Of a DNA stretch of 64,000 bases, positions 1 to 64,000 are shown one piece after another. Every line of letters starts with the position of its first letter. The stretch's first letter is position 1. The stretch spans positions 62,001 to 126,000 of the forward strand of contig JAFRPW010000013.1 of assembly GCA_017428945.1 (NCBI GenBank), in the 5' to 3' direction. The notes below the pieces were generated by a model. That model was not told the origin of the DNA. It did not search any database and saw only the letters and a list, made by a program, of their open reading frames with translations. The position numbers were made by a program, and so were the translations under genes. This stretch comes from Bacteroidales bacterium (GTDB lineage Bacteria; Bacteroidota; Bacteroidia; Bacteroidales; UBA932).

Positions 1-165
1 CGGAGCAACCTCAAGCTGGCCGATGTCAAGCTCAAGATGATGGAAGCCCACGCATACAGGCCCATCGGACTCCCGGCCACGCAGGTAGACATAATGTTTC
101 CGGTTCACCGGCTCCAGGAGAAATACATAATCCCGGCATCCGGTCTGGAAGACCTCCTAAAGTAA
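1..165 (+). CDS. Phage early protein, C-terminal fragment
   Basis: The frame is open from base 1 and reads 54 codons to a TAA at 163-165, so this is the C-terminal end of a gene that starts left of the window. The fragment is charged and ends in GLEDLLK. No family is recognised. It has the same strand and codon use as the small prophage genes that follow, so it is taken as part of the early region. Confidence 0.6.
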   Translation, partial: RSNLKLADVKLKMMEAHAYRPIGLPATQVDIMFPVHRLQEKYIIPASGLEDLLK

Positions 166-236
166 GCGCCCCTCCGAGAGCTTACGTTAATCAGCGGCGA
201 GAGGTAAGCCATAATATCTCAAGGTTAAACGCACCA

Positions 237-265
237 GGCCGGTTTGGCCGCTGTCCGGCCTTTCT
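237..265 (+). terminator. Possible weak terminator after the first early gene
   Basis: GGCCGG (237-242) and CCGGCC (255-260) can form a 6-bp GC stem with a 12-nt loop, followed by TTTCT. The loop is long and the T-tract short, so termination would be weak. It lies between the partial gene ending at 165 and the gene starting at 286. The rest of 166-285 shows nothing else. Confidence 0.35.
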
Positions 266-285
266 AAACTTAAAAGTTAAGTAAA

Positions 286-660
286 ATGATAATACGGAAT
301 ATAGACAAGGTAGAGACCAGGGTATTTTTCAGCAGCTATCACGCGGTAGCGACCACTTCTATAGTGGAAAAGGAGTTGATGGAATACGTCAAGAAAACCT
401 ACTTTCACTGCCTCATATACAAGAATGATATCCTGGACGTGATCCAGGATCTCCGGAACAGACAGGAAGAAATACTGAAGGGGAACAAACGCCTCAAGAG
501 GATAGCAATCCGTAACAGCGCACTTGATGCAGATATGATTTGGATACACATAGGAATACAGTTCTTTACCCTCTGTGAAGTAAGAAAGGAGATCGAGAGT
601 ATAACCGAAGAGCCCGATGTTTATCTTGAGTTACACAGAATAATAAGTGAGGAAAAATGA
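286..660 (+). CDS. Hypothetical phage early protein (124 aa)
   Basis: A complete ORF starting at ATG 286 after an A/T-rich leader, encoding 124 residues. It is rich in charged and aromatic residues, with a helical-looking central part around residues 28-75. No signal peptide, membrane segment or known motif is seen. Its last four bases (ATGA, 657-660) are also the start of the next gene, so the two are translationally coupled. The position suggests a small early phage gene. Function is not recognised. Confidence 0.65.
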   Translation: MIIRNIDKVETRVFFSSYHAVATTSIVEKELMEYVKKTYFHCLIYKNDILDVIQDLRNRQEEILKGNKRLKRIAIRNSALDADMIWIHIGIQFFTLCEVRKEIESITEEPDVYLELHRIISEEK

Positions 661-875
661 AGACCGAGAATGTATTCATAGCGCCGGATATCATCCGGCT
701 CCGTGACGGAATCAAGAAGCTGTCCGGCCTCCTGGAAGCCCGTCCCAAACCGCCGGCAAACCCCACGCCCGAACAGTGCCGGCTCCTGGAATCCTTCCAC
801 GAATTCCAGACAAGGATGGGGGGGGGTATCTTCATATACGAGATGGAGATAGACAAGATGTTAAAAGACCTGTAA
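657..875 (+). CDS. Small hypothetical phage protein with a G9 tract
   Basis: A 72-residue ORF that overlaps the previous gene through ATGA at 657-660 and ends three bases before the next start. The N-terminal half is basic and helical; the C-terminal end is acidic. Codons for Met-Gly-Gly-Gly near residue 54 form a run of nine G (818-826). Such a tract can slip during replication, and a one-base change would remove the last 17 or so residues. No family is recognised. Confidence 0.6.
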   Translation: MKTENVFIAPDIIRLRDGIKKLSGLLEARPKPPANPTPEQCRLLESFHEFQTRMGGGIFIYEMEIDKMLKDL

Positions 876-878
876 ATA

Positions 879-1385
879 ATGTATTGTTCCGACTGTGTAT
901 TCTTCAAGGACGATGCCCGATGCCTCCTGTCCAGGAAAGACGTTGGATGGTTCCAGAAACCCTGCAACAAATTCCAGACGCCGGATCAGCCACCTCTTAC
1001 AGAGCACAAACTACACATCTTCTCCGCCAAGGATTACCAGCCGGACTCAAAGAAAAAAGATATGGAAAAAGAACAGAAGGCAGCCCAGACGAAAGTCTGC
1101 AGCAAGTGTGGACGAGAGCTCCCCGTCGAGAACTTTACCCGTGGCCGCTTCGGCCCTACTTCACTCTGTAAGGAATGCAAGGCAGAGATAATGAGAACGA
1201 ATGCCAAAAAGAAGGAGCCCAAGGTGGAGATAAGAGTCGCTGAGTATGACACCAAACAAGGCGCAAAATCAATGCTGGGCCTGGTCACCGACGAGCAGCT
1301 TATGATGGAGCTCCAGGCGCGCGGCTACAGCGGAACCCTGAGCAAGACAGTCAAGTTTGATCTGACGCCCTCTAACGCAAATTAA
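879..1385 (+). CDS. Zinc-finger phage protein with two cysteine clusters
   Basis: A 168-residue protein. Residues 3-6 (CSDC) with C15 and C29 form a first cysteine-rich segment. A second, around residues 74-98 (CSKCGRELP followed by LCKEC), is a typical CxxC-x17-22-CxxC treble-clef or zinc-ribbon pattern of the kind found in HNH-like and small DNA-binding phage proteins. The HNH histidines are not obvious, so a nuclease is not claimed. A lysine-rich linker follows and the C-terminus looks globular. It starts 4 bp after the preceding stop, inside the early operon. DNA or RNA binding is an inference from the zinc motif. Confidence 0.65.
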   Translation: MYCSDCVFFKDDARCLLSRKDVGWFQKPCNKFQTPDQPPLTEHKLHIFSAKDYQPDSKKKDMEKEQKAAQTKVCSKCGRELPVENFTRGRFGPTSLCKECKAEIMRTNAKKKEPKVEIRVAEYDTKQGAKSMLGLVTDEQLMMELQARGYSGTLSKTVKFDLTPSNAN

Positions 1386-1388
1386 ACA

Positions 1389-1649
1389 ATGGAAAAGCTA
1401 GTTTACAAATTCACAAACAAGGAAGGCGGCGTCCTGGGACGCGGCGTGACGGTTGATATCAAGGATATCTACAGGAAAGGCGTAGGCCTGGCCATCCAGT
1501 TCCACAAGCCCATAGAGCTCAGGATGTGCCACTCAGAGGACGAGCGCCTGGAGCTCATTGGCGAGTACCGGCCGGATCTGTCATTCCACTATAACGGCGC
1601 CGGCGGCACGATGCAGTTTGACGAGATGGGAAACAAAATACGCGGTTAG
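1389..1649 (+). CDS. Hypothetical phage protein (86 aa)
   Basis: An 86-residue ORF starting 4 bp after the zinc-finger gene, the last member of the first early operon. It has a probable beta-rich N-terminus (LVYKFTNKEGG), a basic centre and an acidic tail. No membrane segment or motif is seen. A strong terminator about 85 bp downstream separates it from the next gene. Function is not recognised. Confidence 0.6.
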   Translation: MEKLVYKFTNKEGGVLGRGVTVDIKDIYRKGVGLAIQFHKPIELRMCHSEDERLELIGEYRPDLSFHYNGAGGTMQFDEMGNKIRG

Positions 1650-1733
1650 CGCTAGAATCCCGGACGCAGTGCAGTATCCGTTTTCATAAGTTCATAATTG
1701 ATCAAACACACAAGGGAAAAGTCTGCGTCCAAC

Positions 1734-1767
1734 CTCCCAGCTGCTGGGAAGCCCCTGGGAGTTTTTT
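1734..1767 (+). terminator. Rho-independent terminator before the VR2 gene
   Basis: CTCCCAG (1734-1740) pairs with CTGGGAG (1755-1761) and is followed directly by six T (1762-1767). This is the classic stem plus U-tract. It closes the early operon and makes the DGR target gene at 1809 a separate transcription unit. The A/T-rich stretch 1768-1808 presumably holds that gene's promoter, although no clear TAnnTTTG box is seen. Confidence 0.8.
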
Positions 1768-1808
1768 AGAAAAAATATATAGAAAAATATAAAAATAGAC
1801 GTTTATTT

Positions 1809-2282
1809 ATGAAAGTTTACATCATCAACCCCGACAACGGAAAACCCGTTTCCATAGAGGAATGGAGCAAAGACGCCAACCCCACACGCGCCCGGATCCT
1901 GGCCATTGACACCGACGAAGGCCACACCATCCTTATGAGCAAGGAATATCTTCCGGACCGGTACACCTTCGAAGAGGCCCAGAAGGCCTGTGCCGAATTC
2001 ATCACGGCCGAGCTGGGTAACAGCGGCGTCGTCTTCCGCTGCCCTACCAGGAAGGAATGCATTGACATCTACGACGCCCGCTTCCAGGGCCTGGACGAAG
2101 CCGTGGAGCTCACCGGCGGGAACTTTGCCAAGATGGGCCGGTATCACTGGACCTGTGAGCGCGACGCGGACCCCCGTTGCAGCGCCTACTACGCGTGGTA
2201 CAGCTACGGCTACGGCGGCTTCGCCAGCAACAACAGCTTGTACGGCACGATCTCTGCCCTGCCGGTTGCGCTTTTGAAATAG
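1809..2282 (+). CDS. DGR target protein 2 (small C-type-lectin-like variable protein)
   Basis: A 157-residue protein. Its last 36 codons (2175-2282) carry a variable repeat that aligns without gaps to the template repeat at 31084-31203, so the protein is a second, remote target of the prophage DGR. The C-terminus ends ALPVALLK, matching ALPVALLD of target 1. Sequences such as FRCPTRKECIDIYD and a GRYHWT segment just before the repeat fit the C-type-lectin / formylglycine-enzyme-like fold usual for DGR targets; this is a family-level inference. There is no signal peptide or membrane segment. The gene stands alone between a strong terminator (1734-1767) and the hairpin at 2316, among early genes rather than tail genes. 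Its role (virion accessory or an intracellular binder) is unknown. Confidence 0.85.
   Translation: MKVYIINPDNGKPVSIEEWSKDANPTRARILAIDTDEGHTILMSKEYLPDRYTFEEAQKACAEFITAELGNSGVVFRCPTRKECIDIYDARFQGLDEAVELTGGNFAKMGRYHWTCERDADPRCSAYYAWYSYGYGGFASNNSLYGTISALPVALLK
2175..2270 (+). repeat. DGR variable repeat VR2
   Basis: A 96-bp, gap-free match in frame to TR 31108-31203. There are 15 differences: 14 are at TR adenines (8 A to G, 6 A to T) and one is a T to A (TR 31183). The last 18 bp (TCTGCCCTGCCGGTTGCG, 2253-2270) are identical in VR1, VR2 and TR and mark the initiation-of-mutagenic-homology end. Upstream of about 2173 the match to TR stops, so VR2 is shorter than VR1 at its 5' side. Confidence 0.93.
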
Positions 2283-2315
2283 CCGCGGCAGCGCACCTTT
2301 AATCCTTAATCCTTT

Positions 2316-2342
2316 GTCCGCGGCCGCTCCGGCGGCCCGGAC
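2316..2342 (+). promoter_or_regulatory. GC-rich hairpin downstream of VR2 (candidate DGR target-recognition element)
   Basis: Bases 2316-2320 and 2338-2342 form a 5-bp stem. After one bulged C (2321), 2322-2327 pairs with 2332-2337 around a TCCG loop. It begins 45 nt after the end of VR2. The hairpin after VR1 begins 44 nt after its repeat and has the tip GGCCGCTCCGTCGGCCCGG, differing from this one by a single base. No T-tract follows, which argues against a simple terminator. In the Bordetella phage DGR, a hairpin or cruciform just downstream of VR is needed for retrohoming. Confidence 0.7.
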
Positions 2343-2362
2343 TTCAACAGACGACGACAGCA

Positions 2363-2578
2363 ATGACGATGAAGAAAATCTGGGAAAAGATGGACCTCCC
2401 CAAGCGGAGGCAGCTCATAGGCAAGATCATTGTGGACGGGTACGGCGCTTCCACGGCATACGCCTTCTGCAACGGCAACCGTACCCCGGTGGAGCACTAT
2501 AAGGAAACGATAGCCGGATACGTGGAAGAGATCACCGGCAAGAAGATCCCCGGAAGCAAGCTCTTCCCGGCCAGCTAA
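2363..2578 (+). CDS. Small hypothetical phage protein (71 aa)
   Basis: A 71-residue ORF just after the VR2 hairpin. Two in-frame ATGs (2363 and 2369) are possible starts. The product is basic and helical, with no membrane segment and no known motif. It could be cotranscribed with the VR2 gene, since the hairpin between them lacks a T-tract. Bases 2579-2692 downstream hold no gene, only a good ribosome-binding site (AAGGAG, 2679-2684) for the next one. Function is not recognised. Confidence 0.5.
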   Translation: MTMKKIWEKMDLPKRRQLIGKIIVDGYGASTAYAFCNGNRTPVEHYKETIAGYVEEITGKKIPGSKLFPAS

Positions 2579-2692
2579 GAAAGCCCCCGGGAACATATCC
2601 AGCGCCAGCGACGACACCCAGCGCCGCTGACGGGATTGCCCGCCCACGCCACTTCTGGAACAAGGGTATAACGCAAGAAAGGAGAAATAATT

Positions 2693-3409
2693 ATGTTAAA
2701 ACTTTCACATCCCATAACCTCTATAAATGGTTTTAAAATAGGAAATAAAGTTCGCCTGAAAGATGGTGACGGAAGACCACACATCATTAAGTCCTTCTCC
2801 ATTGATGGTATGAAGGAGTTCTTCTTCGAGGTTCAGTTTGAAGATGGAACCGAGACAATGCTTAATAATATTGCACCGCTTACTTCCAATCTAGACATGG
2901 CGGCGGAAGAATATGCAGAGAACATCCTTGCTGGCGGCGAAGACATGTTCGATGCTATTGCTGATGCTTTTAAAGCTGGTTCCGAGTGGAAGGAAATATA
3001 TCTCCAGCCGGAGCAGCCGGATAACATGATACAATGGACAGGAAATAACCTTAAAGAAGTCATTGACTTTACAGGTAAGAGTCCGAGGTTTGGAGAATAT
3101 TTTAACTCCTGGGAAGAGTATGAAAACTATGTGCATACCCACAATGACATACTGAAACTCTTCTGTGAGGACGGAAACCACTATGAGGTGCCGGTAGGTG
3201 CATGGATAGTCAAGACACCGGACGGCTATAAAGTGCCTTCCGTTGCGAAAAAAATTCAGCAAGTTCAGCTGAAGGTGGATTTGGAGGGAGAGGTAGAAAA
3301 GTATTTCGGCGATTATTGGAAGAATTGTCCATTACTTGTCCAGAGAGAACTAATCAATTTTGCCCGCACCTTCATAGCCAAGGGCTATATCATGGCTAAG
3401 GGCCTTTGA
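2693..3409 (+). CDS. Phage protein with the WTGxNLxEVIxFTG / VPVGxWIVK module
   Basis: A 238-residue protein starting at ATG 2693 with a strong AAGGAG site 9 nt upstream. Residues ~108-185 contain IQWTGNNLKEVIDFTGK followed later by YEVPVGAWIVKTPDGY, a pair of segments common in small uncharacterised phage early proteins. Residues ~1-60 look like a small beta-rich domain (KVRLKDGDGRPH) and the last 45 residues are helical. The DNA is clearly more A/T-rich, with different codon choice, than its neighbours, which suggests a recently acquired gene. Molecular function is unknown. Confidence 0.65.
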   Translation: MLKLSHPITSINGFKIGNKVRLKDGDGRPHIIKSFSIDGMKEFFFEVQFEDGTETMLNNIAPLTSNLDMAAEEYAENILAGGEDMFDAIADAFKAGSEWKEIYLQPEQPDNMIQWTGNNLKEVIDFTGKSPRFGEYFNSWEEYENYVHTHNDILKLFCEDGNHYEVPVGAWIVKTPDGYKVPSVAKKIQQVQLKVDLEGEVEKYFGDYWKNCPLLVQRELINFARTFIAKGYIMAKGL

Positions 3410-3470
3410 CGCAAGAAAGAACGCATAGCCATGTTTGCATTTTCAAAAAATAATTACGACCTTTGCTCCC

Positions 3471-3613
3471 GTCTACTACATACCTCGGTATCTGACGGGG
3501 CGAAGTCCCCGCGATACTGGTACAAATATAATTTGCTCAGGCCCGTCGTATCCGTAAGGTGCGACAGCATCCGCCCCAAGGTGGTATGTAGTAGACAGGA
3601 CCTGAGCTTTTTT
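3471..3613 (+). ncRNA. Structured RNA / candidate cis-regulatory leader with pseudoknot
   Basis: The ends pair perfectly over 14 bp: GTCTACTACATACC (3471-3484) with GGTATGTAGTAGAC (3583-3596). Inside are a two-part hairpin (CGGTATC 3486-3492 with GATACTG 3513-3519, enclosing CGGGG 3496-3500 with CCCCG 3507-3511) and a hairpin GTCG 3545-3548 with CGAC 3562-3565 whose inner CC/GG pair closes a GTAA loop. GCTCAGG (3535-3541) can also pair with CCTGAGC (3601-3607), outside the long stem, giving a pseudoknot followed by six T (3608-3613). The 3' arm can instead pair 9 bp with the start of the next gene (GTCTACTAC, 3630-3638). It matches no RNA family I know. Bases 3410-3470 show nothing else. Confidence 0.65.
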
Positions 3614-3627
3614 GTACCTATTCAGTC

Positions 3628-3876
3628 ATGTCTACTACTGAAAAAGCCGGCATCTCACTGCCACAATCACATCCGGACGTCGGTCCGCTCATCGAGGCCA
3701 CGGCCTATCTTCAACTGGCCGCAGAATCTTTCGACACCCAAGGAACCAAGCTTCCCAAGACTCCACCCGGAGACAAATGGCGGGATAAGCTGGACGAATG
3801 CGCCCGCGATACCTGGGAGCTGTATGACAAGGCCTGCAGCTATGTCTGCATGTTGTCTCTCAACCAAAACCTCTAA
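3628..3876 (+). CDS. Small hypothetical phage protein (82 aa) under the structured leader
   Basis: An 82-residue ORF starting at ATG 3628, ending 12 bp before the primase gene. Residues 9-80 look helical and acidic, with three cysteines in the last third. No motif is recognised. There is no Shine-Dalgarno sequence. The first codons (TCT ACT ACT) repeat the 5' arm of the long stem of the RNA element upstream and can pair with its 3' arm, which would hide the start codon. This suggests translational control by the RNA structure. A role in replication is possible because it directly precedes the primase. Confidence 0.6.
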   Translation: MSTTEKAGISLPQSHPDVGPLIEATAYLQLAAESFDTQGTKLPKTPPGDKWRDKLDECARDTWELYDKACSYVCMLSLNQNL

Positions 3877-3888
3877 AACCGAATAGCC

Positions 3889-6800
3889 ATGATTCCAGAT
3901 TCCGTAAAAGAACAGATCAAGGATGCCGACCTTGTCAGTATCCTGCAGAGCGAAGGGCTGGAACTCAAGCGCGAGGGCGCATACTACAAGTGCTGCTGCC
4001 CCTTCCATAACGAGAAGACGCCTTCCTTCGTGGTTCATCCCGGAAAGAACATAGCCACCTGCTTCGGAGAATCCCGCAGCTGGGACGCCATCGGTTTCGT
4101 GAGGGAGAAGTATAACATGGAGTATCCGGAGGCCATCGAATACCTGGCCAAGAAACTCCACATCCAATATGAGAAACGGGAGCCCACAGCCGAAGAGCGA
4201 GAGGCTCAGCATAAGAAGGAGCAGCTGATCCGCGTGAACGAGGCCGCCCAGGCCTGGTTCATAGACCAGTTCAAGAAAGCCCCTGCAGCCCGCGATTACT
4301 GCAAACAGCGCGGCTGGGACGAGAAAGTGATCCAGCTCTTCGGGATAGGTTTCGCGCCCAAGGCAGGCGGGATGCTCAAGGCCTTGATGGATCAGGGATG
4401 GAAACGTGAGCTCATAATGGAAGCCGGCCTGGCCGCCGTGAACGACGAAGGCCAGTACTACGACGCCTTCCGTGACCGCATCATCTTCCCCATCTACTCC
4501 AAGACGGGATATATAGCGGGCTTCACCGGCAGATATATGGGAGACCGGCAGGACGTGGCCAAGTACAAGAACACCAAGGAAACCACCCTCTTCAAGAAAG
4601 GGGAGATGCTCTTCGGCTGGTTCCAGGCCCGCCGATCCGCCAAGACCAACGGAGCCGTGGTCCTCTGCGAAGGAAATCCTGACGTGATCCGTCTCCACCA
4701 GATAGGAGTGAGCAACGCCATAGCTCCGATGGGAACAGCTCTAACGGATGCCAACATCGAATACCTGAAGGCTTACGCGGAGACGGTGATCATTGCAGGG
4801 GATATGGACAGCGCCGGCCGGGAAGCCGCCGCCAAGCAGGGTGAAGCTCTCCTGAAGGCGGGATTCAAGGTAAGGATAGTGGAATGGACAGGATATGACA
4901 AGGAGGCCAAGGAGGGCCCAAAGGATCCGGACGAGTTTTTTAAGCTGTATCCGGCCCGCTGGGAGGAAACCCTGGCCACCGACACGCAGGATTACATTCC
5001 CTGGATCGCCGCCCGCAAGATGGAAGGCAAGACGTCTTCCCAGTCGGAAGCGGCCATCGCCATCACGGAGGTCTGCCAGCTTATGGCCTGGTGCTCCGAT
5101 GAATCGGCCGTGGATATGTACCTGGACCAGTTCGTCAAGAAATACAAGTACAAGAAGGTCTGGGACCAGGAGTTCTATAAGGCAAAGAACGCCCGCCAGC
5201 GGCACACTGAGGACGTGGACGACAAGTCCCGCGAGATGCTGAAGGAATACGGCTTCTACGTCAAGGACAACTGCTACTACGGAGCTTCATCGTCCGGAAG
5301 TGATCGGCGCTGGTCCAACTTCATCCTGATACCGGTCCTGCACATCAAGGACGAGCGCAACGCCAAACGTATTTACAGGATCGTCAACCAGAAGCGTCAG
5401 GAATCCGTCATTAAGTTCTCCCAGAGCGAGCTGGTTTCCTTCGCGGACTTCAAGACGCGCACGGAGACCGCCGGTAACTACATCTGGGAGGCCACGCAGT
5501 CAGAACTTACCCAGCTCAAGAAATACCTGTACGACGACACGCCCAGCGCCGACGAGGTGAAGCAGCTGGGATGGCAGAAGCGCTGGAATATTTATGCCTG
5601 GGGAAACGGCTGCCTGGATGGCAACAACTTTGTGCCGGCCGACAAATACGGAATAGTCAGGATAGGTGAACACCGCTTCTACCTCCCAGGAATGGCCGCC
5701 GACACGGAGACCAACACGCAGGCATATATGCTGGACCGCAGGTTCACCTACGGCCAGACTAACGAGATTTCCTTGCGCGAATACGCCCAGAAGCTCATCA
5801 ACGTCTTCGGGGACAACGCCAAGGTCTCCCTCTGCTTCCTTGTAGCCACGCTGTTCAAGGATATCGTCACCGGCGTCACCACGCAGTTCCCCATCCTGAA
5901 CCTCTTCGGTCCCAAGGGCTCCGGTAAGTCGGAGCTGGGACACTCCCTGTCTTCCTTCTTTGTCACCGGTGCCTTCGACGCGCCCAATATCTCCGGATCC
6001 ACCAAGGCCGCACTGGCCGAGGCCGTGGCCGAGGTCTCCAACGCCATCGTCCACCTGGAAGAGTTCCGGCAGGACATTGACATTGACAGGCGCGAGTTCC
6101 TGAAGGCAATATGGGACTGCCAGGGCCGCTCCAAGATGGATATGGACAATAACAAGAAGCGTATCACCACGGCCGTGGACTCAGGCGTGATCATCAGTGG
6201 CCAGCAGATGCTCACACACCCCGATATCGCTCTGTTCAACCGCGTGGTCTTCCTTCCCTTCAGCAAGACCGCTTTCAGCGACGCCGAGCGCGTGGCCTTC
6301 GACGAACTGAAGCGCATAGAGCGCCGCGGCCTGTCCCATCTCACCGGCCAGATCCTCCTTAACCGCAACCGCTTCCAGGGAGGCTTCCGCATAGCCTGGG
6401 AACAGACGCAGGAAGATATCTTCCGGCGCGTCCGTTCCTACGGCATAGAAGCCCGCACCCTGCAGAACTGGTGCACGGTCCTGGCTGCGTACAAGACGCT
6501 GGAGAGTTACCTGGATCTCCCGTTTGATTACAAGGAGATGCTAGAGCTCTGCGCCCGGATGTGTATAGACCAGAACAGCAAGACTCAGCAGAACAACGAA
6601 CTGTCCGGCTTCTGGGAGACACTAGAGACACTAGTTGCATCCTCTAAGATCTGGATGAACGTGGACTACCGCATCAAGGACGGAGACAGGCCCATCAAGA
6701 CCAAGGAGGCCGGCAAGAACGGGAACGTATTTACCCCGCACCCCGACAGGCGTTACCTCTTCATCAACTTCAAGAGGGTTGCGGGCCTGTATCAGAGGGA

Positions 6801-7140
6801 AGGACGCGAGTCCCAGGGGAAGACGCTGCCGTCCGATACGCTCAAGTATTACCTGGAGCACTCTTCCGAGTTTGTAGGGACCTGCGAGAAGGTCAAGTTC
6901 AAGCTCATAGAGAACGTCACCGGCTACGTCAATCCCACAGCTCCGAAAACCAAGGTCACCACGGCCATGGTCTTCGATTATGACGCCCTGATGGATAACT
7001 ATGGAATCAGCCTGGATATCCTCACGGCTCCGGGATCCGACGACGATGAACCGGTCCCTACAGCTGCGCCCGTACCCGCCGCTCCGCCCATCGGAGCGAT
7101 GCCGGCCATTCCTGGAATGGAAGATGATATGCCGTGCTGA
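3889..7140 (+). CDS. Phage primase-helicase (DnaG-like CHC2 and TOPRIM plus P-loop ATPase)
   Basis: A 1083-residue replication protein. Residues ~5-90 form a CHC2 zinc-binding primase domain: CPFHNEKTPSF (C37, H40) then CFGE (C58), where the usual fourth ligand is replaced by Glu61. Residues ~110-250 resemble the DnaG catalytic N-part (RDRIIFPIY, GFTGRYM). TOPRIM motifs are LCEGNPD (E261) and GDMDSAG (D305, D307). A P-loop GPKGSGKS lies at 674-681, followed by an acidic HLEEFRQD motif, matching helicase-type domains fused to phage primases. The tail after ~1040 is Pro/Ala-rich and disordered. It would synthesise primers and unwind DNA at the phage fork. The stop overlaps the next start (TGATG). 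Confidence 0.88.
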   Translation: MIPDSVKEQIKDADLVSILQSEGLELKREGAYYKCCCPFHNEKTPSFVVHPGKNIATCFGESRSWDAIGFVREKYNMEYPEAIEYLAKKLHIQYEKREPTAEEREAQHKKEQLIRVNEAAQAWFIDQFKKAPAARDYCKQRGWDEKVIQLFGIGFAPKAGGMLKALMDQGWKRELIMEAGLAAVNDEGQYYDAFRDRIIFPIYSKTGYIAGFTGRYMGDRQDVAKYKNTKETTLFKKGEMLFGWFQARRSAKTNGAVVLCEGNPDVIRLHQIGVSNAIAPMGTALTDANIEYLKAYAETVIIAGDMDSAGREAAAKQGEALLKAGFKVRIVEWTGYDKEAKEGPKDPDEFFKLYPARWEETLATDTQDYIPWIAARKMEGKTSSQSEAAIAITEVCQLMAWCSDESAVDMYLDQFVKKYKYKKVWDQEFYKAKNARQRHTEDVDDKSREMLKEYGFYVKDNCYYGASSSGSDRRWSNFILIPVLHIKDERNAKRIYRIVNQKRQESVIKFSQSELVSFADFKTRTETAGNYIWEATQSELTQLKKYLYDDTPSADEVKQLGWQKRWNIYAWGNGCLDGNNFVPADKYGIVRIGEHRFYLPGMAADTETNTQAYMLDRRFTYGQTNEISLREYAQKLINVFGDNAKVSLCFLVATLFKDIVTGVTTQFPILNLFGPKGSGKSELGHSLSSFFVTGAFDAPNISGSTKAALAEAVAEVSNAIVHLEEFRQDIDIDRREFLKAIWDCQGRSKMDMDNNKKRITTAVDSGVIISGQQMLTHPDIALFNRVVFLPFSKTAFSDAERVAFDELKRIERRGLSHLTGQILLNRNRFQGGFRIAWEQTQEDIFRRVRSYGIEARTLQNWCTVLAAYKTLESYLDLPFDYKEMLELCARMCIDQNSKTQQNNELSGFWETLETLVASSKIWMNVDYRIKDGDRPIKTKEAGKNGNVFTPHPDRRYLFINFKRVAGLYQREGRESQGKTLPSDTLKYYLEHSSEFVGTCEKVKFKLIENVTGYVNPTAPKTKVTTAMVFDYDALMDNYGISLDILTAPGSDDDEPVPTAAPVPAAPPIGAMPAIPGMEDDMPC

Positions 7141-7451
7141 TGAACGTGCCGCCCTCATACCTTCTGAGGACGGAGGACCAGATAAACGCTTTCCGCAGTC
7201 ACTACGGCCCCGTAATAGAGAAGGCCGGCCCGGAAATCGCCAAATGGTTCAACGCCCTTCCGCTCTTCCAGTGGGTTCCTTACCAACCTCCCGGAGATGC
7301 AGCGATATATACGGGCCTTCTGTGCACCTTATATATAGAAGGTAAGATAAACATCACATTCAGCAAGGATATGGCCTATATCCAGCGCGGAGTCATCAAG
7401 GACGATGAATACCAGGACTGGGCCAGAGAACACTTCAGGAAGCCGCGTTAG
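7140..7451 (+). CDS. Hypothetical phage protein (103 aa) coupled to the primase
   Basis: An ORF read from ATG 7140, which overlaps the primase stop as TGATG; a GTG at 7134 would add two residues. It encodes a small globular-looking protein with several tryptophans and tyrosines and a basic C-terminus. There is no motif, signal peptide or membrane segment. It is the last gene of the replication operon, directly followed by a strong terminator. A replication accessory role is only suggested by position. Confidence 0.6.
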   Translation: MNVPPSYLLRTEDQINAFRSHYGPVIEKAGPEIAKWFNALPLFQWVPYQPPGDAAIYTGLLCTLYIEGKINITFSKDMAYIQRGVIKDDEYQDWAREHFRKPR

Positions 7452-7454
7452 CAT

Positions 7455-7503
7455 GCCGTCCCGATGCCGGTCGCAAGACCAGTGGCATCGGGATTCGGCT
7501 TTT
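7455..7503 (+). terminator. Strong terminator ending the replication operon
   Basis: TCCCGATGCC (7459-7468) pairs perfectly with GGCATCGGGA (7484-7493). Within the loop, GGTC and GACC (7469-7472, 7477-7480) close a GCAA tetraloop. The outer GCCG (7455-7458) can pair with CGGC (7496-7499), and TTTT follows (7500-7503). It lies just after the stop at 7451. Confidence 0.8.
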
Positions 7504-7981
7504 ACCATATCCATATCCATAAACAACAGTCAATCCAAAATCCCCCGGACCCCCTAATCAAAAGGGGCCCTGCGGGCTCCCATTTCCGCTTGAAAAGGAA
7601 GAGAGCTGGCCGATTTTACGGAAATCCGGCCGAAAAATTTTTCATCCGCCAAAAGATAGGCCTATTTCGCGACTACCTTAACTACCACCAGCTACCACCC
7701 TATAAATCAAGTAGTTAGGCGGTAGTTTTGTGGTAGTTTTTTTCTACAAAAAAACTACCGCGCACTACCTTTCTTCCAGGTAGCGAGAAAAAAACTACCA
7801 CAACTACCAGCGGTAGTAAGTTAATTCGCTGATAATCAGCGCGGTAGTTTGGTAGCTGATGGTAGCACGGAAATATACGTACCTGTTTGGAGAAAAATTT
7901 TTTCGACTGGCGCCGAAGATTGAGCAAAAACGTGGCGCAAGCTATTGTTTTTCTGCGAAATTGTTTGTAAATTAGAGGGTT
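7504..7981. other. Noncoding region between replication and head genes
   Basis: No convincing gene. Bases 7608-7631 form a near-perfect hairpin (GGCCGATTT with AAATCCGGCC, one bulge), followed after a few A by a T5 run at 7637-7641. The CTACC/GGTAG array occupies 7673-7865. The last 100 bp are A/T-rich and probably include the promoter of the gene at 7982. Replication origin, regulatory region or both are possible. Confidence 0.6.
7672..7865. repeat. Array of 14 CTACC/GGTAG motifs (candidate iterons or operators)
   Basis: CTACC or its complement GGTAG occurs 14 times in 193 bp, ten times as ACTACC/GGTAGT. In plus orientation it starts at 7673, 7682, 7692, 7755, 7765, 7795 and 7804; in inverted orientation at 7721, 7732, 7779, 7812, 7843, 7851 and 7861. 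The copies are irregularly spaced and lie in both orientations, unlike a CRISPR. Dense short sites between the replication and late modules fit a phage origin or multi-site regulator binding. Confidence 0.7.
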
Positions 7982-8545
7982 ATGCCACAAAATTCAAACG
8001 CTCAAAGCTTCGTCCGCTGCTGTGTAGCCATCTACATAGACAACGGCTTCGCCCTGGATTACCTGCGATATCTTTTCCCCCAGGATAAGGACACAGGGCA
8101 CTATCAGGTCTCCAGTGCGGGCATCGTCGGAGGATTCGCCACATACCTGGCGCAGCCTTCCATCATGCCGGTGACGCTCTCTGAAGAGAAGGGGAAGACC
8201 GTCTGCATCCTAGACCTGCCGGCCGTGGACGGTCTTCCCAGGAACCAGTGGATGCAGTACAGCCGCACGGACATGGTCCGGATCAATCATGTCCTGGCCG
8301 ACTGCTTCGATCTGGACTTCTATCGGTATTACCTGAAGGGCATCCAGTACGGATATGAGAAGAAGGATATCGTGGAGACCTACGTAATATCCAGGAACCT
8401 GGTCACCGGCGAGCCCTTCGACACCCTCCACAAGCGAGTCTTCCGCCGCGAGATGGATATCATGAAGCAGAAGGTGGACCAGCTGAAGCGGAAGGCCAAA
8501 TACTTCTTTGACGAATCAGACACCAATCCCATAAAGCCCCAATGA
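7982..8545 (+). CDS. Hypothetical phage protein (187 aa), first gene after the motif array
   Basis: A 187-residue ORF starting at ATG 7982 after an A/T-rich leader. The body looks mixed alpha/beta; the last 40 residues are basic and helical (KQKVDQLKRKAKYFF). No signal peptide, membrane segment or family motif is recognised. It overlaps the next gene through ATGA (8542-8545). Its place immediately downstream of the CTACC array makes it a candidate for a product controlled by, or binding to, that array, but nothing in the sequence proves DNA binding. Confidence 0.6.
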   Translation: MPQNSNAQSFVRCCVAIYIDNGFALDYLRYLFPQDKDTGHYQVSSAGIVGGFATYLAQPSIMPVTLSEEKGKTVCILDLPAVDGLPRNQWMQYSRTDMVRINHVLADCFDLDFYRYYLKGIQYGYEKKDIVETYVISRNLVTGEPFDTLHKRVFRREMDIMKQKVDQLKRKAKYFFDESDTNPIKPQ

Positions 8546-8886
8546 AACACGTCATCACCGGGATACAGGTCAAACTGGTATCCCCGCTGACCGGCCAGGA
8601 TGCCGCCATCAGCTTACCCATCATACCAGGAACCGGATCGTTCACCTCCAAGACATCCAACGACGGTCTCACGGAAGAGCTCACCGTGACCGCCAGGATC
8701 CAGAGCGGATATCCGGCCGACGCCAGATACCTGGCCGACCAGAAGCTCGTGACGGTGAGTTATTCCGACGACGAAGCCGGCAGCATCAAGTCCGTGAGCT
8801 TCGGATCCCTGGAGATCCCGGCCCGCTTCACACTGGAAGACAGCGAGACAATGACCATCAAGTGCGTCTACAAGCGCGTTTTGTAG
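8542..8886 (+). CDS. Hypothetical phage protein (114 aa)
   Basis: A 114-residue ORF coupled to the previous gene by ATGA. It is beta-rich, with many Ser/Thr and alternating hydrophobic residues, resembling small virion or head-completion proteins, but no family is recognised. It ends five bases before the first GTCCTTTC-type promoter, so it is probably the last gene of the unit that starts at 7982. Confidence 0.55.
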   Translation: MKHVITGIQVKLVSPLTGQDAAISLPIIPGTGSFTSKTSNDGLTEELTVTARIQSGYPADARYLADQKLVTVSYSDDEAGSIKSVSFGSLEIPARFTLEDSETMTIKCVYKRVL

Positions 8887-8889
8887 GCT

Positions 8890-8923
8890 GTCCTTTCGCG
8901 CGCACGCTGTTTTCATACCTTTG
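8890..8923 (+). promoter_or_regulatory. Phage late promoter copy 1 (before the S49 protease gene)
   Basis: GTCCTTTC (8890-8897), then 18 nt, then TACCTTTG (8916-8923). The second box fits the Bacteroidota -7 element TAnnTTTG. The first replaces the host -33 TTG. The same pair with the same spacing occurs at 16760, 21033 and 26280. The start codon at 8947 lies about 17 nt after the predicted transcription start. Confidence 0.75.
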
Positions 8924-8946
8924 CATTAAACGTTTTGCAAAGGCTC

Positions 8947-9828
8947 ATGAAGAAAAACTATGTCAACAACCGGGTACTTGCCAGCGAGATCCTTCGCGGC
9001 AAGTGGTTGATTGATGACAGGGCTGCGACCAAGATGCTGGACGCGGCACAGTCATTCCTTCGCCGCGAAACCATCAACGGAGACCATACCGAGCCCATCC
9101 GTCTGGCTTTTGTAGCCATGGACGGTCAGGAATATATGGCCTCCAACGACGAAGACGCCAACCTTACCCAGCCCTGCGTCCTGGTAGTACCGGTCCAGGG
9201 AACCCTTACCCAGTACGATAACTGCTTCGGCACTGCCACAATGGAGATCGTCTCCATCCTGGAGGAATACCGCTCCGATGAGAACGTCATCGGCTTCATC
9301 CTGGATATCAACTCCCCTGGCGGAGCCGTGAACGCTGTAATGCCCCTGGTGAACGAGATCAAGAAGATCCAGGCCGACGGAAAGCCCATCATCGCTCACT
9401 GCGACTTTGCAGCTTCCGCCGCTTACTGGATTGCATCCCAGACGGACGCCATCATTATGGATAACATCCTGAGTGAAGTGGGATCCATCGGTGTATGTGC
9501 CACTCTCATAGACGACCGCGAGAACAAAGCCACCGGCGAGAGACACCTTACCATCTACGCGCCTCAGTCCACGGACAAGAACAAGGCTTACCGCGATGCC
9601 CTGGACGGAGACTTTGCCACAATGGAGAAGGAACTCTCAGACGTGGCCGTAGTCTTCCAGGATTCCGTCAAGGCGGGACGTCCCAAGCTCAAGGCTGATG
9701 CCGAAGGCGTGCTCTCCGGAGCTGTCTTTGCCACGGCCAAGGCAATAGAACTGAATATGGCAGACTCTATGGGAGACCTGGCCAGCTGCGTCGAAATTGT
9801 GTGCGTAAGAGCCTCAAAGATAGAGTAA
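8947..9828 (+). CDS. S49-family (SppA-like) prohead protease
   Basis: A 293-residue protein read from ATG 8947; a TTG at 8935 in the same frame is too near the promoter. SppA/ClpP-like features: the oxyanion segment INSPGGAV near residue 121, then AHCDFAASAAYWIAS with the expected nucleophile Ser157, then EVGSIGV. No N-terminal membrane segment is seen, which fits a phage maturation protease rather than a host signal-peptide peptidase. It directly precedes the major capsid gene, the usual arrangement, and would cleave scaffold or capsid N-termini during head maturation. Confidence 0.85.
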   Translation: MKKNYVNNRVLASEILRGKWLIDDRAATKMLDAAQSFLRRETINGDHTEPIRLAFVAMDGQEYMASNDEDANLTQPCVLVVPVQGTLTQYDNCFGTATMEIVSILEEYRSDENVIGFILDINSPGGAVNAVMPLVNEIKKIQADGKPIIAHCDFAASAAYWIASQTDAIIMDNILSEVGSIGVCATLIDDRENKATGERHLTIYAPQSTDKNKAYRDALDGDFATMEKELSDVAVVFQDSVKAGRPKLKADAEGVLSGAVFATAKAIELNMADSMGDLASCVEIVCVRASKIE

Positions 9829-9863
9829 ACATCAAATCCATAAACATTTAACCCAACCCTATT

Positions 9864-11366
9864 ATGAAAATTGCACGTATTCTGTCCATCATGGCAGCTG
9901 CAATCGGACTCAAGGAACTGGCCGTGAAGGACGGTGCCCTGGAGCTCTCCGAGGAACAGCGCGCCAAACTGGAAGGCATCTATGGTGCCGAATTCATGAA
10001 GAAGGTTGATGCTGCTGTAGCGGACGATAAGAGCGCCGCCGAGCTACTCCAGTCCCTAGCCGACGAAAACAAGGCGAAGGATAAGACCATCGCCCAGCTT
10101 CAGGCCAGCATCGCCAAGCTCTCCGAAGAGCCCGAACCCAAGCCTCAGGCCCAGGCCGTCCAGGCCGCCGGCACCAAGGCCCCCAAGACGTTCCAGCTCA
10201 ATGCCGGCGCAGCTCACAACATCATTGCCGCCAAGGCTCTCTCCGAGGGACTGGGCGTAGCGATGGCAGCTGTGTCCACCGGTGCTACCGGGACCATCAA
10301 CACCTCCGACCTCGTCACTGAGTTTGGCGCTGTGATGCCCGCCAACACCCGCATCGAAATCCTGGCCAAGAGGATCTACAACGGCTTCGAGGACTCCAAG
10401 TACTTCCGTAAGATCACGTCCAACACGAACTACAAGGCCACCTCCGCCCTGATGACTGAGGTCTCCCAGCAGTTCACTCCGGCGTGGACGCCTAAAGGCG
10501 GCGTGAAGTTCACCCCCCTTGAGATCGTCTACCGCCGTCACAAGATCAACGCCGAGTTTATCGCAGCCGACATCCTTGAGAGCTGGCTACAGTACCTGTA
10601 TGAGCAGGGTAAGACTCCGGCCGAGATGCCTATCATCAAGTACATCATCGAAAACCACCTGCTTCCCAAGGTGACCGACGACATCGTCCTCTCGATGATC
10701 GCCAAGGGTAAGTTCGTGGACCACAATGATGGCTCCGTCGAAGACGGTGACGAAGGCTCCGCCGCCGTTGACTCCATGGACGGTATCGAAACCATCCTGG
10801 TTGAAGGTAAGAAGACCACCGGCTGCAACATGAACTTCTTCAAGAACGCCGTGGACTACACCACCCTCACCGCCGCCCAGCTGCTCGCTTACGTGAACAG
10901 CTTCGTGGACGCCATCTCCCCGCTGTTCGCACGTATCTTCAACGTGTACTGCTCCCCTGAGTTCCTGACCGCTTACCAGCGTGCAGACTTTGAGGTCAAC
11001 GGCAAGTACACCGCTTCCGAGAACGACGGCAAGATCCGCTTCAGCCGCTTCAGCCTGGTTGCGCTCCAGTCTATGTACGGCTCCAAGATCATCTTCGCCA
11101 CTCCCGCGGAGAACATGGTGATGCTGGTTGACTACGCCAAGGCCGAGTCCTGCATCAACGACATCCAGGTCCAGAACTACAAGGTAAAGGTCTTCGGTGA
11201 GTACTCACTGTCCACCGGCTTCCTTGTGGCAGAGGCCGTCTACGCAGCCGTTCCGGACGACTACGAGCCCACCGTAGCCGACGATCCTATTGAAGCTTCC
11301 GACGCCTGGGAGCACGGTTCCTCCCCAAACTCTGGCGGGGAAGAGGGAAATGGAGATCACCTGTAG
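9864..11366 (+). CDS. Major capsid protein with N-terminal scaffold-like region
   Basis: A 500-residue protein. Residues 1-110 are helical, charged and rich in Ala, Glu and Lys with a Pro/Ala linker (EPEPKPQAQAVQA), as expected of a scaffold or delta domain removed by the protease encoded just upstream. Residues ~115-480 look like an HK97-type shell protein: an N-terminal arm, a long central domain with a loop rich in Asp/Gly, and a C-terminal segment. The codon use is strongly biased towards preferred codons, consistent with high expression. The gene lies 35 bp after the protease. The assignment rests on context, size and composition. Confidence 0.8.
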   Translation: MKIARILSIMAAAIGLKELAVKDGALELSEEQRAKLEGIYGAEFMKKVDAAVADDKSAAELLQSLADENKAKDKTIAQLQASIAKLSEEPEPKPQAQAVQAAGTKAPKTFQLNAGAAHNIIAAKALSEGLGVAMAAVSTGATGTINTSDLVTEFGAVMPANTRIEILAKRIYNGFEDSKYFRKITSNTNYKATSALMTEVSQQFTPAWTPKGGVKFTPLEIVYRRHKINAEFIAADILESWLQYLYEQGKTPAEMPIIKYIIENHLLPKVTDDIVLSMIAKGKFVDHNDGSVEDGDEGSAAVDSMDGIETILVEGKKTTGCNMNFFKNAVDYTTLTAAQLLAYVNSFVDAISPLFARIFNVYCSPEFLTAYQRADFEVNGKYTASENDGKIRFSRFSLVALQSMYGSKIIFATPAENMVMLVDYAKAESCINDIQVQNYKVKVFGEYSLSTGFLVAEAVYAAVPDDYEPTVADDPIEASDAWEHGSSPNSGGEEGNGDHL

Positions 11367-11389
11367 ACTGGAACCACATTGACTAATCG

Positions 11390-11415
11390 GGGCCGAACCT
11401 CTTCCCGGCCCCTTA
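11390..11415 (+). terminator. Attenuating hairpin after the capsid gene
   Basis: GGGGCCG (11390-11396) pairs with CGGCCCC (11407-11413), with a 10-nt loop and only TTA after it. It is probably a partial terminator or mRNA 3' stabiliser for the capsid transcript, since the following gene starts 16 bp later with no promoter seen. Confidence 0.5.
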
Positions 11416-11431
11416 AAAACCAGAAAAGATT

Positions 11432-11974
11432 ATGTCATACACTCAAGTATCCATCCCTAAGACACCCGGCGGCGGAGCTGCCGTGGCAAAGAAAGACCGC
11501 ATCAGCATCTTTGACGTGGACACCGTAGCCACCGACGTAACGCGTGACTTCGGCAACACCACCACTGCCGGTCCGCTCACCCTGGACACCGGCGCAAAGG
11601 GTATCACCATCCAGGTATCCCGCGCCTCCGTAGCCTGTGGCTATGAGCAGTCCGGAGACGTTGACGCAAAGGTCTTCGCAGACAAGGTGGAGTTTGACTA
11701 TCCCGGTGACTCCGTGGCGCTGAACAACTTCATTGAGGCTTATGCCAACAAGGGAGTTATCATCATCGTGGAGAGCTGCGACGGTCCCACCAAGCTCTAC
11801 GGCCGTAAGTGCAATCCTATGTTCCTCCAGGCCGAACCCACCGACAGTAAGGACGGTCTCCGTACCCACCTTACCTTCAACCAGGAAATGGGTGACGCTT
11901 TCGTACCCCGCGTCTACACCGGTGCAATTCCGGAAGTGGCAGCGGACGCATCCGTAAGCGCCGGCGCTGAGTAA
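11432..11974 (+). CDS. Virion protein, paralogue of the protein at 27477
   Basis: A 180-residue protein starting SYTQVSIPKTPGGGAAV. It is a clear paralogue of the protein encoded at 27477 (SIPKSPGAGAAV, then CGYEQSGDVDAKVFADK and VIIIV-SCDG-TK-YGR-CNP in both). The genes are 68/70 identical at DNA level over 11636-11705 and 27681-27750, so duplication or gene conversion is recent. The beta-rich sequence and position after the capsid gene suggest a structural protein (decoration, neck or tail-tube type). The stop overlaps the next ATG by one base (TAATG). Confidence 0.7.
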   Translation: MSYTQVSIPKTPGGGAAVAKKDRISIFDVDTVATDVTRDFGNTTTAGPLTLDTGAKGITIQVSRASVACGYEQSGDVDAKVFADKVEFDYPGDSVALNNFIEAYANKGVIIIVESCDGPTKLYGRKCNPMFLQAEPTDSKDGLRTHLTFNQEMGDAFVPRVYTGAIPEVAADASVSAGAE

Positions 11975-12558
11975 TGGCCGAAGAAACGACCGTACCCGTA
12001 GTGGTTCTGTCCTACGCAGGGACAGAGCCACTTTTGCGGGCCCTCTGGGAGAAAAACTTCTCAGGAGCGTTCAAGATAGTGACCGTCCCTGAGAAGTACA
12101 GTCTCCTGGACGTGCTGGCCGGCATCCTGGCGGATCCGGACATCGCGGAAGACTTTGTACTAGCCCAGGCCAATGTAGTTCCCCTGGTTCAAATGTCGCT
12201 GGAAACACTCAGGATCCCGGCGGTATATGTGAGCGCTGAAGGCATCCCGCAGTACAGCAGCCATGTACCCACCCGCCTGAGCAAAGAGCGCCTGACAGAC
12301 GCTCTCTCCAAGCTGGCCAAAGAATCAGACTTCAACGCGGAGAAGGTCATCAAGGAATCCACCATCCAGGACGTCCGGCCGATAGAAGTCTCACACTCAT
12401 TCGGTAACTACATCATACGCGTTTTCTCCGGAACTCCCTGTCACCATAAGGTGATAGAGGGACTGCTCAGACGCCGTTTCATCGGGACAACGCTTATAGG
12501 CTGGCAGGCCATTGAAGGCGAGCTCCAGTCATTCTTAAAGTCAAAGACACATGAATGA
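11974..12558 (+). CDS. Hypothetical head-module protein (194 aa)
   Basis: A 194-residue alpha/beta-looking protein whose ATG overlaps the previous stop. It contains alternating hydrophobic strands (VPVVVLSYAG, FKIVTVPEKY, VLAQANVVPL) and helices, somewhat like a nucleotide-binding or glycosyltransferase-like fold, but no diagnostic motif. It overlaps the next gene by 8 bp. Position suggests head assembly or completion. Function is not recognised. Confidence 0.6.
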   Translation: MAEETTVPVVVLSYAGTEPLLRALWEKNFSGAFKIVTVPEKYSLLDVLAGILADPDIAEDFVLAQANVVPLVQMSLETLRIPAVYVSAEGIPQYSSHVPTRLSKERLTDALSKLAKESDFNAEKVIKESTIQDVRPIEVSHSFGNYIIRVFSGTPCHHKVIEGLLRRRFIGTTLIGWQAIEGELQSFLKSKTHE

Positions 12559-13237
12559 TGTAACCCGCTGGCTGTATGACGGAGCCGAGGTCCGTGAAGG
12601 GCTTCGGCTTTTGTCACTATATGCACCCAATCCATACCTGGAGCGTATAGTAACAGCCAACCCGGGACTATATGGAAAGTTCCTGAAGAAAGCCATGGAG
12701 CCCTATGCGGATTCCATCCAGGCACAGGCCCCGCTGCAGGCGCAGGCCCCATCCGGATACCGCTTCCGCGAAGAATGGCCATTCCTGGCCGAACCGGACT
12801 GCCCGATGGAACTGAAGATCCTTGCCAACGACAAAATCACCGCCTACCACAAGACGCTGGAACTGCACCAGAAACTCTTTTCCTGCACCACCCTGGAAGA
12901 CTGTTTTGACACCGCAAAAAATCTTCTGAAAAATTTCCAGCAAAACCGGCTAATCACAGCCGAATTTACGTTTTACCGGGAAAGCGGGAAAGTGCTGGGA
13001 AAACACCCTGTTTTCCAACTTACCAAGCAGTTTGACGGATACCGCAAAATGAGCGTCGTAGCCCTGGTCAGGGAGCGGGAAAACCTCAAGGGCGCCATCT
13101 GGCGCGCAGAGTCGGAGATACGCCGCGGGGACCGTCCTCACCTCAAGGAAAGCCGCCTGGAAAGAATCGCCCAGAAGCGTCAGCAGCTGGAAGTGGTGGA
13201 AAGGATGATCCAGGAATCTGATAAACCGGCCAAATAA
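12551..13237 (+). CDS. Hypothetical head-module protein (228 aa)
   Basis: A 228-residue protein, mostly helical, with a Gln/Ala/Pro stretch around residues 57-67 (QAQAPLQAQAPSG) and a basic, coiled C-terminal region (residues ~175-225). It overlaps its neighbours at both ends (8 bp upstream, 1 bp downstream), typical of a tightly coupled phage operon. No motif is recognised. It lies between virion genes and the PLD-like gene. Confidence 0.6.
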   Translation: MNDVTRWLYDGAEVREGLRLLSLYAPNPYLERIVTANPGLYGKFLKKAMEPYADSIQAQAPLQAQAPSGYRFREEWPFLAEPDCPMELKILANDKITAYHKTLELHQKLFSCTTLEDCFDTAKNLLKNFQQNRLITAEFTFYRESGKVLGKHPVFQLTKQFDGYRKMSVVALVRERENLKGAIWRAESEIRRGDRPHLKESRLERIAQKRQQLEVVERMIQESDKPAK

Positions 13238-13890
13238 TGGGACTCTTCTCACTGGAGGAAGCTGCCGGCGCACAGCCGGCAATGCCGCAACGTCAGGACG
13301 GGACTACAGCCGCAAAGGTTGAAGTCTTTGAGTCAATGCACGCGGAGCGCGTGGCCAATGTCAAGAAACATATTTCCCGGCCACCGGCCGCCGGTGAAAT
13401 GGTCTTCATCTGGACTACAGCCCAGTTCAATACGATGAGTCTCATCATCTGGCTCATCGAGCAGCTGGGAAACATAGATGAGATTTACGTTTCCACGTAC
13501 TCCATCTCAAACATCTGCGTGAAGACGCTTTTGAAATGGCTGGATGCCGGCAAGATCGGACACATCTACCTCTACCTGAGCGACTACGTCCCAAAGATGA
13601 GTCCCAAGAAATACGACGCCCTTCTAGCAGAGGTCTCAGCCCGGCCGGGAAAGATACAAATCGGCCTGGGATTCAATCACAGCAAGATAACACTTGCATC
13701 CATCGGAGACAACCGGATAGTGATAACCGGCTCCGGAAACTTTGCCGAGAACTCCGGCAATGAACAATACACAATCTGTAACAATCCGGAAATCTATGAA
13801 TTCTATAAAGCCTGCATTACTGAAGATCACCCCATCCGATACCGAATTGACAGAGCTGCAGAAGCTGGGGGAGCTCCGCTGGAGCACTGA
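13237..13890 (+). CDS. PLD-superfamily-like protein with one HKD motif
   Basis: A 217-residue protein. Residues 148-176 read HSKITLASIGDN then GSGNFAENSGNE, matching the phospholipase D HxK(x)4(D)(x)6GSxN pattern (H148, K150, G165-N168). Only one such motif is present, as in Nuc-type or BfiI-type proteins that dimerise to form the active site. The rest is alpha/beta (VFIWTTAQFN, IYLYLSDYV). It could be a nuclease or phosphodiesterase, perhaps linked to packaging since terminase genes follow. It overlaps the next gene by about 95 bp. Confidence 0.65.
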   Translation: MGLFSLEEAAGAQPAMPQRQDGTTAAKVEVFESMHAERVANVKKHISRPPAAGEMVFIWTTAQFNTMSLIIWLIEQLGNIDEIYVSTYSISNICVKTLLKWLDAGKIGHIYLYLSDYVPKMSPKKYDALLAEVSARPGKIQIGLGFNHSKITLASIGDNRIVITGSGNFAENSGNEQYTICNNPEIYEFYKACITEDHPIRYRIDRAAEAGGAPLEH

Positions 13891-14734
13891 CAAGATAGCA
13901 ACCTTCTTTGGATGGGATGTAGCAGCCCTGGAAGCAGAGATGCGAGATCCTTCCAGCAAGGTCCGTAACGCCATCCTCAAAGGAGAGCTCCAGGCCACCT
14001 TTGCCATAGAGTCCAAACTGATGGCCGACGCCAAGGCTGGAAACCAGACATCTGCCAAGGCATTTTCCGACCTGGTACGTGACCGGTCATTCCAGCTTAC
14101 CAAACTGGACCTCTTCGGAGGTGCCGAGGATCCGGCGCTCTTTGAACGCGTGCAGCAGTTCCTGGAAACCGGCAATTCCAACAAGCTCTCTTCCGAAGAG
14201 CAGCTTTACCTGGAAGCCCTGCAGCTCACCTACTCATTTCTGGTCCGGTTTGGAGACCGCAAGACAATGCGCGTCCTCACAAAGACATTCGGCCTGTCTT
14301 ACGAAGTCTCCAAGAATATGATGACGGAATCCATCGAGCTCTTCAACGCCGGCCGGCGCAATACCCGTCAGGCGATGCGGTATCATATCGCAGAGAGCTA
14401 CGATACAATTTACCACGCAATCATAGAAACAGCCAAGACGCCGCAGGATCTGGCCATTGCAGCCGGCATCCTGGACAAGAAAGCCAAGCTACTGCAGCTG
14501 GACCAGCCGGAGGAAGATGCCGCGAAACCGGAGCTCTACCCGCGTAAGTTCATCATCTCTTCCCTCACTCCGGAAGCCATCGGTCTACCTGCCGTCAACC
14601 GTGACGAGCTGGCCTCCCAAATTAAGGAACTAGGCCTGGAGGAAGCTGAGATGGAACGCCTGGAGAGAGAGGCCGGTGTGAAAGACTTTGACATCATTAA
14701 AGCCCTGGACCATGCCGACACGGAGGAAAGTTAA
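13796..14734 (+). CDS. Terminase small subunit-like DNA-binding protein
   Basis: Read from ATG 13796 (312 aa); in-frame ATG 13760 and TTG 13742 are alternatives, and all overlap the PLD-like gene. An early helix-turn-helix-like segment (KIATFFGWDVAALEAEMRD) followed by helices with KAGNQTSAKAFSDLVRD is typical of terminase small subunits. The remaining ~200 residues are helical and end in an acidic coil (EEAEMERLERE). It would recognise phage DNA and load the large subunit encoded next. The protein is longer than usual small subunits, so an extra packaging function is possible. Confidence 0.65.
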   Translation: MNSIKPALLKITPSDTELTELQKLGELRWSTDKIATFFGWDVAALEAEMRDPSSKVRNAILKGELQATFAIESKLMADAKAGNQTSAKAFSDLVRDRSFQLTKLDLFGGAEDPALFERVQQFLETGNSNKLSSEEQLYLEALQLTYSFLVRFGDRKTMRVLTKTFGLSYEVSKNMMTESIELFNAGRRNTRQAMRYHIAESYDTIYHAIIETAKTPQDLAIAAGILDKKAKLLQLDQPEEDAAKPELYPRKFIISSLTPEAIGLPAVNRDELASQIKELGLEEAEMERLEREAGVKDFDIIKALDHADTEES

Positions 14735-16499
14735 CATAGAAAAGACTCAGGCTGCGGACGTCATCTACCAGAACAAGTTCACACAGATCGTCTCACTGGT
14801 AGGAGCCCGGAAGACTTACCTGGAACTTGGGCGCGGCTCCGCAAAGACAACCGAGATCCTTTGCAACGTGCTCATAGACCTGGTGTACGAACTGCCCGGC
14901 GCTCCTATCGCCTGGATAGCCGACACCTTCTCCAACCTCTCAGCCAACATCCTACCTTCCGTCTTTGAAGGCCTGGAGAGAAAAGGTTTCAAGGAAGGTG
15001 TTCATTACATTGTGGAAAAACAGCCGCCGGAGTTCACCGATAAGGAAAAAGCGTCCCTCCCTGAGTGGCTGCGTCCTCACTTCTGGAACCCCGTTAATCA
15101 CCTGGTCTCTTACAAGAGAACCATCGTCTTCTTTACCGGACTCAATGTAACCTTCGGCTCCCTGGATCGTCCTTCCACCCTGGCTGGCCGGTCCTATGTC
15201 TTTGTCATAGGAGATGAAGCTAAGTACCTAAAGCCGCAACAGGTCTCCAATCTCCTGAAGGCCGTCCGTGGATACCCGCAGTTCAAACACAGCCCGTACT
15301 ACCGCGGCCAGTTCTTTACCTCCGACGTGGCAGATCCGTCACACGTAGGCGAATATGACTGGATGAGGTTGCAGGCAAAGAATATGCACAAGGAAGCCAT
15401 CCTCACCGTCATTAAGGCCGGGCTAGTCTACAATGAGGCAATGAGGGAGGCCATTGCTGCAAAGGATGTCTGGCTGAATTCACGGAGCCATGAAGACCTG
15501 AAGGCGTACAATAACAAGCTTCTTACCGCGTCCCGCTGGAGAAAATACTGGCTGAAGACGCGGCTGCAGCCGGAAGCAGATACGCTCTATATGCGTGCAT
15601 CCAGCTATATCAATGCGGATATCCTTGGGGCGGACTGGTTTGCCGACGCCTTCTCCGCCGGACTTCCGGATACCCAGACGGCCGTGCTCTCAATGCGCTC
15701 CACCCTCAGCAGCGGAGACCGGTTCTACCCGCGCCTGGCTGACTATCATTTCTACGAGGATAGCATCAATGAAGAGGAATACAATAAGGTAGGCCTCACA
15801 GAGAGGGAGACCTGCGCCGTGCTCAAGCACTGTAACCCCAAGCTGCCGCTCAGGATAGGTGTGGACTTTGGCGGCCGTATGAATTCAATGAGCGTCGCAC
15901 AGCTCCAGAAGGAGGCTGGATCCAACCGGGATATCATCAGAGTCATCAAGTTTATGTACACTCTGTCACCGGCATACCTTAAAGAGCTGGGACAAAAGTT
16001 CCGTGACTACTTTGCTCCAATGCAGTGCCGCGTGGTCCAGATGTATTATGACCGTGCCGGTAATGCTAACAAGGATATCAAGAAAGACTCTGCAAGTGAG
16101 CTCAAGAACGCTATAGAGCGGGACGAGGCCGGCCGGCCCACCGGCTGGACCGTTCATCTGATGTCCAGGAACCAAGGAAATCTCTATCAAAGCGAAGAGT
16201 ATCACTTCATGCAGATCTTTATGAGTGAAGAGAACGTCCGGCTTCCACTTTTACGCATAGATATGCGCGCCGCGAAGGAATTAAAGAACTCCCTGGAGCG
16301 CGCGCGTCTGATAATGCGTAACGGAGTCGTCCATAAGGACAAATCTACCGAAAAACTTGAACTTTCAAGGCTTCCCAACGAATCCACGAACCCCTCAGAT
16401 TCCCTCAAATACCTGCTGATGATAAATGACTGGCGCAAGATTGTGAAAGGCGGTTCTGCTGTGGTCCCTGGCAACATTGACATCTCCGGTAACACGTAG
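14712..16499 (+). CDS. Terminase large subunit (packaging ATPase/nuclease)
   Basis: Read from ATG 14712 (595 aa), overlapping the small-subunit gene by 23 bp; a TTG at 14688 is a less likely start. Walker A is GRGSAKTT (residues 40-47) and Walker B is VFVIGDEA (D168, E169). The C-terminal RNase H-like nuclease starts at VDFGG (D385), with a further acidic residue in YYDRAG. The length and domain order match phage TerL. It pumps DNA into the prohead at the portal and cuts concatemers. It is followed by a 300-bp noncoding gap, so it ends the first late unit. Confidence 0.88.
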   Translation: MPTRRKVNIEKTQAADVIYQNKFTQIVSLVGARKTYLELGRGSAKTTEILCNVLIDLVYELPGAPIAWIADTFSNLSANILPSVFEGLERKGFKEGVHYIVEKQPPEFTDKEKASLPEWLRPHFWNPVNHLVSYKRTIVFFTGLNVTFGSLDRPSTLAGRSYVFVIGDEAKYLKPQQVSNLLKAVRGYPQFKHSPYYRGQFFTSDVADPSHVGEYDWMRLQAKNMHKEAILTVIKAGLVYNEAMREAIAAKDVWLNSRSHEDLKAYNNKLLTASRWRKYWLKTRLQPEADTLYMRASSYINADILGADWFADAFSAGLPDTQTAVLSMRSTLSSGDRFYPRLADYHFYEDSINEEEYNKVGLTERETCAVLKHCNPKLPLRIGVDFGGRMNSMSVAQLQKEAGSNRDIIRVIKFMYTLSPAYLKELGQKFRDYFAPMQCRVVQMYYDRAGNANKDIKKDSASELKNAIERDEAGRPTGWTVHLMSRNQGNLYQSEEYHFMQIFMSEENVRLPLLRIDMRAAKELKNSLERARLIMRNGVVHKDKSTEKLELSRLPNESTNPSDSLKYLLMINDWRKIVKGGSAVVPGNIDISGNT

Positions 16500-16760
16500 C
16501 GCGCCGCCATAAATCACCTTTTCGGAAGATGTGCGACCGCACATCTTTGAGAGGGCGGGACGGCCTTTCCTCTTATATAATAAAAGCAGTTGCACCGGGC
16601 CCCCGGTCCTCCGGCGGTCAAAATCAATGAATTAACGTCGAAAACCATCAAAAAGAAGCCGTTAATCCTACCCGATGACAAAATGACACCACCCAGGCTC
16701 CAGGGATACGAATCCCGGCCGGAAACACTCATTTCCCCTTTCCTGGAAACAGGCTTGCAG
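16500..16760 (+). terminator. Noncoding gap after the terminase gene, with hairpin
   Basis: AAGATGTGC (16526-16534) pairs with GCACATCTT (16539-16547) around a GACC loop. Only one more T follows, so it is a weak terminator or 3' stabiliser. The remaining bases to 16760 hold a C/G-rich stretch and no gene I can support. The next late promoter starts at 16760. Confidence 0.5.
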
Positions 16761-16793
16761 TCCTTTCCAGGGGACCGAAAACCAATAAATTTG
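16760..16793 (+). promoter_or_regulatory. Phage late promoter copy 2 (before the portal unit)
   Basis: GTCCTTTC (16760-16767), 18 nt, TAAATTTG (16786-16793). The predicted transcription start, near 16800, almost coincides with the ATG at 16802, so the first gene would be nearly leaderless, or would start at the internal ATG 16829. Confidence 0.72.
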
Positions 16794-16801
16794 CATCTGA
16801 G

Positions 16802-17074
16802 ATGATAATATGGGACGCCATAGAGACAATGAGGCGCTTGTCTGCTGAAGGCAAGAGCTTCAGCTTCTCATTTATGAGCTGTGACCGCTCCAAGGAGCGT
16901 AGTGAAGGGATAGTGGAAGTGATTCACGGCCGGCTTAAATCCCGTGAGAGAGCGGACAAATACCAGGATGCGGATATCATCGAGCGCTATATCAACCTGG
17001 ACACTATGGAAGTAAGGCGCTTCTATCAGCCCCTGCTGATGACCTTCAACGGAGAAAATGTAAGTATGATATGA
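16802..17074 (+). CDS. Small phage protein upstream of the portal gene (90 aa)
   Basis: A 90-residue ORF at ATG 16802; an internal ATG at 16829 (MRRLSAEGKSF) would leave a normal leader after the late promoter. It is basic and has a short FSFSFMSCDRS segment. It overlaps the portal start by ATGA (17071-17074). No family is recognised; small proteins in this place are common in Bacteroidales phages. Confidence 0.6.
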   Translation: MIIWDAIETMRRLSAEGKSFSFSFMSCDRSKERSEGIVEVIHGRLKSRERADKYQDADIIERYINLDTMEVRRFYQPLLMTFNGENVSMI

Positions 17075-18447
17075 AAAAGAAAATCAAAAAAGTATCGGAG
17101 CACACTTACGCGGCCCATCTGGACGACGGACGCGTATTTATCCTGTCCAATGCCATGGACGGCTCCATACAGGGCGCAGTCGGCCGCAATTTCGTCCTGG
17201 GTAACAGGCGCGACTGGGAGGTGATGCCGCAGACCATCGGAGGCTACAAGATAGTGCCCTATGGCTGGAATAACAACATTCCGGAATTCATTCGAGATAC
17301 CATCAGCGATAATAACCTTGCACCAGGTATCATAGCCCGCCAGAAAGGGCTCATCTGGGGACAAGGCCCGCAGCTCTTCCGGATGGTATATGAAAACGGC
17401 CAGATAGTCCAGGAGTGGACTGAGGACGCAGAGGTCCAGGCTTGGCTGGATTCCTGGGGATATCAACAGTACATCCTCGGCATAATGGATGACTTTTTCC
17501 ACACCGGCGGATACTTTGACGCAAAGTATCTCACCCGCGGCTCCCGCATCTCTTCCACCAAGAAGATCAGCCACCTGGAAAACCTCCGCGTATCAATGTC
17601 CCGCCTGGAATGGCCGGAAGACGACTCCAGAATGATAGAGGCCTGCAAGCACATTATTGTAGGTGACTTTGAGCACCAATGCATATCAACAGGCGTAAGG
17701 GTATATCCGGTCTTTGATCCAAAGAATCCAGGCAAGTACCCTGCAGCTGCTTCCTACCGGCGTCTGGACACCTTTGGCCACAGCTTCTATTCGGTGCCTC
17801 AGTTCTGGGGAGCGATGCGCTGGATTATCCGCGGCTCAGAGATCCCCACCATCTTCAAGTACGTTACCGACAACGGAATCAACCTGGCATACCATGTCCA
17901 CAGCTCTCAGGCATACTGGGACTACCGGCGCGAAGTGCTGCGTAACGCCAATCCGGACTGGAGCGACGCTGAGATAGAAAAGGAGATAGGCAAGATCACA
18001 AAGGAGCTGCTTGACTCAATGACGCAGGTCCTTACCGGCAAGGAGAATGCCGGCAAGATGTTCCACTCCATTGATTGCACCGACGATATGGGTAACGTCC
18101 ATCCCTGGAAGATTGAAGCCGTGGACCAGAAAATCAAGGATTTTGTGGATTCACAGCTCAAGATTGCGGAGGCGTCCGTTTCCGCCATCACCTCCGGAAT
18201 GGGCCTGCATCCGTCACTGTCAAATATAATGGTGAACGGTAAGCTGGCGTCCGGATCTGAGATGCTATATGCATTCAAGCTCTTCCTGAACTCAGACACA
18301 GCTATCCCCACGATGCTGCTTATGGCTTCCATCAACGAAGCAATCAATATCAACTTCCCCGGCAAAAAACTCCAGATGGGCTTCTACCATCAGAGCGTCA
18401 AGACGGAGGAATCCATCTCTTCAGGAGACAGACTTAAAAACCAATAG
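17071..18447 (+). CDS. Portal protein
   Basis: A 458-residue protein in the usual place and size for a portal. Supporting features are a stem-like helical segment followed by repeated aromatic/glycine segments (YGWNNNIPEFI, KGLIWGQGPQLF) typical of portals that start with a short basic arm. Around residues 330-400 lies an amphipathic helix with an Ile/Ala/Ser-rich C-terminal domain (QLKIAEASVSAITSGMG). It forms the dodecameric ring through which DNA is packaged by TerL. The assignment is by composition and context, not by a catalytic motif. Confidence 0.75.
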   Translation: MKKKIKKVSEHTYAAHLDDGRVFILSNAMDGSIQGAVGRNFVLGNRRDWEVMPQTIGGYKIVPYGWNNNIPEFIRDTISDNNLAPGIIARQKGLIWGQGPQLFRMVYENGQIVQEWTEDAEVQAWLDSWGYQQYILGIMDDFFHTGGYFDAKYLTRGSRISSTKKISHLENLRVSMSRLEWPEDDSRMIEACKHIIVGDFEHQCISTGVRVYPVFDPKNPGKYPAAASYRRLDTFGHSFYSVPQFWGAMRWIIRGSEIPTIFKYVTDNGINLAYHVHSSQAYWDYRREVLRNANPDWSDAEIEKEIGKITKELLDSMTQVLTGKENAGKMFHSIDCTDDMGNVHPWKIEAVDQKIKDFVDSQLKIAEASVSAITSGMGLHPSLSNIMVNGKLASGSEMLYAFKLFLNSDTAIPTMLLMASINEAININFPGKKLQMGFYHQSVKTEESISSGDRLKNQ

Positions 18448-18449
18448 CC

Positions 18450-19358
18450 ATGCTCTTCAACAAGAATAATGAAGGCTCCCTGGAAATATATAATCTTTCC
18501 GGAGCGTTTGAAGCCAATACCCCTTTCAGCGCCATAGCATCAGAGGTGATATCGGCCACTACCGACGTGGCGGCCATCGTCGGAAACGCCGTCATAAACG
18601 CCGCCCAGGAAGTATATAACAAGCAGAACCCGACAGCGGACGAACTCGCCTTCCTGGACACCGTCCGTCGGCCGATTGCCTTCCTAGCCGTGGGCAACTA
18701 CGCCAGGATTACCCTTCTCCGGCACGACGCCACAGGCCGGAAGATGGTGACCGGCGACAACGAGAAAGTTCCGTTTGAATGGATGATTGACAGGGACGAC
18801 CGCGAGCTGCGTGAGCGCTATTACCGCGCCATGGACGCACTCTTCGCTTACCTGACGCAGACCGACAACGCCGCCTGGAAAGAGACCGACGCATACAAGC
18901 GCGCCGCCGCTTCCCTGGTTGATTCCCTTTCCAAGATGGAAGAGGTCTATCCGGTGGACCACAGTCAGTACACATATTATACGTTGCTGCCGCTGATGCT
19001 GGAAGCCCAGGCGAAGATCTTGAAGGAGATCAATAAGCCTGACAAAAGCGGAATTCCCGAAGCAGCCCGGCCTGCAGCTGCGAGATATATAGTCATCAAG
19101 GCCCTGATCACCGCCCTCAGGCGCTGGGCCCTGTCCGTCTTCCCCACGGAGGTTGCAAGACAGTTTGCGCCGTCTTACCAAGGTAACAAGGAAAAGCAGG
19201 TTGCAACCAAAGAAGAGATAGACTGGGCCATCGGTAAACTGGAGGCCCAGGCCGCAGAGGCTGAAGCCGAAGTGATAGAGATTGTCAAAGGTAATCCGTA
19301 TAAGGGATTCCCGCTGGTCCCTGAGAATGATCCAAAAAACAAATACTTCACTACATGA
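18450..19358 (+). CDS. Head-tail connection protein candidate (302 aa)
   Basis: A 302-residue, mainly helical protein directly after the portal gene, ending in a Glu/Ala coil (LEAQAAEAEAEVIEIVKG). It resembles in layout the Bacteroidales phage proteins placed between portal and tail genes (DUF6712-like), but I am unsure of the family. It is likely to be an adaptor or head-completion protein. It overlaps the next gene by ATGA. Confidence 0.55.
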   Translation: MLFNKNNEGSLEIYNLSGAFEANTPFSAIASEVISATTDVAAIVGNAVINAAQEVYNKQNPTADELAFLDTVRRPIAFLAVGNYARITLLRHDATGRKMVTGDNEKVPFEWMIDRDDRELRERYYRAMDALFAYLTQTDNAAWKETDAYKRAAASLVDSLSKMEEVYPVDHSQYTYYTLLPLMLEAQAKILKEINKPDKSGIPEAARPAAARYIVIKALITALRRWALSVFPTEVARQFAPSYQGNKEKQVATKEEIDWAIGKLEAQAAEAEAEVIEIVKGNPYKGFPLVPENDPKNKYFTT

Positions 19359-20239
19359 TAAAAGTGGACTTCAGGGACGGAGATAAACTGGTCCGTTCCA
19401 TCAATATGCCGGAGAACTGGGACGAGATGACCGCGGACCAGGTAAGGTATGTATTCCAGGAATACGAAAAGCTGGTCACGGGAGAGCTGACCAAACGTCA
19501 GTTTGAGATCCTGGTGGTGTACAAGATCCTGGGACTCCTTCACGGCCCGTCCCGCCGGGCTGCATTCAACAGGGATATAGTCAATAACGTCTCCGCGCTC
19601 TGCCAGTGCCTGTCATTCCTGTACAACAACCCGGCCGACGAGATCCCGCAGCTGTCATTCCGCAGCATTCAGAATCCGCTCCGCTCCGTGATGGCAGGGA
19701 AGCGCGCCCTCTGCGGCCCTGCCACCCTCTGCCAAGACCTTACCTTCGGGGAATTCAGGAACGCATCTATGTGCCTCAATCAGTATTTCCGGACGGAGGA
19801 TCCTGCATCCCTGGACGAATGCATAGCACACCTCTACCGGCCGCGCTGCTCAAAGGCCAATAAAGCCGGCCGTAAGGTACGCCCGGTCCGAGTTGACACC
19901 TTTGACGCGGATATCAGGGCCATTTCACTGATGCAGGCCTGGCAGAAGAACCTTATAATGCTCTGGTTTGCCAGCTGCATCAACTATCTGCAGACCGGGA
20001 CGATCTCCATCGGAGGCGAAGAGGTTGAGCTCCGGAAGCTCTTCCAGGAGAGCGAAGAGCCCACAGCCCAGCCGGCCACCTGGAACGACCTGCTGATCCA
20101 GATTGCCAAGGAGGGAACCATCGGCAATACCGACGCCGTGGACGACGCGCCCCTGATGGTCATTCTGTTGCACATGTGGTCAAACTACAAAGAAAACAAG
20201 CGCAATGAACGGAATATTAAAAAAGCTCAAAAATCTTAA
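19355..20239 (+). CDS. Hypothetical phage protein (294 aa)
   Basis: A 294-residue protein with an N-terminal beta-type start (KVDFRDGDKLVRSI) and long helices, including a stretch of cysteines near residues 85-135. Arg- and Lys-rich segments lie at the C-terminus (KENKRNERNIKKAQK). In location and helical content it resembles tail assembly chaperones or connector proteins, but no motif is diagnostic. It overlaps both neighbours (4 bp upstream, 35 bp downstream). Confidence 0.55.
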   Translation: MIKVDFRDGDKLVRSINMPENWDEMTADQVRYVFQEYEKLVTGELTKRQFEILVVYKILGLLHGPSRRAAFNRDIVNNVSALCQCLSFLYNNPADEIPQLSFRSIQNPLRSVMAGKRALCGPATLCQDLTFGEFRNASMCLNQYFRTEDPASLDECIAHLYRPRCSKANKAGRKVRPVRVDTFDADIRAISLMQAWQKNLIMLWFASCINYLQTGTISIGGEEVELRKLFQESEEPTAQPATWNDLLIQIAKEGTIGNTDAVDDAPLMVILLHMWSNYKENKRNERNIKKAQKS

Positions 20240-20654
20240 CGCATATCTTAAAGTTTTTCAGCTTGAAGACCGTCCGGACGTGACCTTCAATTACGTCACC
20301 GGCTACGACGATGCGGCCAACCTTCTCCAGACAAAGACCGGCCTACAGGTCCTGGTGGTACGTCCGACGGCCAGGATATCGTTCCAGGACAGCGACTCTC
20401 CGCGCAGCTGCATAATGGACACAGCCTTCTTTGTCCTGGAGAAAGACCTTGGCGCCGGCCGCACGTCCCGCCTGGAATGTGAGCAGTATGACCGCACGCT
20501 GGAAGTCCTGGACGCTGTCTTTGAGCAGATCCTGGACGATTCTGAAGGATGTGAGGACTTTGCCAGCCTCACACTACTAGACGCGGATATCCAGCCTGAG
20601 ATAAAAGTCTTTGCCAGCTGGAACGGTTATTCACTTGCCCTAGAGATAGAATAG
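20205..20654 (+). CDS. Tail-completion-like phage protein (149 aa)
   Basis: A 149-residue alpha/beta protein overlapping the previous gene by 35 bp. Its size, position before the tape measure, and strand pattern (LQVLVVRPTARISFQ, followed by FFVLEKD) fit a minor tail or tail-terminator protein. No family is certain. Two cysteines lie near the centre. Confidence 0.5.
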   Translation: MNGILKKLKNLNAYLKVFQLEDRPDVTFNYVTGYDDAANLLQTKTGLQVLVVRPTARISFQDSDSPRSCIMDTAFFVLEKDLGAGRTSRLECEQYDRTLEVLDAVFEQILDDSEGCEDFASLTLLDADIQPEIKVFASWNGYSLALEIE

Positions 20655-20658
20655 ATAA

Positions 20659-21021
20659 ATGGCAGATATCGGTCAGGATGACATCTTACGCGGCCGGTTT
20701 ATCAACCGCGTTCTCAAGGAAGAGGGACAAAACTACCTTGAGAGGCAGACGCGCGCCATCCGGACAAAGCTGACCGAGCGCACCGGCACACTGCTTAACA
20801 AACGGCGCTCCTACGTCACCGGAACGACACTTACCGTGGAGTTTCCAGCTTACCTGCGATTCCTGGAAATACGGAAGCGGACGCTGAGGATATACAACCG
20901 GCCTACGATGCGAATGTATAACCGCGTAGCAGAGCGCCTGATGAATGATTTTACGCAGGAGACACAGGACGAACTCCGCGCAGAAATAGAGGCAATCCGA
21001 GCCCGCTTTATGGCTAAATAG
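20659..21021 (+). CDS. Small basic phage protein before the tape measure (120 aa)
   Basis: A 120-residue protein, strongly basic in its centre (TKLTERTGTLLNKRRSY, RKRTLRIYNRPTMRMYNR) with a helical C-terminus. It could be a head-tail joining or minor tail protein; no motif decides. It is the last gene before the third late promoter. Confidence 0.5.
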   Translation: MADIGQDDILRGRFINRVLKEEGQNYLERQTRAIRTKLTERTGTLLNKRRSYVTGTTLTVEFPAYLRFLEIRKRTLRIYNRPTMRMYNRVAERLMNDFTQETQDELRAEIEAIRARFMAK

Positions 21022-21032
21022 TAAGGTTTTCA

Positions 21033-21066
21033 GTCCTTTCCAGCCGTCGAAATGAAGCTATTTTTG
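21033..21066 (+). promoter_or_regulatory. Phage late promoter copy 3 (before the tape measure gene)
   Basis: GTCCTTTC (21033-21040), 18 nt, TATTTTTG (21059-21066). The predicted start is near 21073 and the ATG is at 21088. Confidence 0.75.
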
Positions 21067-21087
21067 TGATATAGAAAGACGCGCACC

Positions 21088-24000
21088 ATGGCTAAGATAA
21101 AAGAAGAAACCCTCCGGCTGAACCTGGAAATAAACGGAGACGATACCCGAAAGCGGATGGGAGAGCTCCGTGAAGAGCTCAACAAGACCAAGCAGACGCT
21201 CACAGACCTCAAGTCCGAGCGTAAGCACGCTATAGAACAGTACGGAAAGGAGTCTGAGCAGGTCAAGGCTCTTACGCAGAAAATCAACGACCTCAAGACT
21301 TCCCAGGAAAAATCCAAGCAGGAATTCAAGTCCCTGGAGTCATCTCTGAAGACCAACCAGATGACAATGCGCGAGCTGGCTTCCAAGGCTCGCGAGCTGA
21401 AGATCCAGCTTAATAATATGGTCCCTGGATCCAAGGACTTCAACCGGCTTCAGCAGGAACTCAAGGAGACCAATGACCGGATGAAGCAGCTGAAGGGGCA
21501 GGCCGATACTACCGGTAAGTCTATGCAGGGTATGATTGGCGGACTGAAAACCGCGTACCTGGGAGTTGCCGGTGCGATATATGGCGTAGTGAGAGTCTTC
21601 AGCGGCGCAGTGAATACAATGAAGGACTTTGAACAGGCCAATGTTAACCTGTCCACCATCCTTGGCGTCACCACCTCACAGATGGAAGGCCTTACCAGGG
21701 AAGCGCTCCGCCTTGGCGGCAGCACCAGGTACACAGCCACCCAGGTAACGCAGCTGCAGACCGAACTTGCTAAGCTTGGATTCAACCAGAGCCAGATCAA
21801 GGCTATGGAAGAGCCGGTCCTTAACTTCGCTACAGCTGTAGGAGCGGAACTCCCGGAAGCGGCCGCTCTGGCAGGCGCCGCGCTGCGTATGTTTGGCCTG
21901 AATTCCACGGACGCCGATGATACCCTGGCCGCCCTGGCGATATCCACCAACAAGAGCGCCCTTAACTTCGGATTCCTGCAGAGCGCAATGAGCACCGTAG
22001 GCCCCGTGGCAAAGACCTTCGGTTTTGGTATCAAGGACACTGTTGCGCTCTTAGGAGCCCTGGCCAACGCCGGCTTCGACGCATCTTCAGCAGCCACCGC
22101 CACAAGAAACATCCTCCTAAAGCTGGCCGACTCCAACGGAGACCTGGCCAAGTCCCTCGGCGGCCCGGTGAAGACCTTCGACGAACTGATTGCAGGCCTG
22201 GACAAACTCAGCGAGAGCGGCATTGATCTGGCCGGAGCCCTGGAGCTTACAGACAGGCGCTCCGTGGCAGCCTTCACCTCCTTCCTTGCAGGCGCAGATG
22301 CAACGAAGGAACTCCGGGACGAACTGGAGCTGACGGAGGGAGCCCTGGATGACCTGGCCAAGCAGCGGATGAACACCCTGGAAGGCTCCATCCTCTCCCT
22401 ACAGTCCGCCTGGGAGAGATTCATCCTTTCGCTGCGTGGTTCAACCGGCGTCCTGAAGCAGATCACGGACGGTCTCACCCTCTTGGTCCAAGGTATAACG
22501 GACGTGGTTACCGGCGGAGACGTCCGGCACGAAAACTCCGTCAACGCCCTCCTGGAAGACCTCCGTTTTGCCTTCAAGACCGACGCTGAAGCCGCCGCCC
22601 AACTCAATAAGGAGATGGGAGCCCTTCAAAAGAAAGCCGATGATGCCAAAGAGCGCTTAGCCAATGCATCCACCAGGAAAGAGCGCAAACAGATAGAGAA
22701 AGAGGTTAAAGACCTAGAAGAGCGCATCAGCCGTGGCAGGGACGCCCTTGAGCGCCTGAACGTCGACACTGACGAATCCGGCGGGAAGACCGGTAATAAA
22801 TCCGGCAATGGCGGAGCCGGAGGCGGCAGCGATGACGACGATAAGAAAAACAAAAAGACCTGGAGCCTTAATTCCGATAAGGTCTACCTTCAGCAGAAAG
22901 CAGAGCTTACCCGTCAGTTCAACGCCGGTGAAATCAAGTCCGAAGAGGAATACCTGGAAGCTCTCTACCAGGCAGAGCAATCGGCCTATAAAGCCCGACT
23001 GGCTCTCCATAAGGAGACCGGCGCGGATCGTGCTAAAATAGAGGCGGATATGCAGGCCTCCACCCTCAAGCACACCAAGGACGTCCAGAAGCGTAATGAG
23101 GATACGGCCAAGAAAGAAGAGGCTGAGCGCCGGAAGGCCATCCGGGAGATGGAAGAGGTGCAGCGGATGGAACAGGCCGCGATGAAGGCATATATAGCTG
23201 CTTCCGAGAACCGCGAAGAGCGCACCAAGGCCCAGGAGGACGCAGAAGAGGTCCGATATCGTAACGAGCTGGCCAGATACGAGGCCCGTAAAGACAAGTT
23301 CCAGGATTATGCAAAGATAGTGGAAGCACTGGAGCTCCAGCACCAGAATAACCTCCGTCAGATCCGTCTCAGAGAATATGAAGCAGAAAGCCGGGAGAAC
23401 GAGGCTTACCATAACGAGCGCATAGCCCAGATCAAGGCTCAGTACGCTTATGAAGAGAACCTGGCCACCACGTCCTCCGCAAAGAAGCTCAAGCTCAGCC
23501 GCGAAGCTGCCAAGGCCATCGCAGCGGAGAACCTTGCCTACCTGCAGGCCCAGGCATCCCAGCTGCAGACGATGGTTTCCAGCGGCCGCGCCGGTGGAAA
23601 GGTCACGGATCCGAAGCTCTCCGAAGAGCAGCTGCAGAAGTACCGCCAAAAGCTCCAGGAACTCCTGGAACAGATAGGTATCGCCAAGGCCGAAGTAGAT
23701 AACCTGGAAGGGAACCTCTGGGGATCCATCGTGGCCGGAACCGGTGACGGCTCCCTGTTCGGTATTTCTCAGTCCGATTGGGAACTGTTCTTCCAGAACC
23801 TGGCCGACGGCACAATGAGTGTCGAAGATCTCCAGACGGCAATAAGAGCCATCGGCAATGTTGCACAGGAAGCCTTCAACCTTACGTCAAAATATATAGA
23901 GCTCACCAACGCCAAAGAGCAGAAAGAATTTGACGACTGGTCAAAACAGCAGGACGAAAAGAAGGACAAACTCAAGAGCCGCCTGGATAGCGGCCTAATG

Positions 24001-24762
24001 ACGCAGGCCCAGTACGATGCCGAGATAGAGCGGATGGAGAAAGACCGGCAGGCCAAGGAGGATGAAATGAAGCTTACCCAAGCGGAGCGCCAGAAAAAGC
24101 TTTCCATCGTCCAGGCCATCATCAACACCGCCCTTGGCGTCACGCAGACACTGGCACAGTGGGGACTCCCTTGGGGGCTCATACCGGCCGCTGCAATGGC
24201 CGCTATGGGAGCAGCTGAGATTGCTATGATATCGGCCCAGCCTGTAGGATTCGCAAAAGGCGGCAAGGTCAAGGTCAAGCGCTCCCAGGACGGTAAGGAG
24301 TACAAAGCGACCGCGGATCCGGACAAGCGCGGTTACGTGGACAAACCCACAATCCTGGTGGGAGAAGAGGGTGGAGAATATGTGATACCGGCAGAAGGCG
24401 TCAAGAATCCTTCCCTGGCGCCTGTCATCTCGCAGATTGAAAACGCCCGCCGGATGGGAACACTCAAGAGCCTCAGTCTGGAAGCCACCTACCCGGCAGC
24501 TGCTTTCGCACGCGGCGGATACACCGTCTCTGGACCAGGTACGGAATATACAGGCACGTCTTCCACTCAGGACACCGACGAAGGCCCGGCCGGCGGCGGG
24601 ATGTCCGGTGCGGAGACATCAGCAATAATGTCAGCCCTTAATACCATCATCCGGAAGATGGATAATCCAATCCCGGCCATAATGTCAATGACGGGCAAGG
24701 ACGGTTTTGAGGAAGTATACGCCAAGAGGCAGGAACAGCGCAGCCGCGGTAAAATCGGATAG
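21088..24762 (+). CDS. Tail tape measure protein
   Basis: At 1224 residues, the longest gene in the prophage. Residues ~20-145 form a long coiled coil. A TP901-like core follows, with hydrophobic helices (GGLKTAYLGVAGAIYGVVRV) and the typical TRYTATQVTQLQTELAKLG and AKTFGFGIKDTVALLGALAN segments. Residues ~560-1000 are a second long coiled-coil region rich in Glu, Lys and Arg. A hydrophobic segment (LIPAAAMAAMGAAEIAMISA) lies near residue 1035, and the C-terminus is Gly/Ser-rich. It sets tail length and indicates a long-tailed (siphovirus-like) virion; no sheath gene is seen. Confidence 0.9.
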   Translation: MAKIKEETLRLNLEINGDDTRKRMGELREELNKTKQTLTDLKSERKHAIEQYGKESEQVKALTQKINDLKTSQEKSKQEFKSLESSLKTNQMTMRELASKARELKIQLNNMVPGSKDFNRLQQELKETNDRMKQLKGQADTTGKSMQGMIGGLKTAYLGVAGAIYGVVRVFSGAVNTMKDFEQANVNLSTILGVTTSQMEGLTREALRLGGSTRYTATQVTQLQTELAKLGFNQSQIKAMEEPVLNFATAVGAELPEAAALAGAALRMFGLNSTDADDTLAALAISTNKSALNFGFLQSAMSTVGPVAKTFGFGIKDTVALLGALANAGFDASSAATATRNILLKLADSNGDLAKSLGGPVKTFDELIAGLDKLSESGIDLAGALELTDRRSVAAFTSFLAGADATKELRDELELTEGALDDLAKQRMNTLEGSILSLQSAWERFILSLRGSTGVLKQITDGLTLLVQGITDVVTGGDVRHENSVNALLEDLRFAFKTDAEAAAQLNKEMGALQKKADDAKERLANASTRKERKQIEKEVKDLEERISRGRDALERLNVDTDESGGKTGNKSGNGGAGGGSDDDDKKNKKTWSLNSDKVYLQQKAELTRQFNAGEIKSEEEYLEALYQAEQSAYKARLALHKETGADRAKIEADMQASTLKHTKDVQKRNEDTAKKEEAERRKAIREMEEVQRMEQAAMKAYIAASENREERTKAQEDAEEVRYRNELARYEARKDKFQDYAKIVEALELQHQNNLRQIRLREYEAESRENEAYHNERIAQIKAQYAYEENLATTSSAKKLKLSREAAKAIAAENLAYLQAQASQLQTMVSSGRAGGKVTDPKLSEEQLQKYRQKLQELLEQIGIAKAEVDNLEGNLWGSIVAGTGDGSLFGISQSDWELFFQNLADGTMSVEDLQTAIRAIGNVAQEAFNLTSKYIELTNAKEQKEFDDWSKQQDEKKDKLKSRLDSGLMTQAQYDAEIERMEKDRQAKEDEMKLTQAERQKKLSIVQAIINTALGVTQTLAQWGLPWGLIPAAAMAAMGAAEIAMISAQPVGFAKGGKVKVKRSQDGKEYKATADPDKRGYVDKPTILVGEEGGEYVIPAEGVKNPSLAPVISQIENARRMGTLKSLSLEATYPAAAFARGGYTVSGPGTEYTGTSSTQDTDEGPAGGGMSGAETSAIMSALNTIIRKMDNPIPAIMSMTGKDGFEEVYAKRQEQRSRGKIG

Positions 24763-24765
24763 TCA

Positions 24766-26277
24766 ATGCTAAGAATCATTACAGCCTCCGGCCAGGAGCT
24801 GGACGTCCGGCCGGACAACACCATAGAGTTTGAAGTGGAAAACCCTATGTTTCAGACCGACTATATGCCGGTAATGTTTTCCACATCCATCGAGCTCCCT
24901 CCATCCGACAATAACAAGGTGATCCTTGGATACCTTCCGGCGCTCAAGATGCCCCCCACCGTGAAGACGCTGGATGTTTCCCTGATCCTGGACGGCATCG
25001 AAATCTCTTCCGGCTCCCTGGAATACGAAGGTATCCAGGAAAACACCGGCAACCTGGAATACACCTTCACGGAACGCTCCGACAACGACTCTTGGAACGA
25101 CAAAATATATACAGCAACAGGTATATATGGCTGCCCGTTAATCAGTATTGTAAGTACCGCCGGCATAAATCCCACCACGGACAAAGGAACGACATACGCC
25201 AGGAATATAATCCCAATCGTATCCCTACTAAATAAGGTCACGAATTTAGATTACGAATCAGTGACAGGCCTGGACCAGATATATATAATAGCGACAAGAC
25301 AGCAGGAAACGACATATTATCCGGAGTCTCTTCCAGACAGAACATACGCTGAGCTGATTGACGCTGTGAAGAAGCTCTTCTGTATGGCAATATTCAAGGA
25401 CGGAGAAAAGTATGTAATGAGGGCCATAAAGAGCATCTTTGCTGAGTCTTCATACCTTGACTGGAGCGGAAAGATCTCAGACAAGTTCTCCGCCGGAAGA
25501 ATGAAGAAACAAGGATATAAAATAGCCTACAAAAACGCCACAATTACACCCGGTGAGACCGCTTCAGACGCACAGAGCGAAGGCGTGACGGCCGTCACAA
25601 AGATATCAGATATGATAGACGGAGCCGTAATGAGTGAATACAAGGCATATAAGATATCACAGCTGGGAGGCGATAAGTACTCCATAACAATGACGCAGAC
25701 CAGCTGGGGATACTCTGACCATATATATAAGCGCTTCATGGACCTGATCGAGCACACCGGGAACGAGTACCAGGTAGATGGAGACGAGATGGTTGACAAT
25801 AGCCCGGATTTCAAGCTTGTGGAATGCGTACCCATAGAGATTTTCTCCGGCAGTTACAACCAGAACCCAATCAGAAACTTTAAAATGTATCCAAGGATAG
25901 ACCTGAATGAAGGAGAGCGGGGTACGGATATGTATATAGGAGAATATCGTGACGGCCAGATGGTTGATAAGAGGATTACTTTCCCCAATGACGGCAATGA
26001 CAATACCGATGGAAATACAAACCGCGCGACCGAGGCTCACGACTGGAGTATGAGTAAAGTATATACTAGATATCATAACACACTGGCTTCTTTCCTGAAT
26101 AAAGATAAGCAGACGATATCGGCAGAATTGAACCTTACAGCGAAAGACTTGAGCGATTTTCGTCCTTGGCAAAAGATCTTCTTTGCCAGCCGGTACTGGT
26201 TCGTCACAAAACTCAACTTCACGCTATCTCCCCGCCGCGGGATAGTATCTTGCAGAGGCGACTTTGTTGAGAGATAG
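24766..26277 (+). CDS. Tail/baseplate protein (503 aa)
   Basis: A 503-residue, beta-rich protein 3 bp after the tape measure gene, the usual place of distal-tail or baseplate hub proteins. It begins with a recognisable beta sandwich-like region (residues 1-100, including FSTSIELPPSDNNK) and is rich in Tyr, Ser and Thr. No enzymatic motif is seen. The DNA contains many A/T-rich ATATAT codons compared with the preceding gene. The specific family is not recognised. Confidence 0.65.
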   Translation: MLRIITASGQELDVRPDNTIEFEVENPMFQTDYMPVMFSTSIELPPSDNNKVILGYLPALKMPPTVKTLDVSLILDGIEISSGSLEYEGIQENTGNLEYTFTERSDNDSWNDKIYTATGIYGCPLISIVSTAGINPTTDKGTTYARNIIPIVSLLNKVTNLDYESVTGLDQIYIIATRQQETTYYPESLPDRTYAELIDAVKKLFCMAIFKDGEKYVMRAIKSIFAESSYLDWSGKISDKFSAGRMKKQGYKIAYKNATITPGETASDAQSEGVTAVTKISDMIDGAVMSEYKAYKISQLGGDKYSITMTQTSWGYSDHIYKRFMDLIEHTGNEYQVDGDEMVDNSPDFKLVECVPIEIFSGSYNQNPIRNFKMYPRIDLNEGERGTDMYIGEYRDGQMVDKRITFPNDGNDNTDGNTNRATEAHDWSMSKVYTRYHNTLASFLNKDKQTISAELNLTAKDLSDFRPWQKIFFASRYWFVTKLNFTLSPRRGIVSCRGDFVER

Positions 26278-26279
26278 CT

Positions 26280-26313
26280 GTCCTTTCTGGCTAAAACGCT
26301 TTTGGTATTTTTG
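26280..26313 (+). promoter_or_regulatory. Phage late promoter copy 4 (before baseplate, fibre, DGR and lysis genes)
   Basis: GTCCTTTC (26280-26287), 18 nt, TATTTTTG (26306-26313). The ATG is at 26331. No further promoter of this kind is seen to 34300, so this one may drive the target gene, DGR core and lysis genes. Confidence 0.75.
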
Positions 26314-26330
26314 CATCAAAGAGAGCGCCC

Positions 26331-27470
26331 ATGGGAAGTATAACATATAACGGTCCCGCACTGGTTATCTCCGGCAATGCCGGAAATGTTACTTATACCC
26401 TGGGCCCCCAGGAGACTATCAAGGTTTCCGTCACTAATTCTGCCGGTACTGAAGAATTCACCGTCAAGGCATACAACGACAACACCTCCAGGACAATGGA
26501 CCTGGCAGAAATCCTGAACGCGCTCCCGCTGAATCTTCCATCACCACAGAGCCAGGATGTAGCTTACAACATATACAAACCGTCCACAGTAAAGCTTGCG
26601 GTCATGAACGGCTCGACGGAAGTCTCTTCATTTACAATACAGGTGATCCGCGGCCTGGTTTCAGACAAGTCAATATCGGCCACAAGCGCTTTAGGCCTAC
26701 TCAACCTAAAGGCCCACACCGTTAAGCCGCAAATTAGATATACATACGCGGGCTCCATAGAGAACCTGTCAGTTATGATTCCCTGGGGGATCATCGCATC
26801 TCCCAGCGCCAATACGCCCACAGTTACGTACAACGTAACGCTTTACCTTAAAGGTGGAACCACGCAGGCTATTTCGTGGTATAATACGTTAGCTTCGTGC
26901 GAATACAAGGTCGTCACCAACAGGGTTGACCTTGAGGCCGTTTTAGAACACCTGTCAGGCCCAACACCCGCCATAATGAGACGCCTGATTGTGGGCTGGG
27001 ACGTACAGGTGGTGATAAGCGAACCGTCAATCGTTTCTGCGAAGACACTTAATACAGTCAGGTATATCCTGAAGGACGGGAGGGCTAAATCCAGAAGCTT
27101 TGCTTTCATCAATGACTTTGGTGGCATTGACACCATAACAGCCAACGGCTCATTCAAAACCGTAGGTTCCTACAGCCCCGCACTGTTTATCAATGACGAT
27201 AACCTGGAAACCATCAAGACCAACCAGGAGACGGAGTACGAAGTAAATACCGGCCCCCTGGATAACGTCCAGGATCAAGAGGCGTGGTTGTCTTTCCTCC
27301 GGTCTCCGAATAAGTGGCTGGTAGAGGGATGGAGCTTCAGGAAGATCAGTCTCACCGACGCATCTCCGGAGTTGGAGTCAAAGGAGCTGAACGATATCAC
27401 GTTCAAGTTCCGCCCGGAGAACGAAAAGGGTGGAGCGGTTCCGGAATATTCAACACTTGCACAAATGTAA
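26331..27470 (+). CDS. Tail/baseplate protein (379 aa)
   Basis: A 379-residue, beta-rich protein with a short G/N-rich start and many Ser, Thr and Asn residues, as in tail-tip and baseplate proteins. No motif is diagnostic. It is the first gene after late promoter copy 4 and is followed 6 bp later by the paralogue of the 11432 virion protein. It probably forms part of the tail tip that holds the receptor-binding proteins. Confidence 0.6.
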   Translation: MGSITYNGPALVISGNAGNVTYTLGPQETIKVSVTNSAGTEEFTVKAYNDNTSRTMDLAEILNALPLNLPSPQSQDVAYNIYKPSTVKLAVMNGSTEVSSFTIQVIRGLVSDKSISATSALGLLNLKAHTVKPQIRYTYAGSIENLSVMIPWGIIASPSANTPTVTYNVTLYLKGGTTQAISWYNTLASCEYKVVTNRVDLEAVLEHLSGPTPAIMRRLIVGWDVQVVISEPSIVSAKTLNTVRYILKDGRAKSRSFAFINDFGGIDTITANGSFKTVGSYSPALFINDDNLETIKTNQETEYEVNTGPLDNVQDQEAWLSFLRSPNKWLVEGWSFRKISLTDASPELESKELNDITFKFRPENEKGGAVPEYSTLAQM

Positions 27471-27476
27471 AACAAT

Positions 27477-28061
27477 ATGACATACACAAGAGCATCCATA
27501 CCAAAATCCCCAGGCGCCGGCGCGGCCGTCCCACGGAGCGACAGAGTCTATATCTTTGACGTTCTGGACGTACTGACCGACATAGTCCGCGTCCTGGGTG
27601 AGACGGATTCCATCGGAAACCTGGTCCTCAAGGAAGGATACAAGGGTATCTCCATCCAGGTAACTCGTTCATCCATCAGCTGTGGCTATGAGCAGTCCGG
27701 AGACGTTGACGCGAAGGTCTTCGCAGACAAGGTGGAGTTTGACTACCCCGGCGACACCGTGGCCCTGGAGAATTTTGTAGAGGCCTTTGCCAATAAAGGC
27801 GTCATCATCATCGTCCAGAGCTGTGACGGAGCCACCAAGATCTACGGCCGCGAATGCAATCCGCTGGTCCTCACCCCAGAGCACACGGACAGCAAGGAAG
27901 GCCTCCGCTCCCACCTGGCTTTTGCTCAGGAAGTGGGAGACCTCTACGTCCCGCGCGTATATAACGGAACCATCCCCCCCATCGCAGACGATGACGGGTC
28001 CAGAGTCTACTGGCTCAACAGCACCATCTGGGATGAAGACGAAGAGTGGTTCAGCGAATAA
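27477..28061 (+). CDS. Virion protein, paralogue of the protein at 11432
   Basis: A 194-residue protein. Residues 1-170 align throughout with the 180-residue protein at 11432, including a nearly identical central block (CGYEQSGDVDAKVFADKVEF). The C-terminus differs: it ends with an acidic, Trp-rich tail (IWDEDEEWFSE), which may dock to a different partner. The copies lie in the head and tail-tip modules respectively, which suggests one fold used as two ring or tube components. Function is inferred from context. Confidence 0.7.
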   Translation: MTYTRASIPKSPGAGAAVPRSDRVYIFDVLDVLTDIVRVLGETDSIGNLVLKEGYKGISIQVTRSSISCGYEQSGDVDAKVFADKVEFDYPGDTVALENFVEAFANKGVIIIVQSCDGATKIYGRECNPLVLTPEHTDSKEGLRSHLAFAQEVGDLYVPRVYNGTIPPIADDDGSRVYWLNSTIWDEDEEWFSE

Positions 28062-28082
28062 ATTCATTCAATCCATATTATT

Positions 28083-29096
28083 ATGCCTCAGATTCAAAAC
28101 ATTTCCGAACCTTGGAACGGCCACACTCATGGAGAGGTGGAATCGTTCATTAAGGGGTATCTCCTGGATGAAGAGCAGCTGATCAAGGACCGCGTGAGAA
28201 TGTTCCGCGACCTTGGTTACAATGCATCCGAAGCCAAGATCACCCTCACTCCTGGCGAGACCGGCAAGTACGTTAAGTGCTCTACCCGCGCCGCCGCTTC
28301 CAACGAAGCCTTCAACATCTCCGCGCCCTTCGACATCGACGCCTGCTCTGAGCTCCTTGTCAAGACCGGTTACAACCCGTCCGACGAGGACCACGCCGCC
28401 CTGGATATCTCCGTCGTGGCCATCTACGAAGAGGAAGAGCGCACCCGCACCGTCCAGAAGGTGAACGGCAGCAACCAGCCGCTCTATTACGTGGTAGTCG
28501 TGGATCCTGAAACCGGTAACGAGACCGTCACCGACGAAGAGACCACAGAGAACACTGGCCACCCTGTCTACATTCAGGAGACCTACACGGAACACCGTTA
28601 CCTCCCCAACAACGAAGACCGCTTTGTCGCCATCCCCGATTCTGGCTATTACGTGGCCAACATCCCGCAGAGCTGCAAGGTTGTCATCTCCTACAAACCA
28701 GGCATCTCCGGCAATCAGGTCATCGTAGTCAAGCACGGAGCCCTGGCCAACCTCACCTCCCAGCTGCTTGGCACTTATGAGCGCCGCACCATCGCAGAGT
28801 CTATGGCTGACCTGGCTTCCCGCGTGGAAGCCCTTGAGAGCGGCCGCGAGCACATCGGCAACGCTACCGCCGGCACCCTGGACGCAGAAGAGCTCACCAA
28901 GAACAATATGCCGCTCGTCCTCCTGGGCCACGGCGCTCCCGCTGCCAATGTCATCCCCGTCAACCTTCCCGACGGCATGCCTTGGGACGGCATCCCCGCC
29001 TTTGCCGGCCAGAAGTACGTCAACCTTGACGCAGCCTCCGGCGGTCTGTATTACGCCATCGGCGCAAGCGCTGTAGGCGACTGGAAAAACGCTTAA
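28083..29096 (+). CDS. Tail fibre / tail-tip protein (337 aa)
   Basis: A 337-residue protein beginning PQIQNISEPWNGHTHGEVE, a segment resembling the N-termini of Bacteroidales phage tail-tip proteins that attach to the baseplate. Residues 60-220 are beta-rich; around residues 225-260 is a short helical, possibly trimerising region (ESMADLASRVEALESG). The C-terminal 70 residues are Gly/Ala-rich and probably globular. It lies just upstream of the DGR target and likely forms the platform that carries it. No enzyme motif is seen. Confidence 0.65.
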   Translation: MPQIQNISEPWNGHTHGEVESFIKGYLLDEEQLIKDRVRMFRDLGYNASEAKITLTPGETGKYVKCSTRAAASNEAFNISAPFDIDACSELLVKTGYNPSDEDHAALDISVVAIYEEEERTRTVQKVNGSNQPLYYVVVVDPETGNETVTDEETTENTGHPVYIQETYTEHRYLPNNEDRFVAIPDSGYYVANIPQSCKVVISYKPGISGNQVIVVKHGALANLTSQLLGTYERRTIAESMADLASRVEALESGREHIGNATAGTLDAEELTKNNMPLVLLGHGAPAANVIPVNLPDGMPWDGIPAFAGQKYVNLDAASGGLYYAIGASAVGDWKNA

Positions 29097-29108
29097 TAAC
29101 ATCAGGCT

Positions 29109-30491
29109 ATGATTAAATATTACGACACAGAGGCTGCATACGCAGCCGACGCCAAGAGCCCTTTCGAATCACAGGTCTCCCTGATCGGCGCAAGCAACGA
29201 CGTCAAGTTTGACGGCTGCAATGTCATCGTGGGCGCCAAGTCCGCGAAGACCGGCTCCATCGTAGTGCTGGACGGCAACTCCGCCCTGCATTTCGTGGCC
29301 GTGGACACCTTCTCTTCCACCTCCTTCATGTCCAATTACACCATCGTCGGTGTAGTGGCCGTCGGCGTGGATCATCCGGACTTCCGCGGTAAGCTGGTCA
29401 TCCTTCACAAGAACAACACCAGCAAACAGTGGAGCGCCATCTACTCCTTCAAGCTCACCGGCTACACCCTGGACGGAACCGAGCGCACCGGCACTCTCAC
29501 TGTCCGTGACTCCAGCAACTGGGGAACCGGCGTTGACTATGTCATCACCTACAACGCTTCCACCGTCGAGGACTTCGTGAGCCAGCTGAACACCTACTTC
29601 AAGGCCAATGCTCCCTTCACCACCCAGAACTGGCGCGCGGATGCCGATGAAAACGACGTGGTCACTCTGTCCTTCCTGTATCAGGATTACCGTCAGGCCT
29701 CCAACTCCGCCAAGAGCGGCTTTGCCCTGGAAGCCAACCTCCTTCCCGATATCAAGGCCAGCAGCGATATGTACCGTATGAACGGCCAGCGTTCCGGAGA
29801 AGGAACTATCACCAACTGGGACCGCGCCATTGCTTATTTCCGTAATGACAACAGCTCCACCACCTACAACCCTGCTTCCGATGTAACCAGCCCCAAGATG
29901 AGTTATCCCATCTGCCTGCCAGGTTATCTTGGAACCAGCCAGTACCAGGACGACCATTGCGCGACTCTCCGTGCCATCTACGGTGAAGGTGAAGAAGGCT
30001 GGCTCAAGTTCATGGCATCCTTCCTGCCGGTACGTCCCACCAGCTACGGTCCCGTGGGTAATAAGGAGTACTATGGTGACAGCTTCAAGAACACCTACCT
30101 GATGGCAGGCAAGAAGTTCACCAAGCAGGACGACAGCGAGATCGTGGCTTTCCCCGCCGCCGACTACTGCGCCTCCGTGGTTTACAACCACGAGCTCCTG
30201 AAGAAAGGCAAGTGGGCCCTTCCGGACATGGACACCCTCTTCTCCATCATGAAGACCATCAAGTACGGAACGGATCCCAGCCGCGATGCAGATCCCGTCA
30301 ACCGCGCCCTGAACGCTATCGGCGGAAACGCTGTTTCCAACGGCTCCTACGTTTGGTCCGCTTCCCGTTACGGCGCCAACGGCGCGTGGTGCAGCGGCGG
30401 CAACTTCGGCTACGCCTACAACTACAGCTTGTACAGCTCGTTCTCTGCCCTGCCGGTTGCGCTTTTGGACATCCGCGACAGCGAACTCTAA
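29109..30491 (+). CDS. DGR target protein 1 (tail-tip receptor-binding protein with variable C-terminus)
   Basis: A 460-residue protein. The first ~220 residues are beta-rich and fibre-like. The C-terminal ~200 residues form a C-type-lectin / FGE-like domain (conserved PAADYCASVV, KWALPDMDTLF, then VWSASRYGANGAW). VR1 occupies codons 412-451 (30342-30461) and the protein ends ALPVALLDIRDSEL. It lies in the tail-tip module, as in Bordetella phage Mtd, so VR1 diversity most likely changes receptor binding at the host surface. Residues coded by VR adenines are mainly Tyr, Gly, Ser, Phe and Asn, suited to binding. The DGR accessory and RT genes follow directly. Confidence 0.92.
   Translation: MIKYYDTEAAYAADAKSPFESQVSLIGASNDVKFDGCNVIVGAKSAKTGSIVVLDGNSALHFVAVDTFSSTSFMSNYTIVGVVAVGVDHPDFRGKLVILHKNNTSKQWSAIYSFKLTGYTLDGTERTGTLTVRDSSNWGTGVDYVITYNASTVEDFVSQLNTYFKANAPFTTQNWRADADENDVVTLSFLYQDYRQASNSAKSGFALEANLLPDIKASSDMYRMNGQRSGEGTITNWDRAIAYFRNDNSSTTYNPASDVTSPKMSYPICLPGYLGTSQYQDDHCATLRAIYGEGEEGWLKFMASFLPVRPTSYGPVGNKEYYGDSFKNTYLMAGKKFTKQDDSEIVAFPAADYCASVVYNHELLKKGKWALPDMDTLFSIMKTIKYGTDPSRDADPVNRALNAIGGNAVSNGSYVWSASRYGANGAWCSGGNFGYAYNYSLYSSFSALPVALLDIRDSEL
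30342..30461 (+). repeat. DGR variable repeat VR1
   Basis: A 120-bp, gap-free match to TR (offset 742 bp). There are 16 differences, all at TR adenines (9 A to G, 7 A to T, no A to C). The other bases, including the 18-bp end TCTGCCCTGCCGGTTGCG (30444-30461), are identical. This pattern is diagnostic of adenine-specific mutagenic retrohoming. Confidence 0.97.
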
Positions 30492-30505
30492 ATCTTAATC
30501 TTTCC

Positions 30506-30531
30506 GGCCGGGCCGCTCCGTCGGCCCGGCC
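30506..30531 (+). promoter_or_regulatory. GC-rich hairpin downstream of VR1 (candidate DGR target-recognition element)
   Basis: GGCCGGGCCG (30506-30515) pairs perfectly with CGGCCCGGCC (30522-30531) around CTCCGT. It begins 44 nt after VR1 and is not followed by a T-tract. The tip differs by one base from the hairpin 45 nt after VR2. The short AATCTTAATCTTT stretch before it also has a counterpart at VR2 (AATCCTTAATCCTTT). TR lacks such a hairpin. Confidence 0.8.
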
Positions 30532-30548
30532 ATTATCAATTTGAGTAA

Positions 30549-31001
30549 ATGACGGCAGAGAGTGAATACTTCATTCCGAAGTTGCTCCGTGGAGAAAGGG
30601 ACGTACCCAGCATCCTGGTTGATGCGGACACGCTTCTGGAGCTATTGCTCCGTGCGGATCCGATGATGTCAGCCACCGACCGGCGGAGGTACAACGATCG
30701 CGCCATCCAGCAGATCCAGGAAGTCATAGCGCAGTTCACACTAGCCTACGATTTTCCAGATGACCGGCTGGAACACCTCAAAAAGATGTGGGCCGCGGTC
30801 ACCAATTTCATTCACACGATGAGGATCATTGGAATGACCAATGCCATCTGCATTCAACCCAAATACGAAAAGATGACGCCACACCAGATGAAGATTGAAC
30901 TGGTCAACAGGATAGCCAGTCTGGATGAAGGCGCCGAAAAATGGAGAAAGAGCGTACTCAAGGCACAACGGACGAAGGGCACGACTCCCACCAAAGGGTG
31001 A
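30549..31001 (+). CDS. avd: Avd-like DGR accessory protein
   Basis: A 150-residue, almost entirely helical, basic protein lying between VR1 and TR, the canonical place of the accessory variability determinant. Avd proteins are small four-helix bundles that form a pentamer, bind the reverse transcriptase and TR RNA, and are needed for mutagenic cDNA synthesis. The predicted helices and the MTPHQ-containing C-terminal segment fit that family, and the basic tail (KAQRTKGTTPTKG) fits RNA binding. It is slightly longer than typical Avd. Sequence similarity is judged by eye, so the family call depends partly on location. Confidence 0.75.
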   Translation: MTAESEYFIPKLLRGERDVPSILVDADTLLELLLRADPMMSATDRRRYNDRAIQQIQEVIAQFTLAYDFPDDRLEHLKKMWAAVTNFIHTMRIIGMTNAICIQPKYEKMTPHQMKIELVNRIASLDEGAEKWRKSVLKAQRTKGTTPTKG

Positions 31002-31083
31002 AAGGAGCGGGAATCCAGAGTAATAAAGGAGGCCCGGCTTGTGGAAACCCCGCCAGCTAAGAGTAAGGAATGTGGCCTCAGCA

Positions 31084-31203
31084 GGCTCCAACGTTTGGTC
31101 CGCTTCCCGTTACAACGCCAACAACGCGTGGTACAGCAACGGCAACAACGGCTACGCCAACAACAACAACTTGTACAACACGTACTCTGCCCTGCCGGTT
31201 GCG
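31084..31203 (+). repeat. DGR template repeat TR
   Basis: A 120-bp adenine-rich template with 12 AAC codons and 5 TAC codons in the reading frame shared with both targets. Mutating the A positions of AAC cannot create stop codons. It lies between avd (ends 31001) and the RT start (31219). The TR is in frame with the RT gene, with no stop between, so an ORF runs through it from about 31039. The 3' end is the shared 18-bp block; the bases after it (AATTATT) differ from those after VR1 and VR2 (CTTTTG), as expected for the TR version of the homology site. Confidence 0.96.
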
Positions 31204-31218
31204 AATTATTACAAGGAA

Positions 31219-32457
31219 ATGAAACTGGAAAACCTCATAAACGACTATCTGGGCTGCCGCTCCAACAAGCGCCGCAGCACAGACAGCGTCTATTTTGAGC
31301 TACACTGGGAGAGAGACCTGGCGCGGCTTGATAGAGACTTCCAGAACCGAGTCATTGTGCCTTTTTTGTACGCCTTCCTTGCACCGCGCCCCAGGCTCCG
31401 TGAGGTCATCGCCTGCTTAATGCAGATGAAGATCCTGCAGTATCATTTCGACGTACTGATCCGGCCGCTAGTGGAAGAGAGGCTTACAGACCGCACCTTC
31501 AACAACCGGATAGGCTACGGTCCTGATAAGGCCATGGAAAAGCTCATGGAGGACATCCGCATCGTTTCCCGTAATTACACGCGGGATTGCTACGTGATAA
31601 GCCGTGACATCCGGGCTTACTTCCCCTCCAGCGACCTTGACCGTTCATACCAGACCTACCGGAAACTCATAGAGGAAAATATCAAAGATCCCCAGGAACG
31701 GGATGACCTGTTATATATACTACAGCGCGTAAACTACGCAAACCCGCGCCTGAATGCCGTTCTGCGCTCCCCGCGTCATCTCTGGGGAGAAATTATAAAG
31801 AACGGCAAATCCGTCATCTTCAACTGTGATCCCTGGCACGGCGCGTGCCTGGGTAATCAGTTCTGGCAGGTGGAGAAAAACTTCGACCTGAATGACTTTG
31901 ACCATTTCCAGGTGGATACCTGCGGACTTCATTACATCCGTTTCGTGGATGATATGCGCTGGGTGGTGGAGAACAAACGCGCCGGCCTGGCCCACGTGGC
32001 TCAATCGGAGAAGATACTTAAAGAGCAGTACGGATATGAGATGCATCCGCGTAAGCGCAGCTGCCAGCACTTCTCCAAAGGTGGTGAATTCATAGGAACC
32101 TGGTACAAGTTTGACAGGATCTATGTCGGAAACCGCGTGGTGCGTCACGCAGAAGAGACCATTGCTAAATGGAACCGCCTGGCCTCTGAGAACGCCGTGG
32201 ATCACTTCACCGCCTCAATCAATTCCTACTTCGGGATGATGAAGCACAAGAACGCCTACGGGATAATCCGGAACCTGGTGGACCGCGTCTCTCCCAAGTG
32301 GAAACAATACTGTGAATTCAACGACGCCCGCCGCTGCTTTGAAGCGAAGCCGGGCTATCGCCATAACGAAATCCTTGAACGTAAATACCTATTTAAACTC
32401 AACACAAATTATGGGAAAAAGAGCACAACTCAACACCCTGGAGTCCAGGCAGCTTGA
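31219..32457 (+). CDS. DGR reverse transcriptase
   Basis: Read from ATG 31219, preceded by AAGGA, as a 412-residue protein. The frame extends upstream through TR without ATG, so the longer form is not favoured. RT motifs: NNRIGYGPDKA (residues 95-105), catalytic DIRAYFPS (D130), LGNQFWQ (211-217) where most DGR enzymes have a GxxxSQ motif, and catalytic FVDD (242-245), followed by conserved HPRK and EFIGTWYKF segments. No maturase or RNase H domain is present, as expected for DGR enzymes. It copies TR RNA into adenine-mutagenised cDNA for transfer to VR1 and VR2. The Ser to Trp change in motif 4 is unusual. Confidence 0.93.
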   Translation: MKLENLINDYLGCRSNKRRSTDSVYFELHWERDLARLDRDFQNRVIVPFLYAFLAPRPRLREVIACLMQMKILQYHFDVLIRPLVEERLTDRTFNNRIGYGPDKAMEKLMEDIRIVSRNYTRDCYVISRDIRAYFPSSDLDRSYQTYRKLIEENIKDPQERDDLLYILQRVNYANPRLNAVLRSPRHLWGEIIKNGKSVIFNCDPWHGACLGNQFWQVEKNFDLNDFDHFQVDTCGLHYIRFVDDMRWVVENKRAGLAHVAQSEKILKEQYGYEMHPRKRSCQHFSKGGEFIGTWYKFDRIYVGNRVVRHAEETIAKWNRLASENAVDHFTASINSYFGMMKHKNAYGIIRNLVDRVSPKWKQYCEFNDARRCFEAKPGYRHNEILERKYLFKLNTNYGKKSTTQHPGVQAA

Positions 32458-32722
32458 ACTCCAGGCCAAGATGAAGTCCCTGGACTACATCAACAACAAG
32501 ATCTCCGACGCTTACTACCTGCACGGAGCCCAGGCCGCAAAGAACATTGCGGAATCCTACCGTTCCAAGCTGGAAGAGCGTGAGGGCTGGCGTGAGGAAT
32601 TCAACCAGAACCAGGAGGCCATCACGGCCCTGAAGAAAGAGATTGCGGCCGAGGCAGCCGAAGCCGCTCTCCATCCGGAGCCCGAAGAGGAACCAGAACC
32701 CGAAGCACCCGCAGGGGAATAG
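32411..32722 (+). CDS. Coiled-coil phage protein (103 aa) overlapping the RT gene
   Basis: Read from ATG 32411 in a different frame from the RT, overlapping its last 47 bases; an ATG at 32312 would lengthen the overlap. Residues 1-80 form a helical coiled coil (QLNTLESRQLELQAKMKSLDY); the end is acidic and Pro/Glu-rich (EPEEEPEPEAPAG). It could be a lysis-module or tail accessory protein. No family is recognised. It precedes the holin by 13 bp with a good AGGAGG ribosome site between. Confidence 0.55.
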   Translation: MGKRAQLNTLESRQLELQAKMKSLDYINNKISDAYYLHGAQAAKNIAESYRSKLEEREGWREEFNQNQEAITALKKEIAAEAAEAALHPEPEEEPEPEAPAGE

Positions 32723-32735
32723 GAGGTCCTGAGCT

Positions 32736-33014
32736 ATGGCAGAAACATTGAAACAAGTACCGTGGTATGTATACGCGGTAATGTGCGCAGCCATCGCCCT
32801 GGTTGTGGCCGGTTTCTGTGTACCGCCCACAGGCATCATTGATGGCTCCGTACTGAAGGCTATCGGTGAGCTTATGGGCGGAGCTGCCGTGCTGGAATTC
32901 GTTACCAACCTAAAAGCATACATCGAGGCCGGGGCGAAGGCCAAGATTGAACACGGCGGCACGACGATAACAATCGGCAAAAACGAAGAAAATGACGCGG
33001 AAGCAGATAATTGA
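32736..33014 (+). CDS. Phage holin candidate
   Basis: A 92-residue protein with hydrophobic segments at residues ~10-27 (WYVYAVMCAAIALVVAGF) and ~41-57, then a charged C-terminal tail with GGTTITIGKNEEND. Size, topology and place directly before the endolysin fit a holin, which makes inner-membrane holes at the end of the cycle. The gene overlaps the endolysin gene by 23 bp. Confidence 0.7.
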   Translation: MAETLKQVPWYVYAVMCAAIALVVAGFCVPPTGIIDGSVLKAIGELMGGAAVLEFVTNLKAYIEAGAKAKIEHGGTTITIGKNEENDAEADN

Positions 33015-33444
33015 CGACCTCAAAATATATTTCAAGATCCAGGAACTGGTCTGTAACCACGCTTTTGAGAAGTTCGGTGAAAAGGCCTGGCAGTTCCTGG
33101 ACACAGACTACCTTCACGCCCTGCTCATCCTGAGACGGGACGTGATAGGCCTTCCGATGGAATGCAACAACGCCAAGAAGAAGGTCTTCCAGCGCGGACT
33201 CCGGTGCAACCGCTGCGAAATGGTCCGGAAGCAAAAGAACGTTTACCTTTCCGCCCACTGCCTTGGAAAAGCCGGTGACTTCACCATCATCGGAATGGAT
33301 GCCGAGACAGCCCGTCAGCGGATCAAGGCCCACGCCGATGACTTCCCCTGCAAGGTCCGCGTGGAAGCCGGCGTCTCCTGGCTCCATTTTGACGTGATGG
33401 ATATGGGTGAAGCTTACCCGAAGGTATATGAGTTTCACGCGTAA
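32992..33444 (+). CDS. Endolysin, M15-family peptidase
   Basis: A 150-residue enzyme. The M15 signature SAHCLGKAGD (residues 87-96) gives the SxHxxGxAxD zinc and catalytic residues H89 and D96; WLHFD (130-134) supplies the third zinc ligand H132. An early part YLHALLILRRDVIGLP resembles the substrate-groove helix of M15 peptidases. There is no signal peptide, so the holin would release it. It cleaves peptidoglycan peptides during lysis. It lies between the holin and spanin genes. Confidence 0.85.
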   Translation: MTRKQIIDDLKIYFKIQELVCNHAFEKFGEKAWQFLDTDYLHALLILRRDVIGLPMECNNAKKKVFQRGLRCNRCEMVRKQKNVYLSAHCLGKAGDFTIIGMDAETARQRIKAHADDFPCKVRVEAGVSWLHFDVMDMGEAYPKVYEFHA

Positions 33445-33991
33445 CATAGCCTTCCTGGCCATGGCCATAATAGTGGCCAGCTGTGGGACCTGCAAGTGGC
33501 GACCTTCGACGGACACCAGCCACAGGGACTCCACGGCCATCAACTGGATTGACTCTCTCCGGATCAGAGACTCCCTGGCCATCAATTACGTTGACGTGCC
33601 GGTCCCGATTCCGGCCGAGAATTCCAGCAGCATCCTTCCAGGAAACCACACCTCCCACCTGGAGACATCCCTAGCGGAGAGCGACGCCTGGGTGGACAGC
33701 ACCGGCCTCCATCATACCATCTCCAACAAGAAAGGAACGATGACGGCCACCGTGCCGGTCAAGGAGCACGTCAAAGAGACGGAGCACATCCAGTCCGGGC
33801 AGAACTATAAGGAAAAGGAAGACTCCAAATCCGAGATCAAATACATAGAGGTGGACAAACCACTTTCCGCCTGGGCGCAGTTCCGCCTGAAGGCCTTCTG
33901 GTGGTTAGTGGCCATGGTAATTATTTCGATCGTTTATATATTTCGGAAACCCCTTCTTAAACTCGCTAAAATATGGATGCCTTCATTGTAA
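33428..33991 (+). CDS. Unimolecular spanin (u-spanin) candidate
   Basis: Read from ATG 33428 (187 aa), overlapping the endolysin by 17 bp; an ATG at 33407 is too far upstream for the signal peptide. The N-terminus is a lipoprotein signal with lipobox IVASC (Cys19). A long polar, helical and beta periplasmic part follows. A C-terminal membrane segment (AFWWLVAMVIISIVYIF) ends with a short basic tail. An outer-membrane lipid anchor plus an inner-membrane C-terminal segment is the u-spanin layout, which fuses the two membranes after peptidoglycan is cut. Confidence 0.75.
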   Translation: MSFTRNIAFLAMAIIVASCGTCKWRPSTDTSHRDSTAINWIDSLRIRDSLAINYVDVPVPIPAENSSSILPGNHTSHLETSLAESDAWVDSTGLHHTISNKKGTMTATVPVKEHVKETEHIQSGQNYKEKEDSKSEIKYIEVDKPLSAWAQFRLKAFWWLVAMVIISIVYIFRKPLLKLAKIWMPSL

Positions 33992-34269
33992 CCGACCATA
34001 ATATCAAGATTAAGGACGGATGGATCTACGGCAAGGAAAGCTTCGACGGAATCCTTAACTGGCTCCGCGAGCTGTATCCGGAGAACCTGGTCCTTGAGAA
34101 CCGCAAGAACAAGTCCCTGAAACGGGAGTGGGCCTGCCACAACTTCCTCTATGATATGGGCATCGCGCGCGAGCGCACGCAGGACGTAGACCTGGACTGG
34201 CCGCAGCCGTGGTATATGACCTTGCTGTACAATATCGGAGGATTCCTCGTCTGGCCGTTCATCGCATAG
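33973..34269 (+). CDS. Hypothetical late phage protein (98 aa)
   Basis: A 98-residue ORF overlapping the spanin by 19 bp, the last rightward gene of the prophage. It contains many Trp residues and a hydrophobic C-terminus (WYMTLLYNIGGFLVWPFIA) that could be a membrane segment. It may add to the lysis function. No family is recognised. Confidence 0.55.
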   Translation: MDAFIVTDHNIKIKDGWIYGKESFDGILNWLRELYPENLVLENRKNKSLKREWACHNFLYDMGIARERTQDVDLDWPQPWYMTLLYNIGGFLVWPFIA

Positions 34270-34274
34270 CTTCC

Positions 34275-34348
34275 AGGCCGGCGAAAGAACCCACACCCAA
34301 CTTCCCGAAAGGCGCCGGTGATAATGCTACCCAGTAGCCGGCCTTTTT
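34275..34348. terminator. Convergent terminator region between late genes and integrase
   Basis: AGGCCGGC (34275-34282) pairs with GCCGGCCT (34337-34344), followed by TTTTT (34344-34348) on the plus strand. The 54-nt loop also includes smaller stems. It lies where the rightward late genes meet the leftward integrase gene, whose 3' end overlaps it. Confidence 0.5.
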
Positions 34349-35511
34349 CCTGGAATGATATCAACGCCCTGCAGCTCCTTGTTGGCCGCAGGGCTTTTCC
34401 CTACATAGATGGCGGTCATGGCCACCGATGAGTGATCCGCCTGCTGCTGGACGAAGGACACCGGCACGCCGGAGCCCAGCATATTCGTGATGCCGGTGTC
34501 CTTCAGGGAATATAGTTGCAGCTCCAGGCCGAACCCACAGGCCGGGCGAACCACCCGGTTCCAGTAGTCCGTGAAACGTTTCTTGTCAGTGGCCATGGCG
34601 GCCGGCCGGAAGTCGGCGCCCGCCGCCGAATGATGGCCGAACAGGAAGAGCGACGGGCTCCCCAGACGGAGCCGCCGGAAGGCGGGCAGCGCCGCATCCG
34701 GGATGGTCCGCCAGCTCTCTTTGTCGTTTTTGGCGATATCGGCCCGGACGTGGACGGCCTGCTTCTCCAGGCAGACGTCCTCACACCGCAGCAGCGCAAT
34801 CTCTTTTGGCCGCATAAGGCAGCAATAGCATAGGAGGCACACTGCAAGGTATTCAGGGTTTTCCCGCTCCAGGAAAGAGAACAGGCGCGCCAGTTCCGCT
34901 TCCGTAAGCGCCCGGCGCGTCTTCTTCATGACACGTTTCGGCTTCCGGTGGATCTTGGAGAAGACGTTGGAGGGGATGTAGCCCTTTTCCACCATCCAGT
35001 CAAACAGCGTCAGCTGGAAGGAAAGGTAGTTGTTATAGGTCCGCGGGGATACGCCGGCCGCATCTTCCAGGTGGGCCATATAGCGCCTGGCCACGGTCTC
35101 CGTGATGACGCAAAGTGGAGAGCTCTCCGACAGGCCTTCCCCCCGGAGCCATTCACGGAAGACCTTCAGATAGGACTTGTAGGAGCGGAGGGATTCCGGC
35201 TCCATCTCCTTTTCCTTGACTCTCCAGTAGGATTCAAAGGCCTGGACAGCCGGCACGGTGGAACGCGGGCACGCGTTGGAAACGATGGGATTCCAGCCCA
35301 GGGAGAGCTTCTCCTGGATATCGGCCATGACGGCCTTGGCGGCTGCCAGTTTTTCCGCCGCTGTGTGGTACGAATTGACGCGTTTCCTGAACAGCTTGAA
35401 GCGTCCGGTCTCGGGATTCTTCACATAGAAGGATACATACCAGGACGTCCGCCCCTTATGGAGTTTCGGCGGCTTGTAATCAACGTAGATTTTTGGGAGA
35501 CTGAGAAACAT
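34327..35511 (-). CDS. int: Tyrosine recombinase / phage integrase
   Basis: Read from ATG 35511 (394 aa); the frame extends to a TTG at 35562. Residues ~1-80 are an arm-type DNA-binding region, ~85-190 a SAM-like core-binding domain, and ~195-394 the catalytic domain. Catalytic residues visible are Arg234 in LMRPKEIALLR, LYSLKDTG (the KHTG-type box of Bacteroidota phage integrases, here KDTG), QQADHSSV with His360, and Tyr369 in AMTAIYVG. It integrates and excises the phage, most likely at the adjacent tRNA-Pro gene. It is the only leftward prophage gene seen and converges on the late genes. The start codon follows an A9 run on its own strand (T9 at 35511-35519). Confidence 0.9.
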   Translation of the reverse strand: MFLSLPKIYVDYKPPKLHKGRTSWYVSFYVKNPETGRFKLFRKRVNSYHTAAEKLAAAKAVMADIQEKLSLGWNPIVSNACPRSTVPAVQAFESYWRVKEKEMEPESLRSYKSYLKVFREWLRGEGLSESSPLCVITETVARRYMAHLEDAAGVSPRTYNNYLSFQLTLFDWMVEKGYIPSNVFSKIHRKPKRVMKKTRRALTEAELARLFSFLERENPEYLAVCLLCYCCLMRPKEIALLRCEDVCLEKQAVHVRADIAKNDKESWRTIPDAALPAFRRLRLGSPSLFLFGHHSAAGADFRPAAMATDKKRFTDYWNRVVRPACGFGLELQLYSLKDTGITNMLGSGVPVSFVQQQADHSSVAMTAIYVGKSPAANKELQGVDIIPGKRPATG

Positions 35512-35523
35512 TTTTTTTTCTTT

Positions 35524-35560
35524 GGAAATTCCCTGCAGGATGTCATACAGGGAAATTTCC
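35524..35560 (-). promoter_or_regulatory. Inverted repeat upstream of the integrase start
   Basis: GGAAATTCCCTG (35524-35535) and CAGGGAAATTTCC (35548-35560) are inverted copies with one bulged A. The repeat lies 13 bp upstream of the integrase ATG. It may be an operator, an arm-type integrase site or an mRNA hairpin controlling translation. Confidence 0.5.
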
Positions 35561-35562
35561 AA

Positions 35563-35690
35563 GGAAAAATCTTGACTCGTTTTTGACGCGGCAAATCCGG
35601 GTAAATCCGCGTAACTATTTATTTTTGAACCACTTATGGCTCTTTGGTCGGGATGACTCGACTCGAACGAGCGACCCCTACGTCCCGAAC
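35563..35690. other. Candidate right attachment region (attR) at tRNA-Pro
   Basis: The integrase gene lies at the 3' side of tRNA-Pro, the usual arrangement when a phage integrates into the 3' half of a tRNA gene. The crossover is expected within or next to the tRNA 3' end (35645-35690). The matching left copy is outside the window, so the exact core cannot be fixed. Confidence 0.4.
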
Positions 35691-35720
35691 GTAGTGCGCT
35701 ACCAACTGCGCTACATCCCG
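35645..35720 (-). tRNA. tRNA-Pro (anticodon CGG)
   Basis: Reverse strand: 7-bp acceptor stem CGGGATG / CATCCCG, D-arm with GTAGCGCAG, anticodon stem CTACG with loop TTCGGGA (anticodon CGG), T-arm containing GTTCGAGTC, discriminator A and an encoded CCA (35645-35647). It is downstream of rpsT on the same strand and probably cotranscribed. It is the likely prophage integration target. Confidence 0.95.
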
Positions 35721-35735
35721 AAAAAAAACAAGCCC

Positions 35736-35990
35736 TTAGGCGAGCTTGTTGATGTATACCTGGAGACCGCTCTTGAGATTGGAAGCCTTGTTCTTGTGGA
35801 TAACTCCAATCTTTGCAAGTTTATCGATCATTGCGTAAACCTTGGGAGCATTCTCCTGGGCCTGTGCCTTGTCTGTTACATTACGAAGATCGCGGATAGC
35901 GTTTCTTGTGGTCTTTGCATAATACTTGTTATGCAGGCGGTGACGCTCACTCTGACGAGCGGCACGCGCGGCGGATTTTGTGTTTGCCAT
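35736..35990 (-). CDS. rpsT: Ribosomal protein S20
   Basis: An 84-residue, basic, helical protein starting [17 protein letters not shown], characteristic of S20 (MANxKSAxKRxRxxER). It binds 16S rRNA early in assembly of the small subunit. The length is normal for the family. It lies between tRNA-Glu and tRNA-Pro on the same strand, and the host promoter at 36099-36128 probably drives all three. Confidence 0.97.
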
Positions 35991-36010
35991 TATGTCTTTT
36001 TTTTATATTT

Positions 36011-36085
36011 TGGTAGTGGGTAGGAGAATCGAACTCCTATTGCGGGAATGAAAATCCCGAGTACTAACCGTTATACGAACCCACC
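36011..36085 (-). tRNA. tRNA-Glu (anticodon TTC)
   Basis: Reverse strand: acceptor GGTGGGT with ACCCACT, D-loop region GTATAACGGTTAGTAC, anticodon stem CGGGA with loop TTTTCAT (anticodon TTC), T-arm with GTTCGATTC, discriminator A and encoded CCA (36011-36013). It is the first gene of the tRNA-rpsT-tRNA unit. Confidence 0.95.
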
Positions 36086-36098
36086 AAAATTGGGACTG

Positions 36099-36128
36099 CA
36101 AAGATAGCAATTATTTTTCAGCTCTCAA
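36099..36128 (-). promoter_or_regulatory. Host-type promoter of the tRNA-Glu/rpsT/tRNA-Pro unit
   Basis: On the reverse strand, TTG (36126-36128), 19 nt, TATCTTTG (36099-36106), the standard Bacteroidota -33/-7 promoter. It begins 13 bp upstream of the tRNA-Glu 5' end and differs from the prophage late promoters in having no GTCCTTTC box. Confidence 0.8.
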
Positions 36129-36130
36129 AA

Positions 36131-37126
36131 TTATTTTTCATCTTTTTTCCACTCAAATGAGTAGAGTATGGATTCCACCTGGCGGAGATACTGACGCTTG
36201 TCGTATCTTGGGGCATAAACGAAGGCTTCAAGGACTATAATCTCCTTGCCGTCAGGGCTGTAAAAGGCATGTGAGACGAAGGGTCCGCCCATGAAATCCC
36301 CGTGCACTTCCCAGAAGCCGCGGAGTTCCATGAATTCCCGGCCCTTGTACTTGAGGGACCTTGTGGTGGGCTCTATGGCGGTGGTAGTTGTCATATATGA
36401 GCCTTCGAACATTCCGGGCACATTTGCCTGCATCACGGAGTCACGCTCCGCCACAAGGTTGGCTGCGCTGAACGGGTCCTTGCGGACGGGGAACTTGTAT
36501 GCCATCACGGCCTGGGTGGTGTACTGCTTTTCATCGGCAACCCATACAAAGCTGTCCGTCCATTTCTTGAGCTGGTAGCCGGAAGGGAAGTGGAGAATGC
36601 CGCCGGTAAGGTCTTCCATGGGCTCGCGGAGCTTCTTCTCTTCATAGAGCTTGGAGTTCTCTATGATGCGGTCCCTCTCCGACTGCTCAAAGTATTCCGA
36701 TATCAGGGAACTGGCGCCTTTGAACAGCTCTGTGGCTTCTTCTTCCGTCGCGGCGTTAATCTGGACGACAGCCTGCGGGCGCGCCCACTGGTTGCTCTTG
36801 TAGACTATGCCGTTCTGGGCGTTCTGGGGATTGATGTTCACAAGCAGCAGGTTCCTGTGCATCTTGAACATGCTGTTGAAACTTCCCGGAGGAACGTTGG
36901 AAACGTTGAAAAGAGGCTCTCTCTGGGCCAGGTACGGGGTATCGTCGGCAAGGGTTTCCCTTATGCATGTACCAAGGTTGCCCACCCACTGCTCGCGTTC
37001 AATCACGACCATGACTTCACCGGCTTTACCGCTGACGTTGGGGAGAAGGTTGCGCCCGTTGCTGCTTTTGCAGGCGCCAAGGGCAAGCGCCGCGGCCACC
37101 AGGGCCATAAGTTTCATGTATCTCAT
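36131..37126 (-). CDS. DUF4837 lipoprotein
   Basis: A 331-residue protein with a lipoprotein signal peptide ending LALGACKSS. Its body (GEVMVVIEREQWVGNLG, then NVPPGSFNSMFKMHRNLL and an EAFVYAPRYDKRQYLRQVESILYSF end) matches the Bacteroidota DUF4837 family, commonly encoded next to rseP. It is probably anchored in the periplasm or outer membrane. The role is unknown, although the fixed linkage to rseP suggests envelope quality control. The start overlaps the rseP stop by 4 bp. Confidence 0.85.
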   Translation of the reverse strand: MRYMKLMALVAAALALGACKSSNGRNLLPNVSGKAGEVMVVIEREQWVGNLGTCIRETLADDTPYLAQREPLFNVSNVPPGSFNSMFKMHRNLLLVNINPQNAQNGIVYKSNQWARPQAVVQINAATEEEATELFKGASSLISEYFEQSERDRIIENSKLYEEKKLREPMEDLTGGILHFPSGYQLKKWTDSFVWVADEKQYTTQAVMAYKFPVRKDPFSAANLVAERDSVMQANVPGMFEGSYMTTTTAIEPTTRSLKYKGREFMELRGFWEVHGDFMGGPFVSHAFYSPDGKEIIVLEAFVYAPRYDKRQYLRQVESILYSFEWKKDEK

Positions 37127-38421
37127 AACATTCCGAATAATCTTGCAAAGTCGTTTCCGAAAGCCAGGAGCATGAGCCCCAGGAGAAGAACCATCCCTAT
37201 GGTCTGCATCACTATCATGAACTTGTCCGACGGCTTCTTTCCGGTCAGGATTTCAAACAGGCAGAACACCATATGGCCGCCGTCAAGCCCGGGGATGGGA
37301 AGGAGATTCAGCACCGCCAGCATAATGGAAAGCATGCCCAGTATCACCAGGAACTGGTTCCAGTCCCATGCCGACGGGAATATCTGGCCGATGGCTATGA
37401 AACTGCCCACGGATTTGTATGCACCGGTAGAAGGCGTTGCTACCAGCCGCAGATCCTTCAGATAGCCCGATACATTCTCCCATGCCATCGCCGCCCCGGC
37501 GGGGATGCAGGCAAGTCCGGAATAGCTCTTGTGCTGGTAATCTATGCCGGAGAGGTAGACTCCCACCATCCCGGTGGAATCTACCTGCAGGGCATATGCC
37601 AGGGAATCGGCCCCTCTGACCACCGTGACGGGAATGCTTTCTCCCGGATGGGCGCGGAGTATTTTCTGGACATCCTGAAGGTACAGGGTCTCAAGACCAT
37701 CGGCCTGGACGATGCGGTCTCCCCTTTGCAGGAAAGAGTTGGGGGAGCCTGCCATGGTGGTGTCTACGATGAAGGGGACGGCAAGGCCGAACATCCCGGG
37801 GTCGTTAAGGACGCGGCCAATCTGGGCCTGGTCTATCCAGATGTCCAGGGTGTCCGTTCCGCGGAGGACGGTAGCCTTGCGGGTCTGGCGGCGGGCAAGG
37901 TCGGCCTGCAGGGAGAAGAAGTCCCTGGAGGGATGGCCGTCGAAGGACAGGATGCGGTCTCCGGTGCGGAAGCCCATTTCCTGTGCCAGTTCGCTTGCGT
38001 AGACGGGCCTGTCGGCAGGAATGTAATCACGCCCCCAGATGCCCAGGATAAGGCTGAATACCAGTATGGCCAGGATAAAGTTGTTGAGGACGCCGCCGTT
38101 CATCACCAGGAGCCTTTTCCAGGCGGCTTTTGAGCGGAATTCCCAGGGCTTGGGCTCGTGGGAGAGGAAGTCCTGGTCCATGGACTCGTCTATCATGCCG
38201 GCAATCTTGCAGTAGCCGCCAAGGGGAAGCCAGCCTACTCCGTACTCCGTATCTCCTTTCTTGAAAGAGAAGAGCTTGACTCCGCCTACGTCAAAGAAGA
38301 GGTAGAACTTCTCTACCTTTATGCCGAAGACGCGCGCCCAGAAAAAGTGCCCCGCCTCATGGATGATGATAAGGAGGGACAGTGCAAGTATTACCTGTAA
38401 TGCCTTAAATAGTACTACCAT
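37123..38421 (-). CDS. rseP: Site-2 protease RseP (membrane zinc metalloprotease)
   Basis: A 432-residue membrane protein. The first transmembrane helix carries HEAGH (residues 21-25, HExxH). Two PDZ-like regions follow in the periplasmic part (around residues 130-200 and 215-300). The C-terminal helix has LLPIPGLDGGHM, the conserved LDG motif supplying the third zinc ligand. It cuts membrane-bound anti-sigma factors or signal-peptide remnants within the membrane. It overlaps dxr by 7 bp on the same strand, a frequent arrangement. Confidence 0.93.
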   Translation of the reverse strand: MVVLFKALQVILALSLLIIIHEAGHFFWARVFGIKVEKFYLFFDVGGVKLFSFKKGDTEYGVGWLPLGGYCKIAGMIDESMDQDFLSHEPKPWEFRSKAAWKRLLVMNGGVLNNFILAILVFSLILGIWGRDYIPADRPVYASELAQEMGFRTGDRILSFDGHPSRDFFSLQADLARRQTRKATVLRGTDTLDIWIDQAQIGRVLNDPGMFGLAVPFIVDTTMAGSPNSFLQRGDRIVQADGLETLYLQDVQKILRAHPGESIPVTVVRGADSLAYALQVDSTGMVGVYLSGIDYQHKSYSGLACIPAGAAMAWENVSGYLKDLRLVATPSTGAYKSVGSFIAIGQIFPSAWDWNQFLVILGMLSIMLAVLNLLPIPGLDGGHMVFCLFEILTGKKPSDKFMIVMQTIGMVLLLGLMLLAFGNDFARLFGML

Positions 38422-39557
38422 AATGACTGCGCCAGGGCATATGCCTCTGCATTTGTGGAGAAAACGTCTTCCAGGGTAGGGTTCTCCACAAATTTCACGC
38501 CATCCATTACGCGTGAAACAGTTTTTGGTATGTCGTAGAATGCAATTTGATCGTGAAGGTACGCTGCCACTGCGGCTTCATTGGCCGCGTTCATGGCGCA
38601 GGGGATGTTCCCGCCCCTTTCCAGGGCCTTGAAAGCCAGGCCAAGGCAGGGGAACTTTTCAAGGTCCGGCTCCTCGAAAGTAAGGGCCGATAATTTACCA
38701 AAGTCCAGCCTGGGACCGTCCAGGTGCAGCCTTTCCGGGTATGCCATGGCAAGCTGTATGGGGATGCGCATATCCGGAAGCCCCAACTGCGCTATTACCG
38801 CCCCGTCCACGAACTCCACCATGGAGTGGATCACGGATTCCGGATGTACCACAACATGTATGGCCTCAGCACCAACCCCGAAGAGCCATTTGGCCTCTAT
38901 CACTTCGAAGCCCTTGTTCATCATGGTGGCGGAGTCTATGGTAATCTTTGCACCCATGCTCCAGTTGGGATGCTTGAGGGCAAGCTCCTTGCCTGCAGCG
39001 GCTATGTCCTTAACGTCCCAGGTGCGGAACGGCCCGCCGGAAGCGGTGAGATGAATCTTCTTGACGGCGTTTCCACATGCCCCCAGAAGGCACTGGAATA
39101 TGGCGGAGTGCTCCGAGTCCACCGGATAAATATGCGCACCGTTCTTGGCGGCGGTATCCATGACGATGGATCCTGCCGCAACAAGTGTCTCCTTGTTTGC
39201 AAGGGCCACGGTCTTGCCGGCTTCCAGTGCGGCCAGGGTGGGCCTGAGGCCGCTGAAGCCTACCATAGCGGCAACCACAACGTCCACCTCCGGCTCCCGT
39301 ACCCACTCGCAGGCGACGTCAATGCCAAGGCGCACGTCGTACTCCTTGGGGAGATTATCGCGTACTTCCTTATACTTTTCCGGGTTGCATATTACAACCC
39401 TTTTTGCCTTGAATTCCAGAGCCTGCTGCACAAGCAGTGAGGCATTGCTCCCGGCCGACAGCATGTATACGCCAAAACGGTCCGGATGCTGCCTTATCAC
39501 ATCCAGCGTCTGTGTTCCTATGGACCCGGTAGAGCCCAGTATGGCAACTTGTTTCAT
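38415..39557 (-). CDS. dxr: 1-deoxy-D-xylulose 5-phosphate reductoisomerase
   Basis: A 380-residue cytoplasmic enzyme. The N-terminal NADPH site GSTGSIGTQTLDVI (residues 8-21) and LANKETLVAAG are typical, followed by metal-binding PVDSEHSAIFQ and the LTASGGPFR loop, MNKGFEVIEA and HPESVIHSMVEF. It converts DXP to MEP in non-mevalonate isoprenoid synthesis. Family length is normal. The start lies just after the M23 peptidase gene and the stop overlaps rseP. Confidence 0.97.
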   Translation of the reverse strand: MKQVAILGSTGSIGTQTLDVIRQHPDRFGVYMLSAGSNASLLVQQALEFKAKRVVICNPEKYKEVRDNLPKEYDVRLGIDVACEWVREPEVDVVVAAMVGFSGLRPTLAALEAGKTVALANKETLVAAGSIVMDTAAKNGAHIYPVDSEHSAIFQCLLGACGNAVKKIHLTASGGPFRTWDVKDIAAAGKELALKHPNWSMGAKITIDSATMMNKGFEVIEAKWLFGVGAEAIHVVVHPESVIHSMVEFVDGAVIAQLGLPDMRIPIQLAMAYPERLHLDGPRLDFGKLSALTFEEPDLEKFPCLGLAFKALERGGNIPCAMNAANEAAVAAYLHDQIAFYDIPKTVSRVMDGVKFVENPTLEDVFSTNAEAYALAQSLW

Positions 39558-39558
39558 A

Positions 39559-40407
39559 TCAGAACTTTATATACTGAACCGGATCTACCGGCGCACCGGA
39601 GTACCAGAGCTCGAAGTGCAGGTGATCTCCCCTTGTGAGGGACTCCGACGATGCCAGCATGCCTATTGCCGTTCCGGCTTTTACGGGGTCTCCGCTCCGG
39701 CGGAGTAGCTTCTGGTTGTTCTTGTAGATGGAAACTATGTCTCCGCTGTGCTGGATGGCTATGGTGTAGCCGGAATCGTCCTCCCAGCCGGTGAAGATGA
39801 CGGTGCCGTCAAGGACTGCGGAAACGGTGGATCCGGCAGGTGCCGTTACGTCTATCCAGGGGTGGATGGAGGCCTCGTACCCCCTGGAGACCACGCCCTT
39901 GATGGGGGTGAAGAAGGACATCGCCTCTATGGGCAGCTTCTTCTGGGACGATGATGCCGATACCCCGAACTGCTCCTGCTCCACCACGTCGGCCCTGAGG
40001 AGGGAATCCCGGAGGGCCAGGAAGGCGGAATCCGATGCCTGACGCTGCTCCGTGCGGCTTCCCAGGATAAGGCTGTCGAGCCTTATGGGGTCCTCTCCGG
40101 AGATTACCCTGCGGAGGTTCTCTGCATACAGTTCCCATTGGAGGATGCGGGTCTGGAGGGAATCAATCCTAAGGGAGTTCTGGACGGCCTGCCTTCGGCT
40201 CCGTGCGTCCGGATAACCGGGGATGAAGGTACGAATGGGGGTATATGCTATTATGCAGAAAATGAGCACCAGGACAAGTACGCCCGTAGAGATGGCCGCC
40301 CAGATGAACTGGGGCTTTGTGAAGCGGATGCTCCACAGTCTCTCGTGAGACTGGGCGTCCACCAGGGCCAGGCGGTAATTCCGGGTTTTCTTATCTTTCT
40401 TTTCCAT
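39559..40407 (-). CDS. M23-family peptidoglycan endopeptidase
   Basis: A 282-residue protein: basic cytoplasmic start, one membrane segment (residues ~33-55, ISTGVLVLVLIFCIIAY), a periplasmic coiled coil (RIDSLQTRILQWELYAENL), then a LytM domain from ~residue 165. Zinc ligands are visible in HPWIDV (HxxxD) and HLHFEL (HxH). It cuts peptide crosslinks or acts as an activator of cell-wall hydrolases. The gene is transcribed leftwards with dxr and rseP, divergently from ruvX. Confidence 0.88.
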   Translation of the reverse strand: MEKKDKKTRNYRLALVDAQSHERLWSIRFTKPQFIWAAISTGVLVLVLIFCIIAYTPIRTFIPGYPDARSRRQAVQNSLRIDSLQTRILQWELYAENLRRVISGEDPIRLDSLILGSRTEQRQASDSAFLALRDSLLRADVVEQEQFGVSASSSQKKLPIEAMSFFTPIKGVVSRGYEASIHPWIDVTAPAGSTVSAVLDGTVIFTGWEDDSGYTIAIQHSGDIVSIYKNNQKLLRRSGDPVKAGTAIGMLASSESLTRGDHLHFELWYSGAPVDPVQYIKF

Positions 40408-40417
40408 AAATATTTCG

Positions 40418-40425
40418 TAACTTTG
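40418..40425 (+). promoter_or_regulatory. Promoter -7 box for ruvX-def
   Basis: TAACTTTG matches the TAnnTTTG -7 element, ending 8 bp before the ruvX start codon. A clear TTG at -33 is not seen. The transcript would be nearly leaderless. Confidence 0.5.
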
Positions 40426-40433
40426 CGCCCTGT

Positions 40434-40856
40434 ATGGACAGGTTCATAGGCATAGACTACGGAAAGGCAAGGACAGGGATTGCGGTAAGCGATCCCCTGG
40501 GCATCTTTGCCCAGGCCCTTGACACTGTTCATTCTACAAAGATAATAGATTATCTTAAAACTTACGCCCAAAAAGAGACAATCTGCGGCTTTGTTGTAGG
40601 ATATCCCGTGAACATGGACGGCCGTCCGTCGGAGGCCCAGGCCCACGTGGACGCATTCCTGCCGCTGCTCAGGGCAGCTTTTCCGGGCATCCCCGTCACC
40701 CTGGAGGACGAGCGCTTCACCTCCGTCCTTGCCCACCGGGCAATGATAGACGGCGGCATGAAGGCAAGCCGCAGAAGGGACAAGACGGAGGTAGACCGCA
40801 TCAGCGCCGCAATCATTCTCCAGAGTTATCTGGACCGTAACGCCAATTCAAGATAA
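40434..40856 (+). CDS. ruvX: Holliday-junction resolvase-like / pre-16S rRNA nuclease
   Basis: A 140-residue YqgF/RuvX protein with an RNase H-like fold: IGIDYGKARTGIAVSD (first acidic strand), a VVGYPVNMDG segment, and EDERFTSVLAHRAMI followed by the final acidic KTEVDRISAAIIL. It is proposed to process 16S rRNA precursor or resolve junctions. It is 2 bp upstream of def and shares its transcript. Confidence 0.93.
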   Translation: MDRFIGIDYGKARTGIAVSDPLGIFAQALDTVHSTKIIDYLKTYAQKETICGFVVGYPVNMDGRPSEAQAHVDAFLPLLRAAFPGIPVTLEDERFTSVLAHRAMIDGGMKASRRRDKTEVDRISAAIILQSYLDRNANSR

Positions 40857-40857
40857 T

Positions 40858-41412
40858 ATGATAAAGCCCATATACCTTTACGGAGCCGATGTTCTCCGAA
40901 AAACCGCAGAACCTGCAGACCTCTCTGACAAGGAGGGGATTGCAGCTCTTGTCCAGGACCTCAAGGACACCCTCAAGGTGGCCGACGGCTGCGGCCTTGC
41001 CGCTCCGCAGATTGGCGTGAGCAAGCGCGTCGTCATCGTAGACGGGGACGTGGTGTCCGATGTGTACGACTACCTCAAGGGTTTCCGCCGCACCATCATC
41101 AATCCGGAAATCATTGAGGAAAGCGAGGAGAAAGTAACCTACTCCGAGGGCTGCCTCTCCATTCCAGGCATTTACTGCGACATTGTGCGTCCCAAGGTCA
41201 TTACCGTGAAGTATTACGACGAAGACCTCAAAGAGGTGACGGAGACCTTCGACAACTTTGCCTCCCGCATGATCCAGCACGAGCTCTCCCACCTTGACGG
41301 AGACCTCTTCACGGACCACGCCGCCCCCATCCGCCGCAAGATGATATCGTCAAAACTGCAGGGGATAGTGAAGGGCAAAGTGCATCCGCACTATAATTCC
41401 AAGCTTAAATAG
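40858..41412 (+). CDS. def: Peptide deformylase
   Basis: A 184-residue enzyme with all three signatures: GLAAPQIG, EGCLSIPG (Cys metal ligand) and QHELSHLDG (HExxH). It removes the formyl group from nascent proteins. It follows ruvX by 2 bp. The next 175 bp (41413-41587) contain no gene and no clear hairpin. Confidence 0.97.
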   Translation: MIKPIYLYGADVLRKTAEPADLSDKEGIAALVQDLKDTLKVADGCGLAAPQIGVSKRVVIVDGDVVSDVYDYLKGFRRTIINPEIIEESEEKVTYSEGCLSIPGIYCDIVRPKVITVKYYDEDLKEVTETFDNFASRMIQHELSHLDGDLFTDHAAPIRRKMISSKLQGIVKGKVHPHYNSKLK

Positions 41413-41587
41413 GTTCGATCTATTATCCGTGAGCAGAAAGTGTTCCCATCCCCATTTTTATACAGCATTTAAGTTTACGACAAACCTTTTAAACTGCACG
41501 AAGAATGGGGGAGGCGACGAAGAGATGTGCATCCCCAAAGTCCCACTATAATCATTAATATAGAAAAATGCTTCATTGTTGTTTTCA

Positions 41588-42391
41588 TTAACCCATAATA
41601 TCAATTTCTAACCGACCTATTCTAAGGTCTACACAGAAGCATACAAAGGCAAAGTCGATTGTAAAACGCACAACTGATTCATATATGCCATATAATGTTA
41701 GATCCATATGACTGTTTAAACCTCGGTTAATACAATACGTGCCTAGCTCTTTAGGTTTTAAAATGGCATTCATAATTGCTTTCATTGGCTTACAAGGCAT
41801 CTCTTTATCAAAATCCATTTCAATGTTCCAGCTATAATCCTCTGATGGCTCCACAGTAATAATTTCTCCCTTTTTGAGCGTTCTTGTTGGCATCGAACCT
41901 GATGCGCTATTCAATTCCGCTATATTTAGTTCTGTATCTGAATAGACGTAATAATAAACACCAGAGTGTGTCTTCCCTCTATCAGAGAATACAGGAATCG
42001 TATTAATAGTAATATCTATTGATGCACAAATTGCTTTACAAAGTTGTAAAAACCTTTGCGTAAAAGTAAAACCAGGAATAGGGTCCAGTTCTGCATTAAT
42101 CCCACCATTAATATCAAAAGAGAATAAAATGCGAATATTACAATCCTGAATCAATGTTTTTAACTGCTTAAAAAAGTATTCTTTTTCCAGGACGTAATCA
42201 GTTATAACATCTGTATCATAACCACTATATATAAAAGACAGAAACTCAAGTCGATAATCATTAAGATAACCGCATATAATATTTAGGTGTTCTAATCCAA
42301 ACAAGAATCGATATGCTGGAGAAGATGCTAAATGCTCTAGAGAACTATGACTACTTGAAACGCAAAAACAAGTCAGCGTAACTTTACACAT
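41588..42391 (-). CDS. Candidate immunity protein for the Rhs toxin (267 aa)
   Basis: A 267-residue, A/T-rich ORF beginning 5 bp after the Rhs stop on the same strand. It has no signal peptide, many aromatic residues and cysteines (SYDTDVITD, TFTQRFLQLC), and no family I recognise. Immediately downstream of an Rhs C-terminal toxin region is the standard place for an immunity gene, and the low GC matches the Rhs tip. It is longer than most immunity proteins. The function is inferred from place only. Confidence 0.5.
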   Translation of the reverse strand: MCKVTLTCFCVSSSHSSLEHLASSPAYRFLFGLEHLNIICGYLNDYRLEFLSFIYSGYDTDVITDYVLEKEYFFKQLKTLIQDCNIRILFSFDINGGINAELDPIPGFTFTQRFLQLCKAICASIDITINTIPVFSDRGKTHSGVYYYVYSDTELNIAELNSASGSMPTRTLKKGEIITVEPSEDYSWNIEMDFDKEMPCKPMKAIMNAILKPKELGTYCINRGLNSHMDLTLYGIYESVVRFTIDFAFVCFCVDLRIGRLEIDIMG

Positions 42392-42396
42392 TATGA

Positions 42397-44904
42397 TTAA
42401 GGTTTGAAATTAATATTAAATCTTGTCGGGATTCCTTCGCCAACTCCATTCTTTCCATATATAATCAACTGCCCATCTTTAGCCTTGTAAATATCATACA
42501 ACTTTATAGTGGCGATCTTCCCTAAATACTCATATTTAATACTATGAGGATCAAATCCCATGTTCTTTAGATATGTATCACTCAATTTTCTTGCAGAGAA
42601 AGGTCTGGATTTGGCGCCAAGTGATGGATACTGAACATCTATTTCTAATGGATTAAGTTGTTCTTCCGTTAGGGCCCAAGGGTTCTCTTTTGCGGCGTAT
42701 GCATCTCTTACACCTTGCGCCATTCCAGATATAGAACCCACAGTTAATCCCATTAATGCCGCCTCTCCCCCACTTCTCAAGGCATCTTTCCATGATACAA
42801 TATTATCTTCATTATTCCTATATTGAGTCATCGCAGACGCGGCAAACCCTGTTACGAATCCCGTAGCTCCTCCTGTTAGACCTTGACTAATCATTTCGCT
42901 CCAAGCCCTTCCAGAGATACCTGATGTCAGTTTTCCGAAAAACGGGGTGAAGAATGAAGATAAAGCGCTTCCAGCATATGAAAACGCTGCCGACATCGCT
43001 CCATCAAACAAAACTGCATCGAGACTGATTCTCTTTCCATCCCATTTACCATCATTGCCGAATCCTTGTTTGACGATACTGTTTGCAGCGCCAGTAAAAC
43101 CTGAAGCAACAACAGGACTAAGGTATAAACTCGCTACGCCACTTGTCGCGCCTATGGCAAAGTAAGAAAGTCCTGCCCAAGTGAATTGACAACCATTTGT
43201 GGCCCAATTAATTGTCCCTCCTATCAAAGCAGCCAGAAGATCATCTATTCCGGTATATTCCCCACTCTCATCCGTATACTTTAACGGATTATTCAGCGCA
43301 TAAGCATACCTGTTGAAATTCTGGGAGAAGTCTGGACTCTGGACATAAGGATCCGGGCTCAGGAAGCGGCCAAGGACCGGATCATAGAGTCTGGCGTTCA
43401 TATTGATGAGGCCGTAGTTGGAGAGGTGCTCGTGGCCGCAGAATCCGCGGCCCAGCAGGAGTGAGGGCTGTGATGTAGATGAGTACGGCGTTAGGGACTG
43501 AGGGTCACGCATCCTGCCCCAGGGGTCATAACTGTATGTGGCAACTGATGTGCCGCTGGTTGTAACAATGTTCGTTATGGAGCCCAGGTAATCCCTTCCA
43601 ATCACGTATGGCGTCCAACTGCCGCTGCTACTCGTCCTTTGCAGCACCATGGGCGCCGAATACGCATCCCCGCCAACGAACAGCCGCTCGGCTGTTACCG
43701 TGCCGCTGCTGTTCTCTTCCCTCTCATACCGGCCTCCGATGTAGTACTTCTTCTGCACGATATTCCCCTGGACCGTTGTCTGCATCTTCACCCTTTGGTA
43801 ATCTGCATTGTAGGTAAAGGATGCGGTCAGATAGTTTTCGGCAAGTGTTGCCGGACGGTCATAGGCCGTATATGTCGCTGTTTGGGGATTGGGCCTGGTG
43901 ACAGATGAACTGCTTGCATTGAGGCGTTCTATCCGGTAAGGATGACTGGCATTGGGATAGGTCATCGTGCCGATCCCGCTGCGGTAGATGGCGTTACCCT
44001 TGATGTCATAGGCACTTGGCCCCTGACTGTCATAGTTGAGGCGCCCAAGGGCATCGTAGTAGAAGTACTCAGTGGAAGAGGAGTTGGCGGCGTTTGAGCG
44101 GTTGGTCAGGTTCCCCGTCTGTGGATTGAACGTGGTCCTAAGGTCCTGGATGGTATTGCCCCCTGCCGTGGTATTCTTCACAGGCGCCGCCAGGATATGC
44201 CCTGTTGCCGTTACAAGCGGGTAGTTTGCAGAAGTTGCGGGATCGTCATTCCTCACAAGCCGTACGCCGTCCAACATGAAGACTGCCGACGTGTCCGCCG
44301 CATCGGCTGCTTTAATCATATCGTCATAGTAAAGACTCCGGCCGGTCAGTGTTATTGCCGAAAGCCCGGCCAAGTCCCATCCGTAACCGCCATATCCGTA
44401 ACCTCCCTGGCTGTTGTAAACCATTGCTAATGACGGTGCATACTTGATATCCTGAGCAGTTAAAATAGGGATGCTATAAGTTCTTGCTCCAGTCTGTGAT
44501 ACTCCATACTGGAGCGAAATGGCACCGACATCATAAGTATTGGAGGTCCTGGCTGCCTCTTTTTCTGTCTTTATGGGATTGAGCCTGGCAGTCATTGCCG
44601 TCATCTCACGAAGGAAAGCATCTTTCTCCGCCCTTGTTTTTACAAGAAGGCCATATTTATCTGAATACTGACCATCTCTTTCAATATCAGTAAACGCAGG
44701 AGAAGAGTTATCTGTAATAATTATGTCTTGAAGAACAGTATCGGAACTCATTCCAACAGCTTCCATCTCTCTTGTCAAAATGCCCCTGACACGATTGGTC
44801 CTGTTACCCAGAGTATCGTGCGTGTACTGCATATAATAGTTTTGGGCGGGGAGTACCTGGCATCCAAGAAGCAAGGTGGCGAGTATGATGGCTTTGGTTT
44901 TCAT
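42397..44904 (-). CDS. Rhs-family polymorphic toxin with secretion signal
   Basis: Read from ATG 44904 (835 aa), whose product begins with a signal peptide (MKTKAIILATLLLGCQVLPA); a longer frame starts at 44955. Residues ~90-200 are a SpvB/Rhs N-terminal part (YSIPILTAQDIKYAPSLAMVY). Rhs/YD repeats follow (YYDALGRLNYD, YSYDPWGRM), then the Rhs core end LYDPVLGRFLSPDPYV. After it are a hydrophobic Gly/Ala region and a C-terminal ~60 residues (GFDPHSIKYEYLG, then IKLYDIYKAKDG) resembling polymorphic toxin type 33, a tentative match. At 835 residues it is short for an Rhs protein: the repeat shell appears internally shortened. The tip and the next gene are A/T-rich, suggesting exchange of the toxin-immunity cassette. 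Confidence 0.8.
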   Translation of the reverse strand: MKTKAIILATLLLGCQVLPAQNYYMQYTHDTLGNRTNRVRGILTREMEAVGMSSDTVLQDIIITDNSSPAFTDIERDGQYSDKYGLLVKTRAEKDAFLREMTAMTARLNPIKTEKEAARTSNTYDVGAISLQYGVSQTGARTYSIPILTAQDIKYAPSLAMVYNSQGGYGYGGYGWDLAGLSAITLTGRSLYYDDMIKAADAADTSAVFMLDGVRLVRNDDPATSANYPLVTATGHILAAPVKNTTAGGNTIQDLRTTFNPQTGNLTNRSNAANSSSTEYFYYDALGRLNYDSQGPSAYDIKGNAIYRSGIGTMTYPNASHPYRIERLNASSSSVTRPNPQTATYTAYDRPATLAENYLTASFTYNADYQRVKMQTTVQGNIVQKKYYIGGRYEREENSSGTVTAERLFVGGDAYSAPMVLQRTSSSGSWTPYVIGRDYLGSITNIVTTSGTSVATYSYDPWGRMRDPQSLTPYSSTSQPSLLLGRGFCGHEHLSNYGLINMNARLYDPVLGRFLSPDPYVQSPDFSQNFNRYAYALNNPLKYTDESGEYTGIDDLLAALIGGTINWATNGCQFTWAGLSYFAIGATSGVASLYLSPVVASGFTGAANSIVKQGFGNDGKWDGKRISLDAVLFDGAMSAAFSYAGSALSSFFTPFFGKLTSGISGRAWSEMISQGLTGGATGFVTGFAASAMTQYRNNEDNIVSWKDALRSGGEAALMGLTVGSISGMAQGVRDAYAAKENPWALTEEQLNPLEIDVQYPSLGAKSRPFSARKLSDTYLKNMGFDPHSIKYEYLGKIATIKLYDIYKAKDGQLIIYGKNGVGEGIPTRFNINFKP

Positions 44905-44992
44905 CGACAGACACAGATAACATACAAAAGTAAATAATAAGCGGCGTATATGCAAGATTGCAAAACGCTAACTTGTCCACCAAAACACGGCA

Positions 44993-45036
44993 TTTCCGTG
45001 GACAAACTGGCAAAAATGCCAACTTGTCCACGGAAA
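44993..45036. repeat. Palindromic repeat with AACTTGTCCAC units
   Basis: TTTCCGTGGACAAACTGGC (44993-45011) and GCCAACTTGTCCACGGAAA (45018-45036) pair over 17 of 19 positions with a 6-nt loop. A further AACTTGTCCAC occurs just upstream at 44970-44980. It fills the gap 44956-45112 together with the REP-like element and could be a small nonautonomous repeat. Confidence 0.6.
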
Positions 45037-45066
45037 ACGCCAAATCGGTGGATGGAGGGCGGTTAA

Positions 45067-45092
45067 AGATCCCCGATCAGGTCGGGGATGAC
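45067..45092. repeat. REP-like palindrome (copy 1)
   Basis: GATCCCCGATCAGGTCGGGG followed by ATGACG. The stem is CCCCGA/TCGGGG with a 5-nt loop. A related element in the opposite orientation lies at 50072-50098; both share the ATGACG flank. Confidence 0.55.
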
Positions 45093-45112
45093 GAAGAAAA
45101 AGCCCGGGATGA

Positions 45113-46381
45113 CTATATGGACAGGTTCTTCCAGACGTTCTTTACGTCTTCCCACTTGTAATAGGGGCCGTCTTCCAGACCAAGGAGGGTGGCCTCTCTT
45201 TCGTTGATGAAGAACTTCACCAGGATGTTGCCATTTTTGTTCTTGTAGAAGACAATCTGGAGATTGCCGGCGAAGGGACTGTAGAACCAGCCGGGCCAGT
45301 TGTAGGCCTCGTCTGCAGTGAGGCGCTCTGCGATGCCCTTGATGCCAATGCGGGAGCAGATTGCAAGGAGCTGGTAGTCGTGGCCGAAGCGGAGGTCTAC
45401 GTTCACATTGCCGCCGGCAATGTTTTCATCGGCCTTGGCAATGATGTCGTCCACAAGGTTTTCCACCTCGGGAACTGCCATGCGCCTGTCGCCGAACTCA
45501 GCGCTGTTGCACTGGCGGAGGAAGAGATTCAGGGAAACCAGGCTGCAGTAATGCTTGAGGTCTTCTATGTTGAAGTCCTGGAACAGGTGCTCGTCAAGGT
45601 CGAAGGAACCGCAGATGACGGCTATCTCAAGGGCCTCCTCCGCAGCGCTGGCAATTGAGCCAACCACGCCGCGGGCGCTGTCCATGTCGTTGAAAATGCG
45701 CTCTCCGAAGTATACTGAGTCTATCTGGCGCTTTGCGGCGAACTCATTGATTACCTTGTAGGCATCGGCCTTGAGGTCGTCAGGGTCTCCGCTGGAGCAG
45801 TATTGCATGAAGGCCTCGCCGGTGTCCCAGGCAATGTCAAGGGCGTTGTCCAGGGAAAGGAGTTCCCCGGTGAAGGCGGCCATGCTCACAAGGCAGCGCG
45901 GTACCACGCTGGAAACTGCACGGACCTTCATATCTCCGTTGCGGAACACGCTCCTGTACTTCATGTACATGCGGTTGGCAATAGCCCTGTGCTCGCGGGC
46001 TCCGCGGGGAGTGAGGCGCCCGTTCATGTGGTTGTGGAGGGCTACGACGGCCTTTGTGGTTTCAAACGCCTTCTCTCCTTCTTCCGTGAGGACGCCTGCT
46101 TCATGGGCCTTTGTGAACTTGTCCAGGATGCTGCCGTACGTGCTGCCTTCCCAGTTGCTGCGTGAGCCGTGACGGCCGTAGTGGCTGATATAGAACGGCC
46201 TGTAACCGGATGGAATAGGGGTTTCAAGGATGTGGAAATACTCGTACGGATTGGTATTTACTCCCGTACGGTTGAGGTTGCCCTCTATGCTTTCCGGAAG
46301 GGACTGGACGCTGCTGATTTTGCTTGCACAAGAAGAAAACGTCATCGCTGCGATGACGGCAAGAATAAGTATTCTTTTCAT
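45113..46381 (-). CDS. Histidine-type acid phosphatase lipoprotein (phytase/MINPP-like)
   Basis: Read from ATG 46381 (422 aa), which opens a lipoprotein signal (MKRILILAVIAAMTFSSC); the frame extends to 46426. The active-site motif SHYGRHGSRS contains RHGxR with the nucleophilic His, and LRFGHDYQLL supplies the HD catalytic pair, both diagnostic of branch-2 histidine phosphatases that include phytases and inositol polyphosphate phosphatases. It would remove phosphate groups from sugar or inositol phosphates at the cell surface or in the periplasm. It is transcribed divergently from the gene at 46475. Confidence 0.88.
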   Translation of the reverse strand: MKRILILAVIAAMTFSSCASKISSVQSLPESIEGNLNRTGVNTNPYEYFHILETPIPSGYRPFYISHYGRHGSRSNWEGSTYGSILDKFTKAHEAGVLTEEGEKAFETTKAVVALHNHMNGRLTPRGAREHRAIANRMYMKYRSVFRNGDMKVRAVSSVVPRCLVSMAAFTGELLSLDNALDIAWDTGEAFMQYCSSGDPDDLKADAYKVINEFAAKRQIDSVYFGERIFNDMDSARGVVGSIASAAEEALEIAVICGSFDLDEHLFQDFNIEDLKHYCSLVSLNLFLRQCNSAEFGDRRMAVPEVENLVDDIIAKADENIAGGNVNVDLRFGHDYQLLAICSRIGIKGIAERLTADEAYNWPGWFYSPFAGNLQIVFYKNKNGNILVKFFINEREATLLGLEDGPYYKWEDVKNVWKNLSI

Positions 46382-46443
46382 GTTTAAATAATACTTTTCA
46401 AATGTTGTTACACCTACAATCCGCAAGATAGCAAAAAAATTGT

Positions 46444-46451
46444 TAATTTTG
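46444..46451 (+). promoter_or_regulatory. Promoter -7 box for the gene at 46475
   Basis: TAATTTTG fits TAnnTTTG and lies 23 bp before ATG 46475. On the other strand, a TATCTTGC box (about 46425-46432) may serve the phosphatase gene, giving a divergent promoter region. Confidence 0.55.
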
Positions 46452-46474
46452 CAAAGAAAGTAGCCAAAAGTGTT

Positions 46475-47770
46475 ATGAAACGTCTTTTTTTATGTCTTTT
46501 GCCCCTGTTTCTTGCCGCGTGTGCATGTACTGATAACCCGGAAAGTAATGAACTTCCAGATTATGGAGATTCGGATTTTGCGGATTATACCGCCGTTGCC
46601 GTAAAGTCTGAGATTACGGACGTCCAGCCAATGACGGGAATTGTCCTGTGGTCAGATTCCGGAGCAGTGAAGAAAGACTGGGTCACCATGGAATTCGCAT
46701 ATATGCTGTACAACGATGTATGCACGGCAAAGGATTCCTTTGACTGGACTCCCATGGAGAATCTCCTTAGCAAAGCTGCCTCCCGCGGACATCAGGTGGT
46801 GGTCCGTTTCAGGTACAGTTATCCAGGCAAGAGCTGCTCTGTCCCGGATTATATTAAGGAACAGGACGATTACGAGGTCCTCTGGGCCAAGGCCGAGGGC
46901 AGTAACACCGAGTATCCGGACTGGCGCTGCACCGAGCTTCAGCGCTTCCACATGGAGTTTCACCGCAGATTCGCAGAAAAATATGACAAGGATCCCCGTC
47001 TGGCCTTTTTGGAGACCGGTTTTGGCCACTGGGCGGAATACCATGTCTATGACGGCAAGTTCATAGCCGGCCGTACCTTCCCTACCAAAGACTTCCAGGC
47101 AGAGTTCATGAGGGGAATGTCGGAGTGGTTCAAGGAAACCACGTGGAGCATCTCAATCGATGCCGCAGACGACACCTACGGTCCTTTCCACAAGTATCCG
47201 GACCTGCTGAATCTCACCTTCGGCAACTTTGACGATTCCTTCATGTGCAGTGACCACGACGGATACAACAAAGAGTGCTGGCAGTTCTTCGGGACGGAGC
47301 GTTACAAGAAGGCTCCCCTTGGCGGAGAGTTCAGCTATTACTCCAATTACGACCAGCAGCACTGCCTGGACGCCGCCGGCATGTACGGCCGCAAGTTCGA
47401 GGACGAGGTGGCCAAGTTCCACATGACCTTCATCATCGGCAATGACCAGCCCGGCAAACAGACCGATGCCCGCATCAAACAGGCCGCAATGTCGATGGGC
47501 TACCGTTTCCAGGTGGATGCTTTCCGCGTGAAACCCGGCACCGGCGCTGCCGTAAAGGTCTCCAACGTGGGCGTGGCTCCTATCTATCGTGATGCATATA
47601 TGGCGGTAGACGGCAAGAGGGGAGAGTACTCACTCAGGAACATCATGCCGGGAGAAAGCAAGTGGATAAAAATAGACTCTCCCGAAATAACGGAAGAGTC
47701 TGTTCTGGCAATTGAATGCGACCACCTGGTCTCCGGCCAGAAGATCCAGTTCCAGGCAGGGGTTAATTAA
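46475..47770 (+). CDS. DUF4832-like glycoside-hydrolase-fold lipoprotein
   Basis: A 431-residue protein with a lipoprotein signal (LLPLFLAACACT). The body resembles the other two DUF4874/DUF4832 proteins in this window: VVRFRYSYPGKSC, FLETGFGHWAEYHVYDG, and a C-terminal beta domain. The HW-E and conserved acidic residues suggest a TIM-barrel sugar-active enzyme. It is the only plus-strand gene of the locus, and its 3' end overlaps the CE7 esterase gene by 8 bp tail to tail. Confidence 0.7.
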   Translation: MKRLFLCLLPLFLAACACTDNPESNELPDYGDSDFADYTAVAVKSEITDVQPMTGIVLWSDSGAVKKDWVTMEFAYMLYNDVCTAKDSFDWTPMENLLSKAASRGHQVVVRFRYSYPGKSCSVPDYIKEQDDYEVLWAKAEGSNTEYPDWRCTELQRFHMEFHRRFAEKYDKDPRLAFLETGFGHWAEYHVYDGKFIAGRTFPTKDFQAEFMRGMSEWFKETTWSISIDAADDTYGPFHKYPDLLNLTFGNFDDSFMCSDHDGYNKECWQFFGTERYKKAPLGGEFSYYSNYDQQHCLDAAGMYGRKFEDEVAKFHMTFIIGNDQPGKQTDARIKQAAMSMGYRFQVDAFRVKPGTGAAVKVSNVGVAPIYRDAYMAVDGKRGEYSLRNIMPGESKWIKIDSPEITEESVLAIECDHLVSGQKIQFQAGVN

Positions 47771-49142
47771 TCCTGTCCTTAAAATACTTCATTATAGCAG
47801 TAGTCCATCCCGGAGGATAGTCGTGAGTCATCTCCGGATAGAAGTGCATTTCCTTATCCGTGCTCTTCAGGTTGTTGAACGGCGCCACGTTTGTGTGGGG
47901 CGGGCATGTCTGGTCCTGTAGGCCGCTGGTGGCGTAAACGGCACAGGAGATACGCGTAGCGAGGTTCTTGGTGTCGAAGTACGACAGGAATGCATACATC
48001 TGGTCATCGGTCATGGAACCTTTGTTCTGCTTGGCGGTGCTGGCCGGCCAGTCAACTATCCTGAAGTAGTCCGGGAAATCTCCAAGGAAAGCCACGTTTG
48101 GAGCGATTGCAGTAAAGGGATAGTCGCTCAGTGCTGCGGCTGCATAGCATAGCGCACCACCCTGGCTGGAGCCCTCTGCAAAGAGGTTGCTCATGTCGCT
48201 GGTTTCGCGGGTGGCCATGAACCTTACGGCCTGTACGCAGTCCATGAAGGCGCCGCGGTAGTAATAGCCGTCCCTGTTACCGAAGTTAAAGGCGAACCAG
48301 TCTCCGTAGATGTTCTCAAAGTCCTTCTCTATGCCGTCGTCACGCTTGGAAGCCGGGCGGCTGTTGATGTACTGGCCGCGGTGGGAGAGGTAAAACTCTG
48401 CGTAGTTCCCGCTATTGCCGGAAGGGCAGGACATCTTGGGAGGATTAGGCTGGGTATCATATCCCTGGAAATGCATGATAACAGGATGCTTTTTCCCGTC
48501 CTGAGGCTCCAGATAATAGCCGCGGACAATTACGGGATCGCCATCAAGTCCATCTGGGACAGACGGAATCTCCACGAAATATACTTTGCAGTTGGAATTG
48601 CTCTTTTTGGCAATTTCAATTACAGTGACATTGTTCTCATTCAGCTCAGGCAATTGATTCCTGGCATCGTTCCAGAATGAGTCAAAATCGTCAAGCTTAT
48701 CTGGAGGAGACTTGATGTCCAGAGGATTTACGGCAAAGTTGAATAATTTGACTGTCCTATTATCAACAAATGTGGCGGCTTTATAAATACCTGGATCAAG
48801 ATCGTAATTAGTGGTGAATGTGATATCTATACTCCCTAATGCGGGTGCTTCAACCTCTTTCTGGAGCATTGGGTCTGTTACCACTTTGCCCATATCTGTA
48901 GAAATGCGAAGGCTGGCATAGACAAGAACAGGCACCCCGTTGGGATTCTCTACATGAAGAACAAGTGCCGGGCGTTTGTCAAACACCCAGTTTTCGTTTA
49001 CCGGAACTGATACCTTCGGATCAACGAGGAAATTCTCTATCACCCCGGGATCATCAGTATCGTTATCCGCAGGAGTGCAGGCAGCTGAAAAGAATCCGGC
49101 GACTGCCAGCGCAGAAAGTATCAGGTAAAACTTATTGTTCAT
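47763..49142 (-). CDS. Acetyl-xylan esterase (CE7-type) lipoprotein
   Basis: A 459-residue lipoprotein (signal ends FFSAACTP). An N-terminal beta domain (residues ~30-140) precedes an alpha/beta hydrolase. Visible catalytic motifs are the oxyanion segment SHRGQ, nucleophile GSSQGG, Asp in SGLQDQTCPP and His in MTHDYPPGW, matching the AXE1/cephalosporin C deacetylase family. It removes acetyl groups from polysaccharides or oligosaccharides. It lies in the polysaccharide locus. Confidence 0.9.
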   Translation of the reverse strand: MNNKFYLILSALAVAGFFSAACTPADNDTDDPGVIENFLVDPKVSVPVNENWVFDKRPALVLHVENPNGVPVLVYASLRISTDMGKVVTDPMLQKEVEAPALGSIDITFTTNYDLDPGIYKAATFVDNRTVKLFNFAVNPLDIKSPPDKLDDFDSFWNDARNQLPELNENNVTVIEIAKKSNSNCKVYFVEIPSVPDGLDGDPVIVRGYYLEPQDGKKHPVIMHFQGYDTQPNPPKMSCPSGNSGNYAEFYLSHRGQYINSRPASKRDDGIEKDFENIYGDWFAFNFGNRDGYYYRGAFMDCVQAVRFMATRETSDMSNLFAEGSSQGGALCYAAAALSDYPFTAIAPNVAFLGDFPDYFRIVDWPASTAKQNKGSMTDDQMYAFLSYFDTKNLATRISCAVYATSGLQDQTCPPHTNVAPFNNLKSTDKEMHFYPEMTHDYPPGWTTAIMKYFKDRIN

Positions 49143-49154
49143 ACGGGAAACACT

Positions 49155-50078
49155 TTATTCTCTTGAGAAGATAAGTACGCAGCTAATTGCCGCTACCATA
49201 CCGGAAATCTGCCAGATTGTAGGAAGGGCGTCCATGCGTGCGATGAGCAGGAGGACGATTGACAACAGGCAGCAGATAACGGGGGAGCAGGCATCGGCAA
49301 GGGGAGCGATGACCATTGCCTTGCCGTAACGGTTGGCATACACAAGGGTGAAAGCTCCAATGGCGTTGAGGATCTGGACGAAGAAGACCTTTGTAGGGAC
49401 TGCCCAGCCGTAAGCGGTGAGCTCTGCGGGCGACTTCAGGAGGAAGGCCACGGGAATGAGCACTACAGCGGCGATTGCCATATATACAAAGACGCTCTCT
49501 GCATCCGGGGTGTGGTTGTTTGCAAGCTTCATCACAAAGGCCTGGATGCCCCAGCAGATGAACACAACTGCTGCGAGCAGTATCCAAAGCCAGCCCTGTG
49601 CGCTGCCTTCCGTGTCACTGGGAATGGCAAAGCAGATGATGGCTACAAATGCCAGCACAATGCCCAGGATGCCCAGTTTTGACACCTTCTCCTTGAGGAA
49701 GATGGAGGACAGGATAACCGTGACGATAGGCGCCACGGAAATCATGGGCATAACAAGGTAAGAAGGAGCATATTTGAGTGCCAGGAACAGGACAAGCTGT
49801 CCGCCGGCGCCAAGAAGGCCCACGCCCATGCTCAGGGCAACTGTCTTGGGCCTTACGTCCAGTTTGAACTTGATATTAGCCAGCGCAAACAGAGCGCAGG
49901 GGATCATTGAAACAGCCCAGATCACATAGACCATTTCGGAGGAAAAATCCTTGGGAATACCTAGATACAGCTCTCCCAGGGTAGGATCGGAGAACGTCAT
50001 CCAAACGCCCCACGTAACCATTGTGATAATGGCGTAGAGCAACCAGTTGTGTTTCTTTTCTTTCATAACTTGCGTCAT
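49155..50078 (-). CDS. EamA/DMT-family transporter
   Basis: A 307-residue integral membrane protein with about ten hydrophobic segments (for example WLLYAIITMVTWGVWM and the final IWQISGMVAAISCVLIF) and conserved-type features of two EamA halves (APIVTVILSSIFLKEKVS). The start may be at ATG 50078 or 12 bp later. DMT transporters export or import small metabolites; the substrate is unknown. It is located between the alkaline phosphatase and esterase genes. Confidence 0.82.
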   Translation of the reverse strand: MTQVMKEKKHNWLLYAIITMVTWGVWMTFSDPTLGELYLGIPKDFSSEMVYVIWAVSMIPCALFALANIKFKLDVRPKTVALSMGVGLLGAGGQLVLFLALKYAPSYLVMPMISVAPIVTVILSSIFLKEKVSKLGILGIVLAFVAIICFAIPSDTEGSAQGWLWILLAAVVFICWGIQAFVMKLANNHTPDAESVFVYMAIAAVVLIPVAFLLKSPAELTAYGWAVPTKVFFVQILNAIGAFTLVYANRYGKAMVIAPLADACSPVICCLLSIVLLLIARMDALPTIWQISGMVAAISCVLIFSRE

Positions 50079-50098
50079 TCTCGGGCTTGTCCCGGGAA
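50072..50098. repeat. REP-like palindrome (copy 2)
   Basis: Read on the minus strand, ATTCCCGGGACAAGCCCGAG is followed by AATGACGC, a palindrome related to that at 45067-45092 and with the same ATGACG flank. It overlaps the first codons of the transporter gene if that starts at 50078, favouring a start at 50066. Confidence 0.5.
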
Positions 50099-50101
50099 TC
50101 T

Positions 50102-51238
50102 CTATTTAACAAATGAAGCTATAAGTTGTCCCCACTCTGCATTCTCCCTGATGCCGGTGAACTCATCTGAACCAGGGCCCCAGGCATATACGGGAACGGC
50201 TATGCCGTTGTGGCTTTCGCTGGCGAAGTATACGCCAATCTTTCCTTCTTCCAGATTGCCGTCCTGAAGGGTGAGGGCGCCGGTATTGTGGTCTGCGGTG
50301 ACAACAACCAGGGTGTGGCCGTCCTTTGCCGCCCATTCAAGCACATCGCCTATGGTGCGGTCAAAGTCCAGGAGCTCTTCCATGGCTTTCTCTATGTTGT
50401 TTCCATGCAGCCAGTCGTCTATGCATGAGCCTTCCAGCATCATCACAAAGCCCTTGTCTCCGCTTTCCTTGGAAAGGAGGTCGAGGCCGCGGCTCACGGT
50501 GTGGCGGTAAAGGTCCCCGCGCTCCATGGCAACGGGAAGGTTGTCCGGAGCAAGTATGCCGATGACGGGGAGGGGAGCGCTCATGAGCTCGTCTTCGGTA
50601 AGGGCTACGTTGTAACCTGCTGCAGCCATTTCCTTAATGATATTGCGGCCGTCGGTACGTTTAACGTCGGTAAACCAGTCCGTGCCGCCGCCGGCAAGGT
50701 AGTCCACTCCGCATTCAACGTAGTCTGCGATGAGGTCTTCCTGGTTGTAGCGGTACTCGTTGTGGCAGCAGAAGTCGCAGGGGGTGGCATCGGCAAAATG
50801 GCAGGTGACGGCTACGCCGGTTTTCTTGCCAAGCTGCTGTGCTTTGACCAATACTGAAGCCAAGTCAGTACTGTCCTTTGCGGTTCCCACATGGCTGTAG
50901 GCGGTTTTCACGCCTGCGGCCAGGGCGGTTCCGCCGGCACCGGAGTCGGTAATGAGCTCATTGGTGCAGTATGTGCGGGAGATGCCGATGTAGGGGAAGT
51001 TGTCGAAGTTGAGCTTGCCCTTGTTCAGCACCCAGGCGCAGCTCACCTGTTCCAGACCCATGCCGTCGCCGATCATGATGATGACGTTCTTCACCTCGTT
51101 GGTTACGGGAGGCATCTGGACGTTGACAATCTCATAGGGATTTGGCGTCTGGTAGTATTGGAGGTTCTTTTCCCCGTTTTCTTTGCAGGAAAGGAAATAG
51201 ATAGATGCCGCGAGGGCTACAAAAATGGTCTTTTTCAT
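50102..51238 (-). CDS. Alkaline phosphatase lipoprotein
   Basis: A 378-residue lipoprotein (signal ends YFLSCKE). The alkaline phosphatase signatures are IIMIGDGMG (metal Asp), DSGAGGTALAAG with the nucleophilic Ser, and VVTADHNTG with zinc-ligand His; further metal ligands are visible in SCIDDWLHGNN. It removes phosphate from monoesters outside the cytoplasm. It is 5 bp after the beta-propeller gene on the same strand and likely cotranscribed. Confidence 0.93.
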   Translation of the reverse strand: MKKTIFVALAASIYFLSCKENGEKNLQYYQTPNPYEIVNVQMPPVTNEVKNVIIMIGDGMGLEQVSCAWVLNKGKLNFDNFPYIGISRTYCTNELITDSGAGGTALAAGVKTAYSHVGTAKDSTDLASVLVKAQQLGKKTGVAVTCHFADATPCDFCCHNEYRYNQEDLIADYVECGVDYLAGGGTDWFTDVKRTDGRNIIKEMAAAGYNVALTEDELMSAPLPVIGILAPDNLPVAMERGDLYRHTVSRGLDLLSKESGDKGFVMMLEGSCIDDWLHGNNIEKAMEELLDFDRTIGDVLEWAAKDGHTLVVVTADHNTGALTLQDGNLEEGKIGVYFASESHNGIAVPVYAWGPGSDEFTGIRENAEWGQLIASFVK

Positions 51239-51243
51239 AGGGC

Positions 51244-52797
51244 TTATTGTTTGATGGCGTCGTCAAGGCCGTTGAAATCGAAACGGTAGAGGTAGGATGT
51301 GGAACCGGCATCGTCACCAACCCATACACAACTGTGCTTATGGTCAACGCAAACCGACTCGGGATTGGAAATGCTGCCTACGGAATAGGCGCCGAAGTAG
51401 GTGGACATATCACCGGTGAACACAAAGATTTTCTTAGCTTCGGAATCTATGATCCACAGCCAGTCCGTGAGAGGGTCGTAGCAAAGGTCGGCAATCTCGG
51501 AGACCAGTGCTTTATTGTAGAGTTTCTTGTCGGACAATACTTCTCCGGTTTCCAGGTTACAGAGGAACAGTTCGGAATTCTGCTGGGTTCCAAGGTATAC
51601 CAGCCCGTCCTTATAGAAGGTGAGGCCTTCTACGCCGGCATTGCCAAAATTCTTTGCGGCGGCTATTTTCCACACCTTTTCCAGACTTCCGGTATAGTCG
51701 GGTGCTTTGATTCTGGCCAGTCCCTGATAGCCGTCTTCCAGACCTATGAGAAGATCCTTGGTTACAGGATCCATAGATATTGCTTCGGTGTCTCCGCCTA
51801 TATAGCGCTTTTTCTCAAGAAGCTCGCCTTCGAAGGATATCTTGGCAAGATCTCCGTCGTCGCCCACACCCCACAGGAAGTCCTGGTCTTTACTTAGGCA
51901 AATGCCGGAAAGTTCGTTGAATTTCACCGTAAATTTGGTTTTTTTCAGCATTTCGGGCAGTTTGGGTGCAGGGCCATCATAGTTTGCTATTTTCCCGGTG
52001 ATGTCCCCAAGGTCTAGGCTCTTTCCGGATTCAACCGTCACTTTGCCGTCTACGGAATACGTGCCGCCCCAATTATTCTCTCCATTTCCAAAGAACAGTA
52101 TGAATCCCTCTGAAAAAGATGTTCCTCCGGGAAACCACAGGGACACTTTCTCTCCGGATTTAACCTGTCCGTAGCGGAAAGGATAGCCATCGTTGGTTGG
52201 TCTGGCAAAATTGGAATTAACGTCGGTAGAAACAGATACCGTGAACTCCCCGGGGCGTTGTCCTTCACGGGTGTTGCTGGCAAATGCAAAACGGTCATAC
52301 TGCCCGTTTACCGTGAATGTTATTACTGCGGTTGGATCGGTAAAAGAAAAAGTATCTCCACTGAGGTACGCAACGCACAGCAACCTGTTGGAATCGGAAA
52401 AAGTAGTTTCCGTACCCTGCAGTCCGATGGTCTGGTAAACTGCCTCTGCGGGCCAGGCGGCATAAAGGCCGTCAGGCTTGGTGGGGAACTCGCAGACAGT
52501 GTCAAGTGTTCCGGTTGCCGTTTTGCCGTCAGAGGAGATGTCCTGGGCCGTGAGAGTGATTATCTGGGACTTGGGGCCATAGGAGCCGTGAACATAAATC
52601 TGGTCGCCGACTTCCCAACTGCCCTTGAATGACGAAGCCACGAACTTGTATGTGCCGGGCTTGAGTCCGTCATCTGTGGGGTCTGTGTTTTGGCCGTTGT
52701 TTTCACCATTATCGTCGTTCTGGTCCGTGCAGGAGATGCAGCAGGGAACAACCAGGCAGAACATTGCTGCCGTCAGTAGGAGTACTAACTTTTTCAT
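51244..52797 (-). CDS. Beta-propeller lipoprotein (SdiA-regulated / phytase-like)
   Basis: A 517-residue lipoprotein (lipobox CCISCTD followed by an acidic Asp/Asn linker). Residues ~45-260 are a beta-rich N-terminal domain. Residues ~285-510 form a propeller with LSGICLSKDQDFLWGVGDDG, EGLTFYKDGLVYLGTQ and NPESVCVDHKHSCVWVGDD, typical of the SdiA-regulated/esterase-like phytase group. It may bind or hydrolyse phosphorylated substrates. Its ATG overlaps the stop of the gene at 52797-53483 by one base. Confidence 0.72.
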   Translation of the reverse strand: MKKLVLLLTAAMFCLVVPCCISCTDQNDDNGENNGQNTDPTDDGLKPGTYKFVASSFKGSWEVGDQIYVHGSYGPKSQIITLTAQDISSDGKTATGTLDTVCEFPTKPDGLYAAWPAEAVYQTIGLQGTETTFSDSNRLLCVAYLSGDTFSFTDPTAVITFTVNGQYDRFAFASNTREGQRPGEFTVSVSTDVNSNFARPTNDGYPFRYGQVKSGEKVSLWFPGGTSFSEGFILFFGNGENNWGGTYSVDGKVTVESGKSLDLGDITGKIANYDGPAPKLPEMLKKTKFTVKFNELSGICLSKDQDFLWGVGDDGDLAKISFEGELLEKKRYIGGDTEAISMDPVTKDLLIGLEDGYQGLARIKAPDYTGSLEKVWKIAAAKNFGNAGVEGLTFYKDGLVYLGTQQNSELFLCNLETGEVLSDKKLYNKALVSEIADLCYDPLTDWLWIIDSEAKKIFVFTGDMSTYFGAYSVGSISNPESVCVDHKHSCVWVGDDAGSTSYLYRFDFNGLDDAIKQ

Positions 52798-53483
52798 TAT
52801 AATGCTATTGTATATGTTTGTTCAACTGTTCCTTGGGGTGAGACTGTAAAATAGAAGGGAGTCATATGTATGTCAAATACAGCATTGCCGTTTTCGGGCG
52901 TGTAATACTCCCAGTTCAGGGTTTTTGGGGCAGGGCCAATGCCAAGGCATATGGCTACTTTCCTCATTTGCTTGGATGACAGTTTTTCAAGTGCTTCACG
53001 GCAGGAAGGGCAACTGAGGTCAAGGACAAGAACGAGCGTCCTTTCCCCATTTAGAGAAACGGACGGAACAATGGCCTTGTCGCCTTTGTTGTTATAGGAA
53101 ATCCATTCCCTGTTCTTTATAAAGAGGTCTGTTTCGTCCTGGGAGAAAACGCCGTCGGAAACTATCCTCTCTACGGCTTTCGAATACAATGTAGCATTGC
53201 GGCAGGGGGACAGGATGCTGTAGAAGGCGCCAGTCATCCACTCAGAATAAACGTAGTAGGCAACTTCGTCTTCCTTGAGTCGGTCAAACAGATTGTCCAT
53301 CTCTTCCAGGGCTTCCTGCTCAGGGGCCTTTACTGCAAGCTCTGCGAAGTCTGCAAGGCGGTTTTCTGAAACGGATATGTCCTGTTCCAGCAGCGGGACG
53401 TTGTCCCAGAAGCCCTTCACGCCTGCGTTGTTGCAAGCGTTCAGGAAGGCAAGACACAAAGCGCAGGCAAAGAGTTTTTTCAT
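52797..53483 (-). CDS. Thioredoxin-like lipoprotein
   Basis: Read from ATG 53483 (228 aa; the frame extends to 53546). It has a lipoprotein signal (CLAFLNACNN), a helical N-terminal domain (residues ~20-130), then LVLVLDLSCPSCREALEKL with CPSC as the redox-type motif and a thioredoxin-like strand pattern (EYYTPENGNAVFDIHMTPFYFTV, cis-Pro-like TPF). It could be a periplasmic thiol oxidoreductase. It lies between the beta-propeller and DUF4832 genes. Confidence 0.68.
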   Translation of the reverse strand: MKKLFACALCLAFLNACNNAGVKGFWDNVPLLEQDISVSENRLADFAELAVKAPEQEALEEMDNLFDRLKEDEVAYYVYSEWMTGAFYSILSPCRNATLYSKAVERIVSDGVFSQDETDLFIKNREWISYNNKGDKAIVPSVSLNGERTLVLVLDLSCPSCREALEKLSSKQMRKVAICLGIGPAPKTLNWEYYTPENGNAVFDIHMTPFYFTVSPQGTVEQTYTIAL

Positions 53484-53487
53484 CAGA

Positions 53488-55173
53488 TTAAAGTTCCAGC
53501 AGTTTATTGTATCCGGTGTTGGAGTCGAATACGTTGTCATTCGCAAAGGCTATGCTGTATTCCGGCCGGTCCGGCAGAAGGGGATCGTTAAGATTCAGAT
53601 ACAATGTGCCTTTTGCGGCGGGAAGGGTAAAACTGGTCTTGACCACGGTAAGTCCGGTATGCCAGGTGCGGGGATCGCTGCCAAGAGGGAATTCGGATTT
53701 TTTGCCGCTTCCGTCCACAAATACAAGGGTTGCGTTCCTTGGATTCATAGGTGCGGCGTATCCTCTGTTCTGTATTCGGATGGCAAGGTCGAACTGCTTG
53801 CCGGCCTCGGGATTCTCTGTGTGGTAACTGTCAAGGAGAACCAGGCGGTACCCAAGGTGATTTACAATTTCATCGTAGCAACCGGTGGTTTTCCAGCGGT
53901 TGAGGACAGAAGTGTTATAACCGCTGTTGAGGTATGTCCAATGGTAATCGGCAACATCTTTGAGGGACTGTTCGCACAGGCAGTAATCGGAGACCTTGCA
54001 GGTTTCTCCGCCCATTATTGTATAGCGGCTATCCGCCTTCCAGAAATTGCGCTGAGTGTTGGAATCGAAGGTACCGGAATCGTCGGCCGACGCCCCGAAG
54101 CAGTCGTTGTGGCCGCACAGACGGGACATGTCGGACTGGTTGTGGGCTGTGGCGGAGGTGAGGGTATCGGCCAGGGACAGGCCATACATCTTCATCTTGA
54201 ATGTGGGCGTACGAAGGGCAATCTGCCTGCTTTTTGGGAGGGCGTCCAGCAATGCGTCTGTGAGGCGTTTTCGCGGCTCGTAGTCACTGGGCTTGCTGGG
54301 GTCCATGTTGAAGTTGGAGGTGTAGTACCATTCTCCCCATACGCCTACAAAACCTGCCTGAAGGACAAAGATAACGTCTTCATTCTTTTGAAGGATGGGT
54401 TTCAGTTGTTCTACATGCCTGAGGACAATGTTTACAGGAGCGTCCCACGGGGTGGCGCTTTCGGAATTCTGGTAAGCAAAACGGAGGATGCACTTAACGC
54501 CTCCTTCGCGGAAAGCGTCCAGGGATTTCTGAATCATATCCAGATACTCCTGGGAAATGTCCCCGTTCATAAAATTCGTAAGATAGAACCCTACATACAT
54601 CAGGGTTTTCCCATCTTTTCTTGCAGCCTGGGCTGCAGATGCCTTGACGGGCGACCCGGCACTGCGGATGTCTCCGGCGCCCTTGTACAGGCCGCGTTCC
54701 GGGTTGAGGACGGCTTTGGTGGTTTCCTGGTAAACCACTCTTGTTCCGGAAAGGTTTTCATCCTGCTCTGGGGGAGTGACAGGAGTGTCGTCGTGGTTTG
54801 CCAGCAGCGTGAAAGAAACCGTTACGGAAGCGGCGTCGTACTTGTCTGTTGCCTCCTGCGAAAACACCAGGGAGACGGGGGTGTCCGTCTCCGGTGTTTC
54901 CGTGGAGATGCGATAAACCTGTGAATAATTCTTCACTGTAATGAGGCCTTCCCGGGCGTTGCTGGTAACGGTGATTGCTCCCTTGGACTTTGATTTAACC
55001 GTAAGGGAAAAAGCTCCGCCTCCCACGATGGTCTGTGAGGGGAGCCCCGTTACCGTTAGGTTGGGAGAGACCAATTGCACGTCTTCTTCCTCATCGTTCC
55101 CGGAAGGAACAGTAAAGCAGGAAGAGCAAATGGCCAGAAGGCAGGTTGCAATGAAGAACTTATGCAGATTCAT
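53488..55173 (-). CDS. DUF4874/DUF4832 lipoprotein A
   Basis: A 561-residue lipoprotein (lipobox AICSSC). A beta domain of ~115 residues comes first, then NPERGLYKG, the hallmark of DUF4874, with LRFAYQNSESATPWDAP and FVLQAGFVGVWGEWYYTSNF, then DUF4832 in the C-terminal part. The conserved WGEW and acidic residues suggest a TIM-barrel hydrolase acting on a glycan. It is highly similar to the next gene upstream (55173-56570). The stop of the upstream gene and its ATG overlap by one base. Confidence 0.85.
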   Translation of the reverse strand: MNLHKFFIATCLLAICSSCFTVPSGNDEEEDVQLVSPNLTVTGLPSQTIVGGGAFSLTVKSKSKGAITVTSNAREGLITVKNYSQVYRISTETPETDTPVSLVFSQEATDKYDAASVTVSFTLLANHDDTPVTPPEQDENLSGTRVVYQETTKAVLNPERGLYKGAGDIRSAGSPVKASAAQAARKDGKTLMYVGFYLTNFMNGDISQEYLDMIQKSLDAFREGGVKCILRFAYQNSESATPWDAPVNIVLRHVEQLKPILQKNEDVIFVLQAGFVGVWGEWYYTSNFNMDPSKPSDYEPRKRLTDALLDALPKSRQIALRTPTFKMKMYGLSLADTLTSATAHNQSDMSRLCGHNDCFGASADDSGTFDSNTQRNFWKADSRYTIMGGETCKVSDYCLCEQSLKDVADYHWTYLNSGYNTSVLNRWKTTGCYDEIVNHLGYRLVLLDSYHTENPEAGKQFDLAIRIQNRGYAAPMNPRNATLVFVDGSGKKSEFPLGSDPRTWHTGLTVVKTSFTLPAAKGTLYLNLNDPLLPDRPEYSIAFANDNVFDSNTGYNKLLEL

Positions 55174-56570
55174 TATTGAACGTTGATTGTTCTGAAAGTG
55201 TTATATCCTGTGCTTTCGTCCCAAAGGCCTTTGTTGGCCAGTTGGATGGAGAAGAGAGGATTGTTCCTGAGTGTGGTTTCAGGATCCGGGAGGTTGAGGG
55301 CAATGGTGTATTCGCCTGAGATACCTTCCGGGAGTTTGATGGTCTGGTCCAGAACCACCGTGCCGGAATGCCAGGTTCGGGGGTCGGATTCAAGTTTGTA
55401 TGTCTTGACCGCCTTGCCGTCCTTGCCGCAAATGACGAATTCAGCATCGCGGGGGTTCATCGGAGCGGCAAAGCCCACGTTGTCTATCTTGAGAACTATG
55501 CGGTAGTCCTCTCCGGCTTTTGCGCTTGTGGTAAAATGACCTTCGCGCAGTACCAGGCGGTAGCCAAGCCTCTTGTCAATCTGGTCAAAGCAGCCTTCCT
55601 TCTTCCAACGGCTGATTACACTGGGGTGGTATCCAAGATGGAGGTAAGAGAAATGATATGCCGCCATTGTGGAAACTGCCCCGGGAACATTGGAATCCTC
55701 GCAGTTGCAGTAAGGCTGGGTGTCGGCGCAAGTTTCGCCTCCCATAATGGTGTAACGGGTTTCGGCCTTCCAATAGTCTTTTTCCGACTTTGAGTGATAT
55801 GTGCCGGTGTCGTTGTCCGATGCAAGGAAGCAGTCATTGTGTCCGGCAAGGCGGGCTTTGATGGAGCCTGTGTGAGCTTCTGCCTGAGTAAGGGTATCGG
55901 CAAGAGCAAAACCATAGATCTTCATCTTGAAAGTAGGAGTACGCACTTCTACCTGCCGGTTTTCCGGGAGGGCGTCCAAAAGGGCGTCCAGCAGGTGTTT
56001 ACGGGGAGCGTAATCCGCTTCCTTCTGGGGATTCATATTGAAGTTGTCGGTGTAGTACCACTCACCCCAGGAGCCAACGAATCCGGCCTGAAGTACGTAG
56101 AGCACATCGGAATACTCGCGGAGAATGGGCTTGAGCTGCTCTACGTGGCGCAGAACAATCTGTTCCGAGGCATCCCAGGGGCGGTCTTTTTCTTCGTGAC
56201 CGTCCTTGTAGGCGAACCTTACGATGGCTTTTGCTCCAAAGTCCCTGAGGGCCTGGAAGTTTGTACGGACCAGCGTGAGGTAATCCTCAGCGATGTCGGA
56301 CTCCATATAGTCTGTGAGATAATACTCCAGGAGGAGTATGGAGCGACCCACCGCCCTTGCAGCATTTACCTTGGCCTGGTTTACAGGCGTTTTAGTGGCG
56401 CTGTGGAATTCGGTGGCAGAATAGAATCCTCTTTCCGGATTGGTGATGACGGCAGTGGATTCGGTATATTCCTCGCTGTCCAGGCCTTTGTACTGGTCTT
56501 CTTCGTTCTTGCCGCAGGAAAAGACTGTGGCAAGAACACAGAAGAAGGCAATGAATAAACGTTTCATCAT
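55173..56570 (-). CDS. DUF4874/DUF4832 lipoprotein B
   Basis: A 465-residue lipoprotein (MMKRLFIAFFCVLATVFSC). It lacks the extra N-terminal beta domain of protein A but shares NPERGFYSA, LRHVEQLKPIL, YVLQAGFVGSWGEWYYTDNF and ETCADTQPYCNCED. It is presumably a paralogue with a related glycan target. The TAATG overlaps at both ends indicate one transcript with the genes on either side. Confidence 0.88.
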   Translation of the reverse strand: MMKRLFIAFFCVLATVFSCGKNEEDQYKGLDSEEYTESTAVITNPERGFYSATEFHSATKTPVNQAKVNAARAVGRSILLLEYYLTDYMESDIAEDYLTLVRTNFQALRDFGAKAIVRFAYKDGHEEKDRPWDASEQIVLRHVEQLKPILREYSDVLYVLQAGFVGSWGEWYYTDNFNMNPQKEADYAPRKHLLDALLDALPENRQVEVRTPTFKMKIYGFALADTLTQAEAHTGSIKARLAGHNDCFLASDNDTGTYHSKSEKDYWKAETRYTIMGGETCADTQPYCNCEDSNVPGAVSTMAAYHFSYLHLGYHPSVISRWKKEGCFDQIDKRLGYRLVLREGHFTTSAKAGEDYRIVLKIDNVGFAAPMNPRDAEFVICGKDGKAVKTYKLESDPRTWHSGTVVLDQTIKLPEGISGEYTIALNLPDPETTLRNNPLFSIQLANKGLWDESTGYNTFRTINVQ

Positions 56571-57292
56571 TATTTGACGCTAATGGTGAGGAGGGAGGTC
56601 TTACCTGTGAGGTTATTGTCGTCGATGCTGGCGTTGGGAAGAACACCCACTGAGGCCCAGGCCTGCTGAATGTCCATTCCAAAGCCGAAGACGTCGCCAA
56701 GGTCGCTGATGAGGGCGCGGAGCATTGCCATTTCGTATGCATTGCCGCTTCCTGCACCGGTGAACAGGCCGGATCCGCTGGGAAGCTGCTCTTCCCATTC
56801 CCATCCGCCCACCAGGGGCTCGCCCGTCCAGACGCTCAGGGAAGGATCGAAGGACGAGAAGGCATCGCTTCTGAAGATGTGGCCCTCTCCCATGTACTCG
56901 ATGCATCCAGGATCAAACTGGTTGTTGCAGCCGCCTGTGGTCTTGTCATTGTCGGCGTCGAAGTAAACGTGGCACTGTACGTCGGATTTGTCCGGAATAC
57001 TTGCGTCTACAAATTCAAAATAGACGAACATATACATTTCGTCCATGAAAACTTTCATTACCGTGAGGCCTTTCCAAGGACTGTCGGGGGCACATTCTGC
57101 GATGCACATCTTGGACGGGTCAATCTTGGCCCAGTCCGAAAAGTCGCCGTCTATCTTGATGGGGGCTTCGTACTCCGGCTCTTGGTTCTCTTCTTTGTTT
57201 TCCTTTTCTCTTTGAGGTTTCTTGTCATCCTTATTGCAGGAGACGGCAAAGATTGCCAGAAGGGCAGTCAGGAGGATGTATATCTTTTTCAT
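56570..57292 (-). CDS. Surface lipoprotein with IDGDFSDWA domain (paralogue 3)
   Basis: A 240-residue lipoprotein; the residues after the Cys (NKDDKK) match the Bacteroidota surface-export signal K(D/E)2. A charged linker precedes PIKIDGDFSDWAKID, a carbohydrate-binding (CBM9/DOMON-like) type domain, with strands such as MYMFVYFEFVD and HVYFDADNDKTTGG. It likely binds glycan at the surface. It is separated from the upstream paralogue by a strong terminator (57310-57352) and linked by overlap to the DUF4874 gene downstream. Confidence 0.75.
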   Translation of the reverse strand: MKKIYILLTALLAIFAVSCNKDDKKPQREKENKEENQEPEYEAPIKIDGDFSDWAKIDPSKMCIAECAPDSPWKGLTVMKVFMDEMYMFVYFEFVDASIPDKSDVQCHVYFDADNDKTTGGCNNQFDPGCIEYMGEGHIFRSDAFSSFDPSLSVWTGEPLVGGWEWEEQLPSGSGLFTGAGSGNAYEMAMLRALISDLGDVFGFGMDIQQAWASVGVLPNASIDDNNLTGKTSLLTISVK

Positions 57293-57309
57293 TGTATTGT
57301 AGACTTTTT

Positions 57310-57352
57310 GAAAAAAGCCATAGGCTGGCCTTTTGCAGGCCTGGCCTATGGC
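57310..57352 (-). terminator. Intrinsic terminator/attenuator within the polysaccharide locus
   Basis: On the minus strand, AGCCATAGG (57344-57352) pairs with CCTATGGCT (57315-57323), with extra inner GGCC pairing, and is followed by six T (57310-57315). It lies between two adjacent same-strand lipoprotein genes, so transcription of the downstream enzymes depends on read-through or on a separate promoter. Confidence 0.82.
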
Positions 57353-57371
57353 TAATGTTTAATAAGGTGAA

Positions 57372-58139
57372 TTATTTCACCCTGGTAACTTTGAGCTTAG
57401 GTGCGAGTTCGCCGTCAGCAGCATTCGGGAGAATGCCGGTGGTGCTCCAGTTGATCTGGATGTCGAAGCCAACTGTGAAGACGTCTGCGAATTCTACGCC
57501 GGGCATCATAGCAAGCTGAATCTGGATTTCGTATGCACCCTTACCGGTTTTACGGTCGATGGTACCAGCGCTGGAGCCGATTCCGGAGCCTTCGCCCATA
57601 ATGGCGCCCCAGTTGTCGTCAGCAGAGTGCTCGGGAAGAGAGTTGTCTGCATCGTGAGGGGTCCAAAGCCAACCGTCAGCACCTACAGCGCCCCACCATT
57701 TGAACAGGCCGGGATCGTAGCTGGTGATAGAGGTTTCGAACATCCATTCTGCATCCTTGTCAGTGAACTGCTGGGAGTCACCGCCGGTGGCTGCGGAATT
57801 GTCGGCGTTCAAATAGAAGTGGAAAGGAATCCAGAGATCACCTTCTGCATCCAGTTCGCCTACTTCGAATTCAGTGTAAACAAAGATGTTGTCGCTGTCG
57901 AAATAGACCTTGACTAATTTGAGGTCGTCTTTTGTAGCACCGGCAACGCACTCTGCCTTTGCAATCTTGGAAGCATCAAGCTTTGCCCAGTCTGCAAAGT
58001 CACCGTCGATGGTGATGGGAGCTACATACTCGGATTCTTCGCCACCGTTGTTATGATTCTTTCCGCCCTTATCGTCCTTGTTGCAGGAAACGGTGCAAAC
58101 GAGGGCAGCAATAGCCATTAAAGCAAATACTTTTTTCAT
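57372..58139 (-). CDS. Surface lipoprotein with IDGDFADWA domain (paralogue 2)
   Basis: A 255-residue lipoprotein, with NKDDKGG after the lipid Cys (surface-export signal). The module PITIDGDFADWAKLDASKIA and the strands VYFDSDNIFVYTEFE and FHFYLNADNSAATGG resemble those of the two neighbouring paralogues. It is presumed to bind glycan at the cell surface with SusC/D. It is followed by the strong terminator at 57310-57352, so it ends the most highly expressed part of the unit. Confidence 0.78.
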   Translation of the reverse strand: MKKVFALMAIAALVCTVSCNKDDKGGKNHNNGGEESEYVAPITIDGDFADWAKLDASKIAKAECVAGATKDDLKLVKVYFDSDNIFVYTEFEVGELDAEGDLWIPFHFYLNADNSAATGGDSQQFTDKDAEWMFETSITSYDPGLFKWWGAVGADGWLWTPHDADNSLPEHSADDNWGAIMGEGSGIGSSAGTIDRKTGKGAYEIQIQLAMMPGVEFADVFTVGFDIQINWSTTGILPNAADGELAPKLKVTRVK

Positions 58140-58203
58140 TTCTGTTAAATAATAATGGTTAATAATTGAAACAAGGTTTAGGTTTCAGTTATTACCTTAA
58201 AAA

Positions 58204-58989
58204 TTACTCAACAACAGTAACGTTCATGAGGTGGCCCCAGCCTTTCTGCTCGCCCTTGACCTCGCTGTCCGGGTTGGGAGCGGTGTTGGGCATGTTGGAG
58301 AGCTCACCCCAGTCGGCGGTGTAGAAGCGGATGCCGGTCTGGAAAGTCTTGCCGATAGGCATAGGAACGGTGCTGCCGCTTGCCTTTGCGTTGAAAGCAG
58401 AGAGGGAAATAGCAAGCTCGTAGTGGTTGTCCTTACCTGCACCTTCGCAGATGCCGCCTTCCTCAGAAGTGGAAAGGTTCACCCATCCGTCGATACGCTG
58501 GTACATATTAGGATTGAAGGACTCCCATGCACCACCCTTGGCGATACCGCCTTCGAGGATGAAGTCGTAACCGTCAAGAGAGTAGGAAGTGTAACCGGAA
58601 GTGAATTCACCGTCGGTGTTCAAGTTAACGCGGATAGGAAGCTCGATGTCTTCCATCTGTCCTTCGCTGTTCTCTTTCTGGCCATTGGCGCTGGCTAAGA
58701 GTTCCTTTGCCTGGGCAGCGTCGAACTCAATGTAGTAGAAGGCATAGAATTCGTCTGCATAGCAGCGGATTTCCTTAACTGCGGTCCATTCAGTGTGCTG
58801 GTTCTTTGCAACTGCCACCTTGGTAGCGTCAAGCTTTGCCCAGTCTGCAACGTCACCGTCAATCTTGATGGGAGCAACGTATTCTTCGTCGTCGCCACCG
58901 TTGTTGTGATTTTTACCACCCTTGTTGTCCTTTTCGCAAGATACGAGGACGAGAGCGGCCATTGCCATTAAAACAAATACTTTTTTCAT
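58204..58989 (-). CDS. Surface lipoprotein with IDGDVADWA domain (paralogue 1)
   Basis: A 261-residue lipoprotein (signal ends LVLVSC, then EKDNKGG). It has the shared PIKIDGDVADWAKLDATK start and the strands FYAFYYIEFDAAQ and INVNLNTDGEF-like segments, with a longer middle than the paralogues. It is the first of the three after the SusD genes. An imperfect inverted repeat at 58150-58200 lies between it and the next gene and may act as an mRNA stabiliser. Confidence 0.77.
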   Translation of the reverse strand: MKKVFVLMAMAALVLVSCEKDNKGGKNHNNGGDDEEYVAPIKIDGDVADWAKLDATKVAVAKNQHTEWTAVKEIRCYADEFYAFYYIEFDAAQAKELLASANGQKENSEGQMEDIELPIRVNLNTDGEFTSGYTSYSLDGYDFILEGGIAKGGAWESFNPNMYQRIDGWVNLSTSEEGGICEGAGKDNHYELAISLSAFNAKASGSTVPMPIGKTFQTGIRFYTADWGELSNMPNTAPNPDSEVKGEQKGWGHLMNVTVVE

Positions 58990-59042
58990 GGTTTTGTTTG
59001 ATTAAATAAGTTAATGATACAAATTAGTTTAGTTTTAGTAAA

Positions 59043-60752
59043 TTATCTAGGATTCTGCGGAATTCCGCTCACAAGAATCTCATCGTCGGGAATCTGATAA
59101 GGAATGCGGTTGTCATCGGGCTGAACCACTTCCCAAGGCTGGACACCGGCAAAGCGGCGGTCGATGGGACGGTTGTTGCGGATGAGGTCAAAGGCGCGGT
59201 GGCCTTCAAAGCAGAGTTCCATACGGCGCTCGTCAAGGATGACATCGATGACGTCGGTGTACTCGTGAGTCTGGCACTCTGCGAAATTGGCCCATTCATG
59301 GATTCCCGCACGGTGACGGAGAACGTTGACATCCTTGATGGCGTCTTCGGTCTTGCCAAGCTTTGCTTCGGCTTCGGCACGGTTCAGGATGATCTCGGCC
59401 CAGCGGATGACGATGGGGGAAGAGAGCATGGGGTCACCGTCCTGCCAGCTATACTTGGACATATAGTACTGAGGATAGAGGAAGCGGATACCGGCAACCT
59501 TGTCGGTGTTGTCGCGGACGAATACCTGAGTCTCTTCACCCTTGTAGTTGATGAAGTACTGAGGATAGCCATTGTTGACACCGGGTTTGCTCTTCAGAGT
59601 GGCCACGTAAGGGGTTCCCTGATAAGTGAAATTATAAATGCCAGTGGTGCTTGCGGGAATGTCCAGCACAAGTGCGTTGGAACGGAAATTATTGGTTCCG
59701 TCGTCAATGGGCCAGTGAATCATCTTCTTGCCGTCGTGCAGATTTGCATAAAGGGAGAAGTGGGCGTCGAAACGCTTGTCACCGGGATAACGCTGGAACA
59801 GTTCGATGAGAGGGTCTGCCCAGTACATTTCTCCCCAGCCCACACCGCCGGTGCCGTTGGTGGAGAAGTACATGGATCCGATGGAACCGCGCTGCTGGTT
59901 GTCCGTCATTGTGTGAGCGATGCACCAGAGGGTTTCCTTGGAGGTGCGTGCATTTACATAAATGTCGCTGAGGTCCGGGTTCAGGTTGGCGGAAGGATTG
60001 GTTCCCAGCATTTCATTGCAAAGGTCGTAACACTTCTGGTTTTCTCCCATGTACAGGTACACACGGGTGAGAAGGCCCCTGGCTGCATTGAAAGAGATGA
60101 ATCCGTGGTCTCCACGGCAGTTTTTGTCGTCCTGCATCAGTTCTGCAGCATGGACAAGGTCCTTGACTATCTGGTCATAGACCTCACCAACTGTGGAACG
60201 CTCTGTTGTTGCGCAGTCGGTAGAGGTGCGGAGCACCACTCCGGGGTTGTCGCGGCCCAGGGCATACTGCTTGGAATAGAGGATGGAAAGGTCGAAGTGG
60301 CCAAGAGCACGGAAGAAATAGTTTTCTCCCAGCAGCTGCTTCTCCTTATCGGAGGGCTCGGAAATCTTTTCCAGGGCTTCGATGTTGGAGTTGGCGGCAT
60401 AGATGATCTTGTAAGCGCACCACCAGGTGTAATAGACGTTCTTCTGTGAGGCGAAGTCGTTGAGACGGATCTCCTGGCACAGAGGGTCGGATGTTTCACC
60501 GGAGAGGCATACATTGTCTCCGCGGAACTCCGTCATCTGGAAGAAATGGCGGACGTATTCGCAGCCGTCAGTCTTCTTTCCGCGGTACTCCTCGGTGTCC
60601 TTGAACAACGAGTAGATACCGTCGGTGGTGTAAACGGCGGCGCCCGGGTTGTCCGCGAGCATGTTGGAGGTCATCACGTCAGAACGGTAGAAGTCCATAT
60701 TGCAGGAAACCGCTGCGAAGATGGCGAGTCCGAATAAAACTAACTTTTTCAT
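59043..60752 (-). CDS. susD: SusD/RagB-family glycan-binding lipoprotein (copy 2)
   Basis: A 569-residue lipoprotein (AIFAAVSCNMDF). Characteristic SusD features: an N-terminal helical part with YFFRALGHFDLSILYSKQY, the conserved GRDNPGVVLRTSTDC, and C-terminal LDERRMELCFEGHRAFDLIR. It shares most of its length with the copy at 60773-62587, in particular GIHEWANFAECQTHEYT. SusD proteins capture glycans at the surface and deliver them to the SusC channel. It is 20 bp after the first copy on the same strand. Confidence 0.92.
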   Translation of the reverse strand: MKKLVLFGLAIFAAVSCNMDFYRSDVMTSNMLADNPGAAVYTTDGIYSLFKDTEEYRGKKTDGCEYVRHFFQMTEFRGDNVCLSGETSDPLCQEIRLNDFASQKNVYYTWWCAYKIIYAANSNIEALEKISEPSDKEKQLLGENYFFRALGHFDLSILYSKQYALGRDNPGVVLRTSTDCATTERSTVGEVYDQIVKDLVHAAELMQDDKNCRGDHGFISFNAARGLLTRVYLYMGENQKCYDLCNEMLGTNPSANLNPDLSDIYVNARTSKETLWCIAHTMTDNQQRGSIGSMYFSTNGTGGVGWGEMYWADPLIELFQRYPGDKRFDAHFSLYANLHDGKKMIHWPIDDGTNNFRSNALVLDIPASTTGIYNFTYQGTPYVATLKSKPGVNNGYPQYFINYKGEETQVFVRDNTDKVAGIRFLYPQYYMSKYSWQDGDPMLSSPIVIRWAEIILNRAEAEAKLGKTEDAIKDVNVLRHRAGIHEWANFAECQTHEYTDVIDVILDERRMELCFEGHRAFDLIRNNRPIDRRFAGVQPWEVVQPDDNRIPYQIPDDEILVSGIPQNPR

Positions 60753-60772
60753 ATTGTGTTATTATTATTTGT

Positions 60773-62587
60773 TTAGTAACCTTTGCCTGCGTTCTGGGGA
60801 ATACCGCTCACCAGAATTTCATCGGCAGGAATTGCGAATACAACTTCGTTGCAATCGTAGTTATATACTTTCCAAGGTTGGACACCGGCAAAGCGATGGT
60901 CGATGTCCTTCTTGTTGCGTATAAGGTCGTAAGGCCTCTGGGCTTCGAAGCAAAACTCCATACGGCGCTCGTCAAGGACGACGTCCAGGACATTGGTGTA
61001 CTCGTGTGTCTGGCATTCGGCGAAGTTTGTCCATTCGTGGATGCCCGCACGGTGACGAATCACGTTGACGTCCTTGATGGCGTCGGCGGTCTTATCCAGT
61101 TTGGCTTCGGCTTCTGCGCGGTTGAGCACGATTTCTGCCCAGCGAATCATTGCAGGGGAGCAGAGCATGGGGTCTCCGTCCTGTCCGCTGTACTTGGAAT
61201 TGTAGTACTGGGGATAGGTATTGCGGATACCGGCGGTGTTGTCCGTGAGGTTTCTCACGTACACAAGGGTTTCCTCTCCTTTATAAGTGATGAAGTACTG
61301 AGGATAACCGTTGTTCACGCCGGGCTTGCTCTTCTTTACGGCCTTGTAATTGGTGCCTTGGTAAGTAAACGAGACGCTGCCGTCGGCATCGGGAATGTAA
61401 CCCAGGTATATGCTGTCGCGCTTCTCGGGAGTAGAGAGAGGGGTCTCTGTCTTGACACCCATGGCAAGGGCATTTGAACGGAAGGGTTCTTTGGCGTCGT
61501 CAACGGGCCAGTGAACCATCTTTCGTCCGGCTACCCAGTCTCCGTACGTGTCCTTGAGCAACTGTTCGCCGTAGAGGCTGAAGTATGCCTGGAAACGCTT
61601 GTCTTCCGGATAACGGAGGAACATCTCAATCAGAGGGTCTGTCCAATAGACTTCTCCCCAGCCCACACCGCCGGTGCCGTTGGGGGAGTAGTACATGGAA
61701 CCCATGGAACTGCGTCCTCTGGCGTCTACCAGTGTGCTTGCGATGCACCACAGGGTTTCCTTGGAGGTGCGGGTGTGCGCAGGGTAGCCGGCAAGATCCG
61801 CATCAAGGTTGGCCGCGGGGTCTGTGCCAAGCATCTCGTTGCAGAGATCCAGACATTTCTGGTTCTCATCCATATAAAGGTATACGCGCGTGAGAAGACC
61901 TCTTGCTGCGTCGTAAGATGCATATCCGGCATCTCCGCGACGAGTTCCATTCTTCATCAGTTCCGCTGCCTTGATCAGGTCTTTGACAATCTGGTCATAT
62001 ACCTCACCGACGGTAGAACGCTCTGTTTTGGAGCAGTCGGTGGAAGTACGGAGCACCACTCCGGGGTTGTCACGGCCAAGGGCGTACTGCTTTGAGTAAA
62101 TGCAACTGAGGGCGAGGTGGGCGAATGCGCGGATGAAATAATTTTCTCCGAGCAGATGGTCACCTTTGGGGCCCCTGTCTTCCGCAGAAGCCAGTTCAAG
62201 GGCTTCGATGTTGGAATTGGCTGCATATATGATCTTGTAGCAGCACCACCAGAGGTAGTAATTGAACTTGAGTTCCGGAGTGTCGTCGTAGCAGGCGGCA
62301 CTGTAGATGGGGGACGATGTTCTTCCGGAAAGCATGGCGTTGTCGCCGCGCATTTCGGACATATGGTCCCACAGCTTGATGAAGGTGAGTCCTGAATCAG
62401 TCTTGCCCCTGTATGCGAGGATGTCCTTGAACATGGAGTATGCACCATCTGTTGAATAGACGGCAGACTCCGGGTCATCCTTGAACTGCGAGGACGTCAT
62501 CGTATCTGAACGGAAGAAGTCCATGTTGCAGCCCCAGAATGCAAAGCATCCGGTCAAAAGCAGGAATAGTTCAAGTCTTCTAAGCAT
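60773..62587 (-). CDS. susD: SusD/RagB-family glycan-binding lipoprotein (copy 1)
   Basis: A 604-residue lipoprotein (CFAFWGCNMDFF). It has the family features FFRS-DTMTSSQ, ENYFIRAFAHLALSCIYSKQY and LDERRMEFCFEAQRPYDLIR. It is about 35 residues longer than copy 2, mainly through an insert around residues 345-410 (DTYGDWVAGRKM). It is directly downstream of the SusC gene (12 bp) and so is probably the cognate partner; copy 2 may compete or have a different specificity. Confidence 0.92.
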   Translation of the reverse strand: MLRRLELFLLLTGCFAFWGCNMDFFRSDTMTSSQFKDDPESAVYSTDGAYSMFKDILAYRGKTDSGLTFIKLWDHMSEMRGDNAMLSGRTSSPIYSAACYDDTPELKFNYYLWWCCYKIIYAANSNIEALELASAEDRGPKGDHLLGENYFIRAFAHLALSCIYSKQYALGRDNPGVVLRTSTDCSKTERSTVGEVYDQIVKDLIKAAELMKNGTRRGDAGYASYDAARGLLTRVYLYMDENQKCLDLCNEMLGTDPAANLDADLAGYPAHTRTSKETLWCIASTLVDARGRSSMGSMYYSPNGTGGVGWGEVYWTDPLIEMFLRYPEDKRFQAYFSLYGEQLLKDTYGDWVAGRKMVHWPVDDAKEPFRSNALAMGVKTETPLSTPEKRDSIYLGYIPDADGSVSFTYQGTNYKAVKKSKPGVNNGYPQYFITYKGEETLVYVRNLTDNTAGIRNTYPQYYNSKYSGQDGDPMLCSPAMIRWAEIVLNRAEAEAKLDKTADAIKDVNVIRHRAGIHEWTNFAECQTHEYTNVLDVVLDERRMEFCFEAQRPYDLIRNKKDIDHRFAGVQPWKVYNYDCNEVVFAIPADEILVSGIPQNAGKGY

Positions 62588-62599
62588 GGTAGAACAATC

Positions 62600-64000
62600 C
62601 TAGAACTTAACATCGATACCCAGGGAAACCGACATAGGAACCGGGTAGTTGTTGCTGTAGGAACCTGCCAGATGCCACTGGTCACCGTCCAGACGAACCT
62701 CAGGATCCATTCCGGAGAACCTGGAAAGAGTGACAAGGTTGTCGGCCGAGAGATAAACCCTGGCGGCGGACATGTTGGCTTTCTTGAGCATCTTGCCGGG
62801 GAGGTCATAAGACAGGGTGACGTTCCTCAGGCGGAGGAAGCTGCCGTCTTCCAGCTGGCGGGATGAAGGCTTGTTGGAGTTCTTGTTACCGTTGAGGACA
62901 AGCTTGGGGTGAGTTGCGATATCCCAGGTGTCGGGATCGTCCTTGTCCCAGATTACCCAGCCAAGTCCATTGTCGTGGGACATCTGGTTGTAGTCCGGGT
63001 ATGCACCGTCGGAGTCCATGACGCAACGGGTGTAGTTGAAGATCTTGTTGCCGTAGATGAAGCTGGCGTTTGCGCTCAGGGTGAAGCCCTTCCAGCTGAC
63101 GCTGGTGTTAAAGCCGCCGCTGAACTTAGGAGAAGCGGTGCCAACGAACTGAGGCGTTGCCTGGGAGTAGTCGTTGGTGTTTTCCTGCTTGGTGATGTTG
63201 CCGTCGGCGTCATACTCTACGTGCTCCCAGAGAGGATCACCGGTGGTGGGATCTACACCAACCCACTTGGGGATGAACCAGGAGTAGATGTCGCGGCCTT
63301 CGGAAATCTTCTGATTGTAACCGGAGGAAGTGGTCTGGAGAATGTCTTCGTGGCCAGGAAGTTCCACAACGGTGTTCTTGTTAAGGCCGATGTTGAATCC
63401 ACCGTACCAGACGAAGTCGCCCTTGCGGAGAATGTTGCCGTCGACTGCGAACTCAAGGCCGCGGTTACGGACGCTGCCCACGTTGTCCATAAACTCGAAG
63501 AAGCCGGTGGACGGGGATGTGGGAACTGCAAGTAGCAGGTTGGTGTTGAGGGTGTTGTAAAGGTCCAGGGTGAGGTTGACGTTGTCTTTCCAGGTTGCAT
63601 CAACGCCAAGGCTGGTCATGTATGCTTCTTCCCATCCCAGGTTGGGGTTGGCCTGCTGGGTGAGGACTGCAGCGGTGATACCTTCGTAGTTGGCTGCAAG
63701 CTCGTAGAGGTCCTGATACTTGAAAGCTGCGATGTTGTCATTACCGGTTTTACCGTAACCTGCACGGAGTTTCAGGAGGCTGATGTCCTTAATGCCGGAG
63801 AAGAAGTCTTCCTTGGACAGAAGCCATGCACCGGATACGCCAGGGAAGAAACCGCCACGGGCGTTCTTGCCGAACTTATAGCTTTCATCGTAACGGATGG
63901 AAGCGGTGACGATGTACTTGCCAAGGTAAGAATACTGGGTCTGACCCAGGAGAGCCCAGGTGCGGGTGTTGTAGTCGTAGCCTTCAGCTTCGATGGTTGA
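62600..64000 (-). CDS. susC: SusC/RagA TonB-dependent outer-membrane transporter, C-terminal part
   Basis: The reading frame is open from 64000 to a stop at 62600-62602 (466 residues), so the N-terminal part lies beyond the right edge. Typical SusC barrel features include LLGQTQYSYLGKYIVTASIRYDES, GKNARGGFFPGVSGAWLLS, LLKLRAGYGKTGND, and the end with LTLSRFSGMDPEVRLDG and the final aromatic-containing strand GIDVKF. It imports oligosaccharides through the outer membrane using TonB energy. Confidence 0.93.
   Translation of the reverse strand, partial: STIEAEGYDYNTRTWALLGQTQYSYLGKYIVTASIRYDESYKFGKNARGGFFPGVSGAWLLSKEDFFSGIKDISLLKLRAGYGKTGNDNIAAFKYQDLYELAANYEGITAAVLTQQANPNLGWEEAYMTSLGVDATWKDNVNLTLDLYNTLNTNLLLAVPTSPSTGFFEFMDNVGSVRNRGLEFAVDGNILRKGDFVWYGGFNIGLNKNTVVELPGHEDILQTTSSGYNQKISEGRDIYSWFIPKWVGVDPTTGDPLWEHVEYDADGNITKQENTNDYSQATPQFVGTASPKFSGGFNTSVSWKGFTLSANASFIYGNKIFNYTRCVMDSDGAYPDYNQMSHDNGLGWVIWDKDDPDTWDIATHPKLVLNGNKNSNKPSSRQLEDGSFLRLRNVTLSYDLPGKMLKKANMSAARVYLSADNLVTLSRFSGMDPEVRLDGDQWHLAGSYSNNYPVPMSVSLGIDVKF

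Follow-up and report, generated by a model that had tools for sequence, protein, structure and literature searches.

A prophage with one DGR and two target genes

The window (the whole stretch of 64,000 nucleotides analyzed here) holds most of a ~37.9-kb prophage integrated at tRNA-Pro, a size that takes two 19-bp repeats as attL and attR, the copy on the attL side lying ~2,210 bases before window base 1. The features relevant to the analysis are listed below by window position and strand.

879-1385, + strand: endonuclease VII/HNH/Lar-like zinc-ribbon protein (phrog_1035, 1e-8; phrog_5558, 3.6e-6), second gene upstream of the VR2 gene
1734-1767, + strand: terminator-like hairpin and T-run preceding the VR2 gene; equalled in folding by 12 of 200 shuffles
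1809-2282, + strand: remote DGR target gene, 157 aa, most likely stand-alone Lcl_C/C-type-lectin-like; ORF intact
2175-2270, + strand: VR2, variable repeat at the 3' end of the 157-aa gene
2316-2342, + strand: GC-rich hairpin following VR2, with 11 pairs interrupted by one bulge, a loop of 4 nt and no T-run
3889-7140, + strand: DnaG-type primase (CHC2, DNAG_N, Toprim; DNAG_N 7.4e-33), marking the replication region
29109-30491, + strand: adjacent DGR target gene, 460 aa, carrying VR1, downstream of the tape-measure gene region
30366-30461, + strand: VR1, by its match to the TR
30506-30531, + strand: GC-rich hairpin after VR1; 10-bp stem, no T-run
30549-31001, + strand: 150-aa ORF where Avd (accessory variability determinant) usually lies, a placement by position only
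31108-31203, + strand: template repeat (TR), by repeat comparison
31219-32457, + strand: DGR-type reverse transcriptase (RT; phrog_1423 Reverse transcriptase, 3.4e-28; RVT_1 5.4e-4, under the Pfam cut-off)
34327-35562, - strand: phage integrase (phrog_1, 3.4e-43), just inside the right prophage end
35643-35661, no strand: probable attR, 19-bp direct repeat at the 3' end of tRNA-Pro(cgg) 35645-35720

The DGR spans 29.1-32.5 kb of the window and comprises the large tail-region VR1 target, the 150-aa ORF, the TR and the RT, which adjoins the TR. The RT ORF was listed from a TTG at 31039, and the ATG at 31219 was chosen as its start by reading the sequence; the 150-aa ORF gave neither a Pfam hit nor a significant PHROG hit. 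Over the interval between the VR2 gene and the DGR, the main phage ORFs share one strand. The distance of 28 kb that the first-pass annotation assigned to the second target holds as a linear prophage distance (28.9 kb), but it falls to about 9 kb on a circular phage genome, again with the 19-bp repeats as attL and attR. Elsewhere in the window, a tRNA-Leu was predicted at 11351-11452 (- strand), overlapping the end of ORF 9864-11366, which may be a false call, and phrog_19897 (function unknown) was found twice in the prophage, at 27477-28061 (7.7e-17) and 11432-11974 (3.4e-18).

Template and variable repeats

The alignment of VR2 with the TR was confirmed as originally described, being gapless and identical at 81 of 96 positions, with 14 of the 15 mismatches at TR adenines (8 A>G, 6 A>T and one T>A; hypergeometric P = 4e-8). 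VR1 is likewise identical to the TR at 81 of 96 positions, and all 15 changes fall at adenines (P = 6e-10). The next-best match to the TR elsewhere in the window, on either strand, reached 47 of 96, and the maximum over 30 simple shuffles of the + strand was 46 of 96; a search of the 2.6-Mb assembly to which the window belongs returned only VR1, VR2 and the TR at E ≤ 0.001. By their coordinates, VR1 and VR2 share a codon frame, in which no adenine change turns any of the 32 TR codons into a stop, and the 18 adenine-bearing codons would in principle allow ~10^17 protein variants. After the TR homology, both VRs carry GCGCTTTTG and the TR carries GCGAATTATT, which is the arrangement of an IMH in the acceptors against an IMH* in the donor. 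We regard it as practically certain that VR2 is a DGR target.

Each VR is followed, at most about 50 nt downstream, by a GC-rich hairpin that stands out on folding, with z = -4.95 for the VR2 hairpin and z = -5.84 for the VR1 hairpin and 0 of 200 shuffles as good in both cases. In a simple-stem test, passed when at most 10 of 200 shuffles are as good, the VR2 hairpin fails (23 of 200), and across the 19 dual-target phages described below 12 VR2 and 13 VR1 hairpins pass. Because it has no T-run and resembles the hairpin after VR1, the hairpin at 2316-2342 looks less like a terminator than like the hairpin of a DGR target. Thus, of the initial picture of a gene alone between a strong terminator and a hairpin, the isolation in this window and the presence of the downstream hairpin stand, and the upstream terminator is only moderate by the shuffles listed above. 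Natural BPP-1 has one target, mtd, adjoining the RT. Its target site resembles those of the window in joining a VR with an IMH and a GC-rich hairpin, and, as reported, IMH plus hairpin moved to another gene elsewhere sufficed to aim the DGR, in replicating phage as well (PMC3240598), so that a remote target requires no new machinery.

The remote target as a C-type-lectin-like protein

The 157-aa protein of the window itself gave no Pfam and no PHROG match. Within the 15-member family described below, four members match Lcl_C (PF07603) at E ≤ 0.1, the best at 2.7e-5, the curated cut-off of 34.9 bits not being reached by the members with known bit scores. Comparison of the family profile with a profile of eight Lcl_C-type proteins gave an hhalign probability of 99.0 and E 2.8e-18 over 89 columns, and BLASTP paired the window protein at 2e-7 with L011, a protein that is itself Lcl_C at 3.4e-11, above the cut-off. 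Against solved structures, the Lcl_C-type profile found HbP1 (1.6e-9) and 4eps (0.0036), which we take to be the B. ovatus fimbrial tip protein of the comparison cited next. The authors of the Bacuni phages likened their targets to a B. ovatus fimbrial tip protein (PMC8143477). A sequence search of solved structures with A5 returned only HbP1, at E 0.1. A five-member profile searched in the same way returned only a PPR-repeat protein and flagellins, which we judged to be chance matches.

In the main family, only about 50 aa precede the Lcl_C-like part, compared with about 350 aa before the weak Lcl_C match (E 0.04) of the VR1 protein; no other domain was found in the 157-aa protein, and its VR is at the C-terminus. 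Its N-terminus is not signal-peptide-like, with a hydropathy of 0.30 against 2.5 for a signal-peptide-like control protein, while the relatives G003 and G002 score 2.0-2.3 in this crude N-terminal scan. The most likely identity of the 157-aa protein, from these sequence comparisons, is a minimal module of the C-type-lectin-like (Lcl_C-related) kind, preceded by about 50 residues.

Relatives and survey of dual-target phages

The search for relatives of the 157-aa protein yielded 14 full-length homologs, which form a 15-member alignment with the window protein. The initial protein search found full-length homologs in three IMG/VR contigs and one genome contig, its fifth hit being the distant Lcl_C protein L011; searches of related genomes added G109 (200 genomes) and, by profile, G247 (398 genomes). 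A search with the RT led to 80 loci, and applying the family profile to 47 of the 80 RT-locus contigs gave eight full-length members and one partial member (G422). A second viral-contig scan with a 5-row alignment brought no additional members, and tblastn of the 157-aa protein against the phages collection gave no match at E ≤ 0.01 despite the analogous Bacuni target; the Bacuni phages were reached through RT similarity.

For the TR/VR scan, 42 contigs were read whole and a TR near the RT was required. They comprised 31 of the 80 RT loci and 11 others, namely the window phage, G002, G003, G004, G122, G053, G109, three Bacuni phages and MT835523. A remote VR, defined as lying over 5 kb from the TR in the shorter of the linear and circular readings (prophage contigs excepted; circular distances assume that the contigs are circular), was found in its own ORF of 130-224 aa in 11 of the 31 RT-selected contigs and in 10 of the 11 others, seven of these ten (the window phage, G002, G003, G004, G122, G053 and G109) having been selected via such genes, so that only the 11 of 31 are free of this bias. 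The remaining 20 RT-selected contigs, some of them fragments, and MT835523 lack a remote VR housed in its own small ORF. The sole VR of G438 falls within an ORF of 1,871 aa, at a distance of about 9 kb if the contig is circular, and was not counted as a remote target; the scan gave no VR for G420. In G426, G430 and G434 the near VR matches the TR on the opposite strand, about 1.5 kb off across the RT; G427 and G431, merged in the scan output, probably have the same cassette layout.

Counting the Bacuni phages once, 19 distinct phages have two VRs on a single TR, one near and one remote, and in all 19 the remote VR lies more than 5 kb from both the TR and VR1. The proposal that one TR/RT pair serves two proteins in different modules is supported, and the arrangement recurs beyond the window. 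All 13 full-length family members on RT-bearing contigs, the window protein included, carry a VR that matches the TR of their own phage, and G247 is a member on a 4.2-kb contig for which the genome search gave no RT hit. The remote targets of G053, G122, G433, G437, G443 and Bacuni F1 are other small proteins. A large survey describes its approach as one that would not detect remote targets (PMC8144416), so targets of the distal kind have probably been undercounted; here 11 of the 31 RT-selected contigs had one.

Genomic neighborhood of the remote target

In 15 of the 19 dual-target phages, a replication, recombination or nuclease gene could be named near the remote target. In the window, the VR2 gene lies two genes after the endonuclease VII/HNH/Lar-like protein and 1.6 kb before the DnaG-type primase. 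The target of G003 sits directly between RecT and RecE-like genes, that of G004 is followed by a DNA polymerase as the next gene, and in G122 and G433 a DNA polymerase is at most four genes away, G433 also having a helicase-primase. Replication-initiation proteins are nearby in G002 and G432 and a helicase-primase in G411, the targets of G403 and G408 come right after endoVII/Lar-like proteins, and that of G053 adjoins a helicase-methyltransferase protein with RecE near. RecT is six ORFs upstream in G406 and an SbcC-like gene four ORFs downstream in G437. In G405 the target begins 19 nt after a DnaD-like helicase loader (replication initiation), with a DNA methyltransferase 3.7 kb on, and in Bacuni F1 DNA polymerase A is two genes upstream. 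The four phages without a named neighbor of the replication type are G443 (DNA methyltransferase and a regulator), G109 (transposase), and G424 and G407, where nothing was named. The transposase gene of G109 is at L030:13795-14727 (phrog_157, 5e-73).

Comparison of 107 neighbor proteins with PHROGs gave 144 families, and the tally of the 25 commonest comprises DNA metabolism, Lar-like and methyltransferase families, one DNA-transposition family and one unnamed; none of these 25 is a tail family. The named neighbors are non-tail and the gene lies outside a tail module, which upholds by position the initial view that the 157-aa protein is not a tail gene.

The isolation of the gene in the window phage does not extend to the group. 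In 13 of 18 phages (G405, with its 19-nt gap, is outside the 18), an open frame of at least 60 codons, which need not be a gene, stops 1-30 nt before the remote target starts, and in Bacuni F1 the upstream gene overlaps the target by 14 nt in an operon-like manner. This spacing makes co-transcription with those genes likely, and we consider it quite probable that the remote target is expressed with the replication module. In G408 the target copy is on the opposite strand, so orientation seems not to matter. TAnnTTTG is a Bacteroidota-type promoter motif; it was absent within 220 nt upstream of the target in all 19 phages, which says little. Directly upstream of the target, tRNA-like sequences were seen in G411 (L210:1743-1835; Rfam tRNA 32.9 bits, over the cut-off, unlisted by ARAGORN) and in G004 (L026:3769-3866; a weak tRNA-Sec match, below the cut-off).

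Diversification by the resident DGR

At non-A positions, VR2 agrees with the TR of its own phage at 91-96% in all 19 phages, against medians of 48-68% and best values of 58-94% for the TRs of other phages (the cases at 92-94% being the near-twins G403/G405), a contrast that is partly built in, since VR2 was detected via its own TR. A stronger form of the argument is that members recognized over their full length end in the framework of their own TR, as in the window protein (ALPVALL), G002 (QVGAVTLL) and G003 (TVRPVSAF).

Pairs of related phages show where the remote gene varies. Between G403 and G405, only 2 of 359 bases differ outside VR2 (one synonymous and one nonsynonymous codon), whereas 19 differ inside, 17 of them at TR adenines (one synonymous and 11 nonsynonymous codons). 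The remote genes of Bacuni F1 and F2 have no differences in 554 bases outside the VR and 16 inside, 15 at adenines, with identical TRs; that their remote VRs differ had already been reported (PMC8143477). G004 and G001 differ at 9 of 377 positions outside VR2 and at 15 of 79 inside, plus one codon indel. The first-pass annotation had named two findings that would speak against a working target, a VR2 fixed where VR1 varies and a decayed gene. The relatives bear out neither, the three pairs being far more divergent inside VR2 than outside and the ORF running through the VR in 19 of 19 phages. In Bacuni F1 and F4, however, the remote VR is identical although VR1 differs.

The two VRs agree in their bases at TR adenines in 275 of 569 comparisons against 262.4 expected from codon-class shuffles (16 phages; G406, G411 and G109 were left out because of gaps), and 79 of 1,000 class-preserving shuffles reach the observed value. 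A cruder control with all 19 phages gave an excess of 303 over 229.5, much of which disappears when codon class is kept. Selection of VR1 and VR2 for the same ligand is thus unsupported: agreement that does not exceed the codon-class expectation gives little indication of one common ligand.

Two acceptors on one template, with adenine-limited natural variation at the remote one, are what these comparisons show. By the known DGR mechanism, the RT would copy the TR transcript, making errors at adenines, and the resulting cDNA would replace VR1 or VR2, each independently of the other. With priming at the IMH and assistance from the hairpin, the two targets would thus diversify separately.

Movement of the target gene

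G403 and G405 share the tail/DGR block (87-93%), a few short stretches and, in another place, an isolated 529-bp block of 96% identity (12663-13191 in G403 and 6701-7229 in G405, oriented contigs) that consists of one gene and its hairpin. This block extends from 3 bp upstream of the ATG to 31 bp downstream of the stop, where the hairpin lies, and the upstream flanks are unrelated (596 of 1,374 aligned bases equal). Judged by these alignments, the pair is the only strong evidence for sharing of gene and hairpin as a unit. The target gene is also the sole DNA that G002 shares with the window phage or with G004 (blastn E ≤ 1e-8), the RTs being 29-33% identical and the gene bodies about 61-63% at the protein level; DNA blocks that start at the ATG in such distant pairs may be ordinary gene-level conservation. 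Across 13 phages, body identity is correlated with RT identity (r = 0.56; 24 of 5,000 permutations as high), so the target gene frequently, though not invariably, moves along with its DGR. In G004 and G411 a shared stretch of 3.4 kb surrounds the gene, which there looks inherited in place.

Comparison with known systems

A close published parallel is found in the Bacuni phages F1, F2 and F4 of Bacteroides uniformis (MT635598, MT806186 and MT806185), whose genomes of ~40 kb carry a single TR/RT and two targets of the DUF1566 type, an adjacent and a distant one (PMC8143477). Their distant target lies downstream of DNA polymerase A, with a single gene in between, and is followed by a DNA methyltransferase gene. 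It differs from the window protein in its 224 aa, of which only the C-terminal ~60 residues align with the 157-aa family, and the RTs are about 29-31% identical. Quimbyvirus resembles the window phage in a second DGR target outside the structural module, with a C-type-lectin domain; this target adjoins methyltransferases and other conflict genes, and its authors suggest a role in conflict, although Quimby-like phages differ in a median size of 75 kb and a target on the opposite strand (PMC8008677; compared by description). A second VR distal from the RT is likewise described for four inducible gut prophage species (Nature 2025), near counter-defense genes such as a DNA methyltransferase (PMC12629997; likewise compared by description). 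Tentaclins are phage DGR systems with two C-type-lectin targets as well, but in the account given both targets lie in the DGR cassette, the lectin is N-terminal and followed by Ig domains, and the VR is near the 5' end (PMC10743442), a layout from which the 157-aa protein departs in its C-terminal VR and its lack of any other domain.

Distal second targets are therefore already published (Bacuni, Quimbyvirus and the four inducible prophage species), in Quimbyvirus with a proposed conflict role. Three features look new, namely the family itself, the position that its genes usually occupy and the one clear instance in which a gene and its hairpin are shared as an isolated block of 529 bp; in the literature covered, mainly open-access journal articles, no passage was found that describes the 157-aa family or the sharing of a target gene as a unit.

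Possible roles of the remote target

The role that we tentatively favor, with slightly less than even confidence, is that of a binder in phage-host conflict inside the cell. The 157-aa product would be a stand-alone binder of the C-type-lectin-like type, cytosolic and produced together with the replication genes, and its hypervariable face would bind a variable host factor in the cell, most likely a defense or host-takeover target, while VR1 would meanwhile vary receptor binding on the virion. Intracellular binding is suggested by the gene's location together with the want of a clear secretion signal or attachment domain, by neighbors that include restriction-alleviation-like and methyltransferase genes, and by the published observation that F1 and F2 share a host despite different remote VRs. 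On the other side, position does not prove the timing of expression, the neighbors vary between phages, and no defense partner was found. To our knowledge, the DGR targets with a tested role are surface binders.

The main rival, which we hold to be somewhat unlikely, is that the 157-aa protein serves the virion or adsorption as an accessory, a second small adhesin whose gene merely lies in the replication region, both targets binding surface ligands. The classical phage DGR target is described as a receptor binder (PMC10743442, PMC8144416), and the Bacuni authors, as reported, call both targets presumably adhesive and fimbrial-tip-like (PMC8143477). VR1 and VR2 also have the same residue spectrum (mostly Tyr, Gly, Asn and Ser), and their agreement within a phage is slightly above that across phages (0.433 vs 0.388-0.411). 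Yet an adhesin fits poorly with the more than 5 kb that separate the remote VR from TR and VR1 in every one of the 19 phages and with non-tail named neighbors, with a protein that has about 50 aa before its Lcl_C-like part where the VR1 protein has about 350, and with the report that F1 and F2 infect the same host while differing in the remote VR (PMC8143477).

Action at the envelope of the infected or lysogenic cell, in superinfection exclusion or lysogenic conversion and not as a virion part, appears improbable: the gene stands apart between hairpins in the window prophage and could be expressed in the lysogen, but the window protein has no signal-peptide-like start, TAnnTTTG is absent within 220 nt upstream in the 19 phages, and the spacing in other phages is operon-like. 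Still less probable is that VR2 is a by-product, either a stray or duplicated VR acting as a recombination reservoir for VR1 or a cassette persisting without benefit. VR1, VR2 and the TR can recombine in principle, and gene and hairpin can be shared as a unit; against this, the body outside the VR is conserved in the 15 aligned members, in all 19 phages the ORF continues through the VR, and family members occur together with RTs that are no more than about 30% identical. An artefact, whether chance similarity or a VR1/VR2 assembly chimaera, is scarcely credible given the adenine bias (P = 4e-8), gene-body homologs in independent contigs and published isolates with the same layout, even if repeats can mislead assemblies.

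Implications

The reading of the remote protein as an intracellular binder can be carried further, to a 157-aa family that is a self-contained mobile DGR-target cassette (body, VR with IMH, and hairpin), passed between the replication modules of dissimilar phages apart from the DGR, re-templated by the resident DGR, and giving a hypervariable cytosolic binder against host defenses. We consider this extended form unlikely; if true, the mobile cassette would be a phage counterpart of diversified immune receptors. Isolates with the same layout (Bacuni F1, F2 and F4) make the ligand of a non-tail DGR target directly testable. The best-known phage DGR targets diversify adsorption, and a family of small non-tail, DGR-written proteins, encoded as a rule near replication genes, would mean that some phages diversify another interaction at a cost.
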